Virus record (IMG/VR): IMGVR_UViG_3300035698_005133
Span: 1 to 48,237 of that record
DNA: 48,237 nucleotides
Origin: a virus
Strand: one strand, 5' to 3'
The notes beneath the pieces were generated by a model, which saw nothing but the letters and a program-made list of their open reading frames with translations, did no database searches and was not told where the DNA came from. The position numbers were made by a program, and so were the translations under genes. This document shows, piece by piece, positions 1-48,237 of the stretch (position 1 is the stretch's first letter; the number at the start of each line of letters is the position of its first letter).

Positions 1-127
1 CAGCCAATGATGCACGCAGCGCGTTCTGCGCACTCGCGGCTGCCAACGCTTCCTGTGTTGCGTTCTTTGACGATGACAGAAACCCGCCGAGCGCCCCGGT
101 GAGCCCACCGATAGCAGCGCCAACGAG
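1..127. repeat. Terminal direct repeat, left copy (circular overlap)
   Basis: Identical base for base to 48111-48237. The length of 127 is a common largest assembly k-mer, and the tape-measure reading frame continues without a break across the join. This is best read as the overlap of a circular contig rather than a biological terminal repeat, so the unique genome is 48,110 bases. Real ends (cos, pac or terminal repeats) are not visible here. Confidence 0.95.
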
Positions 128-3100
128 CGCACCGACCGGGCCGAGCGTCGCTCCGATAGCTGCGCCGGACGCGGCACCGCTGGCCGCGCCACCGAGCGTG
201 CCGACAGTGCGACTTGATGTCGTGCTGCCAAACGCGCTGCCTGCCCCGAACCCTGCGACGCCAGCGCCGAGCGCGCCGCCTGCAATGTCGGCGCGGCCCT
301 TTTGCGCGCCTGCGTTCTTGCGTGCCGTCTCTTGCGCGCGGATCAGAACTTGCACCGCACCGCTCAGCGCGCCGACTGCTTGCGCGGCCTGTCTCGCGCC
401 GCCGCTCAGCGATTGAATGAGCAAGGTGAGCGCATCGTTGACGCCCGACAGAGCGTCGCCCCAATCAATCGACGCTTGCGTGAGCGCGTCAAGCTCGTTT
501 TGCTTGCTGACAAAATCTGTTGCAGCGTTCGCTGCGGCGACCGCATCAAGACCCGCAGCAAGGAACTCGGCTTGCTTGTCGGCAAAGAGATACGCGTTGC
601 CAAGCGCACGCGCTTCTAAGGCCGATTTGCCAAACAAGTCAATCTCACGCTGCAACAGCTCAATGTCTCGCGCGGCCTGTTTCGCGCCAGCGGCACGCTG
701 CTTGGCTTTTTCGTCCAACGCTTTGCGCAAGGTTTCGTCGTCTCTCGCGCGTGTCTCAGCAAGGCGCTGTGCCTCAGCTTCCAAACGATTGCTCAACGCA
801 ACGCTTTCAGCCTGCTCTTCTTGTGCTGCCGTCAAGTCGCGTTGTTTGGCTTCGGCCTCAGACAACGCCGTTGCGAGGGCGACTAACTGCGTTGCTTCCT
901 CGCCGCTAAACTTGGCCGTGATCGCTTGAATTTCAGCACGCAACGCGTAGCTCGCTGTAATGTCGGCGAGTTCTCTCTTGCTTTTCCCAAACGCTGCATT
1001 AAGCGCGTTTTGCTTTTCAATCTCGCGCGTGAGGGCCGCAGACGATGCCGCGAACTCTTGCGTTTGCGCCTCGGCTGCGTTTTTGCGATCAATCGCGGCC
1101 TGTGCTTCCAGCTCAATCGCCTTGCGCTCGCGTGTACCGCGTGCCGCGCTCGCGGCACCCAATCGCTTTGTCGCTTCCTCGGCTTGCACGAGCAGGTCGT
1201 TGTATTCTTTCTGTGCGGCTGCTGCCTCTCGCGTGAAGCGCAACCCCATGCCAGCGTCACGGCCTGTGAAGTTGCTTGCCGTCGAGCGCGCTTGCACGAT
1301 GCGTTCGCTTGTCGCGGACAACTTCGCCGCAATCGTCGCCGCGTTCAAACGCTCTTGTGCCTCAGCGGCTTTAAGCGCTTCGTCGCTCATCTCACCTAAC
1401 GTGCCTGCGTATGTTGTTGCGCGTTCGCCTGCTTCTTGCATCTCCGTCGCCAACGCCGCTACCGCTTTTGTGTTGTCAATGAAGATTTTATAAATGGCAA
1501 ACAACGCAATAATGGTTGCGCCAATCGGGCCACCGATAGCTGCCCACATCGCACGGCCAGCCGTCGCAGCGCCAGTCATCGCTGTGGCGAGAACGCTTGT
1601 GGTGCGTGTCGCAGTCGTTTGCGCAACTGCAAGCGCTGTTGTCGTCGCAACGCCTGCACGCTTCGCCGCCGACAACTCGCCATTGAGCACGACGCTTCGG
1701 GCCTGCGCAGTATTGAGCGCGCGCTGTGCTTCCGCTTGATTCTTCGCGGCGAACACCACTTGTGCGTTGTCTCGTTCCGCGACGCGACCGCCCAATGCGC
1801 CAAGCTGATCGACAGGCACAGCGCGCGCGAGGCGCGCTGTGGATTCAGCAAGGCGCTGGCGTTCTGTTGCCATCAATGCGCGGAGCTGCACCTGTTCAGC
1901 CTTGAGCGCAGTAACGCGTGCCGTGCTTTCACTCGCGGCAGCTGCTGCGCTCGCTTGTGCGGCTTCTGCAGACGCGACGGTTGCCGCTCGCTGCGCCGCA
2001 AGCTGCTGCAAAAACTTCACGCCGTCAGCCAAGACCGTGCCCAAGAAACGCGTTGCAAACACGGCCCCGACCGCAACGACTGCCTCAACGAGAAGGCGCA
2101 TGTTGTTTGTTAGCGCGACGATAACGGGCGATAGGGTTTCGACCAACGCAAGCCCCAACCCGAGCGCCTCATCTTTTGTCGTCTGCAGCAGCTTGTTTAA
2201 CTTGAATCCGGGAGAGTTCGCGACCTTCGCAAGCGCGGCCTCTGTCTGGCCTGCACGCGTTGCCATGTCGCCAAGCACTGCGGCGTAGTCTGCGGCGGCG
2301 TTGCCAGAAAGTGCAAGCACTGGCACGAGCGCTTCAACGCCGCCGAAAAGCTGCGCCATGGCATCGACATTGCCGCCCGTCGCGGTCGTCAGCTCTGCCA
2401 AGAACTGTTGCAAGCCCTTTGCCTTGAGCGCTGTTGCGTTGAACTCGAACCCGAGCGCTGCCGCTTGCACCTTGGCTTCTACGGTTGGCTTCAGAATCGC
2501 AGCAATGACGGCGCGCAATCCGGTTATGGCGACCTTCGTCGCCTGACCCCCTTTCGTGAGTGCAGCCGTCGCTGCCAGCACATCCTCAAGCGCGACACCA
2601 GCGGTGCTCGCGAGTGGGGCCACTGTGCCAATGCTGCGCGAAAGCTCATCAATGGTTGTTTTGCCTGCTCGCATCGCAACGAACAACGCATCAGACACTT
2701 GGGTAGCGCTGCCTACCGCGGGTCCGTACGCGTTCAGAATCGACGTTAAGCCGTCAGCCGCTGTCGATACGCTCGTTACGCCGCCGATTGCCAGCTTGTT
2801 CGCGACCGTCAGCGTGTCAAGCGCGGTCGCGGCATCGCTTGCGCCTGCGGAAATGATCTGGTACAGCGCCTTGGCTTCCTCGACCGGGCTTTTGCCAAAC
2901 TCGCGCGACAGTTCCCGCACGCTACGCGTCATGCCGTCGAGTGATGACGTATCGGACAGCAGCGTGCTGATTTCGGCGATTGCGTCTGTGAACGCGAGCG
3001 CTTCCCGTACAGCGTTCTGCAGCACGACACCAACGGACACGAACGCGCCAAGGCGCTTTGCCATCGCCGCAAGCGACGTTTCGGTACGCGCGCTTTGGCC

Positions 3101-3193
3101 GCCGAGCTTGTTGAGCGATTGGCCGAGCCGTTCGGTTTGCTGGATTGCGCCTTTTGCATCAACCTCCAACCCAAGGCGTATCAAATCAGACAT
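1..3193 (-). CDS. Tail tape measure protein, 5' (N-terminal) part; continues at 48110-45934
   Basis: The protein sets tail length, chaperones tube assembly and is ejected with the DNA. It starts at ATG 3193, overlapping the end of the chaperone extension, and the frame stays open to base 1 and resumes at 48110 to stop at 45934. The joined gene is 5370 nt, 1789 aa. Residues about 50-350 match the TP901-type tape-measure core, with motifs such as ALYQIISAGA and FVAMRAGKTTIDELS. A hydrophobic stretch lies near 545-575 (AIGGPIGATIIALFAIYKIF), and a Gly/Ala-rich helical zipper near 960-1050. In between and after come long Ala/Glu/Gln coiled coils. The position directly after the two chaperone frames is the standard siphovirus order. 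At about 1.5 angstrom per residue the tail would be roughly 270 nm, an inference. Confidence 0.95.
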   Translation of the reverse strand, partial: MSDLIRLGLEVDAKGAIQQTERLGQSLNKLGGQSARTETSLAAMAKRLGAFVSVGVVLQNAVREALAFTDAIAEISTLLSDTSSLDGMTRSVRELSREFGKSPVEEAKALYQIISAGASDAATALDTLTVANKLAIGGVTSVSTAADGLTSILNAYGPAVGSATQVSDALFVAMRAGKTTIDELSRSIGTVAPLASTAGVALEDVLAATAALTKGGQATKVAITGLRAVIAAILKPTVEAKVQAAALGFEFNATALKAKGLQQFLAELTTATGGNVDAMAQLFGGVEALVPVLALSGNAAADYAAVLGDMATRAGQTEAALAKVANSPGFKLNKLLQTTKDEALGLGLALVETLSPVIVALTNNMRLLVEAVVAVGAVFATRFLGTVLADGVKFLQQLAAQRAATVASAEAAQASAAAAASESTARVTALKAEQVQLRALMATERQRLAESTARLARAVPVDQLGALGGRVAERDNAQVVFAAKNQAEAQRALNTAQARSVVLNGELSAAKRAGVATTTALAVAQTTATRTTSVLATAMTGAATAGRAMWAAIGGPIGATIIALFAIYKIFIDNTKAVAALATEMQEAGERATTYAGTLGEMSDEALKAAEAQERLNAATIAAKLSATSERIVQARSTASNFTGRDAGMGLRFTREAAAAQKEYNDLLVQAEEATKRLGAASAARGTRERKAIELEAQAAIDRKNAAEAQTQEFAASSAALTREIEKQNALNAAFGKSKRELADITASYALRAEIQAITAKFSGEEATQLVALATALSEAEAKQRDLTAAQEEQAESVALSNRLEAEAQRLAETRARDDETLRKALDEKAKQRAAGAKQAARDIELLQREIDLFGKSALEARALGNAYLFADKQAEFLAAGLDAVAAANAATDFVSKQNELDALTQASIDWGDALSGVNDALTLLIQSLSGGARQAAQAVGALSGAVQVLIRAQETARKNAGAQKGRADIAGGALGAGVAGFGAGSAFGSTTSSRTVGTLGGAASGAASGAAIGATLGPVGALVGAAIGGLTGALGGFLSSSKNATQEALAAASAQNALRASLA

Positions 3194-3587
3194 GCTCTGT
3201 GTTCTCTAGCTTGGGAGGGTGACGGCGCACACTGTCCAGCAGCAGCAGTGCGCTCACTTCGTGCGGCAACAACGTCACGTGCATTGTAGCTTGCCAGTGC
3301 GCAAGCGTACTGTACGACAGCGGCGCAAGCCCGTCCATGCCCACGCCACTACGCCCGAACAGTTCCTCGTGCCACGTGTGTAGATAGCGCATGGCATACG
3401 GCACAGCAGGTCCGAACAGACGCGCTTCCAATCGCTCGGCGCGTAGCTCAGCGGCTGCTGTCCCTTCACGGCGCAGCTTGTCAATCGCCAGTTGCGTGTG
3501 CGCCGCGTCAGAGCCGCCGCTGTCGGGCTTCTCTGTGCGCGCACGATGCGCAACAACGTCAACAAGCTGCGCCAGTTGTTCATGCCA
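3186..3587 (-). CDS. Tail assembly chaperone extension (T-like part), expressed by +1 frameshift
   Basis: This frame adds about 133 residues (from WHEQLAQLV to LENTEHV) to the upstream chaperone. It opens after a TGA just upstream and has no ATG or GTG start near its beginning; a TTG at 3431 lies far inside the conserved-looking part. The C-terminal half (PLSYSTLAHWQATMHVTLLP) has the look of the small tail chaperone domain found before tape measures. The upstream frame ends GCC CGA TTT TTG GCA TGA. A +1 slip of tRNA-Phe on the five-T run (3591-3587) gives TTT then TGG in this frame; a slip at GCC/CCC before the slow CGA codon is an alternative. The fusion would be about 306 aa. Lambda G/GT uses -1, so the direction is unusual. 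A single-base assembly error is a possible alternative. Confidence 0.75.
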   Translation of the reverse strand, partial: WHEQLAQLVDVVAHRARTEKPDSGGSDAAHTQLAIDKLRREGTAAAELRAERLEARLFGPAVPYAMRYLHTWHEELFGRSGVGMDGLAPLSYSTLAHWQATMHVTLLPHEVSALLLLDSVRRHPPKLENTEHV

Positions 3588-4107
3588 AAAATCGGGCGGG
3601 TTCGCTCATTGCTGCCTCAAGATCGCGACGAATCCATGGCGCGACTTGCAGCACCATTCTGACGTTGCCAAGATCAGCAGGAATAGGCTTGCCGTTGTCA
3701 GTGAGATTCCACGAGAGCACACACGCAGCGATCTTTTCAATCTCGTTGCGCTCCAAAATCTCTGCCGTGAAATCTGTCTGCCGACGCTTTAGCGTGCGGT
3801 CGTTGATGCGCTGCTCTGCTGATCGGTAGCGTGCACTTAGCTTGCCTGCGACAATCGCAACAGCAGGCAGCGTGTTGTTGTCAGGCCCCAGCACAGTCAG
3901 CGGATCGCCGAACTCGTCTTTGAGTACGACTTCTACGCCCTTGTCTTCGCGTGCGCTGACTTTCTTGGCGCCGCTGAGACTGAACGGCGCGGCTGGCGCG
4001 ACTTCAAAGTTCCCTGTCTCATCTGCGCTCGCGTCTGTGTCAAGTGCGCTGTCAAGTGCGCTGTCAATCGCTGCGTTTAGTTCTGCGTCTGTTTCATGCG
4101 CCTTCAT
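3580..4107 (-). CDS. Tail assembly chaperone (G-like)
   Basis: A 175-aa acidic protein that should bind the tape measure during tail assembly, judged from its place between tail tube and tape measure and from the frameshift arrangement. The start at 4107 is chosen because CACGAGG lies five bases upstream, whereas the upstream in-frame ATG at 4161 has no ribosome site. The N terminus is rich in Asp/Ala/Ser with a short internal repeat (DSALDSALDTD), and the centre carries EVVLKDEFGDPLTVLGPDN. The last ten codons contain the proposed slip site, so both a short and an extended product are expected. I recognise the role from context more than from a named family. Confidence 0.75.
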   Translation of the reverse strand: MKAHETDAELNAAIDSALDSALDTDASADETGNFEVAPAAPFSLSGAKKVSAREDKGVEVVLKDEFGDPLTVLGPDNNTLPAVAIVAGKLSARYRSAEQRINDRTLKRRQTDFTAEILERNEIEKIAACVLSWNLTDNGKPIPADLGNVRMVLQVAPWIRRDLEAAMSEPARFLA

Positions 4108-4221
4108 AAAAACCTCGTGTGAGAGTAGATGCCCGAACAGTTGAGGCGCGCCTAGCTGCATTGGAGGTAGAACAACACAACTAGCTCAACTGAACGGGAC
4201 ACCATACGTCATAAAGAATGT

Positions 4222-4238
4222 GACGCGCGCGCCGCGTC
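4222..4238 (-). terminator. Hairpin after the tail tube gene
   Basis: GACGCG and CGCGTC are separated by five bases, 22 bases past the stop of the tail tube gene on the minus strand. The bases after it on that strand (ACATTCTTTATG) are moderately U-rich in RNA. It may be a partial terminator or an RNA-processing hairpin that sets tube versus chaperone dose. Sequence only, no experimental support. Confidence 0.35.
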
Positions 4239-4259
4239 AGTCCTGCCACGCTGCAGCAA

Positions 4260-5465
4260 CTAGACTGCAGCGCTCGTGCAAATGGAAATCATCGTAGCGT
4301 CAACGCCAGCGCTGGCCGTCTGTGCGCCAACCTGAAACGGCAACGACTCTTTCATTGCGCCATCGCCGCCCAGCGGTGCAGACGCGTCTGTGTACTTGCA
4401 ACGCGGCACGTAGAAGGCAATGTACGGCTTGGGTTCCGCTACGGGTTCTGTCAGCAGCACGTGCAGCGAAAACTCTGTTTCGTTTACGAAGTCTTCAACG
4501 TTATCAAAGTCCTCGCGAATACGTGTCAGTGAGCCCTCAACGCTCGCGTCATTGTCGAAGACGTCAGGCGAGCGCACCGTGCCAACCACGGGCTCCGTGG
4601 CAGCGTTGATTGCGTACGACAACTCAAACGCGGTGATGTTGATAACGTCACTGCCACGAACAGCGATCTTCGCGTCAGCAAAGACCAGCGGCACGCTGTT
4701 GTAGACTGTCGGCGTCGTGAAGTATGGCGACTCACTGCCAGTGAACGTGCGCAAGCCTGCACCGATCGCTGAGAACTCAACAGTCGCCATGCCGTCAGGA
4801 CTGCCGCTGATTGAGAAGCCCGTAAAGCGCACGCCAGAGTAAAACTGCGAGCCCGCAATGTCTACGTTGTTCTGTTCTACGCCAAAGCTACGCTTTACTG
4901 GCGCTGCAGGATTCACGAGCTTTTTGCCGCGCGTGATTGTGTACGCGGCATCTGCATTGCTGTCTACCACCAGCGTCTCTACCGTCTCAATGCGCGTTGC
5001 GGTCACAGCCGTGACGCGCAAGTTGCGGTCGTTGTTTGCAGCCGTCGCAAAGCCACTCAAGCGAATGACATCGCCAGCACGCAACCCGACTGTGATAAAG
5101 CTGTTGTCAGCGCCAACAATCGCGTTCGCTTCAGTGGTGATCGTCGCTGGCGCGTTCGACGTTGCGTTGGTGAGTGCAAGCTCTGTACTCCACGTGCCGC
5201 GCACGACGGCCTCATACAGCGTGTCGTGTGAACGCAAGCTGCACTCACCGCCGTATGAGCCAGACACCTGCCGCGAGCCACTACGGCCCATCGTTGTCAA
5301 CGCGTCAGCGCGCTGCTCGTTTGAGCGAATGTCAGCCGCAGTTTCCTGCAGACCGGGAGACGGCGTGAAACGCAAAAACTCGGCGCTAGCGTCGCCGGGA
5401 AGATCGTAAAACGTACTCTCAGGCTTGAAAGCCACCGTTACGTTTTTTGCGGATTGCAGTGCCAT
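4260..5465 (-). CDS. Major tail tube protein
   Basis: A 401-aa protein that should polymerise into the tail tube. The N-terminal part has the pattern of the Phage_tube_2 family: SNEQRADALTTMGRSGSRQV followed by SGSYGGECSLRSHDTLYEAVVRGTWST. Between about residues 105 and 170 there is an inserted beta-rich unit (FITVGLRAGDVIRLSGF) that resembles a stretch in the next gene upstream. ATG at 5465 follows an ACTCACATAGGACAG leader. It lies between the tail terminator and the chaperones, as expected. Downstream is a 152-base gap holding a hairpin, fitting a highly expressed gene. Confidence 0.9.
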   Translation of the reverse strand: MALQSAKNVTVAFKPESTFYDLPGDASAEFLRFTPSPGLQETAADIRSNEQRADALTTMGRSGSRQVSGSYGGECSLRSHDTLYEAVVRGTWSTELALTNATSNAPATITTEANAIVGADNSFITVGLRAGDVIRLSGFATAANNDRNLRVTAVTATRIETVETLVVDSNADAAYTITRGKKLVNPAAPVKRSFGVEQNNVDIAGSQFYSGVRFTGFSISGSPDGMATVEFSAIGAGLRTFTGSESPYFTTPTVYNSVPLVFADAKIAVRGSDVINITAFELSYAINAATEPVVGTVRSPDVFDNDASVEGSLTRIREDFDNVEDFVNETEFSLHVLLTEPVAEPKPYIAFYVPRCKYTDASAPLGGDGAMKESLPFQVGAQTASAGVDATMISICTSAAV

Positions 5466-5494
5466 GGCAGTTCTGTCCTATGTGAGTGAGAGAG

Positions 5495-6169
5495 TTACGA
5501 CTGTACAGCGTTGATGCGATACGCATGCCACGGAATCGTAATGACAATGCGCGCGTGTGCGGCAAGTAGTTGATCTATCTTGCCTGCAAATGGCGTCGCG
5601 TCTGTGCGAACGCGCATAGCAGTGTTGTCACTTAGCAACAACACGGTGCCGGGAGCAAAGCGCGTCAGCACAGCATCTGCTGTGTCGAGCAACGCCTTTG
5701 TGCCAACGTCCAGCGGCCCGTGCACGCTGACAACAAATAAGCCGCGATCTTCGCGCGTGCTGTTGTTGTACGGCGCGCCGAGCAGCACAGACGGTTGCGC
5801 AACCAGTTCAGTTTCTGTGAATGGCACTCCGGGTACGGGTTCGTACTGCTCGTTGTCTTCAAGAATCGGCAGCGGCACAAACGAGCGCAGCGCGCGGCCT
5901 GTTGCGGCGTTCGCTGTGCTCGGCAAACCGTTGACAATGCGCAATGCGCTTGGCGTAACGTCGAGCACGACGCGCGGGCCATAGCCTGCTGGAAAGCCCG
6001 TGCTTAAGACTTGCATGCCAACAGCGAAGCCGTCAGCGACAAACGAGCCCGACAGACGCGTAAAGCCGTTCGCGTTTGCGGCGAGTGCGTCTGTCGCTGA
6101 CTCAGCAACAACAACGCTTGCGAGTGCAGCGCGAAACATGACGTCCGCTTGTGAGAGCAGATTGCTCAT
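5495..6169 (-). CDS. Tail terminator-like protein (DUF4128 type) with N-terminal extra domain
   Basis: A 224-aa protein. The C-terminal two thirds (ETELVAQPSVLLGAPYNNST, then FVVSVHGPLDVGTKALLDTA) resemble DUF4128 tail terminators, which cap the tail tube and join it to the head. The first 90 or so residues form an added unit (GFAVGMQVLSTGFPAG) similar in pattern to the insertion in the tail tube protein. ATG 6169 is chosen because it overlaps the upstream stop as ATGA; a longer start at 6220 would run deep into the upstream gene. Confidence 0.75.
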   Translation of the reverse strand: MSNLLSQADVMFRAALASVVVAESATDALAANANGFTRLSGSFVADGFAVGMQVLSTGFPAGYGPRVVLDVTPSALRIVNGLPSTANAATGRALRSFVPLPILEDNEQYEPVPGVPFTETELVAQPSVLLGAPYNNSTREDRGLFVVSVHGPLDVGTKALLDTADAVLTRFAPGTVLLLSDNTAMRVRTDATPFAGKIDQLLAAHARIVITIPWHAYRINAVQS

Positions 6170-6606
6170 CGTCTCGGCCCGCCTGCCTGCTGAATCGCAA
6201 ACGTGACAACACGATCCCATGACGCGAGCGTGAGCTTCACGCTGTGGAAGCCGCCGACTTTACTCTTGCGGTCAACGCCATTCTTCAAACGATTGCCAAC
6301 GCCGGGAGGACGGTAGCGAATACGCTTGCCGCGAAACAAGCGACCGCCATCCTCTGCCGCGCGTGCGTACTTGTTGACGGTCGCAAGCTCCCAAACATAC
6401 TTGCTCGTGAACACATCCTGCCATGAAGTTTTGAGCGTGCCCTCGTCAACGAGTTGACCGGGCGCGCCCGTGATCGTGCTCCCTTCAATGACGCTGCGGC
6501 GTACCTCTTGAATCGCGAAGACGAAAACGTCTTCCACGTTGCGAAGCGTGCGCGTGTGCCATTGTCTCAGTTGCTTGCTGAAAGCGTCTGCGTTGTTGCG
6601 TGCCAT
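6166..6606 (-). CDS. Tail completion / neck protein (HK97 gp10-like)
   Basis: A 146-aa basic protein. The sequence carries STITGAPGQLVDEGTLKTSW, NKYARAAEDGG and FHSVKLTLASWDRVV, the pattern of the small HK97-gp10-like neck/tail completion family. It overlaps the downstream terminator by ATGA and lies just after the stopper, the usual order. ATG 6606 has only a weak ribosome site, so translation is probably coupled. Confidence 0.75.
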   Translation of the reverse strand: MARNNADAFSKQLRQWHTRTLRNVEDVFVFAIQEVRRSVIEGSTITGAPGQLVDEGTLKTSWQDVFTSKYVWELATVNKYARAAEDGGRLFRGKRIRYRPPGVGNRLKNGVDRKSKVGGFHSVKLTLASWDRVVTFAIQQAGGPRR

Positions 6607-6612
6607 GATCGG

Positions 6613-6981
6613 TCAGCGCGAGAGAATGACGTACGCAAACAACACAACGCCGTCAGGCCGAAACGGCTTAACACTGCGCACACTCCACGTACGCCCTGCC
6701 CACTGCGCTGTCGTGCCAGTCTCGGCGTTCTCGCCGTACACATCAAACACGACAAACAAACGCGGCGCTTCAGTCTCAAGCAAGCCAAGTTGCGCCAGTT
6801 CTTCCGGCGCGCCGTCTGTTGTTTCGACAGCGTAGGCAAGCGTGTCTGCTGGCGCGCTGGCGCGAATGTTGCCCGCTGCGTCTTTCTCGCGCTGTTGTTC
6901 GCGCACACGAAACGTAATGCTCGTGCCTTTCAGCCGAACGTTCGCGCGTGCTTTCGCGTGCTGTGTTGCGTACTTGCTCAC
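6613..6981 (-). CDS. Head-tail stopper / head closure protein (probable)
   Basis: A 122-aa protein starting at GTG 6981 right after the upstream stop. The sequence RLKGTSITFRVREQQREKDAA, then APRLFVVFDVYGENAE and WAGRTWSVRSVKPFRPDG, is a beta-rich pattern typical of head-tail joining proteins placed between the adaptor and the gp10-like gene. The role rests mainly on position; the family match is moderate. Confidence 0.6.
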   Translation of the reverse strand: MSKYATQHAKARANVRLKGTSITFRVREQQREKDAAGNIRASAPADTLAYAVETTDGAPEELAQLGLLETEAPRLFVVFDVYGENAETGTTAQWAGRTWSVRSVKPFRPDGVVLFAYVILSR

Positions 6982-6982
6982 G

Positions 6983-7555
6983 CTACGCTCTCACGATACG
7001 CATGCCGCCGTCGCCGCCGCGTAGCATAGGGTTGATGTACTGCCAAACGCGTGTGAGCGCAGCAAGACCAACGTACTGCTGTGCGCCGTCTGCAGGACCA
7101 AAGAACTCTGTCTCAAGCGGTCCTGTGACTTCACGCTTTACGCTTCGCGAGTTATCAACTACAGCAAGATCAGTTGTGCCAGCACGCAAAAACGCGAGCG
7201 CAAGCTCGCACGTGGCGTCCATGATGCGGCGCGGCACTTCATCGTGCGGGAACGCCGTCAGGTTGTAGCGCAAGATCGGACTACGAAACAATCCCTCGCT
7301 GACGTCGCGTAAGTCAGGGTTTGGCACTTCAATGCGCGGCCACGCCAATCGCTGCGTTGCTGTCGTGCGCGCGCCGAGCCATTCCATGTTGTCAAGCTCG
7401 CGCGTTGCTTCGACAAGCGCCGTCGGGTGGTCTTCGTTGTCAGCGTCCCATGCGTCGCTGTTGAGTCGTGCCTCACAGTACGCGGTCATGTACTCAGGCG
7501 TAACGTACGCGTTGGCGTCAGCAGCGAGCGCAGTCGCAATAATCGTCACCGCCAT
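6983..7555 (-). CDS. Head-tail adaptor, 'DnaT-like' connector family
   Basis: A 190-aa protein with the features of the family often labelled DnaT-like ssDNA-binding protein but found at the head-tail connector position: AYVTPEYMTAYCEARL, ALVEATRELDNMEWLGAR and QRLAWPRIEVPN. It begins at ATG 7555, directly adjoining the stop of the upstream gene, and is followed by stopper, neck and terminator genes. The connector role is therefore better supported than a replication role. Confidence 0.75.
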   Translation of the reverse strand: MAVTIIATALAADANAYVTPEYMTAYCEARLNSDAWDADNEDHPTALVEATRELDNMEWLGARTTATQRLAWPRIEVPNPDLRDVSEGLFRSPILRYNLTAFPHDEVPRRIMDATCELALAFLRAGTTDLAVVDNSRSVKREVTGPLETEFFGPADGAQQYVGLAALTRVWQYINPMLRGGDGGMRIVRA

Positions 7556-8623
7556 TTATGCGATCCTCTGTGACATACGCAGCGCGCGTTTGTCGCTCGC
7601 GCGCTCTGTGCGCGTTGCTTTCTGCGCTGCATGCGTCTCGTCCTGCGTCTCTGCAGCAGGCTCAGAGTTCAAAACGACTTGCTCAGCGCTCTGGGTGCTC
7701 GCCTGAGCGACTTTCTCAACGTGAGTACTGTTGCCGTCTTCACTCAGCGTCACGAGCGCAGCCTCGGGCCATTCTGCGTCCAGCAGCAGGCATCGTAGCG
7801 CTGTGCCGTCGCGCAGCTGCTGAAGCGTCCACGTGCACGCAGCGAGTCGAAGCAAGCAAATGCGGCGCTGGTCCTCGCTCAGCGTTTCGACAGGCAAGCC
7901 AAGCGGCGCGGCATAGTCAGCGTACGGCACAAGCGCTGTCGGCGCATTGTACAGCACGGGCACCCCCGCGTCGATTGCGTCAACCCCTGCCGTGCTGTTG
8001 AACGTCACGAGCGCGTGCGCGCGCTGCAGTGCGTCACGTAGCGTCTCTGTCGCGGGATCTGACACACAATCAGCGAGCTCCGATTCGCTGCCAAACGTGG
8101 CGGCTTTGGGATGCGGGCGAAAGCACACTCGCGCGTTCGGGTACTTGTGTTTAACGTCTGCTATCGTTTGACGCGTCCACGCGCTGACTTGCGTCGCGTC
8201 CATGTTGTGTTGCGTGTCGTCTGGCTTCTGTGCGCAAACCAGAAAATACTCTGGCGTGCGCGACGCGAGCACGCCCGCGACAACTGCCCGATTGCCGATA
8301 TTGGCTGGCATGTACGCCAGCGAGTCTTTGTAGATGCCACAGTGCCGCGCGGTATTCGAGTTGTCAGAGCCAGACGTTGCGCGCAATCGCGCAAGCTCAA
8401 CGATGTAAACCGGGATCTTCGCGTTGCGCAAACGCACGTGCCAGCGCTTGTGCAGCGAGCGCACGCCATCAACAAAGACAGCGCGCGCGTCTGCAAAGTC
8501 TTGCGCGCTTGGCTCGAAGCCGCCGCGCAACCCAACGTGCTGCATGCCGAGCGCGCGCACGCCTTGCGTTAATGCGCCGACTGTCGCGCGCTGCACTCTC
8601 CCTACAATGACGACACGATCCAT
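7556..8623 (-). CDS. Glycosyltransferase-like protein (GT-B / capsule-synthesis type)
   Basis: A 355-aa protein starting at ATG 8623 behind a CAGAG site. It opens with MDRVVIVGRV, a Rossmann-like strand, and later has CFRPHPKAATF and HALVTFNSTAGVDAIDAGVP, which look like the nucleotide-sugar half of capsule-type GT-B glycosyltransferases (an R-P-H-P motif and S/T-x-G-x-D-A). The last 60 residues (Glu/Thr/Ala-rich) look disordered. It lies between capsid and connector genes, so virion or capsid glycosylation is an attractive inference, as glycosyltransferases sit among structural genes in some mycobacteriophages. The substrate is unknown. I am fairly sure of the fold class, not the reaction. 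Confidence 0.55.
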   Translation of the reverse strand: MDRVVIVGRVQRATVGALTQGVRALGMQHVGLRGGFEPSAQDFADARAVFVDGVRSLHKRWHVRLRNAKIPVYIVELARLRATSGSDNSNTARHCGIYKDSLAYMPANIGNRAVVAGVLASRTPEYFLVCAQKPDDTQHNMDATQVSAWTRQTIADVKHKYPNARVCFRPHPKAATFGSESELADCVSDPATETLRDALQRAHALVTFNSTAGVDAIDAGVPVLYNAPTALVPYADYAAPLGLPVETLSEDQRRICLLRLAACTWTLQQLRDGTALRCLLLDAEWPEAALVTLSEDGNSTHVEKVAQASTQSAEQVVLNSEPAAETQDETHAAQKATRTERASDKRALRMSQRIA

Positions 8624-8646
8624 AGCGTTACTCTGTGTGGCGCACA

Positions 8647-8673
8647 GTGTGCACTGGCGGGCGCAGTGCACAC
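8647..8673 (-). terminator. 10-bp perfect stem-loop after the capsid gene
   Basis: GTGTGCACTG and CAGTGCACAC enclose a 7-base loop, 18 bases beyond the capsid stop on the minus strand and ahead of the glycosyltransferase-like gene. No T-run follows, so it is more likely a processing/stability hairpin or weak attenuator than a strong intrinsic terminator. Confidence 0.45.
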
Positions 8674-8690
8674 GATACGCGCGAACGTTG

Positions 8691-9863
8691 TTACAGCGTC
8701 ACGAGACGCACGCCAGCGCAGAGCTTGGCGTCATACGCAGTCTGGATCCAGTTGGTAGACAGTGCAAGCGCAGCGTCAGACGGATTGATGCCAGCGGCAG
8801 TGTTCCACTTCGCGCCCTTGACAGTGACGTTGTACGCATACTCTGCCTGAAAGATGCGGTACAACTGCTCGCCGCCCGCTTCAATGTCAGTGAAATACGT
8901 TTCGTCTTCCGACTCTTCCACGCGCACAGCGCCAGCGACAAGCCCAAGCGTTGCGTACTGCGTCACGCTTGACGAGATAACGTCCACAAGTGCGGGCGTA
9001 TCGGTGACAACAGCAGGCTTGCCGAGATATGCGGGAATCGCGCCCTGAATCGTCACGATGTCTGCAAGCCCTTCTACCTTGTCGGAAATCAAACCTGCCA
9101 ACACATCATAGTGCGGCTTGCTGTGGCCGACCCACGCAACAATCTCCTGTCCAGCGTCGCCAAAACGCGCCTTGGCGCTCTGCAGCGCCATCGTATTCGC
9201 AAAGCCAGTGCCAACAGCGGTGTTGTCAAAGTCGAGCGTGCCGACGTTCTCAATCGCTGCGTTGGCGGCAGTGATTGCTGAGTTGAGCATGTCGCGCATT
9301 TTGCGCGTGCCCGCGAGACGGCCAAACACCTGAGATGCGGCAGACTCAGTGAGTCCTGCCTTTTTCATTGCGTCAAGCGTCTGCGCAACCGGACCAACTT
9401 TGCGGTTGAGCTTCACGCCGATTACTTCGTCCTGCTCCATCGGCAGAATCGTTGCCGCAGCAGTGCTTGTGGTGTCACGACGCGTGACGAGGTTGGCAAC
9501 GTCTTTGAAAAACGCTTCGCGGTTGTAGTGCCCCTTCAGCGCGCGCGGCACAAGCTGAATCGCGCCTCGGCTGCCTTCGTTGAACGCGCCAAGAAACTGC
9601 GTCACCGATTCCACCATGCCGGTCTGGAACTCGGCATTGTAGATCACGAAGTCAGACGCTTTGCCGATTGCGCCGACAAAGAGAAACGGCAGCAACATTT
9701 CAGGGTCAACGAGTAGCGCCGTATTCACAAGCGCTGGGTCAGCCGTGCTGCCAGTCAGAGTGAGAAGCGTAAGCGTTGCGGCGAGCATGCCGACCCACGC
9801 GAGCACGCTCCGAAGCGCGCCAAGGCGAGGCTTTGCGCCAGTGGCAATACGTGTGCTGTTCAT
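8691..9863 (-). CDS. Major capsid protein
   Basis: A 390-aa shell protein from ATG 9863. The core (FNEGSRGAIQLVPRALKGHY, NLVTRRDTTSTAAATILPME, VKLNRKVGPVAQTLDAMKKA) fits a capsid family in which Y-x(5)-FF, SRRDTTS-like and NRKxGPVA blocks recur. The C-terminal half includes an IVAWVGHSKPHYDVL surface segment. It follows the scaffold gene, as expected. The first 65 residues are odd: basic, then strongly hydrophobic (AWVGMLAATLTLLTL), like a membrane or export signal. No convincing Shine-Dalgarno is seen at 9863, and internal ATGs at 9788 or 9698 are possible. No head protease gene is visible. Confidence 0.88.
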   Translation of the reverse strand: MNSTRIATGAKPRLGALRSVLAWVGMLAATLTLLTLTGSTADPALVNTALLVDPEMLLPFLFVGAIGKASDFVIYNAEFQTGMVESVTQFLGAFNEGSRGAIQLVPRALKGHYNREAFFKDVANLVTRRDTTSTAAATILPMEQDEVIGVKLNRKVGPVAQTLDAMKKAGLTESAASQVFGRLAGTRKMRDMLNSAITAANAAIENVGTLDFDNTAVGTGFANTMALQSAKARFGDAGQEIVAWVGHSKPHYDVLAGLISDKVEGLADIVTIQGAIPAYLGKPAVVTDTPALVDVISSSVTQYATLGLVAGAVRVEESEDETYFTDIEAGGEQLYRIFQAEYAYNVTVKGAKWNTAAGINPSDAALALSTNWIQTAYDAKLCAGVRLVTL

Positions 9864-9959
9864 TGTTTCGCTGAGCGGGAGAGAGAGACTGTGCTCGCGC
9901 GAGAGTGCGGCACGAGCGTGTGTATGGAGACGGAAAACTTTCAACGTCTGCACCACGGC

Positions 9960-10095
9960 AACGCGTCACGCGTTGAACCCTGTGCCAGTCGAGGCGCGCG
10001 CGAGCGTCACGCTCTGCGCACGACTACGGCGTCACGCCGTCGTGCGCACAATACAGCACAACGGCACAGAGCGCCAGTGCTGAGGCTCTGTGCCG
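9960..10095 (-). promoter_or_regulatory. Array of four hairpins between scaffold and capsid genes
   Basis: In transcript order on the minus strand: an 11-bp stem (10062-10072 with 10085-10095, 12-base loop), a long stem (10015-10048), a 6-bp stem (10002-10014) and a 7-bp stem (9960-9974). The last three all share GCGTCACGC on the plus strand, i.e. GCG-UGA-CGC at the RNA tip, while their lower stems differ in sequence yet still pair. This looks like a repeated RNA structure in the leader of the capsid gene. Function is unknown; processing, stabilisation or protein binding are options. Confidence 0.55.
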
Positions 10096-10130
10096 CTTGT
10101 GCGCAGCATGCGTGCTGGTACGTCGCTGCG

Positions 10131-10895
10131 CTACGCTTTCGAGCGCCCGACTGTTGCGCCCATCAACTGTTCAGTCAACAGCGCGCTGTACGCGTCCGCG
10201 CCGTTCGCGTCGATAAACGCGCGTCGTTCGTCTTCGGTCCACTGCTGCGGCGTCTTGTCGCTTTTCTTGCTGTCAGCGCTCTTTGGCGCGCCCGTGTGCC
10301 CGCCGCTACCCTTGCTCCCTTCGTAAAACTCGGGCACATCGGCTTTCAGCACTTTGCCGAAGTAATCAGACGCTGACGTTGACTCCACTTCGCCGTTCGC
10401 GTCGTGTTTGACCGCAACGCCGTTGACGAGCTTCCAGCCCTCAGTCTTGGCAATCAGCAGTGCACGTGCCGCGCGCTCTGAACGCCCGCCGTTCGCGATA
10501 AACTCAGCGTGCAACTTGTCGTCAAGATCGTACTTGGTAACGCGCGCCGTCAGCTTCTCAAGCTCTTTATCCTTCTCAGCAACAGCGTTGGCAATCTGCT
10601 CGTTTTTGTCTTTCTCCCACTTCGCGAGCAGTTCGGTGATTTTTTCTTCTGTCTTGTTGCCTGTCGCCTCTTTCGCTTCGAGCGTGCGCTGGACATCGCC
10701 AAGCTTTTTGCGTTCGTCTTTCAGTTCTTTTTCAAACGTCTCCGCGCGTGTGCGCTCAGAGTCGATCGCTTTTTTGAGGTTCGCGACGTCTGGCACATCA
10801 AAGTCAAGCATTGCTTCGCCGTCGCGCTCAACGTACGCGGCGCGCAACTGCTCTGGCACATCTTCAAGCTTAGGATACTTCAGTTTTAGAACCAT
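10131..10895 (-). CDS. Capsid scaffolding protein
   Basis: A 254-aa highly charged protein. Residues 35-125 are a strong Lys/Glu coiled coil (for example ERTRAETFEKELKDERKK), followed by KYDLDDKLHAEFIANGGR and a Gly/Ser/Lys-rich linker to a C-terminal tail (WTEDERRAFIDANG) that would contact the shell. This is the classic scaffold design, directly before the capsid gene. ATG 10895 has GAGGT nine bases upstream. It should be lost from the mature head. Confidence 0.88.
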   Translation of the reverse strand: MVLKLKYPKLEDVPEQLRAAYVERDGEAMLDFDVPDVANLKKAIDSERTRAETFEKELKDERKKLGDVQRTLEAKEATGNKTEEKITELLAKWEKDKNEQIANAVAEKDKELEKLTARVTKYDLDDKLHAEFIANGGRSERAARALLIAKTEGWKLVNGVAVKHDANGEVESTSASDYFGKVLKADVPEFYEGSKGSGGHTGAPKSADSKKSDKTPQQWTEDERRAFIDANGADAYSALLTEQLMGATVGRSKA

Positions 10896-10955
10896 TGCAC
10901 ATTACCTCAACGGGAAGTGAGCAACCGCGCGTGCCGCAGTTGACAAGGGAACAGC

Positions 10956-11279
10956 CTACTTTTTGCGCGCCTCAATGCTCCACGACATACGGCACTGCGC
11001 ACACTTAATGCCGACAAAGACCGCGACGGTATAGTCATCATTCCAGCGCACTGAGTGCGCGCTGTCTGTGTGCAACAATGCTTGTGGCTGGCCAGCTTGC
11101 TCACAGCCGGGGCACTGCACGACAAAATAACCATCGCGCGGTATTTTTGGAGCGTTGCGGTCGAACGCGTGTGCTGACGTCAGCGCGGCAGGGCCGTCGA
11201 GCGCCATGCCGTTGTCATCGTGCGTCAGTCGCGCGCGCTGTAGCACGCTTCTCTCTACTTGAATCTTGATGCTGCTCAC
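10956..11279 (-). CDS. Small zinc-ribbon protein, function unknown
   Basis: A 107-aa protein starting at GTG 11279, overlapping the upstream stop as GTGA. Two Cys pairs (CPGC near 57 and CAQC near 93) form a likely zinc ribbon around residues 50-100. It is basic at the end (EARKK). It sits in the head module between the head morphogenesis protein and the scaffold. I do not recognise a named family. Confidence 0.65.
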   Translation of the reverse strand: MSSIKIQVERSVLQRARLTHDDNGMALDGPAALTSAHAFDRNAPKIPRDGYFVVQCPGCEQAGQPQALLHTDSAHSVRWNDDYTVAVFVGIKCAQCRMSWSIEARKK

Positions 11280-12304
11280 GCTGCACCTGCTCTGGCTGGA
11301 CGTTCAACGTTGACGACGGGTTGCAACTCATACGCAATGAAACAACGGCAGTTGTATTCGCTCGGGACGTCTAGCCCGTTGCTGAACTTCGCGCCCAGCG
11401 CGACTGTTTCGCCGTTCATCGCTTTGTGCTCGTCTCTGACTCTATCGTCAAGCACCGAGACCCAACGCTTACGCATGCGGTCTGCAGGCATAAGCCCACT
11501 GTCAACAGCGCTTAGTATGCTTGCTTTCTGTCCCTCGCGCTGTGCGTGCACCGCCGCTGTGCGTGCAATAGTGTTCGCGTGCCACGTTTTGTACTTGTCG
11601 CGATAGGCTTTCGTCATCGTGCTGATCTGTTCGCGTGACAGTGGCGTGCGCTGTTGCATCGCGTTCCAGAGTGTGTTGTCATAGCGCCTGTCACGTAAGC
11701 CGTACGTCAGCGCTTTGGGATAGCTTCGCTGTGTGTGAATCGTTTCCAGTCGCTTTCTGAAGTTGTCAACGTGCGTCACGTGGCTTGGCGCGAGTCCGAT
11801 TATCTCACGCAACTGCGGCACGACTTTGCGCAAGCTGTCGCCGTTCGTGACCGCTTGCGCTATGTGCTCGCGTATCGTCTCGCGTATCTCTTGCTTGAAT
11901 CGCGGCAGAATCGTATCGCTGAGCGTCTTTACGGCTTCGTTCAGTCGCGGATTGAGTGTGTCGAAGCGTATGCCGCCGACATCGCCCACGCGTCGCGCAG
12001 CTTGTTTGATCGCGTTAAGCTCGCGTGCGCGGCCCTCAATCTGCATGTCGGCAAACGACTCACGCATTGTAGACTCTACGCCACGCCGTAGCTCAACGCG
12101 AATGTTGAGAAACGCGCGCTCAATCATCGCGTCTGTGGCAATCGCGTTTACGTTCAGCGTCTGCACAGCCTGCAGCGTTGCGCTTTCGCCAATCTCTGCG
12201 GCAAGCTGTTTGATAGCGCGCATGTACGCGCGACGCAGCGCGACGGTCAGGTTGCGCGTTTGTCGCTCTACGATCTTGGCAAGCTCTCTGTCAGTCGCGC
12301 GCAT
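11276..12304 (-). CDS. Head morphogenesis protein, SPP1 gp7 / Mu F-like
   Basis: A 342-aa minor head protein. The C-terminal 90 residues carry the Phage_Mu_F signature: WVSVLDDRVRDEHKAMNGE followed by LDVPSEYNCRCFIAY. The N-terminal 200 residues are helical and charged. This family binds the portal and helps start procapsid assembly and stabilise packaged DNA. The gene lies after the portal and two small genes and before the scaffold, the normal place. Confidence 0.88.
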   Translation of the reverse strand: MRATDRELAKIVERQTRNLTVALRRAYMRAIKQLAAEIGESATLQAVQTLNVNAIATDAMIERAFLNIRVELRRGVESTMRESFADMQIEGRARELNAIKQAARRVGDVGGIRFDTLNPRLNEAVKTLSDTILPRFKQEIRETIREHIAQAVTNGDSLRKVVPQLREIIGLAPSHVTHVDNFRKRLETIHTQRSYPKALTYGLRDRRYDNTLWNAMQQRTPLSREQISTMTKAYRDKYKTWHANTIARTAAVHAQREGQKASILSAVDSGLMPADRMRKRWVSVLDDRVRDEHKAMNGETVALGAKFSNGLDVPSEYNCRCFIAYELQPVVNVERPARAGAA

Positions 12305-12307
12305 TGC

Positions 12308-12517
12308 TTAGCCGCTGTCGGCGTCGTGCGTGCGCTCGGCGTGCGCCAACAGCGCCGCGCGTTGCACATCGCGCAAAGCAAGCCGCAAATCGGCAATCGT
12401 GTGCGCCAGCGCGAGCTGCGTCGCGCCGCAGCCTCTGCGCCTGTGCTGGCTGAGCGCGTCGCGCGCAAGCGCTTCACGCTCGGCAAGCTGCGCTGCGTTC
12501 ACTGTGCGTACGCCCAT
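12308..12517 (-). CDS. Small helical protein, unknown
   Basis: A 69-aa Ala/Arg/Leu-rich, probably all-helical protein (AQLAEREALARDALSQHRR). ATG 12517 has GGAG eight bases upstream, better than the overlapping alternative frame at 12486. It fills the space between two head genes with only three bases before the next start, so it is probably co-translated. No family recognised. Confidence 0.6.
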   Translation of the reverse strand: MGVRTVNAAQLAEREALARDALSQHRRRGCGATQLALAHTIADLRLALRDVQRAALLAHAERTHDADSG

Positions 12518-12519
12518 GC

Positions 12520-12822
12520 TTATTCTCCGTTCGTGAGCAGTCGGTCAATGTCGCGCAAGCGTCGCACTTCAGCTTGGCGCGTAATCGCGTCGTCATCTAC
12601 GACCGCTACCGTCGTGATCTGATCGTAGCGTAGCAGATAGCGCACGCCGTGCAAATCGACAAAATCAAACCACATATCGCCAGTGTCATCCGGCTTGCGC
12701 GTCATCAACACTGAACGCAAACGGCGCGCGGTGTCGAGCGTGACAAAAAAGTTGCTCTGGTCAACGTCCCACACAACGCCGTGCGCGCTGTGCAGTGGGT
12801 CATACGTCGCTGTCGTCGTCAT
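12520..12822 (-). CDS. Small head-module protein, unknown
   Basis: A 100-aa protein overlapping the end of the portal gene by 23 bases. It has a beta-rich middle (NFFVTLDTARRLRSVLMTRK, then YLLRYDQITTVAVVDDD) and a charged helical tail (ITRQAEVRRLRDIDRLL). The open frame fits tightly between portal and the next small gene. No family recognised. Confidence 0.6.
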   Translation of the reverse strand: MTTTATYDPLHSAHGVVWDVDQSNFFVTLDTARRLRSVLMTRKPDDTGDMWFDFVDLHGVRYLLRYDQITTVAVVDDDAITRQAEVRRLRDIDRLLTNGE

Positions 12823-14383
12823 CGTCTTGGCTCTCTCGTTTCGGCTGTGTGTTGTCGTCTTCGCGCTGAGCAGCGTCTTGCCGCAAGCGCTGTTGCTCGG
12901 CTTCTAGTTCCTCTTGCGCAAACGCAGCGCTTTCCCATTCGAGCGCGAGTTTGTCAAGATCAGCGTCTGGCGGTATGCGCTTGCCCTCACGCAGTGCCTG
13001 TAGCACGGCCATACGCGGAAAGCCCGCTTTCACCATGGCAACGTATGCGTTCATAACGCCCGCGTCCATCTCGCGGCTTTCAAAGTCAGTGTTCAATGTC
13101 AGCACAGCGCAGTCGACTTTTTCGATTCCCTCATACCAACCGATCCACTCAAGCGCCATGTTGATTGCATCTTGCACGGCGACTGTTGTTGTCACGAGCG
13201 ATGATAGCTGAGCGTACGCGTCGATACGCGTTTCTGTCGCTGTCGCTTGCACTGTCTTTTGTGGCACGAGAAAGCCCAAGCCCATCTGATCCATTTCGTG
13301 CAACTTCTCAGTCATGCCCATGCGCAGTTCAGCGAGTCCCTTGCCGCTTGGTCCGATCCACTGCGCTGTGCCGCCTTGCGCCATGACAAGCGCAATCAGC
13401 GGTCCAATCTCAATCGTTTCTGACGCTTCGCCGCGTTTCTTTTTCAGCTCGCCGCTTACAACAAGCTGCTCATACGCTGACAGCTTGCGATTGAACGCAA
13501 GCTCTGTTGCGTAGCGATAGTGGCCAAGATTCGCGTACGCCACACCGATCAACGGAATGTCAACGTCAAGCTCGGCACGCTTGTAGCCAGTGTAGGCAAT
13601 CGCGACTGGCAGACGCGTCGCTTTCTTGCCAACGCGATTCACGTATGTGCCAGACTTCTCAAGCTGAAAGCGAGTGGTCGCGCCGTCGCTGATCGTTTCG
13701 TATAGCTCCCATGTCGCAACATCGTTGACGAGCCGCAGCACGCGATACTTTGTGACGCTTGAAACGCCGTAGTCGCCTGAGTTTTTGCCGGGCGTCTCTT
13801 TCAGCACGAGTTGCACAAGCGTCTCTACGTTGTTCACGGGCTCGCAGCGCCACGACAGGATTTGCTGTCGTGTGTGCATGCTGACGACTGGTCGCATGTT
13901 GTACTGTTCCTCATTGCCGCTGTGCACAACAATCTGGTTGTTGTCAGCGTCTACTGGCTGCGGCGGGTGGTCGATATGCAGCAGTGCGCAGCCGTGCGCC
14001 AACGCGTTGCGCATAAACTGCGCACCGAGCACTGTGCCTTTCGTGCCTGTCGCGTCGATATTATCCCATAGCGCTTTCATGCGATCCTCAGCGCGGCCCC
14101 AGTTGACGCTTGGTTCTTTGCCCCAGACCATGCCAACGCCAGCGTTCACCGTGCGCTGTAAGCCGCCAAAGCACGTGTCAGCCGTACGCCGCATCAGATA
14201 CACTTCGGGACGTTCGTTCGGCCAGCTTTTGATGTATGCACTTGCACGCTCTAGCATACGTGCTGGACCGGCTAGCAAGTCGTCAATGAGTGTCAACTCG
14301 TTTTGTGCTTTCTGTAGCTCAGCGCGCACATGGCTTGGCTTCGTCTCGTCATTTTTGAGCGGTATGCCGTTGGTCGTTTGCAT
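12800..14383 (-). CDS. Portal protein (DUF4055 type)
   Basis: A 527-aa protein that should form the dodecameric DNA gate at one head vertex. It opens like DUF4055 portals: Y-I-K-S-W then EVYLMRRTADTCFGGLQRTV with GMVWGKEPSVNWG, and has a central LIGVAYANLGHYRYATELAF segment and a long helical C-terminal part. The tail ends in Gln/Arg/Asp-rich sequence (DDDDDSDV), likely facing inside. Length is normal. It lies directly after TerL and before the Mu F-like gene. Confidence 0.88.
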   Translation of the reverse strand: MQTTNGIPLKNDETKPSHVRAELQKAQNELTLIDDLLAGPARMLERASAYIKSWPNERPEVYLMRRTADTCFGGLQRTVNAGVGMVWGKEPSVNWGRAEDRMKALWDNIDATGTKGTVLGAQFMRNALAHGCALLHIDHPPQPVDADNNQIVVHSGNEEQYNMRPVVSMHTRQQILSWRCEPVNNVETLVQLVLKETPGKNSGDYGVSSVTKYRVLRLVNDVATWELYETISDGATTRFQLEKSGTYVNRVGKKATRLPVAIAYTGYKRAELDVDIPLIGVAYANLGHYRYATELAFNRKLSAYEQLVVSGELKKKRGEASETIEIGPLIALVMAQGGTAQWIGPSGKGLAELRMGMTEKLHEMDQMGLGFLVPQKTVQATATETRIDAYAQLSSLVTTTVAVQDAINMALEWIGWYEGIEKVDCAVLTLNTDFESREMDAGVMNAYVAMVKAGFPRMAVLQALREGKRIPPDADLDKLALEWESAAFAQEELEAEQQRLRQDAAQREDDNTQPKRESQDDDDDSDV

Positions 14384-14391
14384 TGTCTGCG

Positions 14392-15849
14392 TCAGAGTGT
14401 GAGGTCAGTTACTACAATGTCCTGCTCGTTGATTGGATACTCTTTGACGACGTAGTAGCCGAGCGCGTCGCTTATGTGCGTCAGCAAGCGATCCTTCTTC
14501 TTGTCAATCTCGCCGCTGCCGCCTTGTACGACTTGCACGCCTTCTAGGTCCAGTACAACATGAGGCGCCTTTGCGCCGTCCACAAGCAAGCGGCGTGTGC
14601 CGTCGCCGCTGCACAGACGCGTATTCAGGGCGTTGACGCGCGAGCGCTCACTCGGGTTCGCCAGCGGCACGCGAAAGTCCACGCGATCAGCGCCGAAGTG
14701 CGCGTACAGCATTTCCCGCACAATATCCCAGTCGCTGCCTTGCGTCTGCGCCGTGCCACGCGCGCCGCCGCTGGCGTCGCCGTACACTGTCACAATGCCT
14801 TGGTGTTCGCCCCAGTCTGAGATCAGCTTGTTGACGACAAGCGTTGTCGTGCTGTTGTTCGGTATCCACACTTCGCCGAGTACGGCGGTGGCTCGTGCTT
14901 GCGCGACGGCAGGCGTCTCAGCGTCACGCGCCGTGTCGCGGCTCGCTTCGAGCGCCAACAGTCCCTGCAGCACGCGGCGCTGTGGCCGTGCGTCTTCGTG
15001 TCCAATCTCTTGCACGACACACGCAACGCCGGGACTGACGTTGAAGTCAAAGCACAGCGCGAGTGGCGCGCGCGAGTTGTAATACTGACGCACGCGTTGC
15101 ACGTTGCCCGCTTCACTGAACGCGTGATATGCGCCGCCCGTGAAGCTAACGAAGCTCGCTTCGTACTCTTGCGCGAACGTGAGCGCGTCAAGATCAGCGC
15201 GCGCTGCCTCAATCTCTGACGCTGGCAACACTTCGCTTGAAAACCAAGTGTATGCACCCCACTGTGAGCGCGCGCCGCGCTCTTTCATCTCGGCGCGCGC
15301 GTCAAGATACAGCTTGTGGTAAAAGTTTCGTCCTTCAGGGACGCCAATCAAATCGCACCAGCCGAGACGCCCGCGCGTACTCAGCGCAGGACGCAGATTG
15401 CTTTGCCATGCGTCGGGTGGGCAGTTGGCAATCTCGTCAACAACGCCGCCGTCCCATGGCTGGCCCTCAACGCGCGCGGGCTTGTCGAGTCCTGTTACGA
15501 CAACTTCGCTGCCAGTCACGAGCGTAAGCGTTAACTCGCTTATCATCGTTTTGACGATGTACGGCTTGAGCAAGTCGCACAGATCGCGCCAAAAGATACG
15601 CTTCGCTTGCAACTGCGTTGGCGCTGCAGCAAAGAAACGTGGCGTAAAGTTGTGCGATAGCGCGCCAACGTTCAGCGCAGCACGCGCGAGTCGCCGCTTT
15701 GCGTGCTCAGTCTTCCCGCCGCGTCGTCCTGCAGGCACGATGTTAAAGCGGTGCAGTGACTGTGCGTAGCGCAACTGCGCTGTGATAGGGTCGAGCTTAA
15801 ACCATCGGTCAGGCAGCGGCACGCTTGCGCTTTTACGCTTCGCTGTCAT
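14392..15849 (-). CDS. terL: Terminase large subunit
   Basis: A 485-aa packaging motor ATPase and nuclease. Walker A is GRRGGKT at residues 41-47, and a Walker B-like GGVVDEIA lies near 135. The RNase H-like nuclease shows acidic sites in CFDFNVSPG (near 272) and VTVYGDASGG (near 367), with a late acidic residue in KDRLLTHISDALGYYVV. The start overlaps the end of TerS by 17 bases. The sequence alone does not tell cos from headful packaging. Confidence 0.93.
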   Translation of the reverse strand: MTAKRKSASVPLPDRWFKLDPITAQLRYAQSLHRFNIVPAGRRGGKTEHAKRRLARAALNVGALSHNFTPRFFAAAPTQLQAKRIFWRDLCDLLKPYIVKTMISELTLTLVTGSEVVVTGLDKPARVEGQPWDGGVVDEIANCPPDAWQSNLRPALSTRGRLGWCDLIGVPEGRNFYHKLYLDARAEMKERGARSQWGAYTWFSSEVLPASEIEAARADLDALTFAQEYEASFVSFTGGAYHAFSEAGNVQRVRQYYNSRAPLALCFDFNVSPGVACVVQEIGHEDARPQRRVLQGLLALEASRDTARDAETPAVAQARATAVLGEVWIPNNSTTTLVVNKLISDWGEHQGIVTVYGDASGGARGTAQTQGSDWDIVREMLYAHFGADRVDFRVPLANPSERSRVNALNTRLCSGDGTRRLLVDGAKAPHVVLDLEGVQVVQGGSGEIDKKKDRLLTHISDALGYYVVKEYPINEQDIVVTDLTL

Positions 15850-16369
15850 GCGCTGAGTCGGTTTGCGTAAGCTCGCGCAACGTCTCGGCGTCGTCAGACA
15901 GCGCGACGTTTAACCCGTCAATATCGCGCATCGCGCGCAATGCGTCGGCAACGTCTGACGCAATGCTCTGAGCGTCTTCAGTCTCTGCAGCGCGGCGCGG
16001 TGTCGTATCAAACCACAACTCACGCTGGCGATTCTTCAGCCAGAAAATGCACGCGACCGTGTCAGGCGGGTAGCGTTTCTTCACCTTGACGCGCACCACA
16101 GTGCCGTTGCGCAGCACGCGAACAATCTCCTCATCGTGCGTAAACCCAACCGCACGCTGATACAACGAGAGCGTTACGTTGCCGTCTGCCGGGAGTTTCC
16201 CGTTATTTAGGGACTGCAATAACTCGGGATACGTTTTCTTCCAGTTGTTGAACTGACGCTCGCTAACATCAAACGCTGTCGCTATTTGCTTGTCCGTAAG
16301 TCCAAGCATCGCAAGGCGGTAGGCTTGCGCAACGTACTTGTGATCCCATTTGGTAGCTGGCCGTGCCAT
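15833..16369 (-). CDS. terS: Terminase small subunit
   Basis: A 178-aa DNA-recognition subunit. The N-terminal helix-turn-helix reads GLTDKQIATAFDVSERQFNN, followed by the oligomerisation region (SLYQRAVGFTHDEEIV) and PPDTVACIFWLKNRQRELWF, a combination common in phage TerS proteins. The acidic tail should touch TerL. ATG 16369 (MARPATKW) is preferred over 16426 because family members usually begin so and the longer form overlaps the upstream gene. Confidence 0.88.
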   Translation of the reverse strand: MARPATKWDHKYVAQAYRLAMLGLTDKQIATAFDVSERQFNNWKKTYPELLQSLNNGKLPADGNVTLSLYQRAVGFTHDEEIVRVLRNGTVVRVKVKKRYPPDTVACIFWLKNRQRELWFDTTPRRAAETEDAQSIASDVADALRAMRDIDGLNVALSDDAETLRELTQTDSAHDSEA

Positions 16370-16388
16370 GAGCAGTGTGGCTAGAGTG

Positions 16389-17090
16389 TCAGGCGACGTT
16401 CCAAAACAGCGCGCCGCGTTGTGCATACGCTTTCACAAAGCGCCAAGCCTTTGCGTCATAGTTACTGCATGACGGGAACGGCGGTTTTACTTTGGCATCT
16501 ACGCCAAACGTCTCCGGCGCGACAAAGCGCCGCGCTCTGCCAGTGCTGGCGCTGCTCGTGCTCACAATCACCGCGTTGACTGGCACATCTGGCCATGCCG
16601 CTTGCAACGCACGACTGAGCAACCCGCTGCCAGCGACAGACCAGACTTCCGTTGGCGTCACGGGCAACGCGCGCGCTATGTCAATGAGTCGCTGAAACAC
16701 TGCAGGCGTTTCTACTCCGAACGGCACCAGTTGTGCGCCAGTCTCGCGGCAGTACTTTTTGGCGCGGTGCGTGACGACTGACAGCATGCCGTCTGGCACT
16801 TCGACAATGCGCGCGCCGAGCGCTTCGGCCTGTCGCGTGCGAATGTACTTGTCCCGGCGCTTCGCTGAGAAGATGCTCGCGGGCTTGCCGCGACGTTTGG
16901 CCGCGACAGCAAGCGCAATCTGCGCGTAGCCGTACACTGTACTGGCGTACACATACTCTGGCGCGTCGTCATCTAACACAAGATCAATCACGCGTGACTT
17001 TGTGCCGCCCTGCAGCAAGTCGTCACGCACTACAACAATGCCGTCGTACTCAGCGAGCACTGGCGCGGGCAATACGTCGAGCGTCGGCAT
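16389..17090 (-). CDS. PLP-dependent fold-type II enzyme-like protein
   Basis: A 233-aa protein that resembles a shortened ACC deaminase / tryptophan synthase-beta fold. DDLLQGGTKSR near residues 23-33 holds the likely PLP lysine, VYASTVYGYAQIALAVAAKR stands where family enzymes have the substrate/PLP asparagine-glycine loop, and SVAGSGLLSRAL resembles the phosphate-binding loop. Classic members are about 330 aa, so this is a compact version. It is between a ParB-like methyltransferase gene and TerS, with two bases to its upstream neighbour. A role in DNA modification chemistry or in amino-acid metabolism are both possible; I cannot name the substrate. Confidence 0.6.
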   Translation of the reverse strand: MPTLDVLPAPVLAEYDGIVVVRDDLLQGGTKSRVIDLVLDDDAPEYVYASTVYGYAQIALAVAAKRRGKPASIFSAKRRDKYIRTRQAEALGARIVEVPDGMLSVVTHRAKKYCRETGAQLVPFGVETPAVFQRLIDIARALPVTPTEVWSVAGSGLLSRALQAAWPDVPVNAVIVSTSSASTGRARRFVAPETFGVDAKVKPPFPSCSNYDAKAWRFVKAYAQRGALFWNVA

Positions 17091-17092
17091 CG

Positions 17093-18517
17093 TTACGCGG
17101 GCTTCTGCAGTACAATCACTGGCTCTGTAGCTGGCTCGTCATCGTCTGGCGATCCCATGCGCGCTGGCATGACGAAGCGCTCTGTGTTGATGTGCACAAA
17201 GCCAACGCTGATCGCGTCTTCTACGGTCCATTCTTCGAGCGGGTACGTCTCGCCCTTTACGATGACGTCTGCAATGTTCACGATGTTGAACTTTCCCGGC
17301 TTCAGTGCTGCAAACTGCAGCGCGAGCATAGGGCGTAAAAAGCCCTCTCGCCATGCACTGCCCGTGCCGTAGCGCTTCCACGACTGTGTGTCGTCTTCGC
17401 TGTATCGCTCTTTGGCAAAGTACGGCGGCGACGTAAACGCGAAGTCGCACCGCCCAGCGACTTGCTCGTGCGGCACATCTTCAGCGGGCAAGTTGATAAG
17501 CTCTACGCGGTCACTGAAGCCAAGCTCTCGCGCCATGCGTTTGTTGCCCTCATACGTCGGCACGTTCGGGTCAATGCCAATGTACGTGCCGAGATTCGAG
17601 GCCATAAAGCCCACGAGTCTGCCGCCATACCCTGTTGATGTGTCGAGCACCGTATCTCCCGGCTGTGCATACGTGCGATACAAGAGCGACGCGAAGCCGG
17701 GGCGAAAGTTTGAGCACGCTTGCGTGCCGTTGACAAGCTGCAGGAAGCCGTAAATCGACGGCAGCGCGTTCTCTGCGGCATCGTCGCACACTTTCTTTAA
17801 GCTCTTGTCAATGTTGAACGACTCAAACGGCGAGCGTTTGTCAGTCGCTGCAGCATGGTAGCGGTGCGGGTGATACGTGTCCGCGACTTGATACGCCGTC
17901 GTAGTGCGCGCCAGCGAGTCTGTGTCAGTCTGCGCCAGCTTGTTGATTTGCTGCATGCACTGAAACACGGGCAAGTCGCGATACGGGAACCCTGTCTCGC
18001 GGTAATACGCGAACATGCGCTCAGAGATTGCGTCGGCGGCGAACACCTGCGGCACGTCTGGCAGTTGCTGCGCTTCGCTCAGCGGCTCGTTGGCTTCGCG
18101 GCCAAGAATCTCGTCTAGCTCGTCACTCAAGAAGCCTGTCTGGCTTATGTCGTAGCCCTGCTCAAGTAGTTCCTTCACTTCGATTGTAAGCAAATCGTCA
18201 TCCCACTGGCCATCTTCGGCGCTTCGATTGTCTTTGATGCGATACGCCGCCGCGTCTGCCGCCGACATATCAGACGCCACGTGCACCGGAACGTGTGTCC
18301 AGCCAAGCTGGCGCGCCGCTTGTAATCGCGTGTGGCCGACAATGACGACGCCATGCTTATCAACCACAATCGGCTGTCGGAACTTGAACTGACGCAACGA
18401 GCCTGCCAGCGAGGCGACTTGAGCGTCAGTCAGCTTGCGAGGATTGCGCGCGTAGGGAATAACGCGTTCAATCGCCCACGACTCGGTGTGTAGCTCGCCA
18501 GTGTCAGTATCAGTCAT
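17093..18517 (-). CDS. ParB-like N-terminal domain fused to DNA methyltransferase
   Basis: A 474-aa fusion. Residues about 13-100 form a ParB/Srx-type domain (IPYARNPRKL, VVIVGHTRLQAARQLGWTHV) followed by YRIKDNRSAED, the linker common in methyltransferase-associated ParB domains. The C-terminal half has a SAM motif (DTVLDTSTGYGGRLVGF), IGIDPN and catalytic TSPPYF, which points to amino-methylation of adenine or cytosine. I see no ParB helix-turn-helix that would read parS. ATG 18517 has GGAG six bases upstream in an ACTCACACGGAG leader; an upstream start at 18673 is only the parS palindrome read as MFHVEQ. First gene of the leftward block, likely acting to modify or protect phage DNA. Confidence 0.82.
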   Translation of the reverse strand: MTDTDTGELHTESWAIERVIPYARNPRKLTDAQVASLAGSLRQFKFRQPIVVDKHGVVIVGHTRLQAARQLGWTHVPVHVASDMSAADAAAYRIKDNRSAEDGQWDDDLLTIEVKELLEQGYDISQTGFLSDELDEILGREANEPLSEAQQLPDVPQVFAADAISERMFAYYRETGFPYRDLPVFQCMQQINKLAQTDTDSLARTTTAYQVADTYHPHRYHAAATDKRSPFESFNIDKSLKKVCDDAAENALPSIYGFLQLVNGTQACSNFRPGFASLLYRTYAQPGDTVLDTSTGYGGRLVGFMASNLGTYIGIDPNVPTYEGNKRMARELGFSDRVELINLPAEDVPHEQVAGRCDFAFTSPPYFAKERYSEDDTQSWKRYGTGSAWREGFLRPMLALQFAALKPGKFNIVNIADVIVKGETYPLEEWTVEDAISVGFVHINTERFVMPARMGSPDDDEPATEPVIVLQKPA

Positions 18518-18656
18518 GCTTGCTCCGTGTGAGTACGCGTGTGTTGCACTATGTGCCAGTGTGTGGCACAATCTACGCCGCAGCAAGGCACGTGCGCCCG
18601 TTGTGCATGCAACCAGCGCGTGAAACGCGCGCGCTGCTCGTGCCGTTGCGCACGAT

Positions 18657-18672
18657 TGTTCCACGTGGAACA
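18657..18672. promoter_or_regulatory. parS: parS centromere-like site, perfect palindrome
   Basis: TGTTCCACGTGGAACA is a perfect 16-bp palindrome and equals a form of the universal chromosomal parS consensus (TGTTNCACGTGNAACA) bound by bacterial ParB. It lies 140 bases upstream of the ParB-domain methyltransferase start, in the divergent promoter region. The phage encodes no ParA and its ParB-like domain lacks a visible parS-reading helix-turn-helix, so host ParB is the likely partner. A chance match to all 16 positions in 48 kb is very unlikely. Confidence 0.88.
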
Positions 18673-18780
18673 CTGTTGCCGCGTGCGCTCAGCGTCGCGT
18701 GCGTTGTGCGTGCGGCTCGTGCTGTCGTGCGCCCTGAGCGCAGCGCGGTATACCGTGCCATCTGACGGCGCAAGGACCCC

Positions 18781-18967
18781 TCACAAAGATTCTAAAACGA
18801 GCAACTTTGTGACAGGATATCACATTTGTGCTCGTCTATTCTCGCTGTCTGCGCAAAAACTGAGGATTGTTACAAAACTTCTTTGTAAGTGCTTGTTTTG
18901 CAACGGTTTGCGGTTTCTGAGGACTGATTCTCAGCGCAGGGATAGACTCGAAAAGCTCACAAAGCTG
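18781..18967. promoter_or_regulatory. Operator-like cluster of CACAAA half-sites
   Basis: TCACAAAG (18781-18788) pairs with CTTTGTGA (18805-18812); TTACAAA (18870-18876) pairs with TTTGTAA (18882-18888); TCACATTTGTG occurs near 18820 and CTCACAAAG near 18957. The shared half-site T(C/T)ACAAA in both orientations within 190 bases suggests a dimeric regulator controlling the divergent promoters. The regulator is not identified. Confidence 0.5.
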
Positions 18968-19111
18968 CTGTTTTGAGCGTGTGCAGCGCTTTATACGGAC
19001 GCGTGCCTGCGCACGGTCTGTTGCACTGAGCGCAATCTCTCGTCATACTTGTGTCAACGCAGTGCAGCACAATGCAGCACTGAGCGCACACAATCAGACT
19101 GAGAGACTACG

Positions 19112-19351
19112 ATGATGCACGCAACGAACACGACACACAGCACTGACGCTTTTGCACTCAAGCTGCGCCGCGAGCGCTTGCAGCGCATTTCAAATGCGTA
19201 CGGCGCATTGCTTGACGCTCGCCGCACGTTGACGCAAGCAACGAAAGTTGCGACGCCGGACGCTGACGCGCGCGCGCTGTTGCTTGAGCGCGTCTGCGCC
19301 GCTCGCACGCAGTACGACTCTGCCGTTGCCTACCACGCGCTGTTCGTCTGA
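19112..19351 (+). CDS. Small early protein, unknown
   Basis: A 79-aa helical, Arg/Ala-rich protein (LRRERLQRISNAYGALLDAR). ATG 19112 (or 19115) follows GAGAGACTACG, a leader seen again before other early genes. First gene of the rightward block after the control region, so it should be among the earliest transcribed. No family recognised. Confidence 0.65.
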   Translation: MMHATNTTHSTDAFALKLRRERLQRISNAYGALLDARRTLTQATKVATPDADARALLLERVCAARTQYDSAVAYHALFV

Positions 19352-19391
19352 ACAGCTCACACACTCACACAACCCCACGGAGACTACGACC

Positions 19392-19709
19392 ATGACCACA
19401 ACAACAAAGCAAATGAACGCCGCCGCACGGATTGCACGACTCACGAGCGACAGCGCTGTTGCTGAGAACTACCTGAGCAGCGAGCTAGAGAAGCGCAACG
19501 CGAGCGACGCGCCGAGCGCTGTCTGTGTTGAAAAGCTGCTGTATGCGATCCATGACGCGGTGATTGATGGACGCCAAGTGCACGACAGCGCTGTGTACAA
19601 CGCGCTGTTTTCTGCACTCTCGTGCATGGCTGAAGCTGGCGACGTTGTTGTCGTCACGGTTTGCGATTCGCGCGCGCCGCGTGACCAGACGCTTGTCTAT
19701 CTCGCGTAA
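19392..19709 (+). CDS. Early protein, unknown
   Basis: A 105-aa protein whose centre (NASDAPSAVCVEKLLYAIHD, then SAVYNALFSALSCMAEAGDV) looks helical. ATG 19392 lies behind CACGGAGACTACGACC, in a CACTCACACA-rich spacer. The last codons (QTLVYLA) lie in a 44-bp repeat that recurs at 20434. No family recognised. Confidence 0.65.
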   Translation: MTTTTKQMNAAARIARLTSDSAVAENYLSSELEKRNASDAPSAVCVEKLLYAIHDAVIDGRQVHDSAVYNALFSALSCMAEAGDVVVVTVCDSRAPRDQTLVYLA

Positions 19710-19728
19710 GCACTCACACACTCACACA
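19685..19728. repeat. 44-bp direct repeat, copy 1
   Basis: Identical to 20434-20477. It covers the last eight codons and stop of the gene ending at 19709 plus the CACTCACACA spacer. A few bases upstream also match with two differences. The two copies flank the pair of genes at 19747-20392. Confidence 0.9.
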
Positions 19729-19746
19729 ACACACCGGAACACAGAC

Positions 19747-20016
19747 ATGAACGCCAAAGACCGCAAGCAGGCCTCATCACTCGCAGACCGTCTCGCCAAG
19801 CTGCAGGACGAGTTGAACACAATCAAAGACGAGCTGGAAGCAATGGCCGACGCTGAGCAGGAAAAGCTCGACAACATGGCCGAATCGTTTCGTGACGGCG
19901 AGAAGGGCGAGCGCATGCAAGAGCAGCAAGAAGCGTTGCAAACTGCGGTCGATGCATGCGACAGTGCAGCAGAGAGCGTTGGCGAAGCGATGGACGTTCT
20001 CAACGACCTCAACTAA
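19747..20016 (+). CDS. Small acidic coiled-coil protein, unknown
   Basis: An 89-aa protein that is almost wholly coiled coil, rich in Glu, Asp, Ala and Gln (LAKLQDELNTIKDELEAMAD). ATG 19747 is preceded by CCGGAACACAGAC after a CACTCACACAAC spacer. It lies inside the segment bounded by 44-bp direct repeats. Acidic early proteins of this size are sometimes DNA mimics or inhibitors, but nothing specific supports that here. Confidence 0.65.
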   Translation: MNAKDRKQASSLADRLAKLQDELNTIKDELEAMADAEQEKLDNMAESFRDGEKGERMQEQQEALQTAVDACDSAAESVGEAMDVLNDLN

Positions 20017-20041
20017 CCAATCCCCCACGAGGAACCACACC

Positions 20042-20392
20042 ATGACCACACACCCCGCCATCCCGACGCGCCGATACGCCGCCATCGAAGCAAACTCAGG
20101 CTACGTCTGGGGAGCCGTCGATGTGGAAGAGACAGGAACCGTGTACGATGACGCGCTCATTGCAGCGGCGCGCGTCATCGCACACGCGGATGCAAGCCTT
20201 GGCATCGTGCGACCCACCAACTTTTGCCACGTCGCACTGCGTGACGCATCCGCCATGTATTACATGTACCGGATCGAGGCGTCGTGTGTCGTCGAAGACG
20301 GCACAGATTCCGAGACGATTGCCGCTGTCGAGTTGAGTCCGTTCGTGGGAGCCGTGGCGTGGTGTGATCGGACCACTGACAACGGTCGGTGA
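20042..20392 (+). CDS. Early protein, unknown
   Basis: A 116-aa protein with a beta-rich look (RYAAIEANSGYVWGAVDVEE), a central RVIAHADASLGIV and an aromatic patch (SAMYYMYRIEASC). ATG 20042 follows CACGAGGAACCACACC. Second gene of the repeat-flanked pair. No family recognised. Confidence 0.65.
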   Translation: MTTHPAIPTRRYAAIEANSGYVWGAVDVEETGTVYDDALIAAARVIAHADASLGIVRPTNFCHVALRDASAMYYMYRIEASCVVEDGTDSETIAAVELSPFVGAVAWCDRTTDNGR

Positions 20393-20433
20393 GCATGCGC
20401 CGTGACACCGAGACGGTGCGCGTGGCCGCGTTT

Positions 20434-20477
20434 CCAGACGCTTGTCTATCTCGCGTAAGCACTCACACACTCACACA
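20434..20477. repeat. 44-bp direct repeat, copy 2
   Basis: Second copy of 19685-19728, here as an orphan: it carries the codons for QTLVYLA plus stop without the gene they belong to, and the CACTCACACA spacer extended by more CACTCACAC units. It marks the right border of the two-gene segment. Confidence 0.9.
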
Positions 20478-20502
20478 CTCACACACACTAGAGCGAAACC
20501 CT

Positions 20503-20772
20503 ATGACTGCTATTCACGAACGCGCCAGCGTACGCCGTTGCAAGACGACTGCACACACACTGCAGCGGCAGTTTAACGCCGTAGAGCTGTTCAATGACGC
20601 AGAGCACTACGCGACGCTGGCAGCGCGCGCGTTCGCGTCACACGACACTGTGAGCGCGCGCGTCTTCTACAGTGCAGCGCTGGCGCACACGTGCGAGCGC
20701 ACGTATCCGAACGAACACGCGAGCTATACGCTCTTGCTGCAGCAAGTCAGCGCGGCACTGCCGCAGCGCTGA
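20503..20772 (+). CDS. Small early protein, unknown
   Basis: An 89-aa helical protein (AVELFNDAEHYATLAARAFA, then YPNEHASYTLLLQQVSAALP). ATG 20503 is chosen because the frame upstream reads through the (CACTCA)n spacer and copy 2 of the 44-bp repeat. The helical pattern resembles a short TPR-like pair, which is only a suggestion. Confidence 0.6.
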   Translation: MTAIHERASVRRCKTTAHTLQRQFNAVELFNDAEHYATLAARAFASHDTVSARVFYSAALAHTCERTYPNEHASYTLLLQQVSAALPQR

Positions 20773-20796
20773 AGACACTCACCGAGGATACACACC

Positions 20797-21558
20797 ATGA
20801 CAACGACCAAGACCAAACCCGCAAAGAAAGTTGCCGCGACAACGTCGCCCATGACTGAGCGCGCGAAGAAAGCGCCGAGCAAGAGCAAGAGCAAGAGTAG
20901 TGCCGACGCTGCAGCCGTCGAGACAACAGAGACGGCAAAGCCAAGCGTTGAGCGCGTGTGCGCGTTCTGCGGTCAGACGCGCGAGCAGTCGAAAGAACCT
21001 GTGCTGTCCGCGCCGCATTACATCGCGAGCATGCTGCCAGAGTTGCCGCCGTTTGCCAGCGAGTATGCTCACGTATCGTGTGGGCGTGCACATCGTGAGC
21101 GTATCGTTGCCGCCGCTGTCGAGAACGCAACGCTTTCGCTGAGAGCTGAGCGCAAGACGCGTGCACCGCGAGCAGCGAAGACGCCGAAGACGCCGCCAGT
21201 CGCTGCGCCAACGTTTGACGGCGCTGCGCCAGCGATTACGGACGGACGCGTCGCGACGGTGCGCATTTTTCGGCTAGCAGCGCACGCGCTCGGACTCACT
21301 AACAGCGGCGCGTATTGGAACACGCTGAAGTGCACGCTTCACGGCAGCGGCAAGCGCGGGTATGCGCTTGTGACTGGCCCAGTGAGCATGCTTGAGCTAG
21401 TCGCGACGCATGCGGCAGACATGCACGCGCGGCGCATGCTGTCGCACACAACGCCGTCGCCGCACTTGAGCAGCGTTATCACGGCACTGCGTTGCGCTGT
21501 GCCTGTGCTTAACGGCGCTTCTAACAACATCAAAGCCGCGAGCGCTTTCACATTTTGA
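20797..21558 (+). CDS. Early basic protein with zinc-finger-like motif, unknown
   Basis: A 253-aa protein. Residues 1-50 are Lys/Thr/Ser/Ala-rich and probably disordered, like a DNA-binding tail. A CAFC near 55 with a later H-x-SC (near 93-95) suggests one metal site. A second basic Pro/Lys linker (APRAAKTPKTPP) leads to a folded C-terminal domain (TVRIFRLAAHALGLTNSGAY). ATG 20797 follows CACCGAGGATACACACC. It precedes the DUF932 gene. Family not recognised. Confidence 0.65.
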   Translation: MTTTKTKPAKKVAATTSPMTERAKKAPSKSKSKSSADAAAVETTETAKPSVERVCAFCGQTREQSKEPVLSAPHYIASMLPELPPFASEYAHVSCGRAHRERIVAAAVENATLSLRAERKTRAPRAAKTPKTPPVAAPTFDGAAPAITDGRVATVRIFRLAAHALGLTNSGAYWNTLKCTLHGSGKRGYALVTGPVSMLELVATHAADMHARRMLSHTTPSPHLSSVITALRCAVPVLNGASNNIKAASAFTF

Positions 21559-21627
21559 GCAGTCGCCCGACGCGTGCGCGCAACTCGGTGTGCACGCTAG
21601 CAGGACACATACATGGAGATACACACA

Positions 21628-22815
21628 ATGACCAAGACCACGATTGCCGCAAACACCAACAACGCCGTTGCCGCCAACACTGCAGCGCAGACACCACAGA
21701 GCCGCGGCAGCAATCGCGTGCTGACGCAAGCGTTTAATCAGTGGGCGACGCGGCCAGCAGATCAGCGCTTTAGCTCGCTTGAAGACTTGCACGCAGCGTG
21801 CACGCACCACAGAGACGTCGCTGTTGAGGCGACGAATGTCAATCTTCGCGAGTTGAGCGTTGGCGTCTCTGAGTTCGCGAACGATGGCACAACAAGCGTT
21901 GAACCCGTGCTGATTGGCACGACTGGCAGCAAAGCACGTTTTACAAACTACGCGTTTGGTCAGCTTGCACGACGCGTCAAAGCACCTGCTGACTACTTGC
22001 GCGCGCTGCCTGCTGAGTTGGCGGCAACGAACTTGACGCACGGGCTGCAGCACGCTGAGCACAACGGCGACAATGATGCGCTGTTGTTTGCGCAGAACGG
22101 CGATCTTCGCTTGCGCGCTGCGCTCAGCGACAAATACACACGCATCTGGAACAGCGACGTCACGAGCCGTCTGTTGCGTCTCGTGCAAGAGCAGTCAGAA
22201 TGGCAACCAGCGCCTGCAGCGTTTGACGGCTCGCGCGGCTTGTACGCAAGCGACTCCGATATGTTCGCGTTTCTTGTAGACAATGAACGCCGCATCTTCG
22301 AGAAAGCTCCCGGCGGCGGGCTTGCGCGCGGATTCTTCGTGCAGAACAGTGAAGTGGGCTCAGGCGCCTTCGCTATGACCACGTTCTTTTATGAGTTTAT
22401 CTGCGGCAATCATCGCGTGTGGGGTGTCGAGGGCGTGCAAGAGTTGCGTATTCGGCACGTTGGTAACGCAGATGACAAAGCGTTCTCTGAACTTTCTGTT
22501 GAGTTGCGCAAGTACGCAGACACAAGCGCTGCAGATGACGAACGGAAAGTGCAGGCAATGCGCACACACGTTCTGGGCAAAGACAAAGACGCTGTGCTAG
22601 ACGCTGTGTTCGGATTGCGCGTGCCGAACTTGCCGCGCAAGCACATTGAGGCAGCGTACGACATTGCCGCTTCGCATGAGGATTGGTACGGCGCGCCCAA
22701 CACGGTCTGGGCAATCACTGGCGGCATGACGCAAGTCGCGCGCGACATGGGCAACGCCAGCGAGCGCGTAGCGCTTGAGCGCGCGGCGGGCAAAGTTAGC
22801 AAGATCGCGTTTTGA
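21628..22815 (+). CDS. DUF932 phage/plasmid-like protein
   Basis: A 395-aa protein of the DUF932 (TIGR03299-like) type found in phages and plasmids. Supporting parts are YAFGQLARRVKAPADYLRAL, LRAALSDKYTRIWNSDVTSR, RGFFVQNSEVGSGAFAMTTF and YEFICGNHRVWG. ATG 21628 has GGAG nine bases upstream; that GGAG lies inside an earlier ATG (21613), which is therefore disfavoured. Biochemical role of the family is not settled. It is the largest gene of the early block and follows the basic zinc-finger-like protein. Confidence 0.85.
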   Translation: MTKTTIAANTNNAVAANTAAQTPQSRGSNRVLTQAFNQWATRPADQRFSSLEDLHAACTHHRDVAVEATNVNLRELSVGVSEFANDGTTSVEPVLIGTTGSKARFTNYAFGQLARRVKAPADYLRALPAELAATNLTHGLQHAEHNGDNDALLFAQNGDLRLRAALSDKYTRIWNSDVTSRLLRLVQEQSEWQPAPAAFDGSRGLYASDSDMFAFLVDNERRIFEKAPGGGLARGFFVQNSEVGSGAFAMTTFFYEFICGNHRVWGVEGVQELRIRHVGNADDKAFSELSVELRKYADTSAADDERKVQAMRTHVLGKDKDAVLDAVFGLRVPNLPRKHIEAAYDIAASHEDWYGAPNTVWAITGGMTQVARDMGNASERVALERAAGKVSKIAF

Positions 22816-22829
22816 TCGTTCTCACACTG

Positions 22830-22856
22830 CAGCGCGTCGCACTCGGCGGCGCGCTG
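22830..22856 (+). terminator. Stem-loop after the DUF932 gene
   Basis: CAGCGCG (22830-22836) pairs with CGCGCTG (22850-22856), 15 bases after the stop, followed by TGTTGTG. It may act as a weak terminator or mRNA 3' end within the early operon. Confidence 0.35.
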
Positions 22857-22891
22857 TGTTGTGCACACACTCACACGAGAGACTACGGACT

Positions 22892-23317
22892 ATGAGCCTA
22901 GACTATGGACTTGGCGACATCGCAAACTGGCAGCAAGTGTGCTTTGTCGGTGAAGAGGTAGACGGCGCGCGCAGAATGAACATTGCAACGGAAACGCTGA
23001 TCTTCGCCACACTCGTCATCGGGCATGGCGAGATTACTGAGTTAAACGTGTGCGACTTCTACGTCAGACTGGAAGCGCATGAGCGCTTATTCGGCGGCAT
23101 GCGCCGTCGTGGCGTCAACGGTGAGCAAATGTGCTTTACGTTTGAGGAAGTGTACGCGCACATTGGCTTACGCACGAACGCATCAAAAGAGTCTGACGCC
23201 GCGTTCTGGAAGCGCACGCGCGAGCGCTACGTGGAAGAGCGCATGTCCAGCGTCAAGATTGCAAACAACAACTTGAAAGCGGCTGCACAGCATCTTGCCG
23301 CAAAAGTGGAGGCATAG
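22892..23317 (+). CDS. Early protein, unknown
   Basis: A 141-aa protein (MSLDYGLGDIANWQQVCFVG) with a phage-typical layout: aromatic N terminus, ETLIFATLVIGHGEITE and EEVYAHIGLRTNAS, and a helical Lys/Ala tail. ATG 22892 lies behind CACACGAGAGACTACGGACT. It resembles small uncharacterised proteins that accompany DUF932 genes, but I cannot name it. Confidence 0.65.
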   Translation: MSLDYGLGDIANWQQVCFVGEEVDGARRMNIATETLIFATLVIGHGEITELNVCDFYVRLEAHERLFGGMRRRGVNGEQMCFTFEEVYAHIGLRTNASKESDAAFWKRTRERYVEERMSSVKIANNNLKAAAQHLAAKVEA

Positions 23318-23319
23318 CC

Positions 23320-23751
23320 ATGCAGAACGACGCAGAGACGCGCGCACTGTTTGACGCTACGATGCCTGAAGCGCGCACGCTTGACCCAACGATCAAGCGC
23401 AAGCACAACGCTGCAAACACGCTGACGACTGGCTCATGTTATGAGATTTCGTGCGTACGCGCCAGCGCAGAGCAGCGCGCCGAGCGCTATCAAAGTAACG
23501 CACTTGCTGCAAATGAGCAGCGCCTGCTGTTTGAGCTTGCACACTTTCGCCGCGCGCTCGCTGAATGTTCGCTGCCAGCGCTTGACCATGGCGACTGGCA
23601 AGAGCGTGCGCAGTTTGAAGCGTATCTCTTTGAGATACAGCATCTGGACACGTTGCTTTACAGCTTAACAAGTCGCACGCGCGCACGACTGCACGTGCTG
23701 TTGCGCGAAGCGCAATCAGACATGACCGCAGCGCGCGAGCGTGCCAAGTGA
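23320..23751 (+). CDS. Early helical protein, unknown
   Basis: A 143-aa protein, mostly alpha-helical and charged (EQRLLFELAHFRRALAECSL, LHVLLREAQSDMTAARERAK). ATG 23320 has a strong GGAGG eight bases upstream. It overlaps the next gene by GTGA. No family recognised. Confidence 0.65.
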   Translation: MQNDAETRALFDATMPEARTLDPTIKRKHNAANTLTTGSCYEISCVRASAEQRAERYQSNALAANEQRLLFELAHFRRALAECSLPALDHGDWQERAQFEAYLFEIQHLDTLLYSLTSRTRARLHVLLREAQSDMTAARERAK

Positions 23752-24089
23752 GCAAGCGCACAACACATTCACAGCGCGCAAAGCGTGCACGCGAGCGCGC
23801 GGCACTTGGGCGCGTCATTCTTGTGATTGGTCACGAGTGCTTTGGCGTTGGCGAGAGCGTCAGTGTGGCGCTACGTCGCGCGCGTCGCTGCTGTCATCCA
23901 AAGTTTGCTCACAACGTCTTGCGCATGCAGTTTCTGGCGATTGACGCGCCGACGTTTTCGTTCATTGATGGCGAAGGCCTTTTGTACATTCCATCCATCG
24001 GCGAGCCGCCCGTTGTACTCGGACTCAGTGACGCGTTCGGGCGTTGCGTCAGCGGGCCGCTTGCCTCACACTCACCGGAGCACGCATGA
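23748..24089 (+). CDS. Early protein, unknown
   Basis: A 113-aa protein starting at GTG 23748. Basic N terminus (RTTHSQRAKRARERAAL), then a beta-rich body (GRVILVIGHECFGVGESVSV, PTFSFIDGEGLLYIPSIGEP). It is translationally coupled to both neighbours by overlaps. No family recognised. Confidence 0.6.
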   Translation: MSKRTTHSQRAKRARERAALGRVILVIGHECFGVGESVSVALRRARRCCHPKFAHNVLRMQFLAIDAPTFSFIDGEGLLYIPSIGEPPVVLGLSDAFGRCVSGPLASHSPEHA

Positions 24090-24538
24090 CACACGACACA
24101 CGCGCACACGTGACGCTACAACCTGCTGGCGTTGTGTTTCGCAAAGGACAGCACGACGCGCCGCGCGATCAGATTGCTGTGTCTATGATGGACGTCTATG
24201 ACTCGTCAAGCCCGTTCAGTAACGCACGTCTTGCGACTGTTGAGCTTGTGCGCTCACGCGACAACGAGCACGGTCCGTTTACGCGCGCTGTCTGGCTGCT
24301 CTGGTTCGATCTGCAGAGTCATCCAGCAGAGGACACAGAGTTTCTAGAATGGATTGTGCCAGACGCGCGGTTTGTCTTTGACGCTCAGCGCGACACCGGC
24401 ACACGCACTGACGTTCTGATCGCGTACGTATGGCCCGCACTGCGCAACTATCTGCAGCGCGTTGCGCCGTTTGTGTCTGTGCCGTCTATCGTAGACGCAC
24501 GCGGCTTTTTCACCGCTGAAGCGAACGCGAGCGCGTAG
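24086..24538 (+). CDS. Early protein, unknown
   Basis: A 150-aa protein, last of the first early block. Residues include VSMMDVYDSSSPFSNARLAT and AVWLLWFDLQSHPAEDTEFL. ATG 24086 is preceded by CTCACCGGAGCACGC and overlaps the previous stop. No family recognised. Confidence 0.6.
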   Translation: MTHDTRAHVTLQPAGVVFRKGQHDAPRDQIAVSMMDVYDSSSPFSNARLATVELVRSRDNEHGPFTRAVWLLWFDLQSHPAEDTEFLEWIVPDARFVFDAQRDTGTRTDVLIAYVWPALRNYLQRVAPFVSVPSIVDARGFFTAEANASA

Positions 24539-24863
24539 CGTCTCGCGCTGCACTGTCACACGCACGAGCGCACGGCACCTGCTGTGCGCTCGTTTGCGTT
24601 CTGCCGCAGACGTCAGCGCAGCGCTCAGACGCGCTCAGAGCGCGTAGGCACGAGCAACGCGCGCGCCAGCAGGGCAAGAGCACGCTCACAGCGCGAAAGT
24701 CGCCCAGAACGCAAGCCAGAGCGTCCAGAAAGCGCTCTCGGCAGCGAAAAGCGATCAAAAGCGCTCAGGATCGCTCAGGATCGCTCAGGGTCGACGAAAA
24801 GCGCGCGCGAGCGCTGAGCGTCGCTGCGGCTGAGAACGTCGCTCACGCGTCGCGCCAGCGCTG
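24539..24863. repeat. Convergent noncoding region with 10-bp phased repeats
   Basis: 325 bases between converging gene blocks with no credible ORF. GCGCTCAGAC/GCGCTCAGAG lie in tandem at 24621-24640, and GCGCTCAGGA/TCGCTCAGGA/TCGCTCAGGG at 24761-24790, with an inverted GCGCTGAGCG at 24811. AAAAGCG words recur between. The 10-bp period matches one helical turn. It could be an origin, a protein-binding array, a terminator zone or an RNA; nothing here decides. Confidence 0.6.
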
Positions 24864-25358
24864 CTAGTCGTGCTGTCTGCTCAGTGCGCGCTCTGCTCGT
24901 GTCGTGCGCCGCGAGTATCGCGCGACGCGCTCAAGCTCGCACACATCGTTAAGCAGTCGTGCGCGCTCGCCGTTTTTGAGATAGTCGAGCAACAAGCTGA
25001 TTGCTTGCTCTGCGTCTGTGCACACAGCGACCAAGTAGCCGTGCTCACGCATTGCCGCGTGCCAGTTGTCTTGTTCTTTTGCGGGCTTGTTGCTGCCAAC
25101 CTTAAACTCAATGCGCAAGCCGTGCGCTGTGCCGCGCGCAACGTCCACGATAACGTCTGGCACTCCCTTGCGACGTCCAGACCGTTTTGCTTTTTGTCCC
25201 GCAATCACGCGCTGTAGCTTCGTGCCGTAATGACCACTGAAGTTTGGCACGGCGTAGATAGGCAGCGCGCACAACTGCGTGTGGTCAAGCACGAAGTTGA
25301 AAAACATCGCTTGCATATAAAACTCTTCGTCGCGCGTCGTGCGTACGCCGTTGCTCAT
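24864..25358 (-). CDS. VRR-NUC domain nuclease
   Basis: A 164-aa PD-(D/E)xK-type nuclease. The VRR-NUC pattern is clear: AVPNFSGHYGTK, GRRKGVPDVIVD (D68), LRIEFKVG (E84, K86) and EQDNWHAAMREHGYLVAV (Q96). Phage members of this family are thought to act on replication or recombination intermediates such as Holliday junctions. ATG 25358 overlaps the upstream stop as ATGA. Last gene of the leftward replication cassette. Confidence 0.88.
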   Translation of the reverse strand: MSNGVRTTRDEEFYMQAMFFNFVLDHTQLCALPIYAVPNFSGHYGTKLQRVIAGQKAKRSGRRKGVPDVIVDVARGTAHGLRIEFKVGSNKPAKEQDNWHAAMREHGYLVAVCTDAEQAISLLLDYLKNGERARLLNDVCELERVARYSRRTTRAERALSRQHD

Positions 25359-25942
25359 GCGGTCAGTCCTCGCGACGCACGCGCCACACTACGCGACAGC
25401 GGCCCTTTCGGTGTGTAGTTCGGGTTGCGTTTGATCGCGGCTACTGCGTCGTCAATGACGCCGCTGTCTATCGTGCCGTCAAACAGCGCGGCGCGCGCTG
25501 CATCGTCTGGCGCTGTCTCGTGCAAGAGTGACCAAAACTGACTGACAGCGCGCCACGTGCCTAGCTCTTTATGCACCACAGTGCCTATCGCATTGATGCG
25601 ACGTACGCGCGCGCTCAGTGGCGGCGGCAATAGCTCTGGCTGCTCTGGCTTGGGTTTGTCTACTGTGCGCAACTCGCGCGCGATCTTGCGCGCAAGGTTT
25701 GCAAGCTCTGCAGCGCTTGGCGGTTTTGAGTTTTCACTGATCCAGCGGCGCGCGGTTTGCAATATCGCGTTGATGTCTACGCCGCTTAGCGGAAACGCAT
25801 AATCATTGACAAACTGTGTGCCTGCATCGCTCGTGTCTTTGGCGAGCGTAAACGTGCGCGGCCAGTGTCGTGCGAGTTGCTGTAGCGTTGTGCTGACAGC
25901 GTTTGCGAGCGCAGGGCTCGGCGTCCATTTGACTACGGTCAT
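25355..25942 (-). CDS. Replication-cassette protein, unknown
   Basis: A 195-aa protein from ATG 25942 (MTVVKWTPSPALANAVSTTL). The middle has NDYAFPLSGVDINAILQTAR and an Ala-rich helix (AAELANLARKIARELRT). It lies between a zinc-finger protein and a nuclease, downstream of the initiator-like gene, where a helicase-loader or replicase accessory protein would fit; this is position only. A longer frame upstream (to 26323) is low-complexity Arg/Ser and overlaps the next gene, so it is rejected. Confidence 0.65.
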   Translation of the reverse strand: MTVVKWTPSPALANAVSTTLQQLARHWPRTFTLAKDTSDAGTQFVNDYAFPLSGVDINAILQTARRWISENSKPPSAAELANLARKIARELRTVDKPKPEQPELLPPPLSARVRRINAIGTVVHKELGTWRAVSQFWSLLHETAPDDAARAALFDGTIDSGVIDDAVAAIKRNPNYTPKGPLSRSVARASRGLTA

Positions 25943-25943
25943 G

Positions 25944-26348
25944 TCATAGCTCTGTGTGTGCGTGATACGTACTGCAGAGCGCGACAACGCGCCTGCACTG
26001 AGCGAGATCGAACTTTGCGATGTGTGTTTGCGACGCGTCAAGCTGTAGCTCGTGCGCAATCCATGCGTACGCGCGCTGTCGTGCTTTCGACTTGCTCCAC
26101 CCGCGCACGCGCATTGCGCGTTGCCACAGCGGGTCAAACGCTTCGTGCGCTTCAATGCGTGCGCGACGTAACGCGCTGTCAGCAAGCGTGCCGAGCGCAC
26201 GTTTCGTTTCGCCGTGACAGCCGACCGTGCTGTTGCAACTCGCACAACGCCAGCGCCAGCGTATGCGCTGGCCAGCACGCGGTGCGATTGCCTCAAGCTG
26301 CGCACGCTCGTTGCACTGCTCACAGCGAACCAAGCGAATCTTTGGCAT
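25944..26348 (-). CDS. Zinc-finger protein, DUF3268 type
   Basis: A 134-aa protein with CEQC near the start and RWRCASCNSTVGCH, then GTLADSALRRARIEAHEAFD and WIAHELQLDASQTHIAKFDL. This order matches the DUF3268 zinc-finger family common in phage replication regions. ATG 26348 overlaps the initiator stop as TGATG. Probably nucleic-acid binding. Confidence 0.8.
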   Translation of the reverse strand: MPKIRLVRCEQCNERAQLEAIAPRAGQRIRWRWRCASCNSTVGCHGETKRALGTLADSALRRARIEAHEAFDPLWQRAMRVRGWSKSKARQRAYAWIAHELQLDASQTHIAKFDLAQCRRVVALCSTYHAHTEL

Positions 26349-27436
26349 CAAACGTTGGCAGTCGCTTGCCAGTCAATGCCGTGCTGATCGCACAGCGCTT
26401 GCCATTCTTCGCTGCCGTCTCGCGCCATCTGTTGCGCATAACTCACCGTCACTTGCATCTCTGGCATAAGCGCGTCGGTGACAAGTACGCTGTCCGTGTT
26501 TTGCCGTCGTGCTTGCAAGTCGTGCCAGCGATCAACAAGCGCGTTATGAAAATACCACACTGAGACTGGCGGCTTGTCGTTTGTGAGGGTCGCGGCCAGT
26601 GTGCGAATCTCTTTGCACGCGAAGTCTGCGTCAATGCGCTGCTCAAGTATCGCGTCAGCCAGTCGCTTCGCGCCGCTGCTACTCCCACGCAGCACCGTGG
26701 GTAGTTCGCCGTAGCGCTCAGCGATCCCGGCGTTTGCGTGCACCGCGAGTTTGATCGCAAGCTTTTCTGCCGCGCGCTCTCTGTTCGCTGCGTCTTCAAT
26801 CTCGCGCTGGTCTGGCACTGTGCTAGCACTGTGCTGCACTCGGGCTGGCACTGTGCTTGTCTCGTGCTGCACTGGTGCTGGCACAGGGCCTTGCGCGGTT
26901 GTTGCTGTTGCTGCTGGCTTTTCTTGCGCTTTGCGTGCAGCAACAGTGCTGTTACGCTCGCCAGAGCGCGTAACAGCTACCGTACCCGTAACCGTACCCG
27001 TTGGGCCAGCACTGTGCTTGACGCGTGCTGTACTCGTGTCTGACTTGTGCTTGCCCCGTGCTGGCACCGTGCTAGCACTGTGCTGCACTGGTGCTGCTGT
27101 CGCGTCTGGCAGCGGATACGACGCTTTCTCACGCATGTGAAACGTCTGCCAGCGCTCAAATGTCGGGATGCGTCCGTACGGTTTGCCGTTCACTTCGTAG
27201 CGCTCAATAAATCCAGCGTTCAGCAACGCTTCGAGCACGAGCGCAAAGTCCACAAGATCAAACGGCAGAATCGCCAGCTTCAACTGCAGCGGCTTCCACG
27301 CAAAGACGCCGTTTCGGTCGGCTTGTGTCCACAAGCCAGCAAAGGAAAGTCGTACAGGCAGTTGCGTCTCCTGCTCAGTCTCAAACAACCCATCGTGCGT
27401 AAAGTACTCTGGGCTTAACAAACGTTTTCGCGCCAT
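26348..27436 (-). CDS. Replication initiator / replisome organiser-like protein
   Basis: A 362-aa protein. Residues 1-110 (RKRLLSPEYFTHDGLFETEQ, SFAGLWTQADRNGVFAWKP, NAGFIERYEVNGKPYGRIPT) form the winged-helix N-terminal domain seen in phage replisome organisers and DnaD-like initiators. A Pro/Thr/Ala/His-rich linker (115-230) carries repeated VQHSASTVPAR-type units. The C-terminal third is helical and probably contacts the helicase or its loader. ATG 27436 follows GAAAGAGTGATA. First gene of the leftward cassette, reading away from a 39-bp repeat region. With no polymerase seen, host DnaB and Pol III are presumably recruited. Confidence 0.78.
   Translation of the reverse strand: MARKRLLSPEYFTHDGLFETEQETQLPVRLSFAGLWTQADRNGVFAWKPLQLKLAILPFDLVDFALVLEALLNAGFIERYEVNGKPYGRIPTFERWQTFHMREKASYPLPDATAAPVQHSASTVPARGKHKSDTSTARVKHSAGPTGTVTGTVAVTRSGERNSTVAARKAQEKPAATATTAQGPVPAPVQHETSTVPARVQHSASTVPDQREIEDAANRERAAEKLAIKLAVHANAGIAERYGELPTVLRGSSSGAKRLADAILEQRIDADFACKEIRTLAATLTNDKPPVSVWYFHNALVDRWHDLQARRQNTDSVLVTDALMPEMQVTVSYAQQMARDGSEEWQALCDQHGIDWQATANV
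26812..26840. repeat. 29-bp repeat in initiator gene, copy 1
   Basis: Matches 27061-27089 at 28 of 29 positions; a degenerate tandem third copy lies at 26845-26873. The core GTGCTAGCAC is a palindrome. It encodes part of the VQHSASTVP linker, so it could be only a peptide repeat, but iterons inside an initiator gene are known from the lambda O gene. Confidence 0.75.
27061..27089. repeat. 29-bp repeat in initiator gene, copy 2
   Basis: Second copy of 26812-26840, 249 bases away, with one base different (C for T at position 8). It also contains the GTGCTAGCAC palindrome. Between the copies lies a 12-bp tandem (ACCGTACCCGTA type, near 26979-27002). Confidence 0.75.
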
Positions 27437-27740
27437 TATCACTCTTTCGTTGCAAACGTGAACCTGCTTGCGCACGCGCCGCCAAGAGCCTAAACTGTTC
27501 GTGGCGCGCGACTGGTCATCGCGTGTGAGTTGTTACTCTCTCTCTGTGTGTATCGACAAGCGCCGTGCTGCATCGCAGTGCGGCGCTTTGTCGTGCGTCT
27601 GACAAGCTGTGTCGCAGTGCTGCGCTTTGTCGTGCGTCTGACAAGCTGTGTCGCAGTTCCGCTTGCGTCAAGTACTGTTGCGCAGTGTTGCACGGCGCTG
27701 CATATTGGCGCTTCACACCATCGTGAGAGGCGACGCACAA
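27437..27740. promoter_or_regulatory. Divergent intergenic region with 39-bp tandem repeat
   Basis: 304 bases between the leftward initiator gene and the rightward HTH gene. Two full 39-bp units (27575-27613 and 27614-27652) and a partial third (from 27653) share GCAGTGC, CGCTTTGTCGTGCGTCTGAC and AAGCTGTGTC. Short ORFs here are just the 13-codon repeat read through. Promoters for both directions and either operators or an origin should lie here. Confidence 0.65.
27575..27660. repeat. 39-bp tandem direct repeat
   Basis: Copies at 27575 and 27614 differ at a single position; a truncated third begins at 27653 and diverges after GCAGTT. The unit contains TTTGTCGTGCGTCTGACAAG, in which TTGTC and GACAA form an inverted pair. 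This fits a binding site for a dimeric protein, such as the adjacent HTH protein or initiator. Confidence 0.85.
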
Positions 27741-27950
27741 ATGGCACGATCACACAACTGGCTGACAGTCGAGGAATCGGCGGCGCGCATCAACGAGACG
27801 CGCTGGTCCGTGCTCATGTTGTCGCTGCACGGCGAGCTAAAGTACAGGCCGACGCGCAACGGCATTGAAGTGCGCGCCGACAGCGTGACGCGCTATCTCG
27901 CGAGCGCAACGACAGAGCAACGCAAAACGTTCACAGGCACGAGCGACTAA
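27741..27950 (+). CDS. Small HTH DNA-binding protein (excisionase / HTH_17-like)
   Basis: A 69-aa protein with the MerR/excisionase-type pattern: NWLTVEESAARINETRWSVL, then LHGELKYRPTRNGIEVRADS and VTRYLA. ATG 27741 has GAGAGG about ten bases upstream. No integrase is visible, so an excisionase role is doubtful; control of the divergent region just upstream is more likely. Confidence 0.7.
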   Translation: MARSHNWLTVEESAARINETRWSVLMLSLHGELKYRPTRNGIEVRADSVTRYLASATTEQRKTFTGTSD

Positions 27951-27964
27951 GCGCACGTGCCAAA

Positions 27965-27993
27965 GCGCCGCGCTGCTGGCCTCAGCGCTGCGC
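27965..27993 (+). terminator. Stem-loop before the Gp157 gene
   Basis: GCGCCGCGCTG and CAGCGCTGCGC pair with one mismatch around a 7-base loop, 15 bases after the HTH stop, followed by ATGTTTA. Possible weak terminator or attenuator separating the HTH gene from the recombination genes. Confidence 0.35.
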
Positions 27994-28023
27994 ATGTTTA
28001 CCGGGCCGAGAGACTAGCAACAG

Positions 28024-28584
28024 ATGGCGACCAAGGCAGCAGCTAAGAACGAGCGCACGAGTGACGTCGTACGCGCAAAGGAAGTGCTGACGCTGTACGA
28101 ACTCAGCGACGAACAGCTTGCGCTTGACGCGCTCGTTGACATGGACGACAGCGAGTGGAAAGACGAACACGAGCAACTGTACGTTGAGCTTATCGAACGC
28201 ATGGCGACGAAAGCCGACGACACGGGCCGATTCATTCGCACGCGTGAAGCGCTCGCCGAGACAATCAAGCTCGAAGAAAAGCGACTCAAGGCACGACGCG
28301 AAGCGATAGAGAAAAGGCTCAAGCGTTTGAAGGAATATCTTGTCTTCGCAATGCAGCGTATGAGCCGACTCAAGATTGAGGGCGATATGTTCACGCTTGC
28401 CGTACAGAACAATCCTGCCAGCGTCAAGGTTGGCGTTGCGCCTGAAGAACTGCCAGAGCAGTACACACGATTGATCCCGGCAGAGCTTTGCGCCGACAAA
28501 GCGTTGATCCTTGAAGCGCTGAAGCAAGGCACAGTCGTCGCGGGCTGTGAGCTTGAGCAAGGCGCACACTTGCGAGTGCGATAA
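28024..28584 (+). CDS. Siphovirus Gp157-family protein
   Basis: A 186-aa protein. The middle is a Lys/Glu coiled coil (LEEKRLKARREAIEKRLKRL), followed by KEYLVFAMQRMSRLKIEGDM, then FTLAVQNNPASVKV, LPEQYTRLIPAELCADK and a terminal GCELEQGAHLRVR. This is the Sipho_Gp157 layout. The family is tied to phage resistance in streptococcal hosts and is usually encoded beside single-strand annealing or binding proteins, as here (RecT follows after one base). Confidence 0.85.
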   Translation: MATKAAAKNERTSDVVRAKEVLTLYELSDEQLALDALVDMDDSEWKDEHEQLYVELIERMATKADDTGRFIRTREALAETIKLEEKRLKARREAIEKRLKRLKEYLVFAMQRMSRLKIEGDMFTLAVQNNPASVKVGVAPEELPEQYTRLIPAELCADKALILEALKQGTVVAGCELEQGAHLRVR

Positions 28585-28585
28585 C

Positions 28586-29695
28586 ATGCCATACGAACCA
28601 CAGAGCGACGCCGCGCGCGCGGCAGACATTGAAGACGCCGACAGCAACGCACTACAAGCACTGTCTGGTGAAGTGCAGAACGACGCGTCAAAACACAACG
28701 TGACGCGACGCGTTAGCGGTGCACTGCCGTTGCCGCAAATGTCGTTTAATGAAATGCTCGCGATGGGTGACCATTTGGTCAAGACTGGCTTTCTGCCGTT
28801 TCACATAAAGAACGGCGCACAAGCTGCAGCGATCATGCTCGCTGGTCGCGAACTTGGCATGCAGCCTATGCGCTCGTTACGCTCGCTGCAAATGGTCGAA
28901 GGGAAGATCAGCGAGAGTGCCGACTCACAGCTTGGACGCTTTAAAGTCGCTGGCGGACAAGCACGCTTTTTGGAGTTGTCGCAAGAGAAAGCACGCTTGT
29001 GGCTGCGTCACCCGAACGGCGACGAACACACAGAAGAGTTTACGCACAGTGACGTTATGGCTGCTGGCTTGGACAAAGACACGCGCAACGGCAAGACGTC
29101 GAATCACATCAAGTATCCCAAAGCGATGAAACGCAGTCGCGCGATCACCGCAGGACTCAAGAGCATAGGCTGGGATGGCGCTGTCGATGTGTACGACGCT
29201 GACGAGTTGATAGAAGCTGACGACATGATCGGCCTAACGCTGACGCGCGAGAGCAGTGGCGAAGACGCAGCGCCGTTGCCGCCACGTTCGCCGTTGCGCT
29301 CGCTCGGCGGTCGCGACATGACGCAAGAGCAGCAGAGCAGCGAGAGCGCGCCAGCAGCGCCGCAGACTGCTGGCGCGGCCACAGCACCAGACCCAGACAG
29401 CGAGCCGCCGACAGACAAGCAACGCGCGTTACTTGAGCGCTTGACCATGTCGCACCTGTTCACAGACAAAGAGCGCGAAGCGGCACGCGCGCTGCTCACA
29501 AAGAAACGCGTCAGTAAAGCGATTGAGTACGCGCAAGAGCAAATCGGCATCCGGCGCAAAGCCGAGCAAGAGTCAGAAGCGCGTGCGAAAGCTGCAGCAG
29601 ACGCCGCGCTGGCTGAGCCAGACGTTGTGCAAGCATCGTTGCTTGACGAAGACGAGGCACGCGTAGGGCGCGACGCGCTGCGGGAGGGACTATGA
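28586..29695 (+). CDS. RecT-family single-strand annealing protein
   Basis: A 369-aa protein. The RecT core spans about residues 50-225: FNEMLAMGDHLVKTGFLPFH, AAAIMLAGRELGMQPMRSLR, VEGKISESADSQLGRFKVAG and KAMKRSRAITAGLKSIGWDG. The C-terminal 130 residues are a Pro/Ala/Glu linker and a charged helical tail (TDKQRALLERLTMSHLF), perhaps for partner binding. It anneals complementary strands during phage recombination. No matching exonuclease (RecE or YqaJ) is visible; the VRR-NUC nuclease in the opposite cassette may cooperate. ATG 28586 is chosen over an upstream TTG. Confidence 0.85.
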   Translation: MPYEPQSDAARAADIEDADSNALQALSGEVQNDASKHNVTRRVSGALPLPQMSFNEMLAMGDHLVKTGFLPFHIKNGAQAAAIMLAGRELGMQPMRSLRSLQMVEGKISESADSQLGRFKVAGGQARFLELSQEKARLWLRHPNGDEHTEEFTHSDVMAAGLDKDTRNGKTSNHIKYPKAMKRSRAITAGLKSIGWDGAVDVYDADELIEADDMIGLTLTRESSGEDAAPLPPRSPLRSLGGRDMTQEQQSSESAPAAPQTAGAATAPDPDSEPPTDKQRALLERLTMSHLFTDKEREAARALLTKKRVSKAIEYAQEQIGIRRKAEQESEARAKAAADAALAEPDVVQASLLDEDEARVGRDALREGL

Positions 29696-30117
29696 GCAAG
29701 TTTCCCGGCAACGCCAACGGCCACGTGTTGCAGGTAGCCGCACACTGGAGTGTTGAAAGCAACGCGCTGGTGTGTACGCTGTCGTCGCAAATCTGCGGAT
29801 GCAAATGCACGCTGCTGTTCGAGCGCGACTCGTTCGAGGCTGACAAATCGCACGTGCGGCAAGTGCGCGCCAATGCGCGTTTTCAAAACATGTTGTTTGA
29901 CGCGGTGACTGATTCCGAAACCGCAGACTGCATTGCTTTGCAGACTACGCCGCTTGACAGGGCGCGCACTATGGCCAGCCTTGTTGTGTCGCTGAACGCC
30001 GCGCTCAACGATGCCCCGTGTGAAGTGCGCACGGGTTTTATCGGAAGCCTGCTTGCACAACTAACAGACGAGGCCGCGCCGTATTGGGCGCGCGGCGCGT
30101 CTTGGCAACCCGAATAG
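29692..30117 (+). CDS. Unknown protein downstream of RecT
   Basis: A 141-aa protein overlapping RecT by ATGA. Notable are a Cys cluster (CTLSSQICGCKCTLLFERDS) and RANARFQNMLFDAVTDSETA. Likely co-translated with RecT, so a recombination partner is conceivable. No family recognised. Confidence 0.65.
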   Translation: MSKFPGNANGHVLQVAAHWSVESNALVCTLSSQICGCKCTLLFERDSFEADKSHVRQVRANARFQNMLFDAVTDSETADCIALQTTPLDRARTMASLVVSLNAALNDAPCEVRTGFIGSLLAQLTDEAAPYWARGASWQPE

Positions 30118-30121
30118 CGCC

Positions 30122-30532
30122 ATGACGTCACGATTCCCACCAGAGAGCACGCACGCGCCGTTGCGGTTTGCCTGCACGGTTAAGCGCAACGACGCGACGA
30201 ACACCACGGTGCTTCGGATTCAAGCGATCAACGGGCCGCCCGTCAGCATATCCACAGACTTTGACGTGCACGGGCTTTGTGCTGCCGTGCGGCCTGACAA
30301 CGCGCGGCATTTTTTCAGGCGGTTTGTAAGCGATACCACGGTTGCCATTGAGCGCCTTGCCATCGAGAGCCGTGGCGAGGCGGGCAGTGATCCGCGCCAC
30401 GCGGTGGGGAAGCTGCTCGCGTTGGACAACATGCTGGACCTGTTGTGCACCGTACTGCAGGAAGAGATAGCGCGCACACCCGATCACGCCGGATTGGTTG
30501 CAATGCACTTGCTTGTGCTTGGAACCAAGTAG
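30122..30532 (+). CDS. Unknown early protein
   Basis: A 136-aa protein, four bases after the previous stop. Features include LRIQAINGPPVSISTDFDVH and a helical C-terminal half (GKLLALDNMLDLLCTVLQEE). No family recognised. Confidence 0.6.
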   Translation: MTSRFPPESTHAPLRFACTVKRNDATNTTVLRIQAINGPPVSISTDFDVHGLCAAVRPDNARHFFRRFVSDTTVAIERLAIESRGEAGSDPRHAVGKLLALDNMLDLLCTVLQEEIARTPDHAGLVAMHLLVLGTK

Positions 30533-30550
30533 GCACTCATTGCGCAGGAT

Positions 30551-30578
30551 AGTGGCGTGTGCGTCTGCGCACGCCACT
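30551..30578 (+). terminator. Strong stem-loop between early genes
   Basis: AGTGGCGTGTGC pairs with GCGCACGCCACT (12 bp with one G-U) around a tight loop, 18 bases after a stop and 22 bases before a tiny ORF. It could be an attenuator or a 5' leader structure; no T-run follows. Confidence 0.45.
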
Positions 30579-30600
30579 CCGCGCACCGCACGGAGCAGCC

Positions 30601-30672
30601 ATGTTGAACATGCAAGAGGCACCACGCGATGGCACACGCATTGACCGGGAGAGGTGCCGCAATGCGCCCTGA
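30601..30672 (+). CDS. Tiny 23-aa ORF, possible leader peptide
   Basis: ATG 30601 has GGAG five bases upstream, a better ribosome site than many larger genes here. The peptide MLNMQEAPRDGTRIDRERCR plus three residues ends at TGA 30672, overlapping the start (30662) of the next gene by 11 bases. It follows directly after the strong hairpin. This arrangement suggests a translated leader that couples or gates the next gene. Confidence 0.45.
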   Translation: MLNMQEAPRDGTRIDRERCRNAP

Positions 30673-30877
30673 CGCGATCCAGTTTGAACGGTCTGACGGC
30701 GCAATCGTTATTGTGCCAGTGCCTCACATACTGCGCGTGGTCATGTACAACGGGCGCTGTGTTGTGGTGTACAAAGACGGCGACTGCGACACCGTTGCGC
30801 TGCGCTCGGGCGAGACGCCTCAGGCGTGCGCAAACCGCGTTGTGGAGGCGCTTGGTTGGGGAGTCGAACATGTCTGA
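30662..30877 (+). CDS. Small protein, unknown
   Basis: A 71-aa beta-rich protein (AIVIVPVPHILRVVMYNGRC, VVVYKDGDCDTVALRSGE). ATG 30662 follows GGGAGAGGTGCCGCA, whose GGGAGAGG is a near-ideal ribosome site; an upstream ATG at 30629 lacks one. No family recognised. Confidence 0.6.
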   Translation: MRPDAIQFERSDGAIVIVPVPHILRVVMYNGRCVVVYKDGDCDTVALRSGETPQACANRVVEALGWGVEHV

Positions 30878-31241
30878 GACACGCTATCTCGTGACGCTTC
30901 CGGCGTTTTGGGAAGCGCTGGGTATGGGCGAAGACGAAGCGCAACGCATTGCACGTGCCACAAACGGCGCCGTGTACGCGGTAACGCGTGTGTCACCGAC
31001 ACTAGCATTTTTCCCAACTGTCAGTTTCGAGACGCGCGCGTTTGGGAAGTGCCGCGCGCTCTACTTGAACGACGGCACGTATTTAGTCGAGTCCCTAAAA
31101 GAGAACGTGCTGTCAACGCGGGGCTACGACTCTTGGGCTTCCATCGTGGCCAACTGCGAGATTACCAGCGATGAAACGGCAGACGCGTTGCGCTCGCTGC
31201 GCGAGCGAACAAGAGTGTGGGGGGAAGCATATGCCGTTTAG
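30870..31241 (+). CDS. Unknown early protein
   Basis: A 123-aa protein (SETRYLVTLPAFWEALGMGE) with a GGGGAG ribosome site before ATG 30870, overlapping the previous gene. Contains ALYLNDGTYLVESLKENVLS. No family recognised. Confidence 0.6.
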   Translation: MSETRYLVTLPAFWEALGMGEDEAQRIARATNGAVYAVTRVSPTLAFFPTVSFETRAFGKCRALYLNDGTYLVESLKENVLSTRGYDSWASIVANCEITSDETADALRSLRERTRVWGEAYAV

Positions 31242-31449
31242 CGTCAACCCCTTTACCGCGCTGCACCCGTGCTATGCGCCTGCCGTGCCAGCGCTGCAGA
31301 GCGAGTCTGCGCTGGTTGTGTGTGCGCCGCTGGCGGTGGCGCTTGCGCTCTTGTCCTTGCTGTACGACTGCGGCGCGCTTCTGCGCAGCAGTCCCTTTGT
31401 GTTGCGCTCGCGCTTGCGCAATGCGACTACCTCAACGAGCGTACAATGA
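31231..31449 (+). CDS. Small single-span membrane protein, unknown
   Basis: A 72-aa protein with one strong hydrophobic segment (ALVVCAPLAVALALLSLLYD, about residues 27-46) and a basic C-terminal tail. ATG 31231 is preceded by GGGGGGAAG. An early membrane protein could act in superinfection exclusion, but this is only a possibility. Confidence 0.55.
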   Translation: MPFSVNPFTALHPCYAPAVPALQSESALVVCAPLAVALALLSLLYDCGALLRSSPFVLRSRLRNATTSTSVQ

Positions 31450-32114
31450 AAAACGCACCACGTGGCGTTGTGGAACGCGCCAACAAACAACCCGCGAAAG
31501 CGACAGACGCGACGCCGTACGCCACGACAGACGACGCGACGAACGCACCAGCAGCACCCGCCGCCGCAGCACCCGCCGCAGCAGCAGTAGCAGCGACAAA
31601 AGAGCTGCCGCTGGATGACGCGAAGCGCACGACGCCGCCAGCGCTCGCGTTCCTTTCAGGCGACGAGCGACGCATGACCGCGCTCGCGCTGACTGCGTAC
31701 GCGAGCGATCTAAAGTCATTCGCGAAGAAAGCGTCAGAGCTTGGGCGGCACGCAGACAGTCGCGGCGCATTGCGTGACGCGTCGCTCGTGCAAGAGTCGC
31801 TGCTGTCACAGCTTGAGCCGCAAATGTCGCTCAAGCTCAACGAGGAAGGCACGCTGCATGACGCGTTTGCGCATACGGTCGGCAAGAAAGTGCGCGCGCA
31901 ACTCGGACGCAAGCTGTCAGACACTGAGGCAAAAACGTTTGAGAAAGTTTTCGGCGCGATTGCAGAGCTTACGGCAAAAGCGATGCTGCCCATTCTTAAC
32001 GAGTTGGCAGAACGTGCGTTTGAGGCAGGCAACAAAGCGCGCGATTTGACGCCTGAACAGTGCGCGCGGATTGCGATCTATGACGCGTCAGAACAGAGTG
32101 AGGCGCTGTCATGA
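31446..32114 (+). CDS. Unknown protein with Ala-rich linker
   Basis: A 222-aa protein overlapping the previous stop by ATGA. Residues 20-55 are a low-complexity Ala/Pro/Thr stretch, followed by a helical domain (LTAYASDLKSFAKKASELGR) and a charged C-terminal half (FEKVFGAIAELTAKAMLPIL). No family recognised. Confidence 0.6.
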   Translation: MKNAPRGVVERANKQPAKATDATPYATTDDATNAPAAPAAAAPAAAAVAATKELPLDDAKRTTPPALAFLSGDERRMTALALTAYASDLKSFAKKASELGRHADSRGALRDASLVQESLLSQLEPQMSLKLNEEGTLHDAFAHTVGKKVRAQLGRKLSDTEAKTFEKVFGAIAELTAKAMLPILNELAERAFEAGNKARDLTPEQCARIAIYDASEQSEALS

Positions 32115-32746
32115 GCGCAAGCGTTGACCCTGCGCTGTATGGCTACGGGCGCTCTGGCATGCCTATGCGTCAGCATCCAGACGAACTTGCCGCGTTTATC
32201 GACTTTCTGACAGCGTATTCTGCTGTGAAGTCGTACGTTGAAGTCGGCGCGTGTTACGGCGACACGTTCGTGCACGTGTGCGACGCGATAGCGCGAACGC
32301 TTGACGAAAACAAAACGCTCACAGCGGTTGCTATTGATCTTCCCGGCAGCGCTTGGGGCAAGCCAAACAGCGCAGGTCATCTGGAAATCAATGTGCTGGC
32401 GGCAGGCGTCAACAAAAACGTCAGCGCGTCGCTCGTGCTCGGGCCAAGCAACTCGCCCGTCACTGTTGCGAAGTTGCGCGCGATTCAGCCGCCGCCATAT
32501 GACGTTGTGCTGATTGACGCTGACCACAACTGGAACGCTGTGCTTGCCGACGTTGCGACGTACGCACCGCTTGCGCGGTATCTCGCGTTTCACGACATCG
32601 CGCCGAACGCGCCAAGTAAAGTGCACGTGCCGCACGTGTGGCGCGCGCTCAAGACAGTAGCAGCGGCAGACGCTGCAAACGTTTTCGAGTTCATCGCGCC
32701 AAACAGCAAGATGGGTATTGGCGTCTTGCGCACGAACGTTGAGTAA
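32111..32746 (+). CDS. Class I SAM-dependent methyltransferase (Methyltransf_24-like)
   Basis: A 211-aa enzyme. SAM motif I is YVEVGACYGDTFVHV near residues 40-54, followed by TAVAIDLPGSAWG, LVLGPSNSPVT and YDVVLIDADHNWNAVLADV, the acidic post-motif region of Methyltransf_24 enzymes, with a late FHDIAPN. Such enzymes often methylate small molecules or sugars rather than DNA, so a surface sugar or metabolite is more likely than DNA. ATG 32111 overlaps the previous stop. Confidence 0.75.
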   Translation: MSASVDPALYGYGRSGMPMRQHPDELAAFIDFLTAYSAVKSYVEVGACYGDTFVHVCDAIARTLDENKTLTAVAIDLPGSAWGKPNSAGHLEINVLAAGVNKNVSASLVLGPSNSPVTVAKLRAIQPPPYDVVLIDADHNWNAVLADVATYAPLARYLAFHDIAPNAPSKVHVPHVWRALKTVAAADAANVFEFIAPNSKMGIGVLRTNVE

Positions 32747-32754
32747 CACACACC

Positions 32755-33021
32755 ATGTCTACTCACGACTGCCGCCGCTGCGTACATCATCGCGTGCGCG
32801 AAGACAGCGCAGAGCTTCACTGGCTGCGCTGGCACGAGTGCGACGCACGCGGCGGCATGTCGAATCTGCGGTCCTTCCCTTTTCAGCACACGCGTTGCGA
32901 AGCGTTCACAGCGCGCACTAAACAGCCTGAGCGCGCAACGCTTCCGCTGTTTCACACTTTACGCACAGAGATTATTGACGATGACCGCAGCACAGCCACA
33001 AGAGACGCCGACAGCGTTTGA
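32755..33021 (+). CDS. Small Cys/His-rich protein, unknown
   Basis: An 88-aa protein beginning MSTHDCRRCVHHRVRED with later WHECDARGG and HTRCEAF: four Cys plus several His, probably one zinc site. Its last part overlaps the next gene in another frame by 41 bases. No family recognised. Confidence 0.55.
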   Translation: MSTHDCRRCVHHRVREDSAELHWLRWHECDARGGMSNLRSFPFQHTRCEAFTARTKQPERATLPLFHTLRTEIIDDDRSTATRDADSV

Positions 33022-33448
33022 CGTCGCAACAGCAAGCGCGTTGACATCGCCGCTGTACAACGGCGTTGCGTTGCGCGCGCATGGCATGGAGCAGCTTGCC
33101 GAAAACCTCGCGCATTATATCGGCAGACGCGTCGCCATCATGCACAGCAACAGCGAGAACACGCAGCCGCTTGGGTTGTCGTTTACGCTTGAGCCGGGAG
33201 ACTTGACCGCGTATCACTTGAGCGTGTTGGTGTTTCACAATGAGATCGCGATTGTGCGCCGCCACAGCTCAATGCTGGACGCGGACATCTACGGCGTTAT
33301 CTCATTGCCGTTTGACACGCGACAAGTCAGCGTGCTAGACACGTGTGCGCTTTCACACAACAACGAGTGGACCGCCGAAGTGCTTGCCTATTTTTTCGCG
33401 TTGCTGCTGCGCAACGTGGCGCGTCGCACCGCGCCACGCATGCCATGA
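32981..33448 (+). CDS. Unknown early protein
   Basis: A 155-aa protein. It has ALRAHGMEQLAENLAHYIGR and a beta-rich middle (FTLEPGDLTAYHLSVLVFHN). ATG 32981 is favoured over a TTG six bases upstream. No family recognised. Confidence 0.55.
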   Translation: MTAAQPQETPTAFDVATASALTSPLYNGVALRAHGMEQLAENLAHYIGRRVAIMHSNSENTQPLGLSFTLEPGDLTAYHLSVLVFHNEIAIVRRHSSMLDADIYGVISLPFDTRQVSVLDTCALSHNNEWTAEVLAYFFALLLRNVARRTAPRMP

Positions 33449-33609
33449 AGGTCAAACGACTGCCGCGCATGCTTGGCGAAGCTACAGCATGGCGGCGCGT
33501 TGCGCGTCGCTTTGCTGTCAATAGTGAACAGTGGGGCGGCTTGTGCTATTACGCCAGCATGTTGCTGCTCAGTCACAGCATTACAGCACGCACACCCAAC
33601 CCCGAATAA
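33445..33609 (+). CDS. Small basic protein, unknown
   Basis: A 54-aa protein (MKVKRLPRMLGEATAWRRVA, then GGLCYYASMLLLSHSI) overlapping the previous stop by ATGA. The Arg-rich N-terminal half and hydrophobic middle are compatible with a membrane-associated or nucleic-acid-binding peptide. Supported by tight coupling only. Confidence 0.45.
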   Translation: MKVKRLPRMLGEATAWRRVARRFAVNSEQWGGLCYYASMLLLSHSITARTPNPE

Positions 33610-33634
33610 CCCACACATTCACACGAGAGAACGC

Positions 33635-33883
33635 ATGACGACTGAACACAACGAACAGCAAGGATATATCGTGCCGCCAGACACGACCGCACGCGTGTGC
33701 AAAGTGTGCGGCGAGGATATGTCTTGGATCAGTGACGCGAACAATCGGCGCGTCCCTGTCGATTGCCGCGCGCCGCACGGCACGCCGCCTACGCGCACGA
33801 AAAGCGGCTATGGACGCAATCACTTTCGTGCATGCAATGAAACGCAAGCACGCACCGGAGCGCGACGCTATGCCGTACGCTAA
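33635..33883 (+). CDS. Small zinc-ribbon-like protein, unknown
   Basis: An 82-aa protein. ARVCKVCGEDMSWISDANNR gives one CxxC pair, with further Cys at RVPVDCRAPHG and HFRACNE, so a zinc site is likely. ATG 33635 lies behind ACACGAGAGAACGC in a CACATTCACAC leader. Family not certain. Confidence 0.6.
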   Translation: MTTEHNEQQGYIVPPDTTARVCKVCGEDMSWISDANNRRVPVDCRAPHGTPPTRTKSGYGRNHFRACNETQARTGARRYAVR

Positions 33884-34502
33884 ACATGACGCAAGCGCGC
33901 CGCTGTCTGTGCGCTATCGCGGCGAGTGGGCTGCAGCGCACGCGCGGTTGCAGCTTGTGCACGGCGCAGAGTACGACGTCATTTGCAAGGGCTACGAAGT
34001 GATTGAAACGGTGCGCTTTGATCGCGAGCGCTTTGTGCTCGTTGCGACAGGCGTGCGTGTGCAGTTTGACAGCGTGCTTGCAATGCGACAGTGCGACGCG
34101 TCGCACACGCTCAAGCCACAGGTCGGTGCATGGCACGCGATTGACAACGTAACGTGCAAGCCACGCAAGCTTGAGGGCGTCGCATGGCAGCACCCGTACA
34201 GCACGGGTGCACAGAGCGCTGAGCGCGTTGTTGTGCGTCGCAAAGGCGAGCACAGAAACCCGAACCCGTTTAGACGACTCAATGTGCACTGTGAGCCCGT
34301 GCTCGCGTTGCTGAAAGACGCGTTTCCAGACGCGTTGTGCGTTGACGTTATTGCGCAAGCGCTTGACTTGAACATGCGCGCCGCCATGCGCGCGTGTCAG
34401 CGTCTCGTGAGCGAGCAGCGCGCCGAGCTTGTGCCGCAGCAGACGCCGACACTTGAGCGAGAGCGTGCGTACCGCTTTACGCCGACTGACAGCAACGCGT
34501 AG
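33870..34502 (+). CDS. Unknown protein with possible winged-helix C terminus
   Basis: A 210-aa protein. ATG 33870 has GGAG about ten bases upstream; ATG 33834 is an alternative. The N-terminal half is beta-rich (ARLQLVHGAEYDVICKGYEV), and the last 70 residues (HCEPVLALLKDAFPDALCVD, VIAQALDLNMRAAMRACQRL) read like a winged helix, so a regulator is possible. Last rightward gene; it ends three bases from the converging endolysin gene. Confidence 0.55.
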   Translation: MPYAKHDASAPLSVRYRGEWAAAHARLQLVHGAEYDVICKGYEVIETVRFDRERFVLVATGVRVQFDSVLAMRQCDASHTLKPQVGAWHAIDNVTCKPRKLEGVAWQHPYSTGAQSAERVVVRRKGEHRNPNPFRRLNVHCEPVLALLKDAFPDALCVDVIAQALDLNMRAAMRACQRLVSEQRAELVPQQTPTLERERAYRFTPTDSNA

Positions 34503-34505
34503 CTG

Positions 34506-35051
34506 CTACGCGACGCCGAAGCGCTGACGCCAACGAATCAAGCGGTCAGCTCCCGTAAGTGTGCGCCACTTTTGCGCGACTAGCCACCCGTCGCGGTCAA
34601 GCGACGGGTCGGCAACGCCCGCCTTGCTCGTGTTGCCGTCAATCACTTCAACGCGCAACGCGTTGCTTGCGTCTACGTTGAGCACAAAACCAATATGAGC
34701 CCAACGCTTCAGGCGCACGTTGTAGAGCGCGTACAAGTCGCCGCGTTGCGGCACACCTTGTTCGTTGCCTGTCACGAGATAGCGGCACTTGTGCTTGAGT
34801 GCCCATGCGCATATCGCCATGACGCTTGCGCTGTGCACGACAGGCCAGTCACTGCCGAGCGCATGCACGCCAACGTCAGTGACGTACGATGCGCACCATG
34901 GGTCGGGTGGCTTATTGCCCGTGCGGCGCTGCACACGCTCAACGTATGGCCCTCTGTTTGTGCTCGGCGGGTACTCGCCAGCGCCGACAGTCGCTTGCGC
35001 CACGCGGAGCACAAGCTCCACAACTGGCACAACGATTGCGCTGTTACTCAC
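34506..35051 (-). CDS. Endolysin, CHAP/NlpC-P60-like peptidase
   Basis: A 181-aa peptidoglycan hydrolase. Cys53 in PDPWCASYV, His119 in RWAHIGFV and Asn140 in VIDGNTS form a likely catalytic triad of a CHAP or NlpC/P60-type amidase/endopeptidase, and PQRGDLYALY is the usual loop before the His. No signal peptide and no separate wall-binding domain. GTG 35051 overlaps the holin stop as GTGA, giving a holin-endolysin pair. Confidence 0.82.
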   Translation of the reverse strand: MSNSAIVVPVVELVLRVAQATVGAGEYPPSTNRGPYVERVQRRTGNKPPDPWCASYVTDVGVHALGSDWPVVHSASVMAICAWALKHKCRYLVTGNEQGVPQRGDLYALYNVRLKRWAHIGFVLNVDASNALRVEVIDGNTSKAGVADPSLDRDGWLVAQKWRTLTGADRLIRWRQRFGVA

Positions 35052-35398
35052 GGCGAGACTTCAATGTCAGTTGTGCTGCGGCGCTCTTTGACAGCGCGCA
35101 CCATGTCGGCAACGTCGCCCGTCAGGTTGACGTCTACGTTGGTGCGCGCGTCGCTATTTATCTGCGCTATGGCTTCAAAGCGGTTTTGCTTGATTGCGCC
35201 GAGATACCCCTTCAGTCCGAAGCCAGCGCCAACCAACACAATGCCGAACGTGAGTGTCGGCCATGCCGGATCATAGCGCTGCTCAATCATTCGCCAGAAC
35301 AGCACAAGCGTTGTGATCGTCACCAGCTTGTTAAAGGACAGGTCGCCTGTGCCGTTGCCAATGCCGACACGTTCAATCACTGCGCTAAAGCGATTCAT
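35048..35398 (-). CDS. Holin (two-span, probable)
   Basis: A 116-aa protein. Two hydrophobic segments lie near residues 22-38 (LVTITTLVLFWRMI) and 48-68 (TLTFGIVLVGAGFGLKGYLG), followed by a charged cytoplasmic-type tail (RFEAIAQINSDARTNVDVNL). It directly precedes and overlaps the endolysin gene. ATG 35398 is preferred over an upstream start at 35467, which would run into the previous gene. Confidence 0.72.
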   Translation of the reverse strand: MNRFSAVIERVGIGNGTGDLSFNKLVTITTLVLFWRMIEQRYDPAWPTLTFGIVLVGAGFGLKGYLGAIKQNRFEAIAQINSDARTNVDVNLTGDVADMVRAVKERRSTTDIEVSP

Positions 35399-35411
35399 AA
35401 GTGTGTGCCTG

Positions 35412-36077
35412 TTATTGTTTGCGTAAGTCGGTTGCTTGTTCGTTGTGCATGCGCGCCTCAATGACACGCAGCACGCCTACCCAACCAACCATCTCTGCCT
35501 CTGCGTTAAACACAGGCGTTCCAACGTGCTCAACGCGCGCGCGAATAGCCGTGTATACGTGCCGCACGTTGTACACGGTGACATGCACGCGCTGTTCGCG
35601 CATGGCACGTGTTGCGCCTTGCGCGACGCGCTCTCTGTCTTCGTCTGCGACGGCGCGTAGCCAGCCGTCGTGGTCTGCGTCTTCGCGGGTCAGTCCGGTA
35701 ATGCGCACGAACTCTGGCGACACGTGCAAGACGCGCGATTGCGTCGCTGACACCTTGTATTCAAACGACGCCACCATTGACATTACGCGCCGTGCTTGCT
35801 GCTCAATCGCCTGTTCGTTGCGTATCTCGTTGATAGTGTCGCGTAGCGATGAACCGCCGTTTGGCTGCAGTTCTTTCTGGATGTCACGCAGCATTGGCAC
35901 GAGACGCTCTACAGTTAACGCAAGGTCGTCCAACTTTTCGGCGCGCTCGCTGTCGAGTTTGCGGCGCTCTAAATGTTTTGTGGACGCCTTTTTGTAGAGC
36001 TTAAGCAACAGTCCTCCGAGTGTGCCTAGACCAACAAGGATCGCGATAGCTTTCTGTGTTGAGTCAAGTTCAAACAT
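35412..36077 (-). CDS. Membrane-anchored PAS domain protein in the lysis cassette
   Basis: A 221-aa protein. One transmembrane helix (AIAILVGLGTLGGLLLKLY, about residues 10-28) is followed by a Lys/Glu coiled coil to about 100. A PAS fold of the PAS_3 kind then follows: VLHVSPEFVRITGLTREDAD, GWLRAVADEDRERVA, VTVYNVRHVYTAIRA and FNAEAEMVGWVGVLRVIEAR. No kinase or cyclase follows, so it may be a sensor or scaffold on the membrane. It lies 13 bases before the holin. ATG 36077 overlaps the previous stop as TAATG. Confidence 0.72.
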   Translation of the reverse strand: MFELDSTQKAIAILVGLGTLGGLLLKLYKKASTKHLERRKLDSERAEKLDDLALTVERLVPMLRDIQKELQPNGGSSLRDTINEIRNEQAIEQQARRVMSMVASFEYKVSATQSRVLHVSPEFVRITGLTREDADHDGWLRAVADEDRERVAQGATRAMREQRVHVTVYNVRHVYTAIRARVEHVGTPVFNAEAEMVGWVGVLRVIEARMHNEQATDLRKQ

Positions 36078-36451
36078 TACGGTTCTGAAAGAGTCACGAC
36101 GTTCGCGTCTCTGTACTCGAGCTGCACGGCAGCGCGCACGTTGTCTGCAAACGCAATGATACACCACGCTTCGGTATTTGCTGCGCCAAACACTGCCTTA
36201 AGCTCGGCAACGTCAAGGTCGGCGGCATCAAACAGCACGAGCCAGCGTCCTGCCCGTGTCGTATAGCTCGGCGTCGTGACAAATGAGACATGCGCCGCGC
36301 TCGCGTCGCTGTCGCTGCTCGTGGTGAGAAACGCCGTGGGCGTGCCCGCGTTCGTCGGCGTCGCGGCGGCGCGTCTGCCGTCAGTGCCCACGAGGCTCAG
36401 CGTGACCACAAACGCAAGATCGTTGTTCGGGTACAGTTTCGGCGTCGTCAT
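36077..36451 (-). CDS. Unknown accessory protein of late region
   Basis: A 124-aa beta-rich, Ala/Thr-rich protein (LYPNNDLAFVVTLSLVGTDG, then RWLVLFDAADLDVAELKAVF). It is between the repeat protein and the lysis cassette, overlapping the former by ATGA. It resembles small beta-sandwich virion proteins in composition but is not recognised. Confidence 0.6.
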   Translation of the reverse strand: MTTPKLYPNNDLAFVVTLSLVGTDGRRAAATPTNAGTPTAFLTTSSDSDASAAHVSFVTTPSYTTRAGRWLVLFDAADLDVAELKAVFGAANTEAWCIIAFADNVRAAVQLEYRDANVVTLSEP

Positions 36452-37344
36452 AGCAAGGCACTGATTGAGAGTGAGGGCGAAGCGTCGCTCAGGCTGAGCC
36501 GTGCGCGTGTGTCTTCAAGCTGCACGAGTGGCGACGCTGGCATCAGCAAGAGCGCCGCGCTGACGTCTTCCACGTGCTGCAGAAGCACGATGCGCGGGAA
36601 GCCGCCCGCTGTCGTCACAGACAGCGAAACGCCCTGAAGTGCTATCTCGCCCTTGGCTAGCGCTAGAAACTGCGTCACGCGGGCAGCTAGCGCGCCGGAT
36701 TCGAGCGCGAGAGCGCCAGCGTTGAGCAAAAACGCGCGCTGCGTCGTTTGTGCGAGCGTTTCGCCCTGCAGCGCGAGCGCGCCCGCGTCGAGCGCGAAGC
36801 GTAGCAGCGGCCCGACAAAGAGCGCCGTGCCAGTGAGCGCATACGCGCCAGACTGCAGCGCTGTCACGCTGCTGGCACGCGCACCGATCGGTGAGCCAGC
36901 GAGCGCGAGCGATCCCGCTGTCAGGCTCAACGTGAACGTTTGCGCGTTGCCGAACGCTTCGCCCTGCAGCGCCAACGCGCCGCTGTCCAGCGTCAGCGTA
37001 CGCGACGCGGCGACGTTCAGCGCTTCGCCAGCGACAGCAAGCGTGCCGCTGTCGAGCGCGAGAGCAGCGACGCGCCCAAAGTTCAGCGCTTCGCCCTGCA
37101 GCGCCAACGTGCCGCTGTCCAGCGTCAGCGTACGCGACGCGGCGACGTTCAGCGCTTCGCCAGCGACAGCAAGCGTGCCGCTGTCGAGCGCGAGAGCAGC
37201 GACGCGCCCAAAGTTCAGCGCTTCGCCCTGCAGCGCGAGCGCGCCCGTCTCAAGCTCAAAGAGATAGACAGTCGGGCCCGGCGCTGCTGACTCGCCAGCG
37301 TACAGCGGCAGCGCAGCGTTGTACAGACCAAAGACGCCAGACAT
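36448..37344 (-). CDS. 22-residue repeat protein, virion-type
   Basis: A 298-aa protein. Residues about 33-250 are ten tandem units of 22 aa with consensus G-x-L-A-L-x-G-x-A-L and a closing L-x-L-D-S (for example GTLALQGEALNFGRVAALAL). This fits a regular beta-solenoid or stacked beta-hairpins. Two adjacent pairs are near-identical at DNA level (132-bp units at 36961 and 37093). Ser/Leu-rich end. Placed among fibre-like genes before the lysis cassette; a surface or fibre role is inferred. Confidence 0.65.
   Translation of the reverse strand: MSGVFGLYNAALPLYAGESAAPGPTVYLFELETGALALQGEALNFGRVAALALDSGTLAVAGEALNVAASRTLTLDSGTLALQGEALNFGRVAALALDSGTLAVAGEALNVAASRTLTLDSGALALQGEAFGNAQTFTLSLTAGSLALAGSPIGARASSVTALQSGAYALTGTALFVGPLLRFALDAGALALQGETLAQTTQRAFLLNAGALALESGALAARVTQFLALAKGEIALQGVSLSVTTAGGFPRIVLLQHVEDVSAALLLMPASPLVQLEDTRARLSLSDASPSLSISALL
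36961..37224. repeat. 132-bp tandem duplication
   Basis: Bases 36961-37092 and 37093-37224 are nearly identical (one difference seen, GCCAACGC versus GCCAACGT) and a diverged continuation follows from 37225. Each unit holds two 22-residue protein repeats. The near-identity suggests a recent duplication or active gain and loss of repeat pairs. Confidence 0.88.
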
Positions 37345-37349
37345 TTGCG

Positions 37350-37700
37350 TTAGCCGTCCACGCGTTCAACAGACCATACGATGTCACGGCCCGTGCCGCC
37401 GTCTTGACGAATACCAAACACGCCGTCAACGCCTTCCGGCAACCGCAAGAGCAGCGATTCGCTTATGAGCCATGACGTAGGCCCGTTGGCCACAATGCCG
37501 CGCCACAGCACGCGCTGCGTGCCACCTGCAGCCATCTCGCGCGTGACATACGCCGTCAGGCGCTCACCAGCGAGCAGCGCGTTTGTGTCAAGCACAAGCG
37601 CGTAAATCGCGCCGCCTGCTGGGCCTGTCAGTGTCGCAAGATCGTGATTCGTGGCAAGCGTGCACGTTTGCGTGCCTGCACTGTTGATGCTCGTTGGCAT
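37350..37700 (-). CDS. Unknown late accessory protein
   Basis: A 116-aa protein. ATG 37700 has GGTGGAG nine bases upstream, so a longer frame to 37919 is rejected. The body is beta-rich (AIYALVLDTNALLAGERLTA, WRGIVANGPTSWLISES) and ends FGIRQDGGTGRDIVWSVERV, as in small virion or fibre-associated beta proteins. No family recognised. Confidence 0.6.
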   Translation of the reverse strand: MPTSINSAGTQTCTLATNHDLATLTGPAGGAIYALVLDTNALLAGERLTAYVTREMAAGGTQRVLWRGIVANGPTSWLISESLLLRLPEGVDGVFGIRQDGGTGRDIVWSVERVDG

Positions 37701-37704
37701 TGCG

Positions 37705-38556
37705 TTAGCTCCACCCGTACAAGACGGGATAAACGTCGTCGGCGGTGATTGTCTGAAACGACTCAAACAGTTCCAGCAGCACACGCGTGCCGACTGGCAA
37801 GTCACACGGATACGGGCCAAGCACGATCCATTGCGCCGCGTTGATGATCTGCTCTGTTGCGACAGGGCCGAACACGCGCTCGCCGTTGCCGCTTGCGCCA
37901 GCTCGCAAGTACACATCAAAGCCGGGACAGTTGTTCGTTGCTAATGATGTGTAGCCGAAGCCAACAGAAAACGCTTTCCAGTGCGTTCCGATGCTTGCCT
38001 TAACCTGCGTGATACCGCCTAGCTCGTCCGGATGTATGCCCGTGCGATCCGCTTCGAGTTTGACCAGCACTTGTGCTTGCGTCGCGTCGAGATTCACAAT
38101 CTCCACGTTGCGAAACGGCGTCGGTGTGTACGGCGTCACTGGCAACACGAGCACGTTCAAGTCCATAAAATCGACAGTGCTTGTGCCAAAGCTCTGCATG
38201 ATGCGCGCAGAGATTCGCGTGCCACGTGGCACAAACAACGGCACTGTGACTGGCGGGTAAGTGCGCTGACCAATGTTAAAGTTGAATGGACATGCGAAGC
38301 GCACAAGCGGCACTTCGTTGCCAGCGCTGCCAGTTGCAATCTCCATCTGCAGAATGTGATTCGCGGCGACGCGATTGCGCCATTGCACAATAAGCTGTGC
38401 GCTGTCAAACGGCGTCGCCGCGACCACTTCAACGTATGAGCCGAACGCGTTTGTCGCGCCGTCGTTTCGTAGCGCGGCAGTGCCGAAAAAATAGCCACTG
38501 CGCTGCTGTGCGAGTTGCCCAACGTTGAGGTTCTGTCGTAGCGGCCAAGTGCTCAT
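37705..38556 (-). CDS. Late structural-type protein, unknown
   Basis: A 283-aa beta-rich protein (QRSGYFFGTAALRNDGATNA, YVEVVAATPFDSAQLIVQWR, TVPLFVPRGTRISARIMQSF). The run of short strands and the position next to fibre-like genes suggest a virion appendage. ATG 38556 is chosen; an upstream start overlaps the sigma-factor gene. No named family. Confidence 0.6.
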   Translation of the reverse strand: MSTWPLRQNLNVGQLAQQRSGYFFGTAALRNDGATNAFGSYVEVVAATPFDSAQLIVQWRNRVAANHILQMEIATGSAGNEVPLVRFACPFNFNIGQRTYPPVTVPLFVPRGTRISARIMQSFGTSTVDFMDLNVLVLPVTPYTPTPFRNVEIVNLDATQAQVLVKLEADRTGIHPDELGGITQVKASIGTHWKAFSVGFGYTSLATNNCPGFDVYLRAGASGNGERVFGPVATEQIINAAQWIVLGPYPCDLPVGTRVLLELFESFQTITADDVYPVLYGWS

Positions 38557-38569
38557 AATGTTTGCTCGT

Positions 38570-39199
38570 TTAGTGTAAAATCGAAAACAACTCAAAGCGC
38601 GGATCATTCTCAAGAAAATGCTTCAGCCGTAATCTGCCGTTGTACGCTTGCTGTTTGACGTTGGTTGCCGTTGAGCCTAAGCGCTCGGCAATCTCAGGAT
38701 ATGTCAGACCGACCACGTGCTTTAGCCACAGCGGCTTGCGCTGTGACGGCGAAATCTTGCTCAACGCTTCGCGTAGCGCCGACTCTGACTCTTTGCGCAG
38801 GATGTTGAGCACTGGCACAGGAAAGCGTATGTCGTCAAACGCGTGTGCTCTGCGGTGCGCATCAACCGAAGCGAACAAACGCGCGTGCTCGTCTTCGGTG
38901 CGCTCAAGCGGTGCTTCACTCTTGCCCGCTGCGCTGCGCTCGTGCGACAGCAGCGAGTGCGACGCCACAGTCAGCAGCCACGCGCGCAAATCGTAAACGT
39001 CAGGGTTCAGCGTTTGCGCCTTAAGAATCGCGTCACTGAGCGCGTCTTCACACGTTGCGTACGTAACGCGTCCCATTGTGCGATAGCGCACGAACAAACG
39101 CAGCGCTATGGCATGCTGAATGTCTTCAGTTAAACCAAACAGCAGCGCGCGCGCTGGCTGCGCTTGGCGCGCACTGTTAGGCGTCTCGCTCTGACTCAT
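38570..39199 (-). CDS. ECF-type RNA polymerase sigma factor
   Basis: A 209-aa protein with the two ECF domains. Region 2 is about residues 30-90 (ATCEDALSDAILKAQTLNPD, RAWLLTVASHSLLSHERSA). Region 4 is about 150-200 (ALREALSKISPSQRKPLWLK, GLTYPEIAERLGSTATNVKQ) with a clear helix-turn-helix. There is no region 1 or 3. It should redirect host RNA polymerase to phage or host promoters of a new class. It overlaps a signal-peptide protein gene by 23 bases, and lies in the middle of the late operon rather than among early genes. Confidence 0.82.
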   Translation of the reverse strand: MSQSETPNSARQAQPARALLFGLTEDIQHAIALRLFVRYRTMGRVTYATCEDALSDAILKAQTLNPDVYDLRAWLLTVASHSLLSHERSAAGKSEAPLERTEDEHARLFASVDAHRRAHAFDDIRFPVPVLNILRKESESALREALSKISPSQRKPLWLKHVVGLTYPEIAERLGSTATNVKQQAYNGRLRLKHFLENDPRFELFSILH

Positions 39200-40001
39200 A
39201 TTGCGCTCGCACTGTTTCACAGCGCGCCGCGTCGCCCGCAAGCAACGTCACGCTGTTGGTGTAGCGATTCTTGCCAAGCCAGCAGATGTGATATTCGTAG
39301 CCAGACGACACGTTCAACGTATCGGCGGCTGTTGGCATGAGCACGCTGTCAGCGCCTTGTGCGATCAGCTGCCAGCGTTCGCGTACGCGCGCGCTGTCGT
39401 CTGCAGTGCGTGCTTCGCGCAATGCCTGCAGCGCTAGCACGCTGATTGCCGCGTCAGAGAGCTTGTAGCCGAAACGGCTGCTCGTTGTGACGCGTCGGTT
39501 TGCTTTTGGGAAGCTGTCAAGCAATGCCGCCTGCTCTACGCGCTCAGCTTCACGCAACGCACGGCACGGCACACGCAACAGCTTGCTCGCGACGTATGAA
39601 CGCTCTGCGTCGTCTGACGCGACTGCCGCCGCTGTCACGTTGACTGAAACTTGCTGCGGACAAATCGACTTGCTGACAGCGAAAACGCGACGAACGCCCG
39701 CGTTGACGCTAGACGCGCTGTAGCTGTGCACACGCGTGCTGCCGTCAGCGCTGCTCAAGTCAACTGTCACCGCGAGAGAGTCAGGACACGCGGGCGTCGT
39801 GCGCCCGCCGCGCAAGCACTTTGGAAACACATTGATGACAACGCCGACAGAGTCGCGGTTGGGAAGTGTCAGCGTAGACAGCGCGAGTACTGGCACGGGG
39901 TACGGGTCTACGGGTTCGTTACCGCTGCTCAGCAGTGACGCGCCCCCGGCTGCTATGCCGAGAGCGCCCACTATTGCTGCAGCACCTACTTTTTTGTTCA
40001 C
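39177..40001 (-). CDS. Exported or membrane-anchored protein, unknown
   Basis: A 274-aa protein from GTG 40001 (GTGA overlap). The N terminus MNKKVGAAAIVGALGIAAGG is a signal peptide or anchor. The body is beta-rich with Cys pairs (FPKCLRGGRTTPACPDSL, SKSICPQQV, RVPCRAL), suggesting folding outside the cytoplasm, and ends in helices. It is directly upstream of and overlapping the ECF sigma gene. Membrane partners of ECF factors are common, but this one lacks a recognisable cytoplasmic anti-sigma domain, since its N-terminal tail is only four residues. Confidence 0.65.
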   Translation of the reverse strand: MNKKVGAAAIVGALGIAAGGASLLSSGNEPVDPYPVPVLALSTLTLPNRDSVGVVINVFPKCLRGGRTTPACPDSLAVTVDLSSADGSTRVHSYSASSVNAGVRRVFAVSKSICPQQVSVNVTAAAVASDDAERSYVASKLLRVPCRALREAERVEQAALLDSFPKANRRVTTSSRFGYKLSDAAISVLALQALREARTADDSARVRERWQLIAQGADSVLMPTAADTLNVSSGYEYHICWLGKNRYTNSVTLLAGDAARCETVRAQYESERDA

Positions 40002-40441
40002 GGCTGTGCGTTGCCGTCCAGAATGCCGGTGTCAACGGCGGGATCTTCTACTGGCTCTTCGTCAGGTTCCGGCGTCGTGGTGTCCGGCACAGGCGTTGAG
40101 TTGACATCTTCGGCCAGCGTGCGCACGGCTTCCAGCTTCGTTTCAATGCGAGCACGCAACGCGTCAAGCTGCGCAGGCGTTGCGCCGCTCACCGAGGCGG
40201 CAGCGTCTACCAGCGTCGCAATCGCAATCGCAATCGCTTCCTGCTTGGCGTCGAGCGCCGTCTGCGCATCGGCCAGCGCTACGCCCAGTTCGTCTACCTT
40301 CGCGTTCAATGCGTCGAGTTCTGCTGACATCGTGTGCAACCTCTCTAGAAGTGTGTCTAACGACTGCTGGATGTGTTTAGCGTCGCCAGCGTTCGACGTA
40401 TTCAGTTCAATGATGACGCGCACTGCGCGGTCAGGGGCCAT
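39998..40441 (-). CDS. Coiled-coil protein with acidic Pro-rich tail, unknown
   Basis: A 147-aa protein. Residues 20-105 are a regular heptad coiled coil (LDTLLERLHTMSAELDALNA), followed by a Thr/Pro/Glu/Asp tail (TTTPEPDEEPVEDPAVD). ATG 40441 is chosen over 40483. It lies between DUF1353 and the exported protein. It could be a tail or lysis accessory protein. Confidence 0.6.
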   Translation of the reverse strand: MAPDRAVRVIIELNTSNAGDAKHIQQSLDTLLERLHTMSAELDALNAKVDELGVALADAQTALDAKQEAIAIAIATLVDAAASVSGATPAQLDALRARIETKLEAVRTLAEDVNSTPVPDTTTPEPDEEPVEDPAVDTGILDGNAQP

Positions 40442-40862
40442 GGTTCGTGCTCGGTAAAGGGGCAAGCTGCCAACGGCCTCCAAAGACGGCCACAGCCGAA
40501 TACATCAAGCTGCGCCGCAGGAGGCCGACATGCAATGCACGCAGCGTAACGTACAGCACCCAATGCGCGCGCTTGGAGGTGACGTTGGCCAAGTGCTTTT
40601 GGCGGTGCAGGTAGTCGTGTACGAAGAACGCCAGCACCGCGTCCGGCGCGAACGGATGCCCCACCAGCCACCACCACAGGCGAGGGATGCTGCCGCCGTC
40701 CGAGACAAAGCCCACAGGGATACAGTGCAGCATGCCATTGAGCGTGAACCAGAGGCTGGTGGCAAGCTGTACCGTGCGGGGCCCGTGCCGACGCCACGCT
40801 GGTTCGTTGTGGATTACCAGCGTGCCGTCAGCCGCCACCGCAACCGCTGTGCCGTGCGTCAC
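40431..40862 (-). CDS. DUF1353 protein
   Basis: A 143-aa protein with the DUF1353 core: PVGFVSDGGSIPRLWWWLVG, AVLAFFVHDYLHRQKHL. The conserved S-I-P-R and H-D-Y-L motifs are intact; the C-terminal half has a hydrophobic helix. The family is common near phage tail and lysis genes; its function is not established. GTG 40862 overlaps the previous stop as GTGA. Confidence 0.82.
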   Translation of the reverse strand: MTHGTAVAVAADGTLVIHNEPAWRRHGPRTVQLATSLWFTLNGMLHCIPVGFVSDGGSIPRLWWWLVGHPFAPDAVLAFFVHDYLHRQKHLANVTSKRAHWVLYVTLRALHVGLLRRSLMYSAVAVFGGRWQLAPLPSTNHGP

Positions 40863-41443
40863 GGCACACGACCCGCAGCGTAGCCAAGCAAGGCGGCGAG
40901 CGCGGTGTAGGCGAGCGCGCGTTTGCGCGTGACACGCGTACGCAGTCGCTGCGTGCTGTCACGCGACAGGGCGAGCGTCGCGTTGCGTGTCGCATCTACG
41001 CTGTCGCGTGCCGCGCGCTCAAGCGCCACAAGCGCGCGGAACTCGCCACACGAGCGCGAGAGCGCCGCGCACGCGGTCAGCGCGCTATCTGTGGTGGCGG
41101 CGAGTGCCGCGTTGGCGGCTGGCTGTGCGTCCACGAACACCGCCGTTCGCAAGCTGTCAACGCGCACTAACAGCGTGTCTACGCGAAACCGTGAGCGATC
41201 AACCACACGCACGACGGTATCAACGCGCGCCGCAGCGACGCGCGCACGTTCGTTTTGCACAGGGCTATTGCGACTCAGTAGCTCCAACTCTTCAAGCGCC
41301 GCACTGTACCCAAGCGCGTAGGCGTATTGGGTGCGCTGTGCAACCGCATAGGTGAGGCCACCAGCAGCCGCCACCAGTCCAAGCGTAACCCATGCGGCAA
41401 ACGGCACTTTGCGCAGCAATGCCACAACGCGAATGAATGTCAT
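40859..41443 (-). CDS. Two-transmembrane coiled-coil protein, spanin-like candidate
   Basis: A 194-aa protein. An N-terminal transmembrane segment (WVTLGLVAAAGGLTYAVA, near 18-35) and a C-terminal one (LAYTALAALLGYAAGRV) bracket a helical, Asp/Arg/Val-rich middle (RVDTVVRVVDRSRFRVDTLL). Such a span between two membrane ends could bridge the periplasm like a spanin, but it lacks a lipobox. An alternative is a membrane-bound accessory to tail or lysis. It lies some 6 kb from the holin, which weakens a lysis role. Confidence 0.45.
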   Translation of the reverse strand: MTFIRVVALLRKVPFAAWVTLGLVAAAGGLTYAVAQRTQYAYALGYSAALEELELLSRNSPVQNERARVAAARVDTVVRVVDRSRFRVDTLLVRVDSLRTAVFVDAQPAANAALAATTDSALTACAALSRSCGEFRALVALERAARDSVDATRNATLALSRDSTQRLRTRVTRKRALAYTALAALLGYAAGRVP

Positions 41444-41449
41444 AGCTCG

Positions 41450-43036
41450 TTAGATCGTAGGTGCTGCGAACACGTTGGTGTCAGCGGATGCGAGATAATG
41501 CACTAGCGCGGTGCCGCTACTCGTTGCGTTCAGGTTGTGCCCGACACGCACGCCTGTGATCTGTGGCGTTGGGTCTGTGTCGCTCAGGTTGTAGCGCGCA
41601 AGAAGGAAACTGTCACCAGATTCGTTGGCCGTGTCCCAGCCTGAGCCACAGCCAGCGCGCACCCAGACGCGCACAGTAACAATGTGTTCGAGTTCGTCGC
41701 GCTCTACTTGCACGAGGAACCCGCTTTGCAAATCCCACAAGACCGTATTTTCGCCGTCAGCCTCTGACGCATTTGCGCCGTTTGGCGACCAGTTGCCACG
41801 CGAACCGTTCTTCCCGGTCACCGCCATGAACACGAACCCGTTAATATCGACGCGACTCCAACTTACCGTCGAACCGTCAGCAAAGGTCACGTGCAGCAGT
41901 GCCCAACCGTCTTCAAGATTAAACGTGGCAGGATTTACAACGCCAACTGTGCCGGGGACGCTCGCCACGAGATAGAACCACTGCTCACTAGCCGCACTGT
42001 CGTACTGCAGTGTCACACCGGGGCCATTGTTGGCGCTGCTACACTCAATCGCAAGCGCTTTATTGCCGTTGAATAGAACGGCACTACTGAATGAATACGG
42101 AGGGCTGGCGTCCGCGCCGATAACGCCTGTGACGCATTGGTTGGCATTGGCTGCGACATACGCACCGATAGCGCCGTCTGTCGCGCTGCCGAACGTGCTT
42201 TCAAAATCGGCATCGGGATACTGCGCGCACCCGTCTACAGATTCCACGAAATCAGGGCACTCTCCCTCTGTAACCTTCATTAGCAACAGCGCCACGATAT
42301 TGCCAACCGTTGCAGAAGCGTTGCCGCGTGCGCACACGCTGACAATGTTGTCGCCTAGTAGCGCTAGTGGATCAACGTTCGTGAACGTGCCAGCATACGT
42401 GCCAGCAACGCTGCACGAGACAAACGGACCACTGCCAGCAGGGGACAGCGCAATCCATTCGTCTTCTATGTCGTCGTAATACGCGAGCACTAAGTCAACG
42501 TCGCCAGCGCTGATAACGTGCGCCTGTAGCCGTAGGCCGCACACATCCTGCAGGCGCACATTCGTGCGATAACGCGCGCTGACTTCAACAAGTACCGTTG
42601 CGTCTGTGTCACCTGTCGCCGTGACAGAATCAACGCCGTCTGCATGAAACGACAAAAACGCTTGGCCAAGAATGGCAAGCGGCGTTGGGTTGTCGCTCTC
42701 TGGCACTTCGGGTAACGGGTACTCAGGCGAACCGGGAATCGGCGGCGGCGTCCCCGGCGAATACGGCGGCGCAATATCGCCAGCAGGGATAACAGGTGCC
42801 GTTGCGCTAAACGTTTGGCACACGTCGCTAAAGTACCAGTCGATAAGCGGCAGCACCGCGTACGGCGACAGGTCAACGTACAGCATGCTACCCGTATTTG
42901 CGGGTAGCGTGCCGAACGCTACAGCCGTTACCACATTGTTTGTAATCGTGGCGAACATGACCGACGCGCCCAAGTCAAGCGCCGCACCGTTGAGTGCGAC
43001 GCGGCCAGACAGCAGACGAACGCGCGTAATGGTCAT
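41450..43036 (-). CDS. Tail fibre / receptor-binding-like protein
   Basis: A 528-aa beta-rich protein. A short N-terminal domain (MTITRVRLLSGRVALNGAAL) is followed by a Pro-rich hinge near 90-120 (PPYSPGTPPPIPGSPEYPLP) and then a series of beta-sandwich-like regions (AHVISAGDVDLVLAYYDDIE, WFYLVASVPGTVGVVNPATF). A Gly/Asn/Trp-rich part (GSRGNWSPNGANASEADG) suggests carbohydrate contact. Position just after the tail-tip genes supports a host-recognition role. Confidence 0.65.
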   Translation of the reverse strand: MTITRVRLLSGRVALNGAALDLGASVMFATITNNVVTAVAFGTLPANTGSMLYVDLSPYAVLPLIDWYFSDVCQTFSATAPVIPAGDIAPPYSPGTPPPIPGSPEYPLPEVPESDNPTPLAILGQAFLSFHADGVDSVTATGDTDATVLVEVSARYRTNVRLQDVCGLRLQAHVISAGDVDLVLAYYDDIEDEWIALSPAGSGPFVSCSVAGTYAGTFTNVDPLALLGDNIVSVCARGNASATVGNIVALLLMKVTEGECPDFVESVDGCAQYPDADFESTFGSATDGAIGAYVAANANQCVTGVIGADASPPYSFSSAVLFNGNKALAIECSSANNGPGVTLQYDSAASEQWFYLVASVPGTVGVVNPATFNLEDGWALLHVTFADGSTVSWSRVDINGFVFMAVTGKNGSRGNWSPNGANASEADGENTVLWDLQSGFLVQVERDELEHIVTVRVWVRAGCGSGWDTANESGDSFLLARYNLSDTDPTPQITGVRVGHNLNATSSGTALVHYLASADTNVFAAPTI

Positions 43037-43048
43037 GTCGAGTGCTCG

Positions 43049-43489
43049 TTATGCAATGGTGCCGACGCCAACACGGAACAACCCGTTTGTCGCGTCTGCG
43101 TCAAACACTACGCTGTCGCCGTCAGCCAGCGTGATTGACGCGCCACGATCCCAAAATGCAATCAGTCTGTCACTTGCGGTTGTGTTGTTGTACAGCACGA
43201 CGTAGCGAAACGGCCCGATAGAGCCGCCTGCTGCCGTGAGCGTTTTGTCATCTGTCAGCACTGCCGTGACGCCAGCCGTGTTGCTCAGCGTTGTGTTTTC
43301 CAGCACTACGCCGTCAGCGAGATAGCCGCCGCCTGCAGCAAGCTCGCTTGTTAAATCTGCTCGCGCTGCGTCTGCCGCTGCGTCTGGCGCGTCGTTCGTC
43401 AGCAGATAGCGCAAGTCATCGTTTCCGATGTCGTGCACTTTGCTCAACGCGTCTTGCGTGAACGCTTCAAACGCCGTGAATGTCGCCAT
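43049..43489 (-). CDS. Small virion protein, tail-fibre-associated type
   Basis: A 146-aa protein of a kind seen widely in siphoviruses: FEAFTQDALSKVHDIGNDDL, RYLLTNDAPDAAADAARADL, then a beta-rich end (FRYVVLYNNTTASDRLIAFW). ATG 43489 has an excellent CACACACCGGAG leader, so the longer frame to 43561 is rejected. It probably decorates the tail or fibre; exact role unknown. Confidence 0.72.
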   Translation of the reverse strand: MATFTAFEAFTQDALSKVHDIGNDDLRYLLTNDAPDAAADAARADLTSELAAGGGYLADGVVLENTTLSNTAGVTAVLTDDKTLTAAGGSIGPFRYVVLYNNTTASDRLIAFWDRGASITLADGDSVVFDADATNGLFRVGVGTIA

Positions 43490-43511
43490 TGTCGTAGCTC
43501 CGGTGTGTGTG

Positions 43512-44378
43512 TTACTGCACTTCGTCAGCGATAAATGGCACGCTCGAATAGCCTGCCGCAAGGATCGTGACCGGGGAAAGCTGGCGCAGCGTCGCGAGAA
43601 AAGAGCGCCGCTGCAGATTGATCGCGTCGTCTGGCGTCTGCACTAAATAAAACTGCCGCGCGCGTCCGAGTGCTTCTATCATGTCACGCGCAACGGTGAT
43701 TGCTTCAGCGTCTGCAAGATTGGTCAACGAGAACGCAAACGTTCGCGCGTATGGCTTCTCATCGTAGTAGCGCGTCCCGCTTTCGCTTGTGACAGCTTCG
43801 GTGTTGTCGAGAAAACCGAACTCAGCGCCGACGCTGTAGTTGTACGCTGGTCCGTAGCGCGGCGCGAGCACGCAGCGGCCAAGCTGCACATAGCCGCGTG
43901 CGTTGTCTATGTCTACGAACAGCACGCGCCAGTAGCGCGCGGTGTGCTCTGCGCTCAGCACGTGCACGGCGTCACGCGGCGCGTTGAGCGCCGCAAGGTC
44001 TGCGTCTGTAAAGCGACGCGTTGCCGCGTTCGGGTGACCAGCGGGCAGCACGTTTGGTGCCCACTGCTCGCTGTACACATTCAGCAATCCGCTGTCATAC
44101 GTCAGTGCGGCGAAGTCGTCTGTCGTGCTTGCTTGTACGCGCCATTGTGACTCGGCGCTCAAGTTGTGACGGCAAATCGCTAACACGCTGACAGCGCGCG
44201 GCGTTTGCATGTCAATCACAAACTGTGTGCTTGGCTCGCTCTCGTCTGTGCTACGCGCAACGCGTGCAAGAAACGCGCTCTGCAGATTGCTCAGCGGCAG
44301 CAACGATTCCCAAGAGCCGCCGCTGAACGTCGCGGCGTCGCTCACAAGCGGCCAGCCAAAAAACATGCGCTCTGACAT
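43512..44378 (-). CDS. Minor tail (tail-tip) protein
   Basis: A 288-aa protein. Residues about 20-150 look like a discoidin-type beta-sandwich (TQFVIDMQTPRAVSVLAICR, ARYWRVLFVDIDNARGYVQL), and the rest has FSLTNLADAEAITVARDMIE and QFYLVQTPDDAIN. ATG 44378 overlaps the stop of the hub-like gene as TAATG. The order tape measure, hub-like, this gene fits a tail-tip component. Confidence 0.68.
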   Translation of the reverse strand: MSERMFFGWPLVSDAATFSGGSWESLLPLSNLQSAFLARVARSTDESEPSTQFVIDMQTPRAVSVLAICRHNLSAESQWRVQASTTDDFAALTYDSGLLNVYSEQWAPNVLPAGHPNAATRRFTDADLAALNAPRDAVHVLSAEHTARYWRVLFVDIDNARGYVQLGRCVLAPRYGPAYNYSVGAEFGFLDNTEAVTSESGTRYYDEKPYARTFAFSLTNLADAEAITVARDMIEALGRARQFYLVQTPDDAINLQRRSFLATLRQLSPVTILAAGYSSVPFIADEVQ

Positions 44379-45931
44379 TATCCCCACACCGTAAAAGTGG
44401 CCGATTGATTCGCACTGTTGATCTGGCAGCCAAGCACGCGCAGAAGACGGCCAGCACTCAGATTGTAGCGGTCGTATTGCAACAGCACTGTCGTGCCAAG
44501 CTCTGCGCTGCGCAACTCGCTTGCGCTCAGTCGCGCGGTAAACTCGAAGCGATCCCGACGCACGCCGTAGATTGTCAACTGGCGCGTTGCTTCGACTTGC
44601 GCCGCTGGCAGACACACAAGCGACGTCACAACAACGCGCTCAGGCGCGAGCAGATGCACCGCACGTGTTGCGCTGTTCTCTGCCACAGCATCTTGAAACG
44701 GCTGTGCCAGTCTTGCGCGACGCGACGCGCTGACGCTGCCAACGAGTCCGCTGGTTTGTATTGTGTAGTTCGGCACAGCGCGCACTGTCACGCGATACGC
44801 GGGCAAGCCGTCGTCATTCGTTGGCACGCGCGACAAGCTGCCTTTCTCTATGTTGTCTGCGTTGAACGTCAGCGTTGCTGGCAGTGCGGGCGCTTCGAGA
44901 CGTCGCACGCGCACCGTGCCGTCAGCGTCTACGGCCCACCATGCGCCGACGCTTCGCGTGAGCAAGTCGAGCGCTGCAGCGACCGTAACGTCAGTGTCAA
45001 AGTAAACGCCGACTGTTGCGGGTTGCGCGGCGTCAAGCGCTGCAATGTCTGACGCGCTGATACGTGCAGGGTCGATATTCGCGCGATCTTCAAGCACGCG
45101 TTTGAATATCTGCGCTGCAGTGCGATTGACAGGCCAGTCGCCCTCTACCGCGTCGCATGTAACTTCGCCAATCGGCACGCTACGCAAACGGAAGAAACCG
45201 CTTGACGGCAACACGCGAAAGTGCCCCGGCAGCGGCTGTACAGTCTGAAGCTCTGCCTCGTCTGCATAGTCTGGCGTCTCGCGCGTGAGCAGCGCGCCAC
45301 TGTCGTACACTGCTAGCACATCGCGCACCGCGCCGTCGTTGGCGCGATAAATCTGCCGCGACGTATTGACGCACGGCGGCGAGACGTTGAACGCGTAGCC
45401 ATACAGCACTGGCAGCGGCTTGGCTTTTAAATCGCTCGTGATCCCGTCAAGCCCGTTCGGCAGTACGTTGGTGCCGCCAAAGCGTGTCTCTTGCACAAAG
45501 CGTGTGGTGAACGCTTGCCGATCCCGTAGGCGTATGCGCACGCTTCGCTGTGTGACTTCTATTTGCTCAATCACAGCGCTTATGATCTGCGCAAACGCTG
45601 CCGGGAACGCAGCGCTTTCGTTGTCGGCGCTGTCGAAGATGTCGAGCGCTCTGCCGTCTGTTGCAACGTCAAGCAACCAGTCAAGCTCGCCGTCAGCGTT
45701 CGCTAGCTCAAGATCGCCGTAGCCCGTGCGTGAAGCGCCGCCCGTTGTGCCGACGTCGAAAATGTCGCGACGCACCAGCGCTGGCGACATAATGCGCGGA
45801 TCAGCAACAGTGTGCGCTGGTGTGTCGCTTGCTTGTGTCACGAAAACAGCGCGACGCGTGAGCCCGAATAGGCGCACGCGCTCTTGCTCAGCTTGCAAGT
45901 CGTAATATGTGAGACGCGCGATATACGCCAT
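44378..45931 (-). CDS. Tail-tip / baseplate hub-like protein
   Basis: A 517-aa protein directly after the tape measure. The N terminus (MAYIARLTYYDLQAEQERVR) and the body (LYGYAFNVSPPCVNTSRQIY, FKRVLEDRANIDPARISASD, VGVYFDTDVTVAAALDLLTR) resemble large tail proteins at this position that form the tip ring and contact DNA exit. Length is normal for such a protein. The start lies three bases before the tape-measure stop. Confidence 0.72.
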   Translation of the reverse strand: MAYIARLTYYDLQAEQERVRLFGLTRRAVFVTQASDTPAHTVADPRIMSPALVRRDIFDVGTTGGASRTGYGDLELANADGELDWLLDVATDGRALDIFDSADNESAAFPAAFAQIISAVIEQIEVTQRSVRIRLRDRQAFTTRFVQETRFGGTNVLPNGLDGITSDLKAKPLPVLYGYAFNVSPPCVNTSRQIYRANDGAVRDVLAVYDSGALLTRETPDYADEAELQTVQPLPGHFRVLPSSGFFRLRSVPIGEVTCDAVEGDWPVNRTAAQIFKRVLEDRANIDPARISASDIAALDAAQPATVGVYFDTDVTVAAALDLLTRSVGAWWAVDADGTVRVRRLEAPALPATLTFNADNIEKGSLSRVPTNDDGLPAYRVTVRAVPNYTIQTSGLVGSVSASRRARLAQPFQDAVAENSATRAVHLLAPERVVVTSLVCLPAAQVEATRQLTIYGVRRDRFEFTARLSASELRSAELGTTVLLQYDRYNLSAGRLLRVLGCQINSANQSATFTVWG

Positions 45932-45933
45932 GC

Positions 45934-48237
45934 TTAAAACCCGTTCGTTATGCCAATCGGTCTGTTGCGCGTAGCGGCAAGCTGTGCACCGCTGCGCACT
46001 TCCTGCGCAACCGCGCGCGTTGCTTCTACGTTGTCTACGCCGACACGGACAACAGCTTCTGTGCCGCGCGCGTTCACTTGCGTGAGTGTGTCGAGGCGCA
46101 CGATTGCAGCGTCAAGACGTTCTGCAAGCGAGCGATTCAAGCTTTTTAGCTCAGCAAGCTGCATCGCCAGCGACTCTGTGAGCGCGTCCGCTGGACTCTT
46201 GCTTGCTGTCACCCCTGTTGACGTTGTGCCGTCTGTGCCTACGCTCGTGTTCGGCGCGTCAAACGCTGCCTTGGCTGTGTCATAGTACGTTGTCGCTGTA
46301 TCGGAGAACTTTCTAAACGTGTCGTAAAACTCATTTTCACGCAGCCGCGTTTGCAGTGCCGCGTTCTCGTTCGCGATCAACTGTTCAATCGCAAGCTGTG
46401 CGCTGTCTGTAATCGTCTGGCGCGTTTCTTCAAGCTTGGCAATCGTTGCCTCTGCGTCTGCTGTGACGTTGTCGCGCTGCTCGCGTAGCGTCTCAATCGT
46501 GCGCTGTGCGTCAGCGGCTGCTGAATCTTTCAGCAACTGCAGTGCGGCGACTTCGCTCTCGCTCTGGCGCTGTACGGCTTCCTTCTGACGCTCAAGTGCG
46601 GCAATCGTGTTTTCTGCTGTCAGCAGTTCTTTTTGCGCGACCGCCAAAATCTCCTGCTCAACAGGTAGCGCACTCGCAAACTGGTCCCGTACAGCACTGA
46701 CGACGCTTTGCACGCGGTTAAAGTCTTCAACGAAGCCCGTATTGCTCGCGTTGAACTCGCGCGACAAACGCAGCAGTTCGTTGGCCGCTTGCGGCAGTGC
46801 CGACGCTGCAGCGGCGTCGCCGCTTTGCGCTGCACCTGCTGTTGCGTCAAACTGGCGACGCGCCTCTAAAAGCTGATCCTCTGCTGACAACGGCGAAAAG
46901 TCGCCAAGCTTGAGCGACTGTTCAAACGATGACAACGCTTCGACTACTTGTGCCGTGGCTGACACTTGCTTCTCTGCAGCGGCAAGCTGCTCTTTGGCAA
47001 CGTCTGCAATCGCGCGCTGACTGGCAATCTGCCGGTCGATAGACTCCTGCCGTAGCTTCGCCTCCTCTTGCACTGACGCAATCTGCGCATCAAACGCTTT
47101 TTGCTGTTTGGCGCTTGCCTGCTCAACGCTTGCGATCTGTGCGTCAATCGCCGCGATCTGTGCAGCGGCTGCGGCGCGCGTTGCATCAATCAACACATTG
47201 ACAACAGCAATCTCTGCGTCTGCCGCGTCGTTAATCGCTTTCGTGCCGTCTTCAATCGCGCGGCGCGTGAGCAACGTTTCGCGCTCGGCAAACTGCACAA
47301 AGTTGAGGATCGCGAGATTCGTCTCGCTGATCCCCTCTTTGAACGCGTCTACAAGCTCAGCACGCTGGCGCGACTGCAGCGCGACGTCCTCAGCGCCGCG
47401 CGTGTCGCCCGTCAACTCAAGCGCACGCACAACAAGCGACTCGCGTTGCCTCTGCTCGCGCTCTACGCGCTCCGCCGCACGGCGCGCAATCGTCGCGGCA
47501 TTGAACAGCGCAAGCGCCGCAAGCTCAGCTTCGCTCGCGCCGTTCTGTATCGCGTCGAAGATGCGACGATTCGCTTCCTCGATGTCGCCTTCACGCGCGG
47601 CGCTCAATGGATCACTGAGCGCGCGCGTTGCGTTCACGATGTCAAACAGCGAGCGCCGCGCGTCCTCTTGTTTCTGTGCTGCCGCTTTCGCTGCGTCTGC
47701 CGCTTGCTGCTGTTGAGTCGCGAGAAACTGTGTGGCCTCAGCAAGCTGCGTTGCTTTGATCTGTGCAAGCGTCGCCGCCGTCGCGCCAGCTTTCACTGCG
47801 TCGGCATACTCGCGCTGCTGTGCTTCAGCAAACGCGAGCGCGTCAGCGCCCGCAACGTCGCCTTGTGCGCGCAACTCACGCAACCGCAAGTCCGCTTGCG
47901 CGCGGCGTTGTGATTCCGCGAACTCATCGCGAAGCTGTTTGATGCGCGTTGCCTCAAGTGCCGTTAGTTCTCGCAAAATCTTCTCACGCTCGCCTTGCAG
48001 TTTCTTGCCCGAGAATGCCTTGTTTGTCTCTGCGCGCAGCGCTTCAAACTGCGTTTTCGTTGTCGCGATCGCCTGCCCGAGCGAATCGTTACTCAGCGTT
48101 GCGCGCAGACCAGCCAATGATGCACGCAGCGCGTTCTGCGCACTCGCGGCTGCCAACGCTTCCTGTGTTGCGTTCTTTGACGATGACAGAAACCCGCCGA
48201 GCGCCCCGGTGAGCCCACCGATAGCAGCGCCAACGAG
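45934..48237 (-). CDS. Tail tape measure protein, 3' (C-terminal) part; begins at 3193 across the junction
   Basis: This is the continuation of the gene entering at base 1 (= 48111). The frame is open through 48237, and an apparent start at 48156 is just an internal TTG (Leu). This portion holds about 725 residues: long Ala/Gln/Glu/Arg coiled coils with a repeated AAIDAQIASVEQ, AFDAQIASVQEE and SIDRQIASQRAI pattern near 1380-1430, and a more varied end (VRLDTLTQVNARGTEAVVRV). The stop at 45934 touches the hub-like gene. Confidence 0.93.
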   Translation of the reverse strand, partial: LVGAAIGGLTGALGGFLSSSKNATQEALAAASAQNALRASLAGLRATLSNDSLGQAIATTKTQFEALRAETNKAFSGKKLQGEREKILRELTALEATRIKQLRDEFAESQRRAQADLRLRELRAQGDVAGADALAFAEAQQREYADAVKAGATAATLAQIKATQLAEATQFLATQQQQAADAAKAAAQKQEDARRSLFDIVNATRALSDPLSAAREGDIEEANRRIFDAIQNGASEAELAALALFNAATIARRAAERVEREQRQRESLVVRALELTGDTRGAEDVALQSRQRAELVDAFKEGISETNLAILNFVQFAERETLLTRRAIEDGTKAINDAADAEIAVVNVLIDATRAAAAAQIAAIDAQIASVEQASAKQQKAFDAQIASVQEEAKLRQESIDRQIASQRAIADVAKEQLAAAEKQVSATAQVVEALSSFEQSLKLGDFSPLSAEDQLLEARRQFDATAGAAQSGDAAAASALPQAANELLRLSREFNASNTGFVEDFNRVQSVVSAVRDQFASALPVEQEILAVAQKELLTAENTIAALERQKEAVQRQSESEVAALQLLKDSAAADAQRTIETLREQRDNVTADAEATIAKLEETRQTITDSAQLAIEQLIANENAALQTRLRENEFYDTFRKFSDTATTYYDTAKAAFDAPNTSVGTDGTTSTGVTASKSPADALTESLAMQLAELKSLNRSLAERLDAAIVRLDTLTQVNARGTEAVVRVGVDNVEATRAVAQEVRSGAQLAATRNRPIGITNGF
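48111..48237. repeat. Terminal direct repeat, right copy (circular overlap)
   Basis: Exact copy of 1-127. Features in this stretch are the same DNA as at the start of the window and should be counted once. Confidence 0.95.

Follow-up and report, generated by a model that had tools for sequence, protein, structure and literature searches.

What might a sensor domain on a membrane anchor do among the lysis genes of a phage? The question is raised by a gene on the minus strand (35412..36077) of the window, a 48,237 nt stretch of viral DNA (positions 1 to 48,237 of the IMG/VR record IMGVR_UViG_3300035698_005133) in which terminase, portal, head and tape-measure genes are present. How the timing of lysis is matched to the state of the host is an old open question, and few environmental inputs to lysis are known, namely superinfection (T4, ICP1), loss of membrane potential and a quorum signal (VP882).

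The gene encodes a protein of 221 aa (P0001) composed of a transmembrane (TM) helix, a helical stem, an NGGSSLRD motif and a PAS domain; proteins of this architecture are referred to as stem-PAS proteins below. Hydropathy analysis revealed a single hydrophobic helix at the N-terminus (residues 8-26 approximately; 36000..36056, minus strand). Its N-terminal flank is acidic and its C-terminal flank strongly basic, which by the positive-inside rule predicts an N-out/C-in orientation. The predicted structure displays an unbroken helix from residue 6 to 70, a break at NGGSSLRD, a second helix from residue 76 to 101 and the strands and helices of the PAS domain from residue 106 to 209. The QPNGGSSLRD motif (residues 71-80; 35838..35867, minus strand) is the hallmark of the stem and of the family phrog_9869, which P0001 matched with an E-value of 9.6e-6 over residues 63-94, the region around NGGSSLRD; the TM part lies outside this match. 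No match of P0001 to the PHROG holin family phrog_15431 was detected at E 0.1.

The PAS domain covers residues 106-209 approximately (35451..35762, minus strand) and was delimited with Pfam PAS_3 (residues 117-202), the predicted structure, Foldseek and VIA-align. P0001 scored 31.6 bits (E 2e-7) against PAS_3 (PF08447) and 27.6 bits against TIGR00229 sensory_box, passing the curated cut-offs of 25.6 and 22.9, respectively. The PAS block was predicted with a mean pLDDT of 92-97 for residues 121-200, and all matches of the model in Foldseek and VIA-align were PAS domains, aligned over residues 104-209. The best VIA-align match was 3h9w (Z 15.3, 105 residues, rmsd 2.1), while a search with P0001 against the sequences of solved structures revealed no match. 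According to profiles and model, P0001 carries a true PAS domain, although a divergent one in sequence, with several residues that are common in the family replaced. The fold is that of the PAS_3 domains of bacterial kinases and diguanylate cyclases (3h9w, 3lyx; NifL 2gj3). In those proteins, in contrast to the divergent P0001, an effector follows the PAS domain; P0001 has no effector domain and its C-terminus lies 12 residues past the last PAS strand. P0001 contains zero cysteines, and LOV-type photochemistry, which requires adduct formation, is therefore ruled out.

The stem-PAS gene is part of a lysis cassette located downstream of the tail genes on the same strand, with convergent genes adjoining. 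Its ATG shares bases with the stop codon (TAATG) of the upstream gene (36077..36451, minus strand; 124 aa), for which no family match was found. By eye, this small gene (36077-36451) and another one adjoining a stem-PAS gene elsewhere (L013:8125-8445, minus strand) have the look of a BppU-type baseplate N-terminal domain. After a gap of 13 bases, the stem-PAS gene is followed by the gene for P0002 (35048..35398, minus strand; 116 aa), a protein with a hydrophilic tail, one clear helix in the hydropathy plot and a weaker second segment. Searches of P0002 against Pfam, PHROG and TIGR families revealed no match, and a search for relatives found none; its size, hydrophobicity and position make it a probable holin. 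The P0002 gene shares 4 bases (35048-35051) with the gene for P0003 (34506..35051, minus strand, GTG start; 181 aa). P0003 was classified as a CHAP-type endolysin because it matched PHROG endolysin families (21357, E 2.6e-8) and showed a CHAP match (E 1e-3) under the Pfam cut-off.

The first-pass annotation had described P0001 as a protein with one TM helix, a coiled coil and a PAS_3-like domain without effector, encoded 13 bases upstream of a holin gene that overlaps the endolysin gene. Hydropathy, Pfam, TIGR00229 and the predicted structure bear out this description, as do the gap and the shared 4 bases, and the structure prediction that it had suggested as a check returned a PAS fold. Its label holin for P0002 agrees with size, hydrophobicity and position, but has no family match behind it.

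Relatives of P0001 were collected with motif-based pattern scans, run with and without a downstream PAS-like GW, and with one alignment scan. Approximately 39 distinct proteins from uncultured-virus contigs share helix, stem, NGG-x-S-xx-D and PAS in that order, and these form about 18 lineages at 40% identity, that of this window included. A profile built from 19 relatives, with P0001 left out, aligned to residues 7-205 of P0001 with a score of 108 bits (E 2e-30 at a search-space size of 100,000), which places the shared architecture above chance. Six residues (N73, G74, G75, S77, D80 and W139 in P0001 numbering) are invariant in 20 representatives. Among the relatives, the dN/dS of the PAS part ranged from 0.01 to 0.46 for computable pairs, implying that the PAS domain is maintained under purifying selection. 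As judged from these sequences, the stem-PAS architecture is a recurring family and not a lone oddity.

Stem-PAS proteins were found in metagenomes only, and none in isolated phages or in the sampled bacterial genomes. A single-sequence search with P0001 revealed no close relative in INPHARED phages or viral contigs, and two other members of the family returned nothing from INPHARED at 1e-3. Pseudoalteromonas matches to P0001 in INPHARED (E 2-8), to a gene that adjoins the portal gene and is annotated in one record as head morphogenesis, were dismissed as noise. A scan of GTDB genome contigs detected bacterial PAS proteins, largely multi-domain, and no short stem-PAS protein; the closest cellular relatives of the PAS part are domains within larger PAS proteins. 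A DNA pattern for stem-PAS gave no match in 754 bacterial genomes from the classes of two loci (Sphingomonas/Piscinibacter), which is a weak negative since the pattern represents one codon form only.

Proteins with helix, stem and motif that lack the PAS domain are far commoner than stem-PAS proteins and often adjoin candidate endolysin genes. In a count whose seeds were chosen among neighbours, a gene of CHAP- or M15-like type lay no more than 1.5 kb away at 43 of 66 dereplicated stem-only loci, and no more than 60 bases away at 17 of those. For the stem-only loci having both flanks, the count was 31 of 48, compared with 0.34 in a random-point control. The M15-like neighbours were mostly named from an S-x-H-xx-G-x-A-x-D motif; they have no Pfam match, and their PHROG is of unknown function.

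Stronger support for a link between stem and lysis, independent of these locus counts, comes from two annotated isolates. The Streptomyces phage mu1/6 encodes endolysin (gp50), holin (gp51) and stem protein (gp52) in this order, with a 4-base overlap, and a second holin-like gene of this phage has reportedly been the subject of a study. In the Thermobifida phage P1312, the gene of the stem protein gp040 precedes and overlaps an N-acetylmuramoyl-L-alanine amidase gene. The latter stem protein (L335:3908-4351) is annotated as 'sensory protein kinase CreC'; it is really a one-helix phrog_9869 stem protein and the annotation looks wrong. Both gp52 and gp040 match phrog_9869 (E 2e-32 and 4e-24) as well as the holin family phrog_15431 (E 4e-5 and 1e-10). 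Among the stem-PAS relatives, phrog_15431 was matched by L188 (E 6e-4) and weakly by L195. The two phage proteins, and with them phrog_9869/phrog_15431, resemble P0001 in the N-terminal TM helix, the helical stem with its PN-x-G/G-x-S-L-R-D motif and the adjoining endolysin and holin genes; unlike P0001, they end after the stem and have no PAS domain.

A further comparison is offered by LysF1b of the F1 mycobacteriophages Girr and NormanBulbieJr, a one-helix N-out/C-in protein that is required for normal lysis and regarded as a putative holin (PMC13056207). Its deletion alters lysis timing, a 2TM partner is encoded next door, and identity within the LysF1b-like class is minimal (PMC13056207). 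Likened by description, LysF1b and P0001 share one N-terminal TM helix, the N-out/C-in orientation (for P0001 from hydropathy and charge bias only), an extended charged cytoplasmic helix and an adjoining gene for a small membrane protein, which has 2TM in the case of LysF1b. In contrast to P0001, LysF1b measures 124 aa, has a tail of about 50% charged residues and carries no sensor domain. Residues 26-101 of P0001 are 38% charged; the mark for LysF1b-like tails is near 50% KRDE.

The predicted orientation holds across the family. In 37 of 38 stem-PAS and in 102 of 102 stem-only proteins, the segment that follows the helix is richer in lysine and arginine than the one preceding it, which predicts N-out/C-in and hence a cytoplasmic PAS domain.

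The genomic neighbours of the stem-PAS relatives present a mixed picture. The next gene downstream of stem-PAS codes for a small protein of two or more TM helices in 4 of 18 lineages, compared with a frequency of 3.5% among the genes of these loci (binomial P 0.003). The window studied here was excluded, the second segment of P0002 being under the threshold. One locus (L097) has the order PAS, 2TM protein and phrog_181 endolysin, and another (L206) a phage lysozyme 1.2 kb upstream of stem-PAS. At L186 stem-PAS is followed by an NlpC/P60 hydrolase, a family that occurs in tail proteins too. T4-lysozyme-like genes near L188 and L192 were named by eye, the one at L188 without Pfam or PHROG support, and were not counted. 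In total, lysis-type company was found in about 7 of 18 stem-PAS lineages, this window included. In four loci (L198, L199, L201 and L205), stem-PAS is followed by a membrane protein of 73-83 aa, to which L201 and L205 add a further 2TM protein; this arrangement is possibly a lysis cluster that carries no family annotation.

In about 11 of the 18 lineages, stem-PAS adjoins neither a recognisable lysis gene nor a small multi-helix protein. Non-lysis settings include a position before the portal gene in the L195 group, among head genes with the capsid gene in L189 and among tail genes in L013 and L132. Directly before the portal gene, stem-PAS stands at L195, L187, L196, L106 and L158, there mostly after an HNH-like gene. 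In the L068 group it is located between tail fibre and terminase genes, a position that we take to resemble the T7 holin slot.

The first-pass annotation had suggested that P0001 might tune the timing of lysis by sensing the state of the host, for example by holding or releasing the holin. The recurrence of the stem family in lysis cassettes makes this idea better founded than could be known at that stage; against it stand the approximately 11 of 18 lineages beside portal, terminase, capsid, tail and other genes. For this window a lysis role is likely, a statement that concerns the gene studied here and does not extend to the stem-PAS family as a whole. We favour the reading that P0001 is a one-helix holin-like lysis protein whose added PAS domain tunes the opening of the membrane, and rate its chance a little short of even. 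A one-helix holin-like protein of the lysis cassette would have acquired a PAS domain on its cytoplasmic side. Its N-terminal helix would span the inner membrane with the N-terminus outside, and the basic helical stem with its NGG-x-S-xx-D turn would lie in the cytoplasm, where it probably oligomerises. By analogy with LysF1b, the stem may form or control a membrane lesion. The PAS domain, hung from the stem, may respond through ligand binding, redox change or dimer rearrangement, and its state would shift the packing of the stem or its contact with the neighbouring probable holin. This change in the stem would set the time at which the membrane opens for the endolysin.

The PAS fold, the membership in the stem family, the charge topology, the gene order and the purifying selection on the PAS domain, on which this reading draws, were computed here. 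We infer the lysis role from the stem family and the neighbours, and likewise oligomerisation, the coupling of PAS domain and stem and the direction of action as holder or trigger. Besides the non-lysis genes next to about 11 of 18 lineages, the missing phrog_15431 match of P0001 and the missing family match of P0002 speak against a lysis protein.

The same gene order would suit a cytoplasm-facing antiholin. Such a stem-PAS protein would form no hole of its own; bound to the probable holin encoded downstream, it would hold this partner back until the state of the PAS domain changes, with a mode of action like that of the T4 and ICP1 lysis regulators. PAS domains commonly act by switching protein contacts, which counts for such a role, as does the position of the stem-PAS gene 13 bases directly upstream of the probable holin gene. 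Genes for antiholins frequently lie close to those for holins, and their products can work in the membrane, the periplasm or the cytoplasm (PMC7182436). The annotations associated with the stem family, namely phrog_15431 and the LysF1b analogy, however suggest holin-like and not inhibitory members, and we regard an antiholin as rather unlikely.

The missing effector also accords with a membrane-anchored decoy or modulator, whose PAS domain would alter host signalling by pairing with sensor kinases or cyclic-di-GMP enzymes of the host; the placement by lysis genes would then be an incidental late-operon position. The closest cellular PAS relatives, being domains of larger PAS proteins, and the many relatives away from lysis genes agree with this. 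Yet the PAS-less stem, which mostly occurs near lysis genes, would not serve this purpose, and stem and PAS domain stay joined across very diverse phages. A decoy therefore appears improbable to us.

The portal, terminase, prohead and tail genes that adjoin stem-PAS in several lineages might point to a morphogenesis or DNA-packaging membrane factor that helps to assemble heads or tails at the membrane. Such a factor is decidedly improbable, as the neighbours vary by lineage (portal, capsid, tail, lysis) without a constant structural partner among them, a sensor domain joined to a TM helix would be unusual in a structural part, and the gene of this window sits with lysis genes. An inner-membrane spanin or releasin-like protein, which might be suggested by the single helix, the long helical stem and the endolysin gene close by, is highly improbable; the N-out/C-in orientation predicted family-wide is opposite to that of inner-membrane spanins (N-in/C-out), and a cytoplasmic folded PAS domain does not fit a spanin.

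A holin-like protein tuned by its own PAS domain would differ from the phage sensors compared here. The sensor of VqmA, encoded by vibriophage VP882, is a PAS domain too. VqmA is, however, a transcription factor on the lysis-lysogeny switch, whereas P0001 is a membrane protein of the lysis cassette. We know of no PAS domain in the antiholins RI and RIII of T4 or ArrA of ICP1, and their architecture differs from that of P0001. VqmA ties the entry into lysis to the host signal DPO (PMC10426928), and RI/RIII and ArrA make lysis condition-responsive through their action on the holin (PMC7182436).

The separate parts, namely PAS domains, holin-like proteins with one helix and phage sensors acting on lysis, are already known. 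In the searched open-licence literature, we found no description of their fusion, of its occurrence across uncultured phages or of its placement in a lysis cassette, and no phage PAS lysis protein. The first-pass annotation had named no described phage lysis sensor of this form as known to it; this agrees with the literature searched, but the architecture is that of a recurring family. Tentatively, and with some doubt, we propose that phages have a widespread family of lysis proteins that unite a PAS domain and a one-helix holin or holin regulator in one chain; a chemical, redox or energy signal inside the cell would then directly gate the moment of lysis, without transcription. If true, a classical sensor domain in the cytoplasm, carried by membrane proteins linked to lysis, would give phages a direct route to read metabolism at release, and the phrog_9869 stem family, now listed as unknown, would gain a hypothesis for its function.

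Two further genes of the window were recorded. Beside the tail genes, 36448-37344 (minus strand) encodes a tandem-repeat protein of 298 aa, with a 132-base repeat unit in 2.2 copies (95% matches) and a 66-base sub-period. Upstream of the terminase, 17093-18673 (minus strand) encodes a protein of 526 aa with family matches of the ParB-like nuclease / DNA methyltransferase type.
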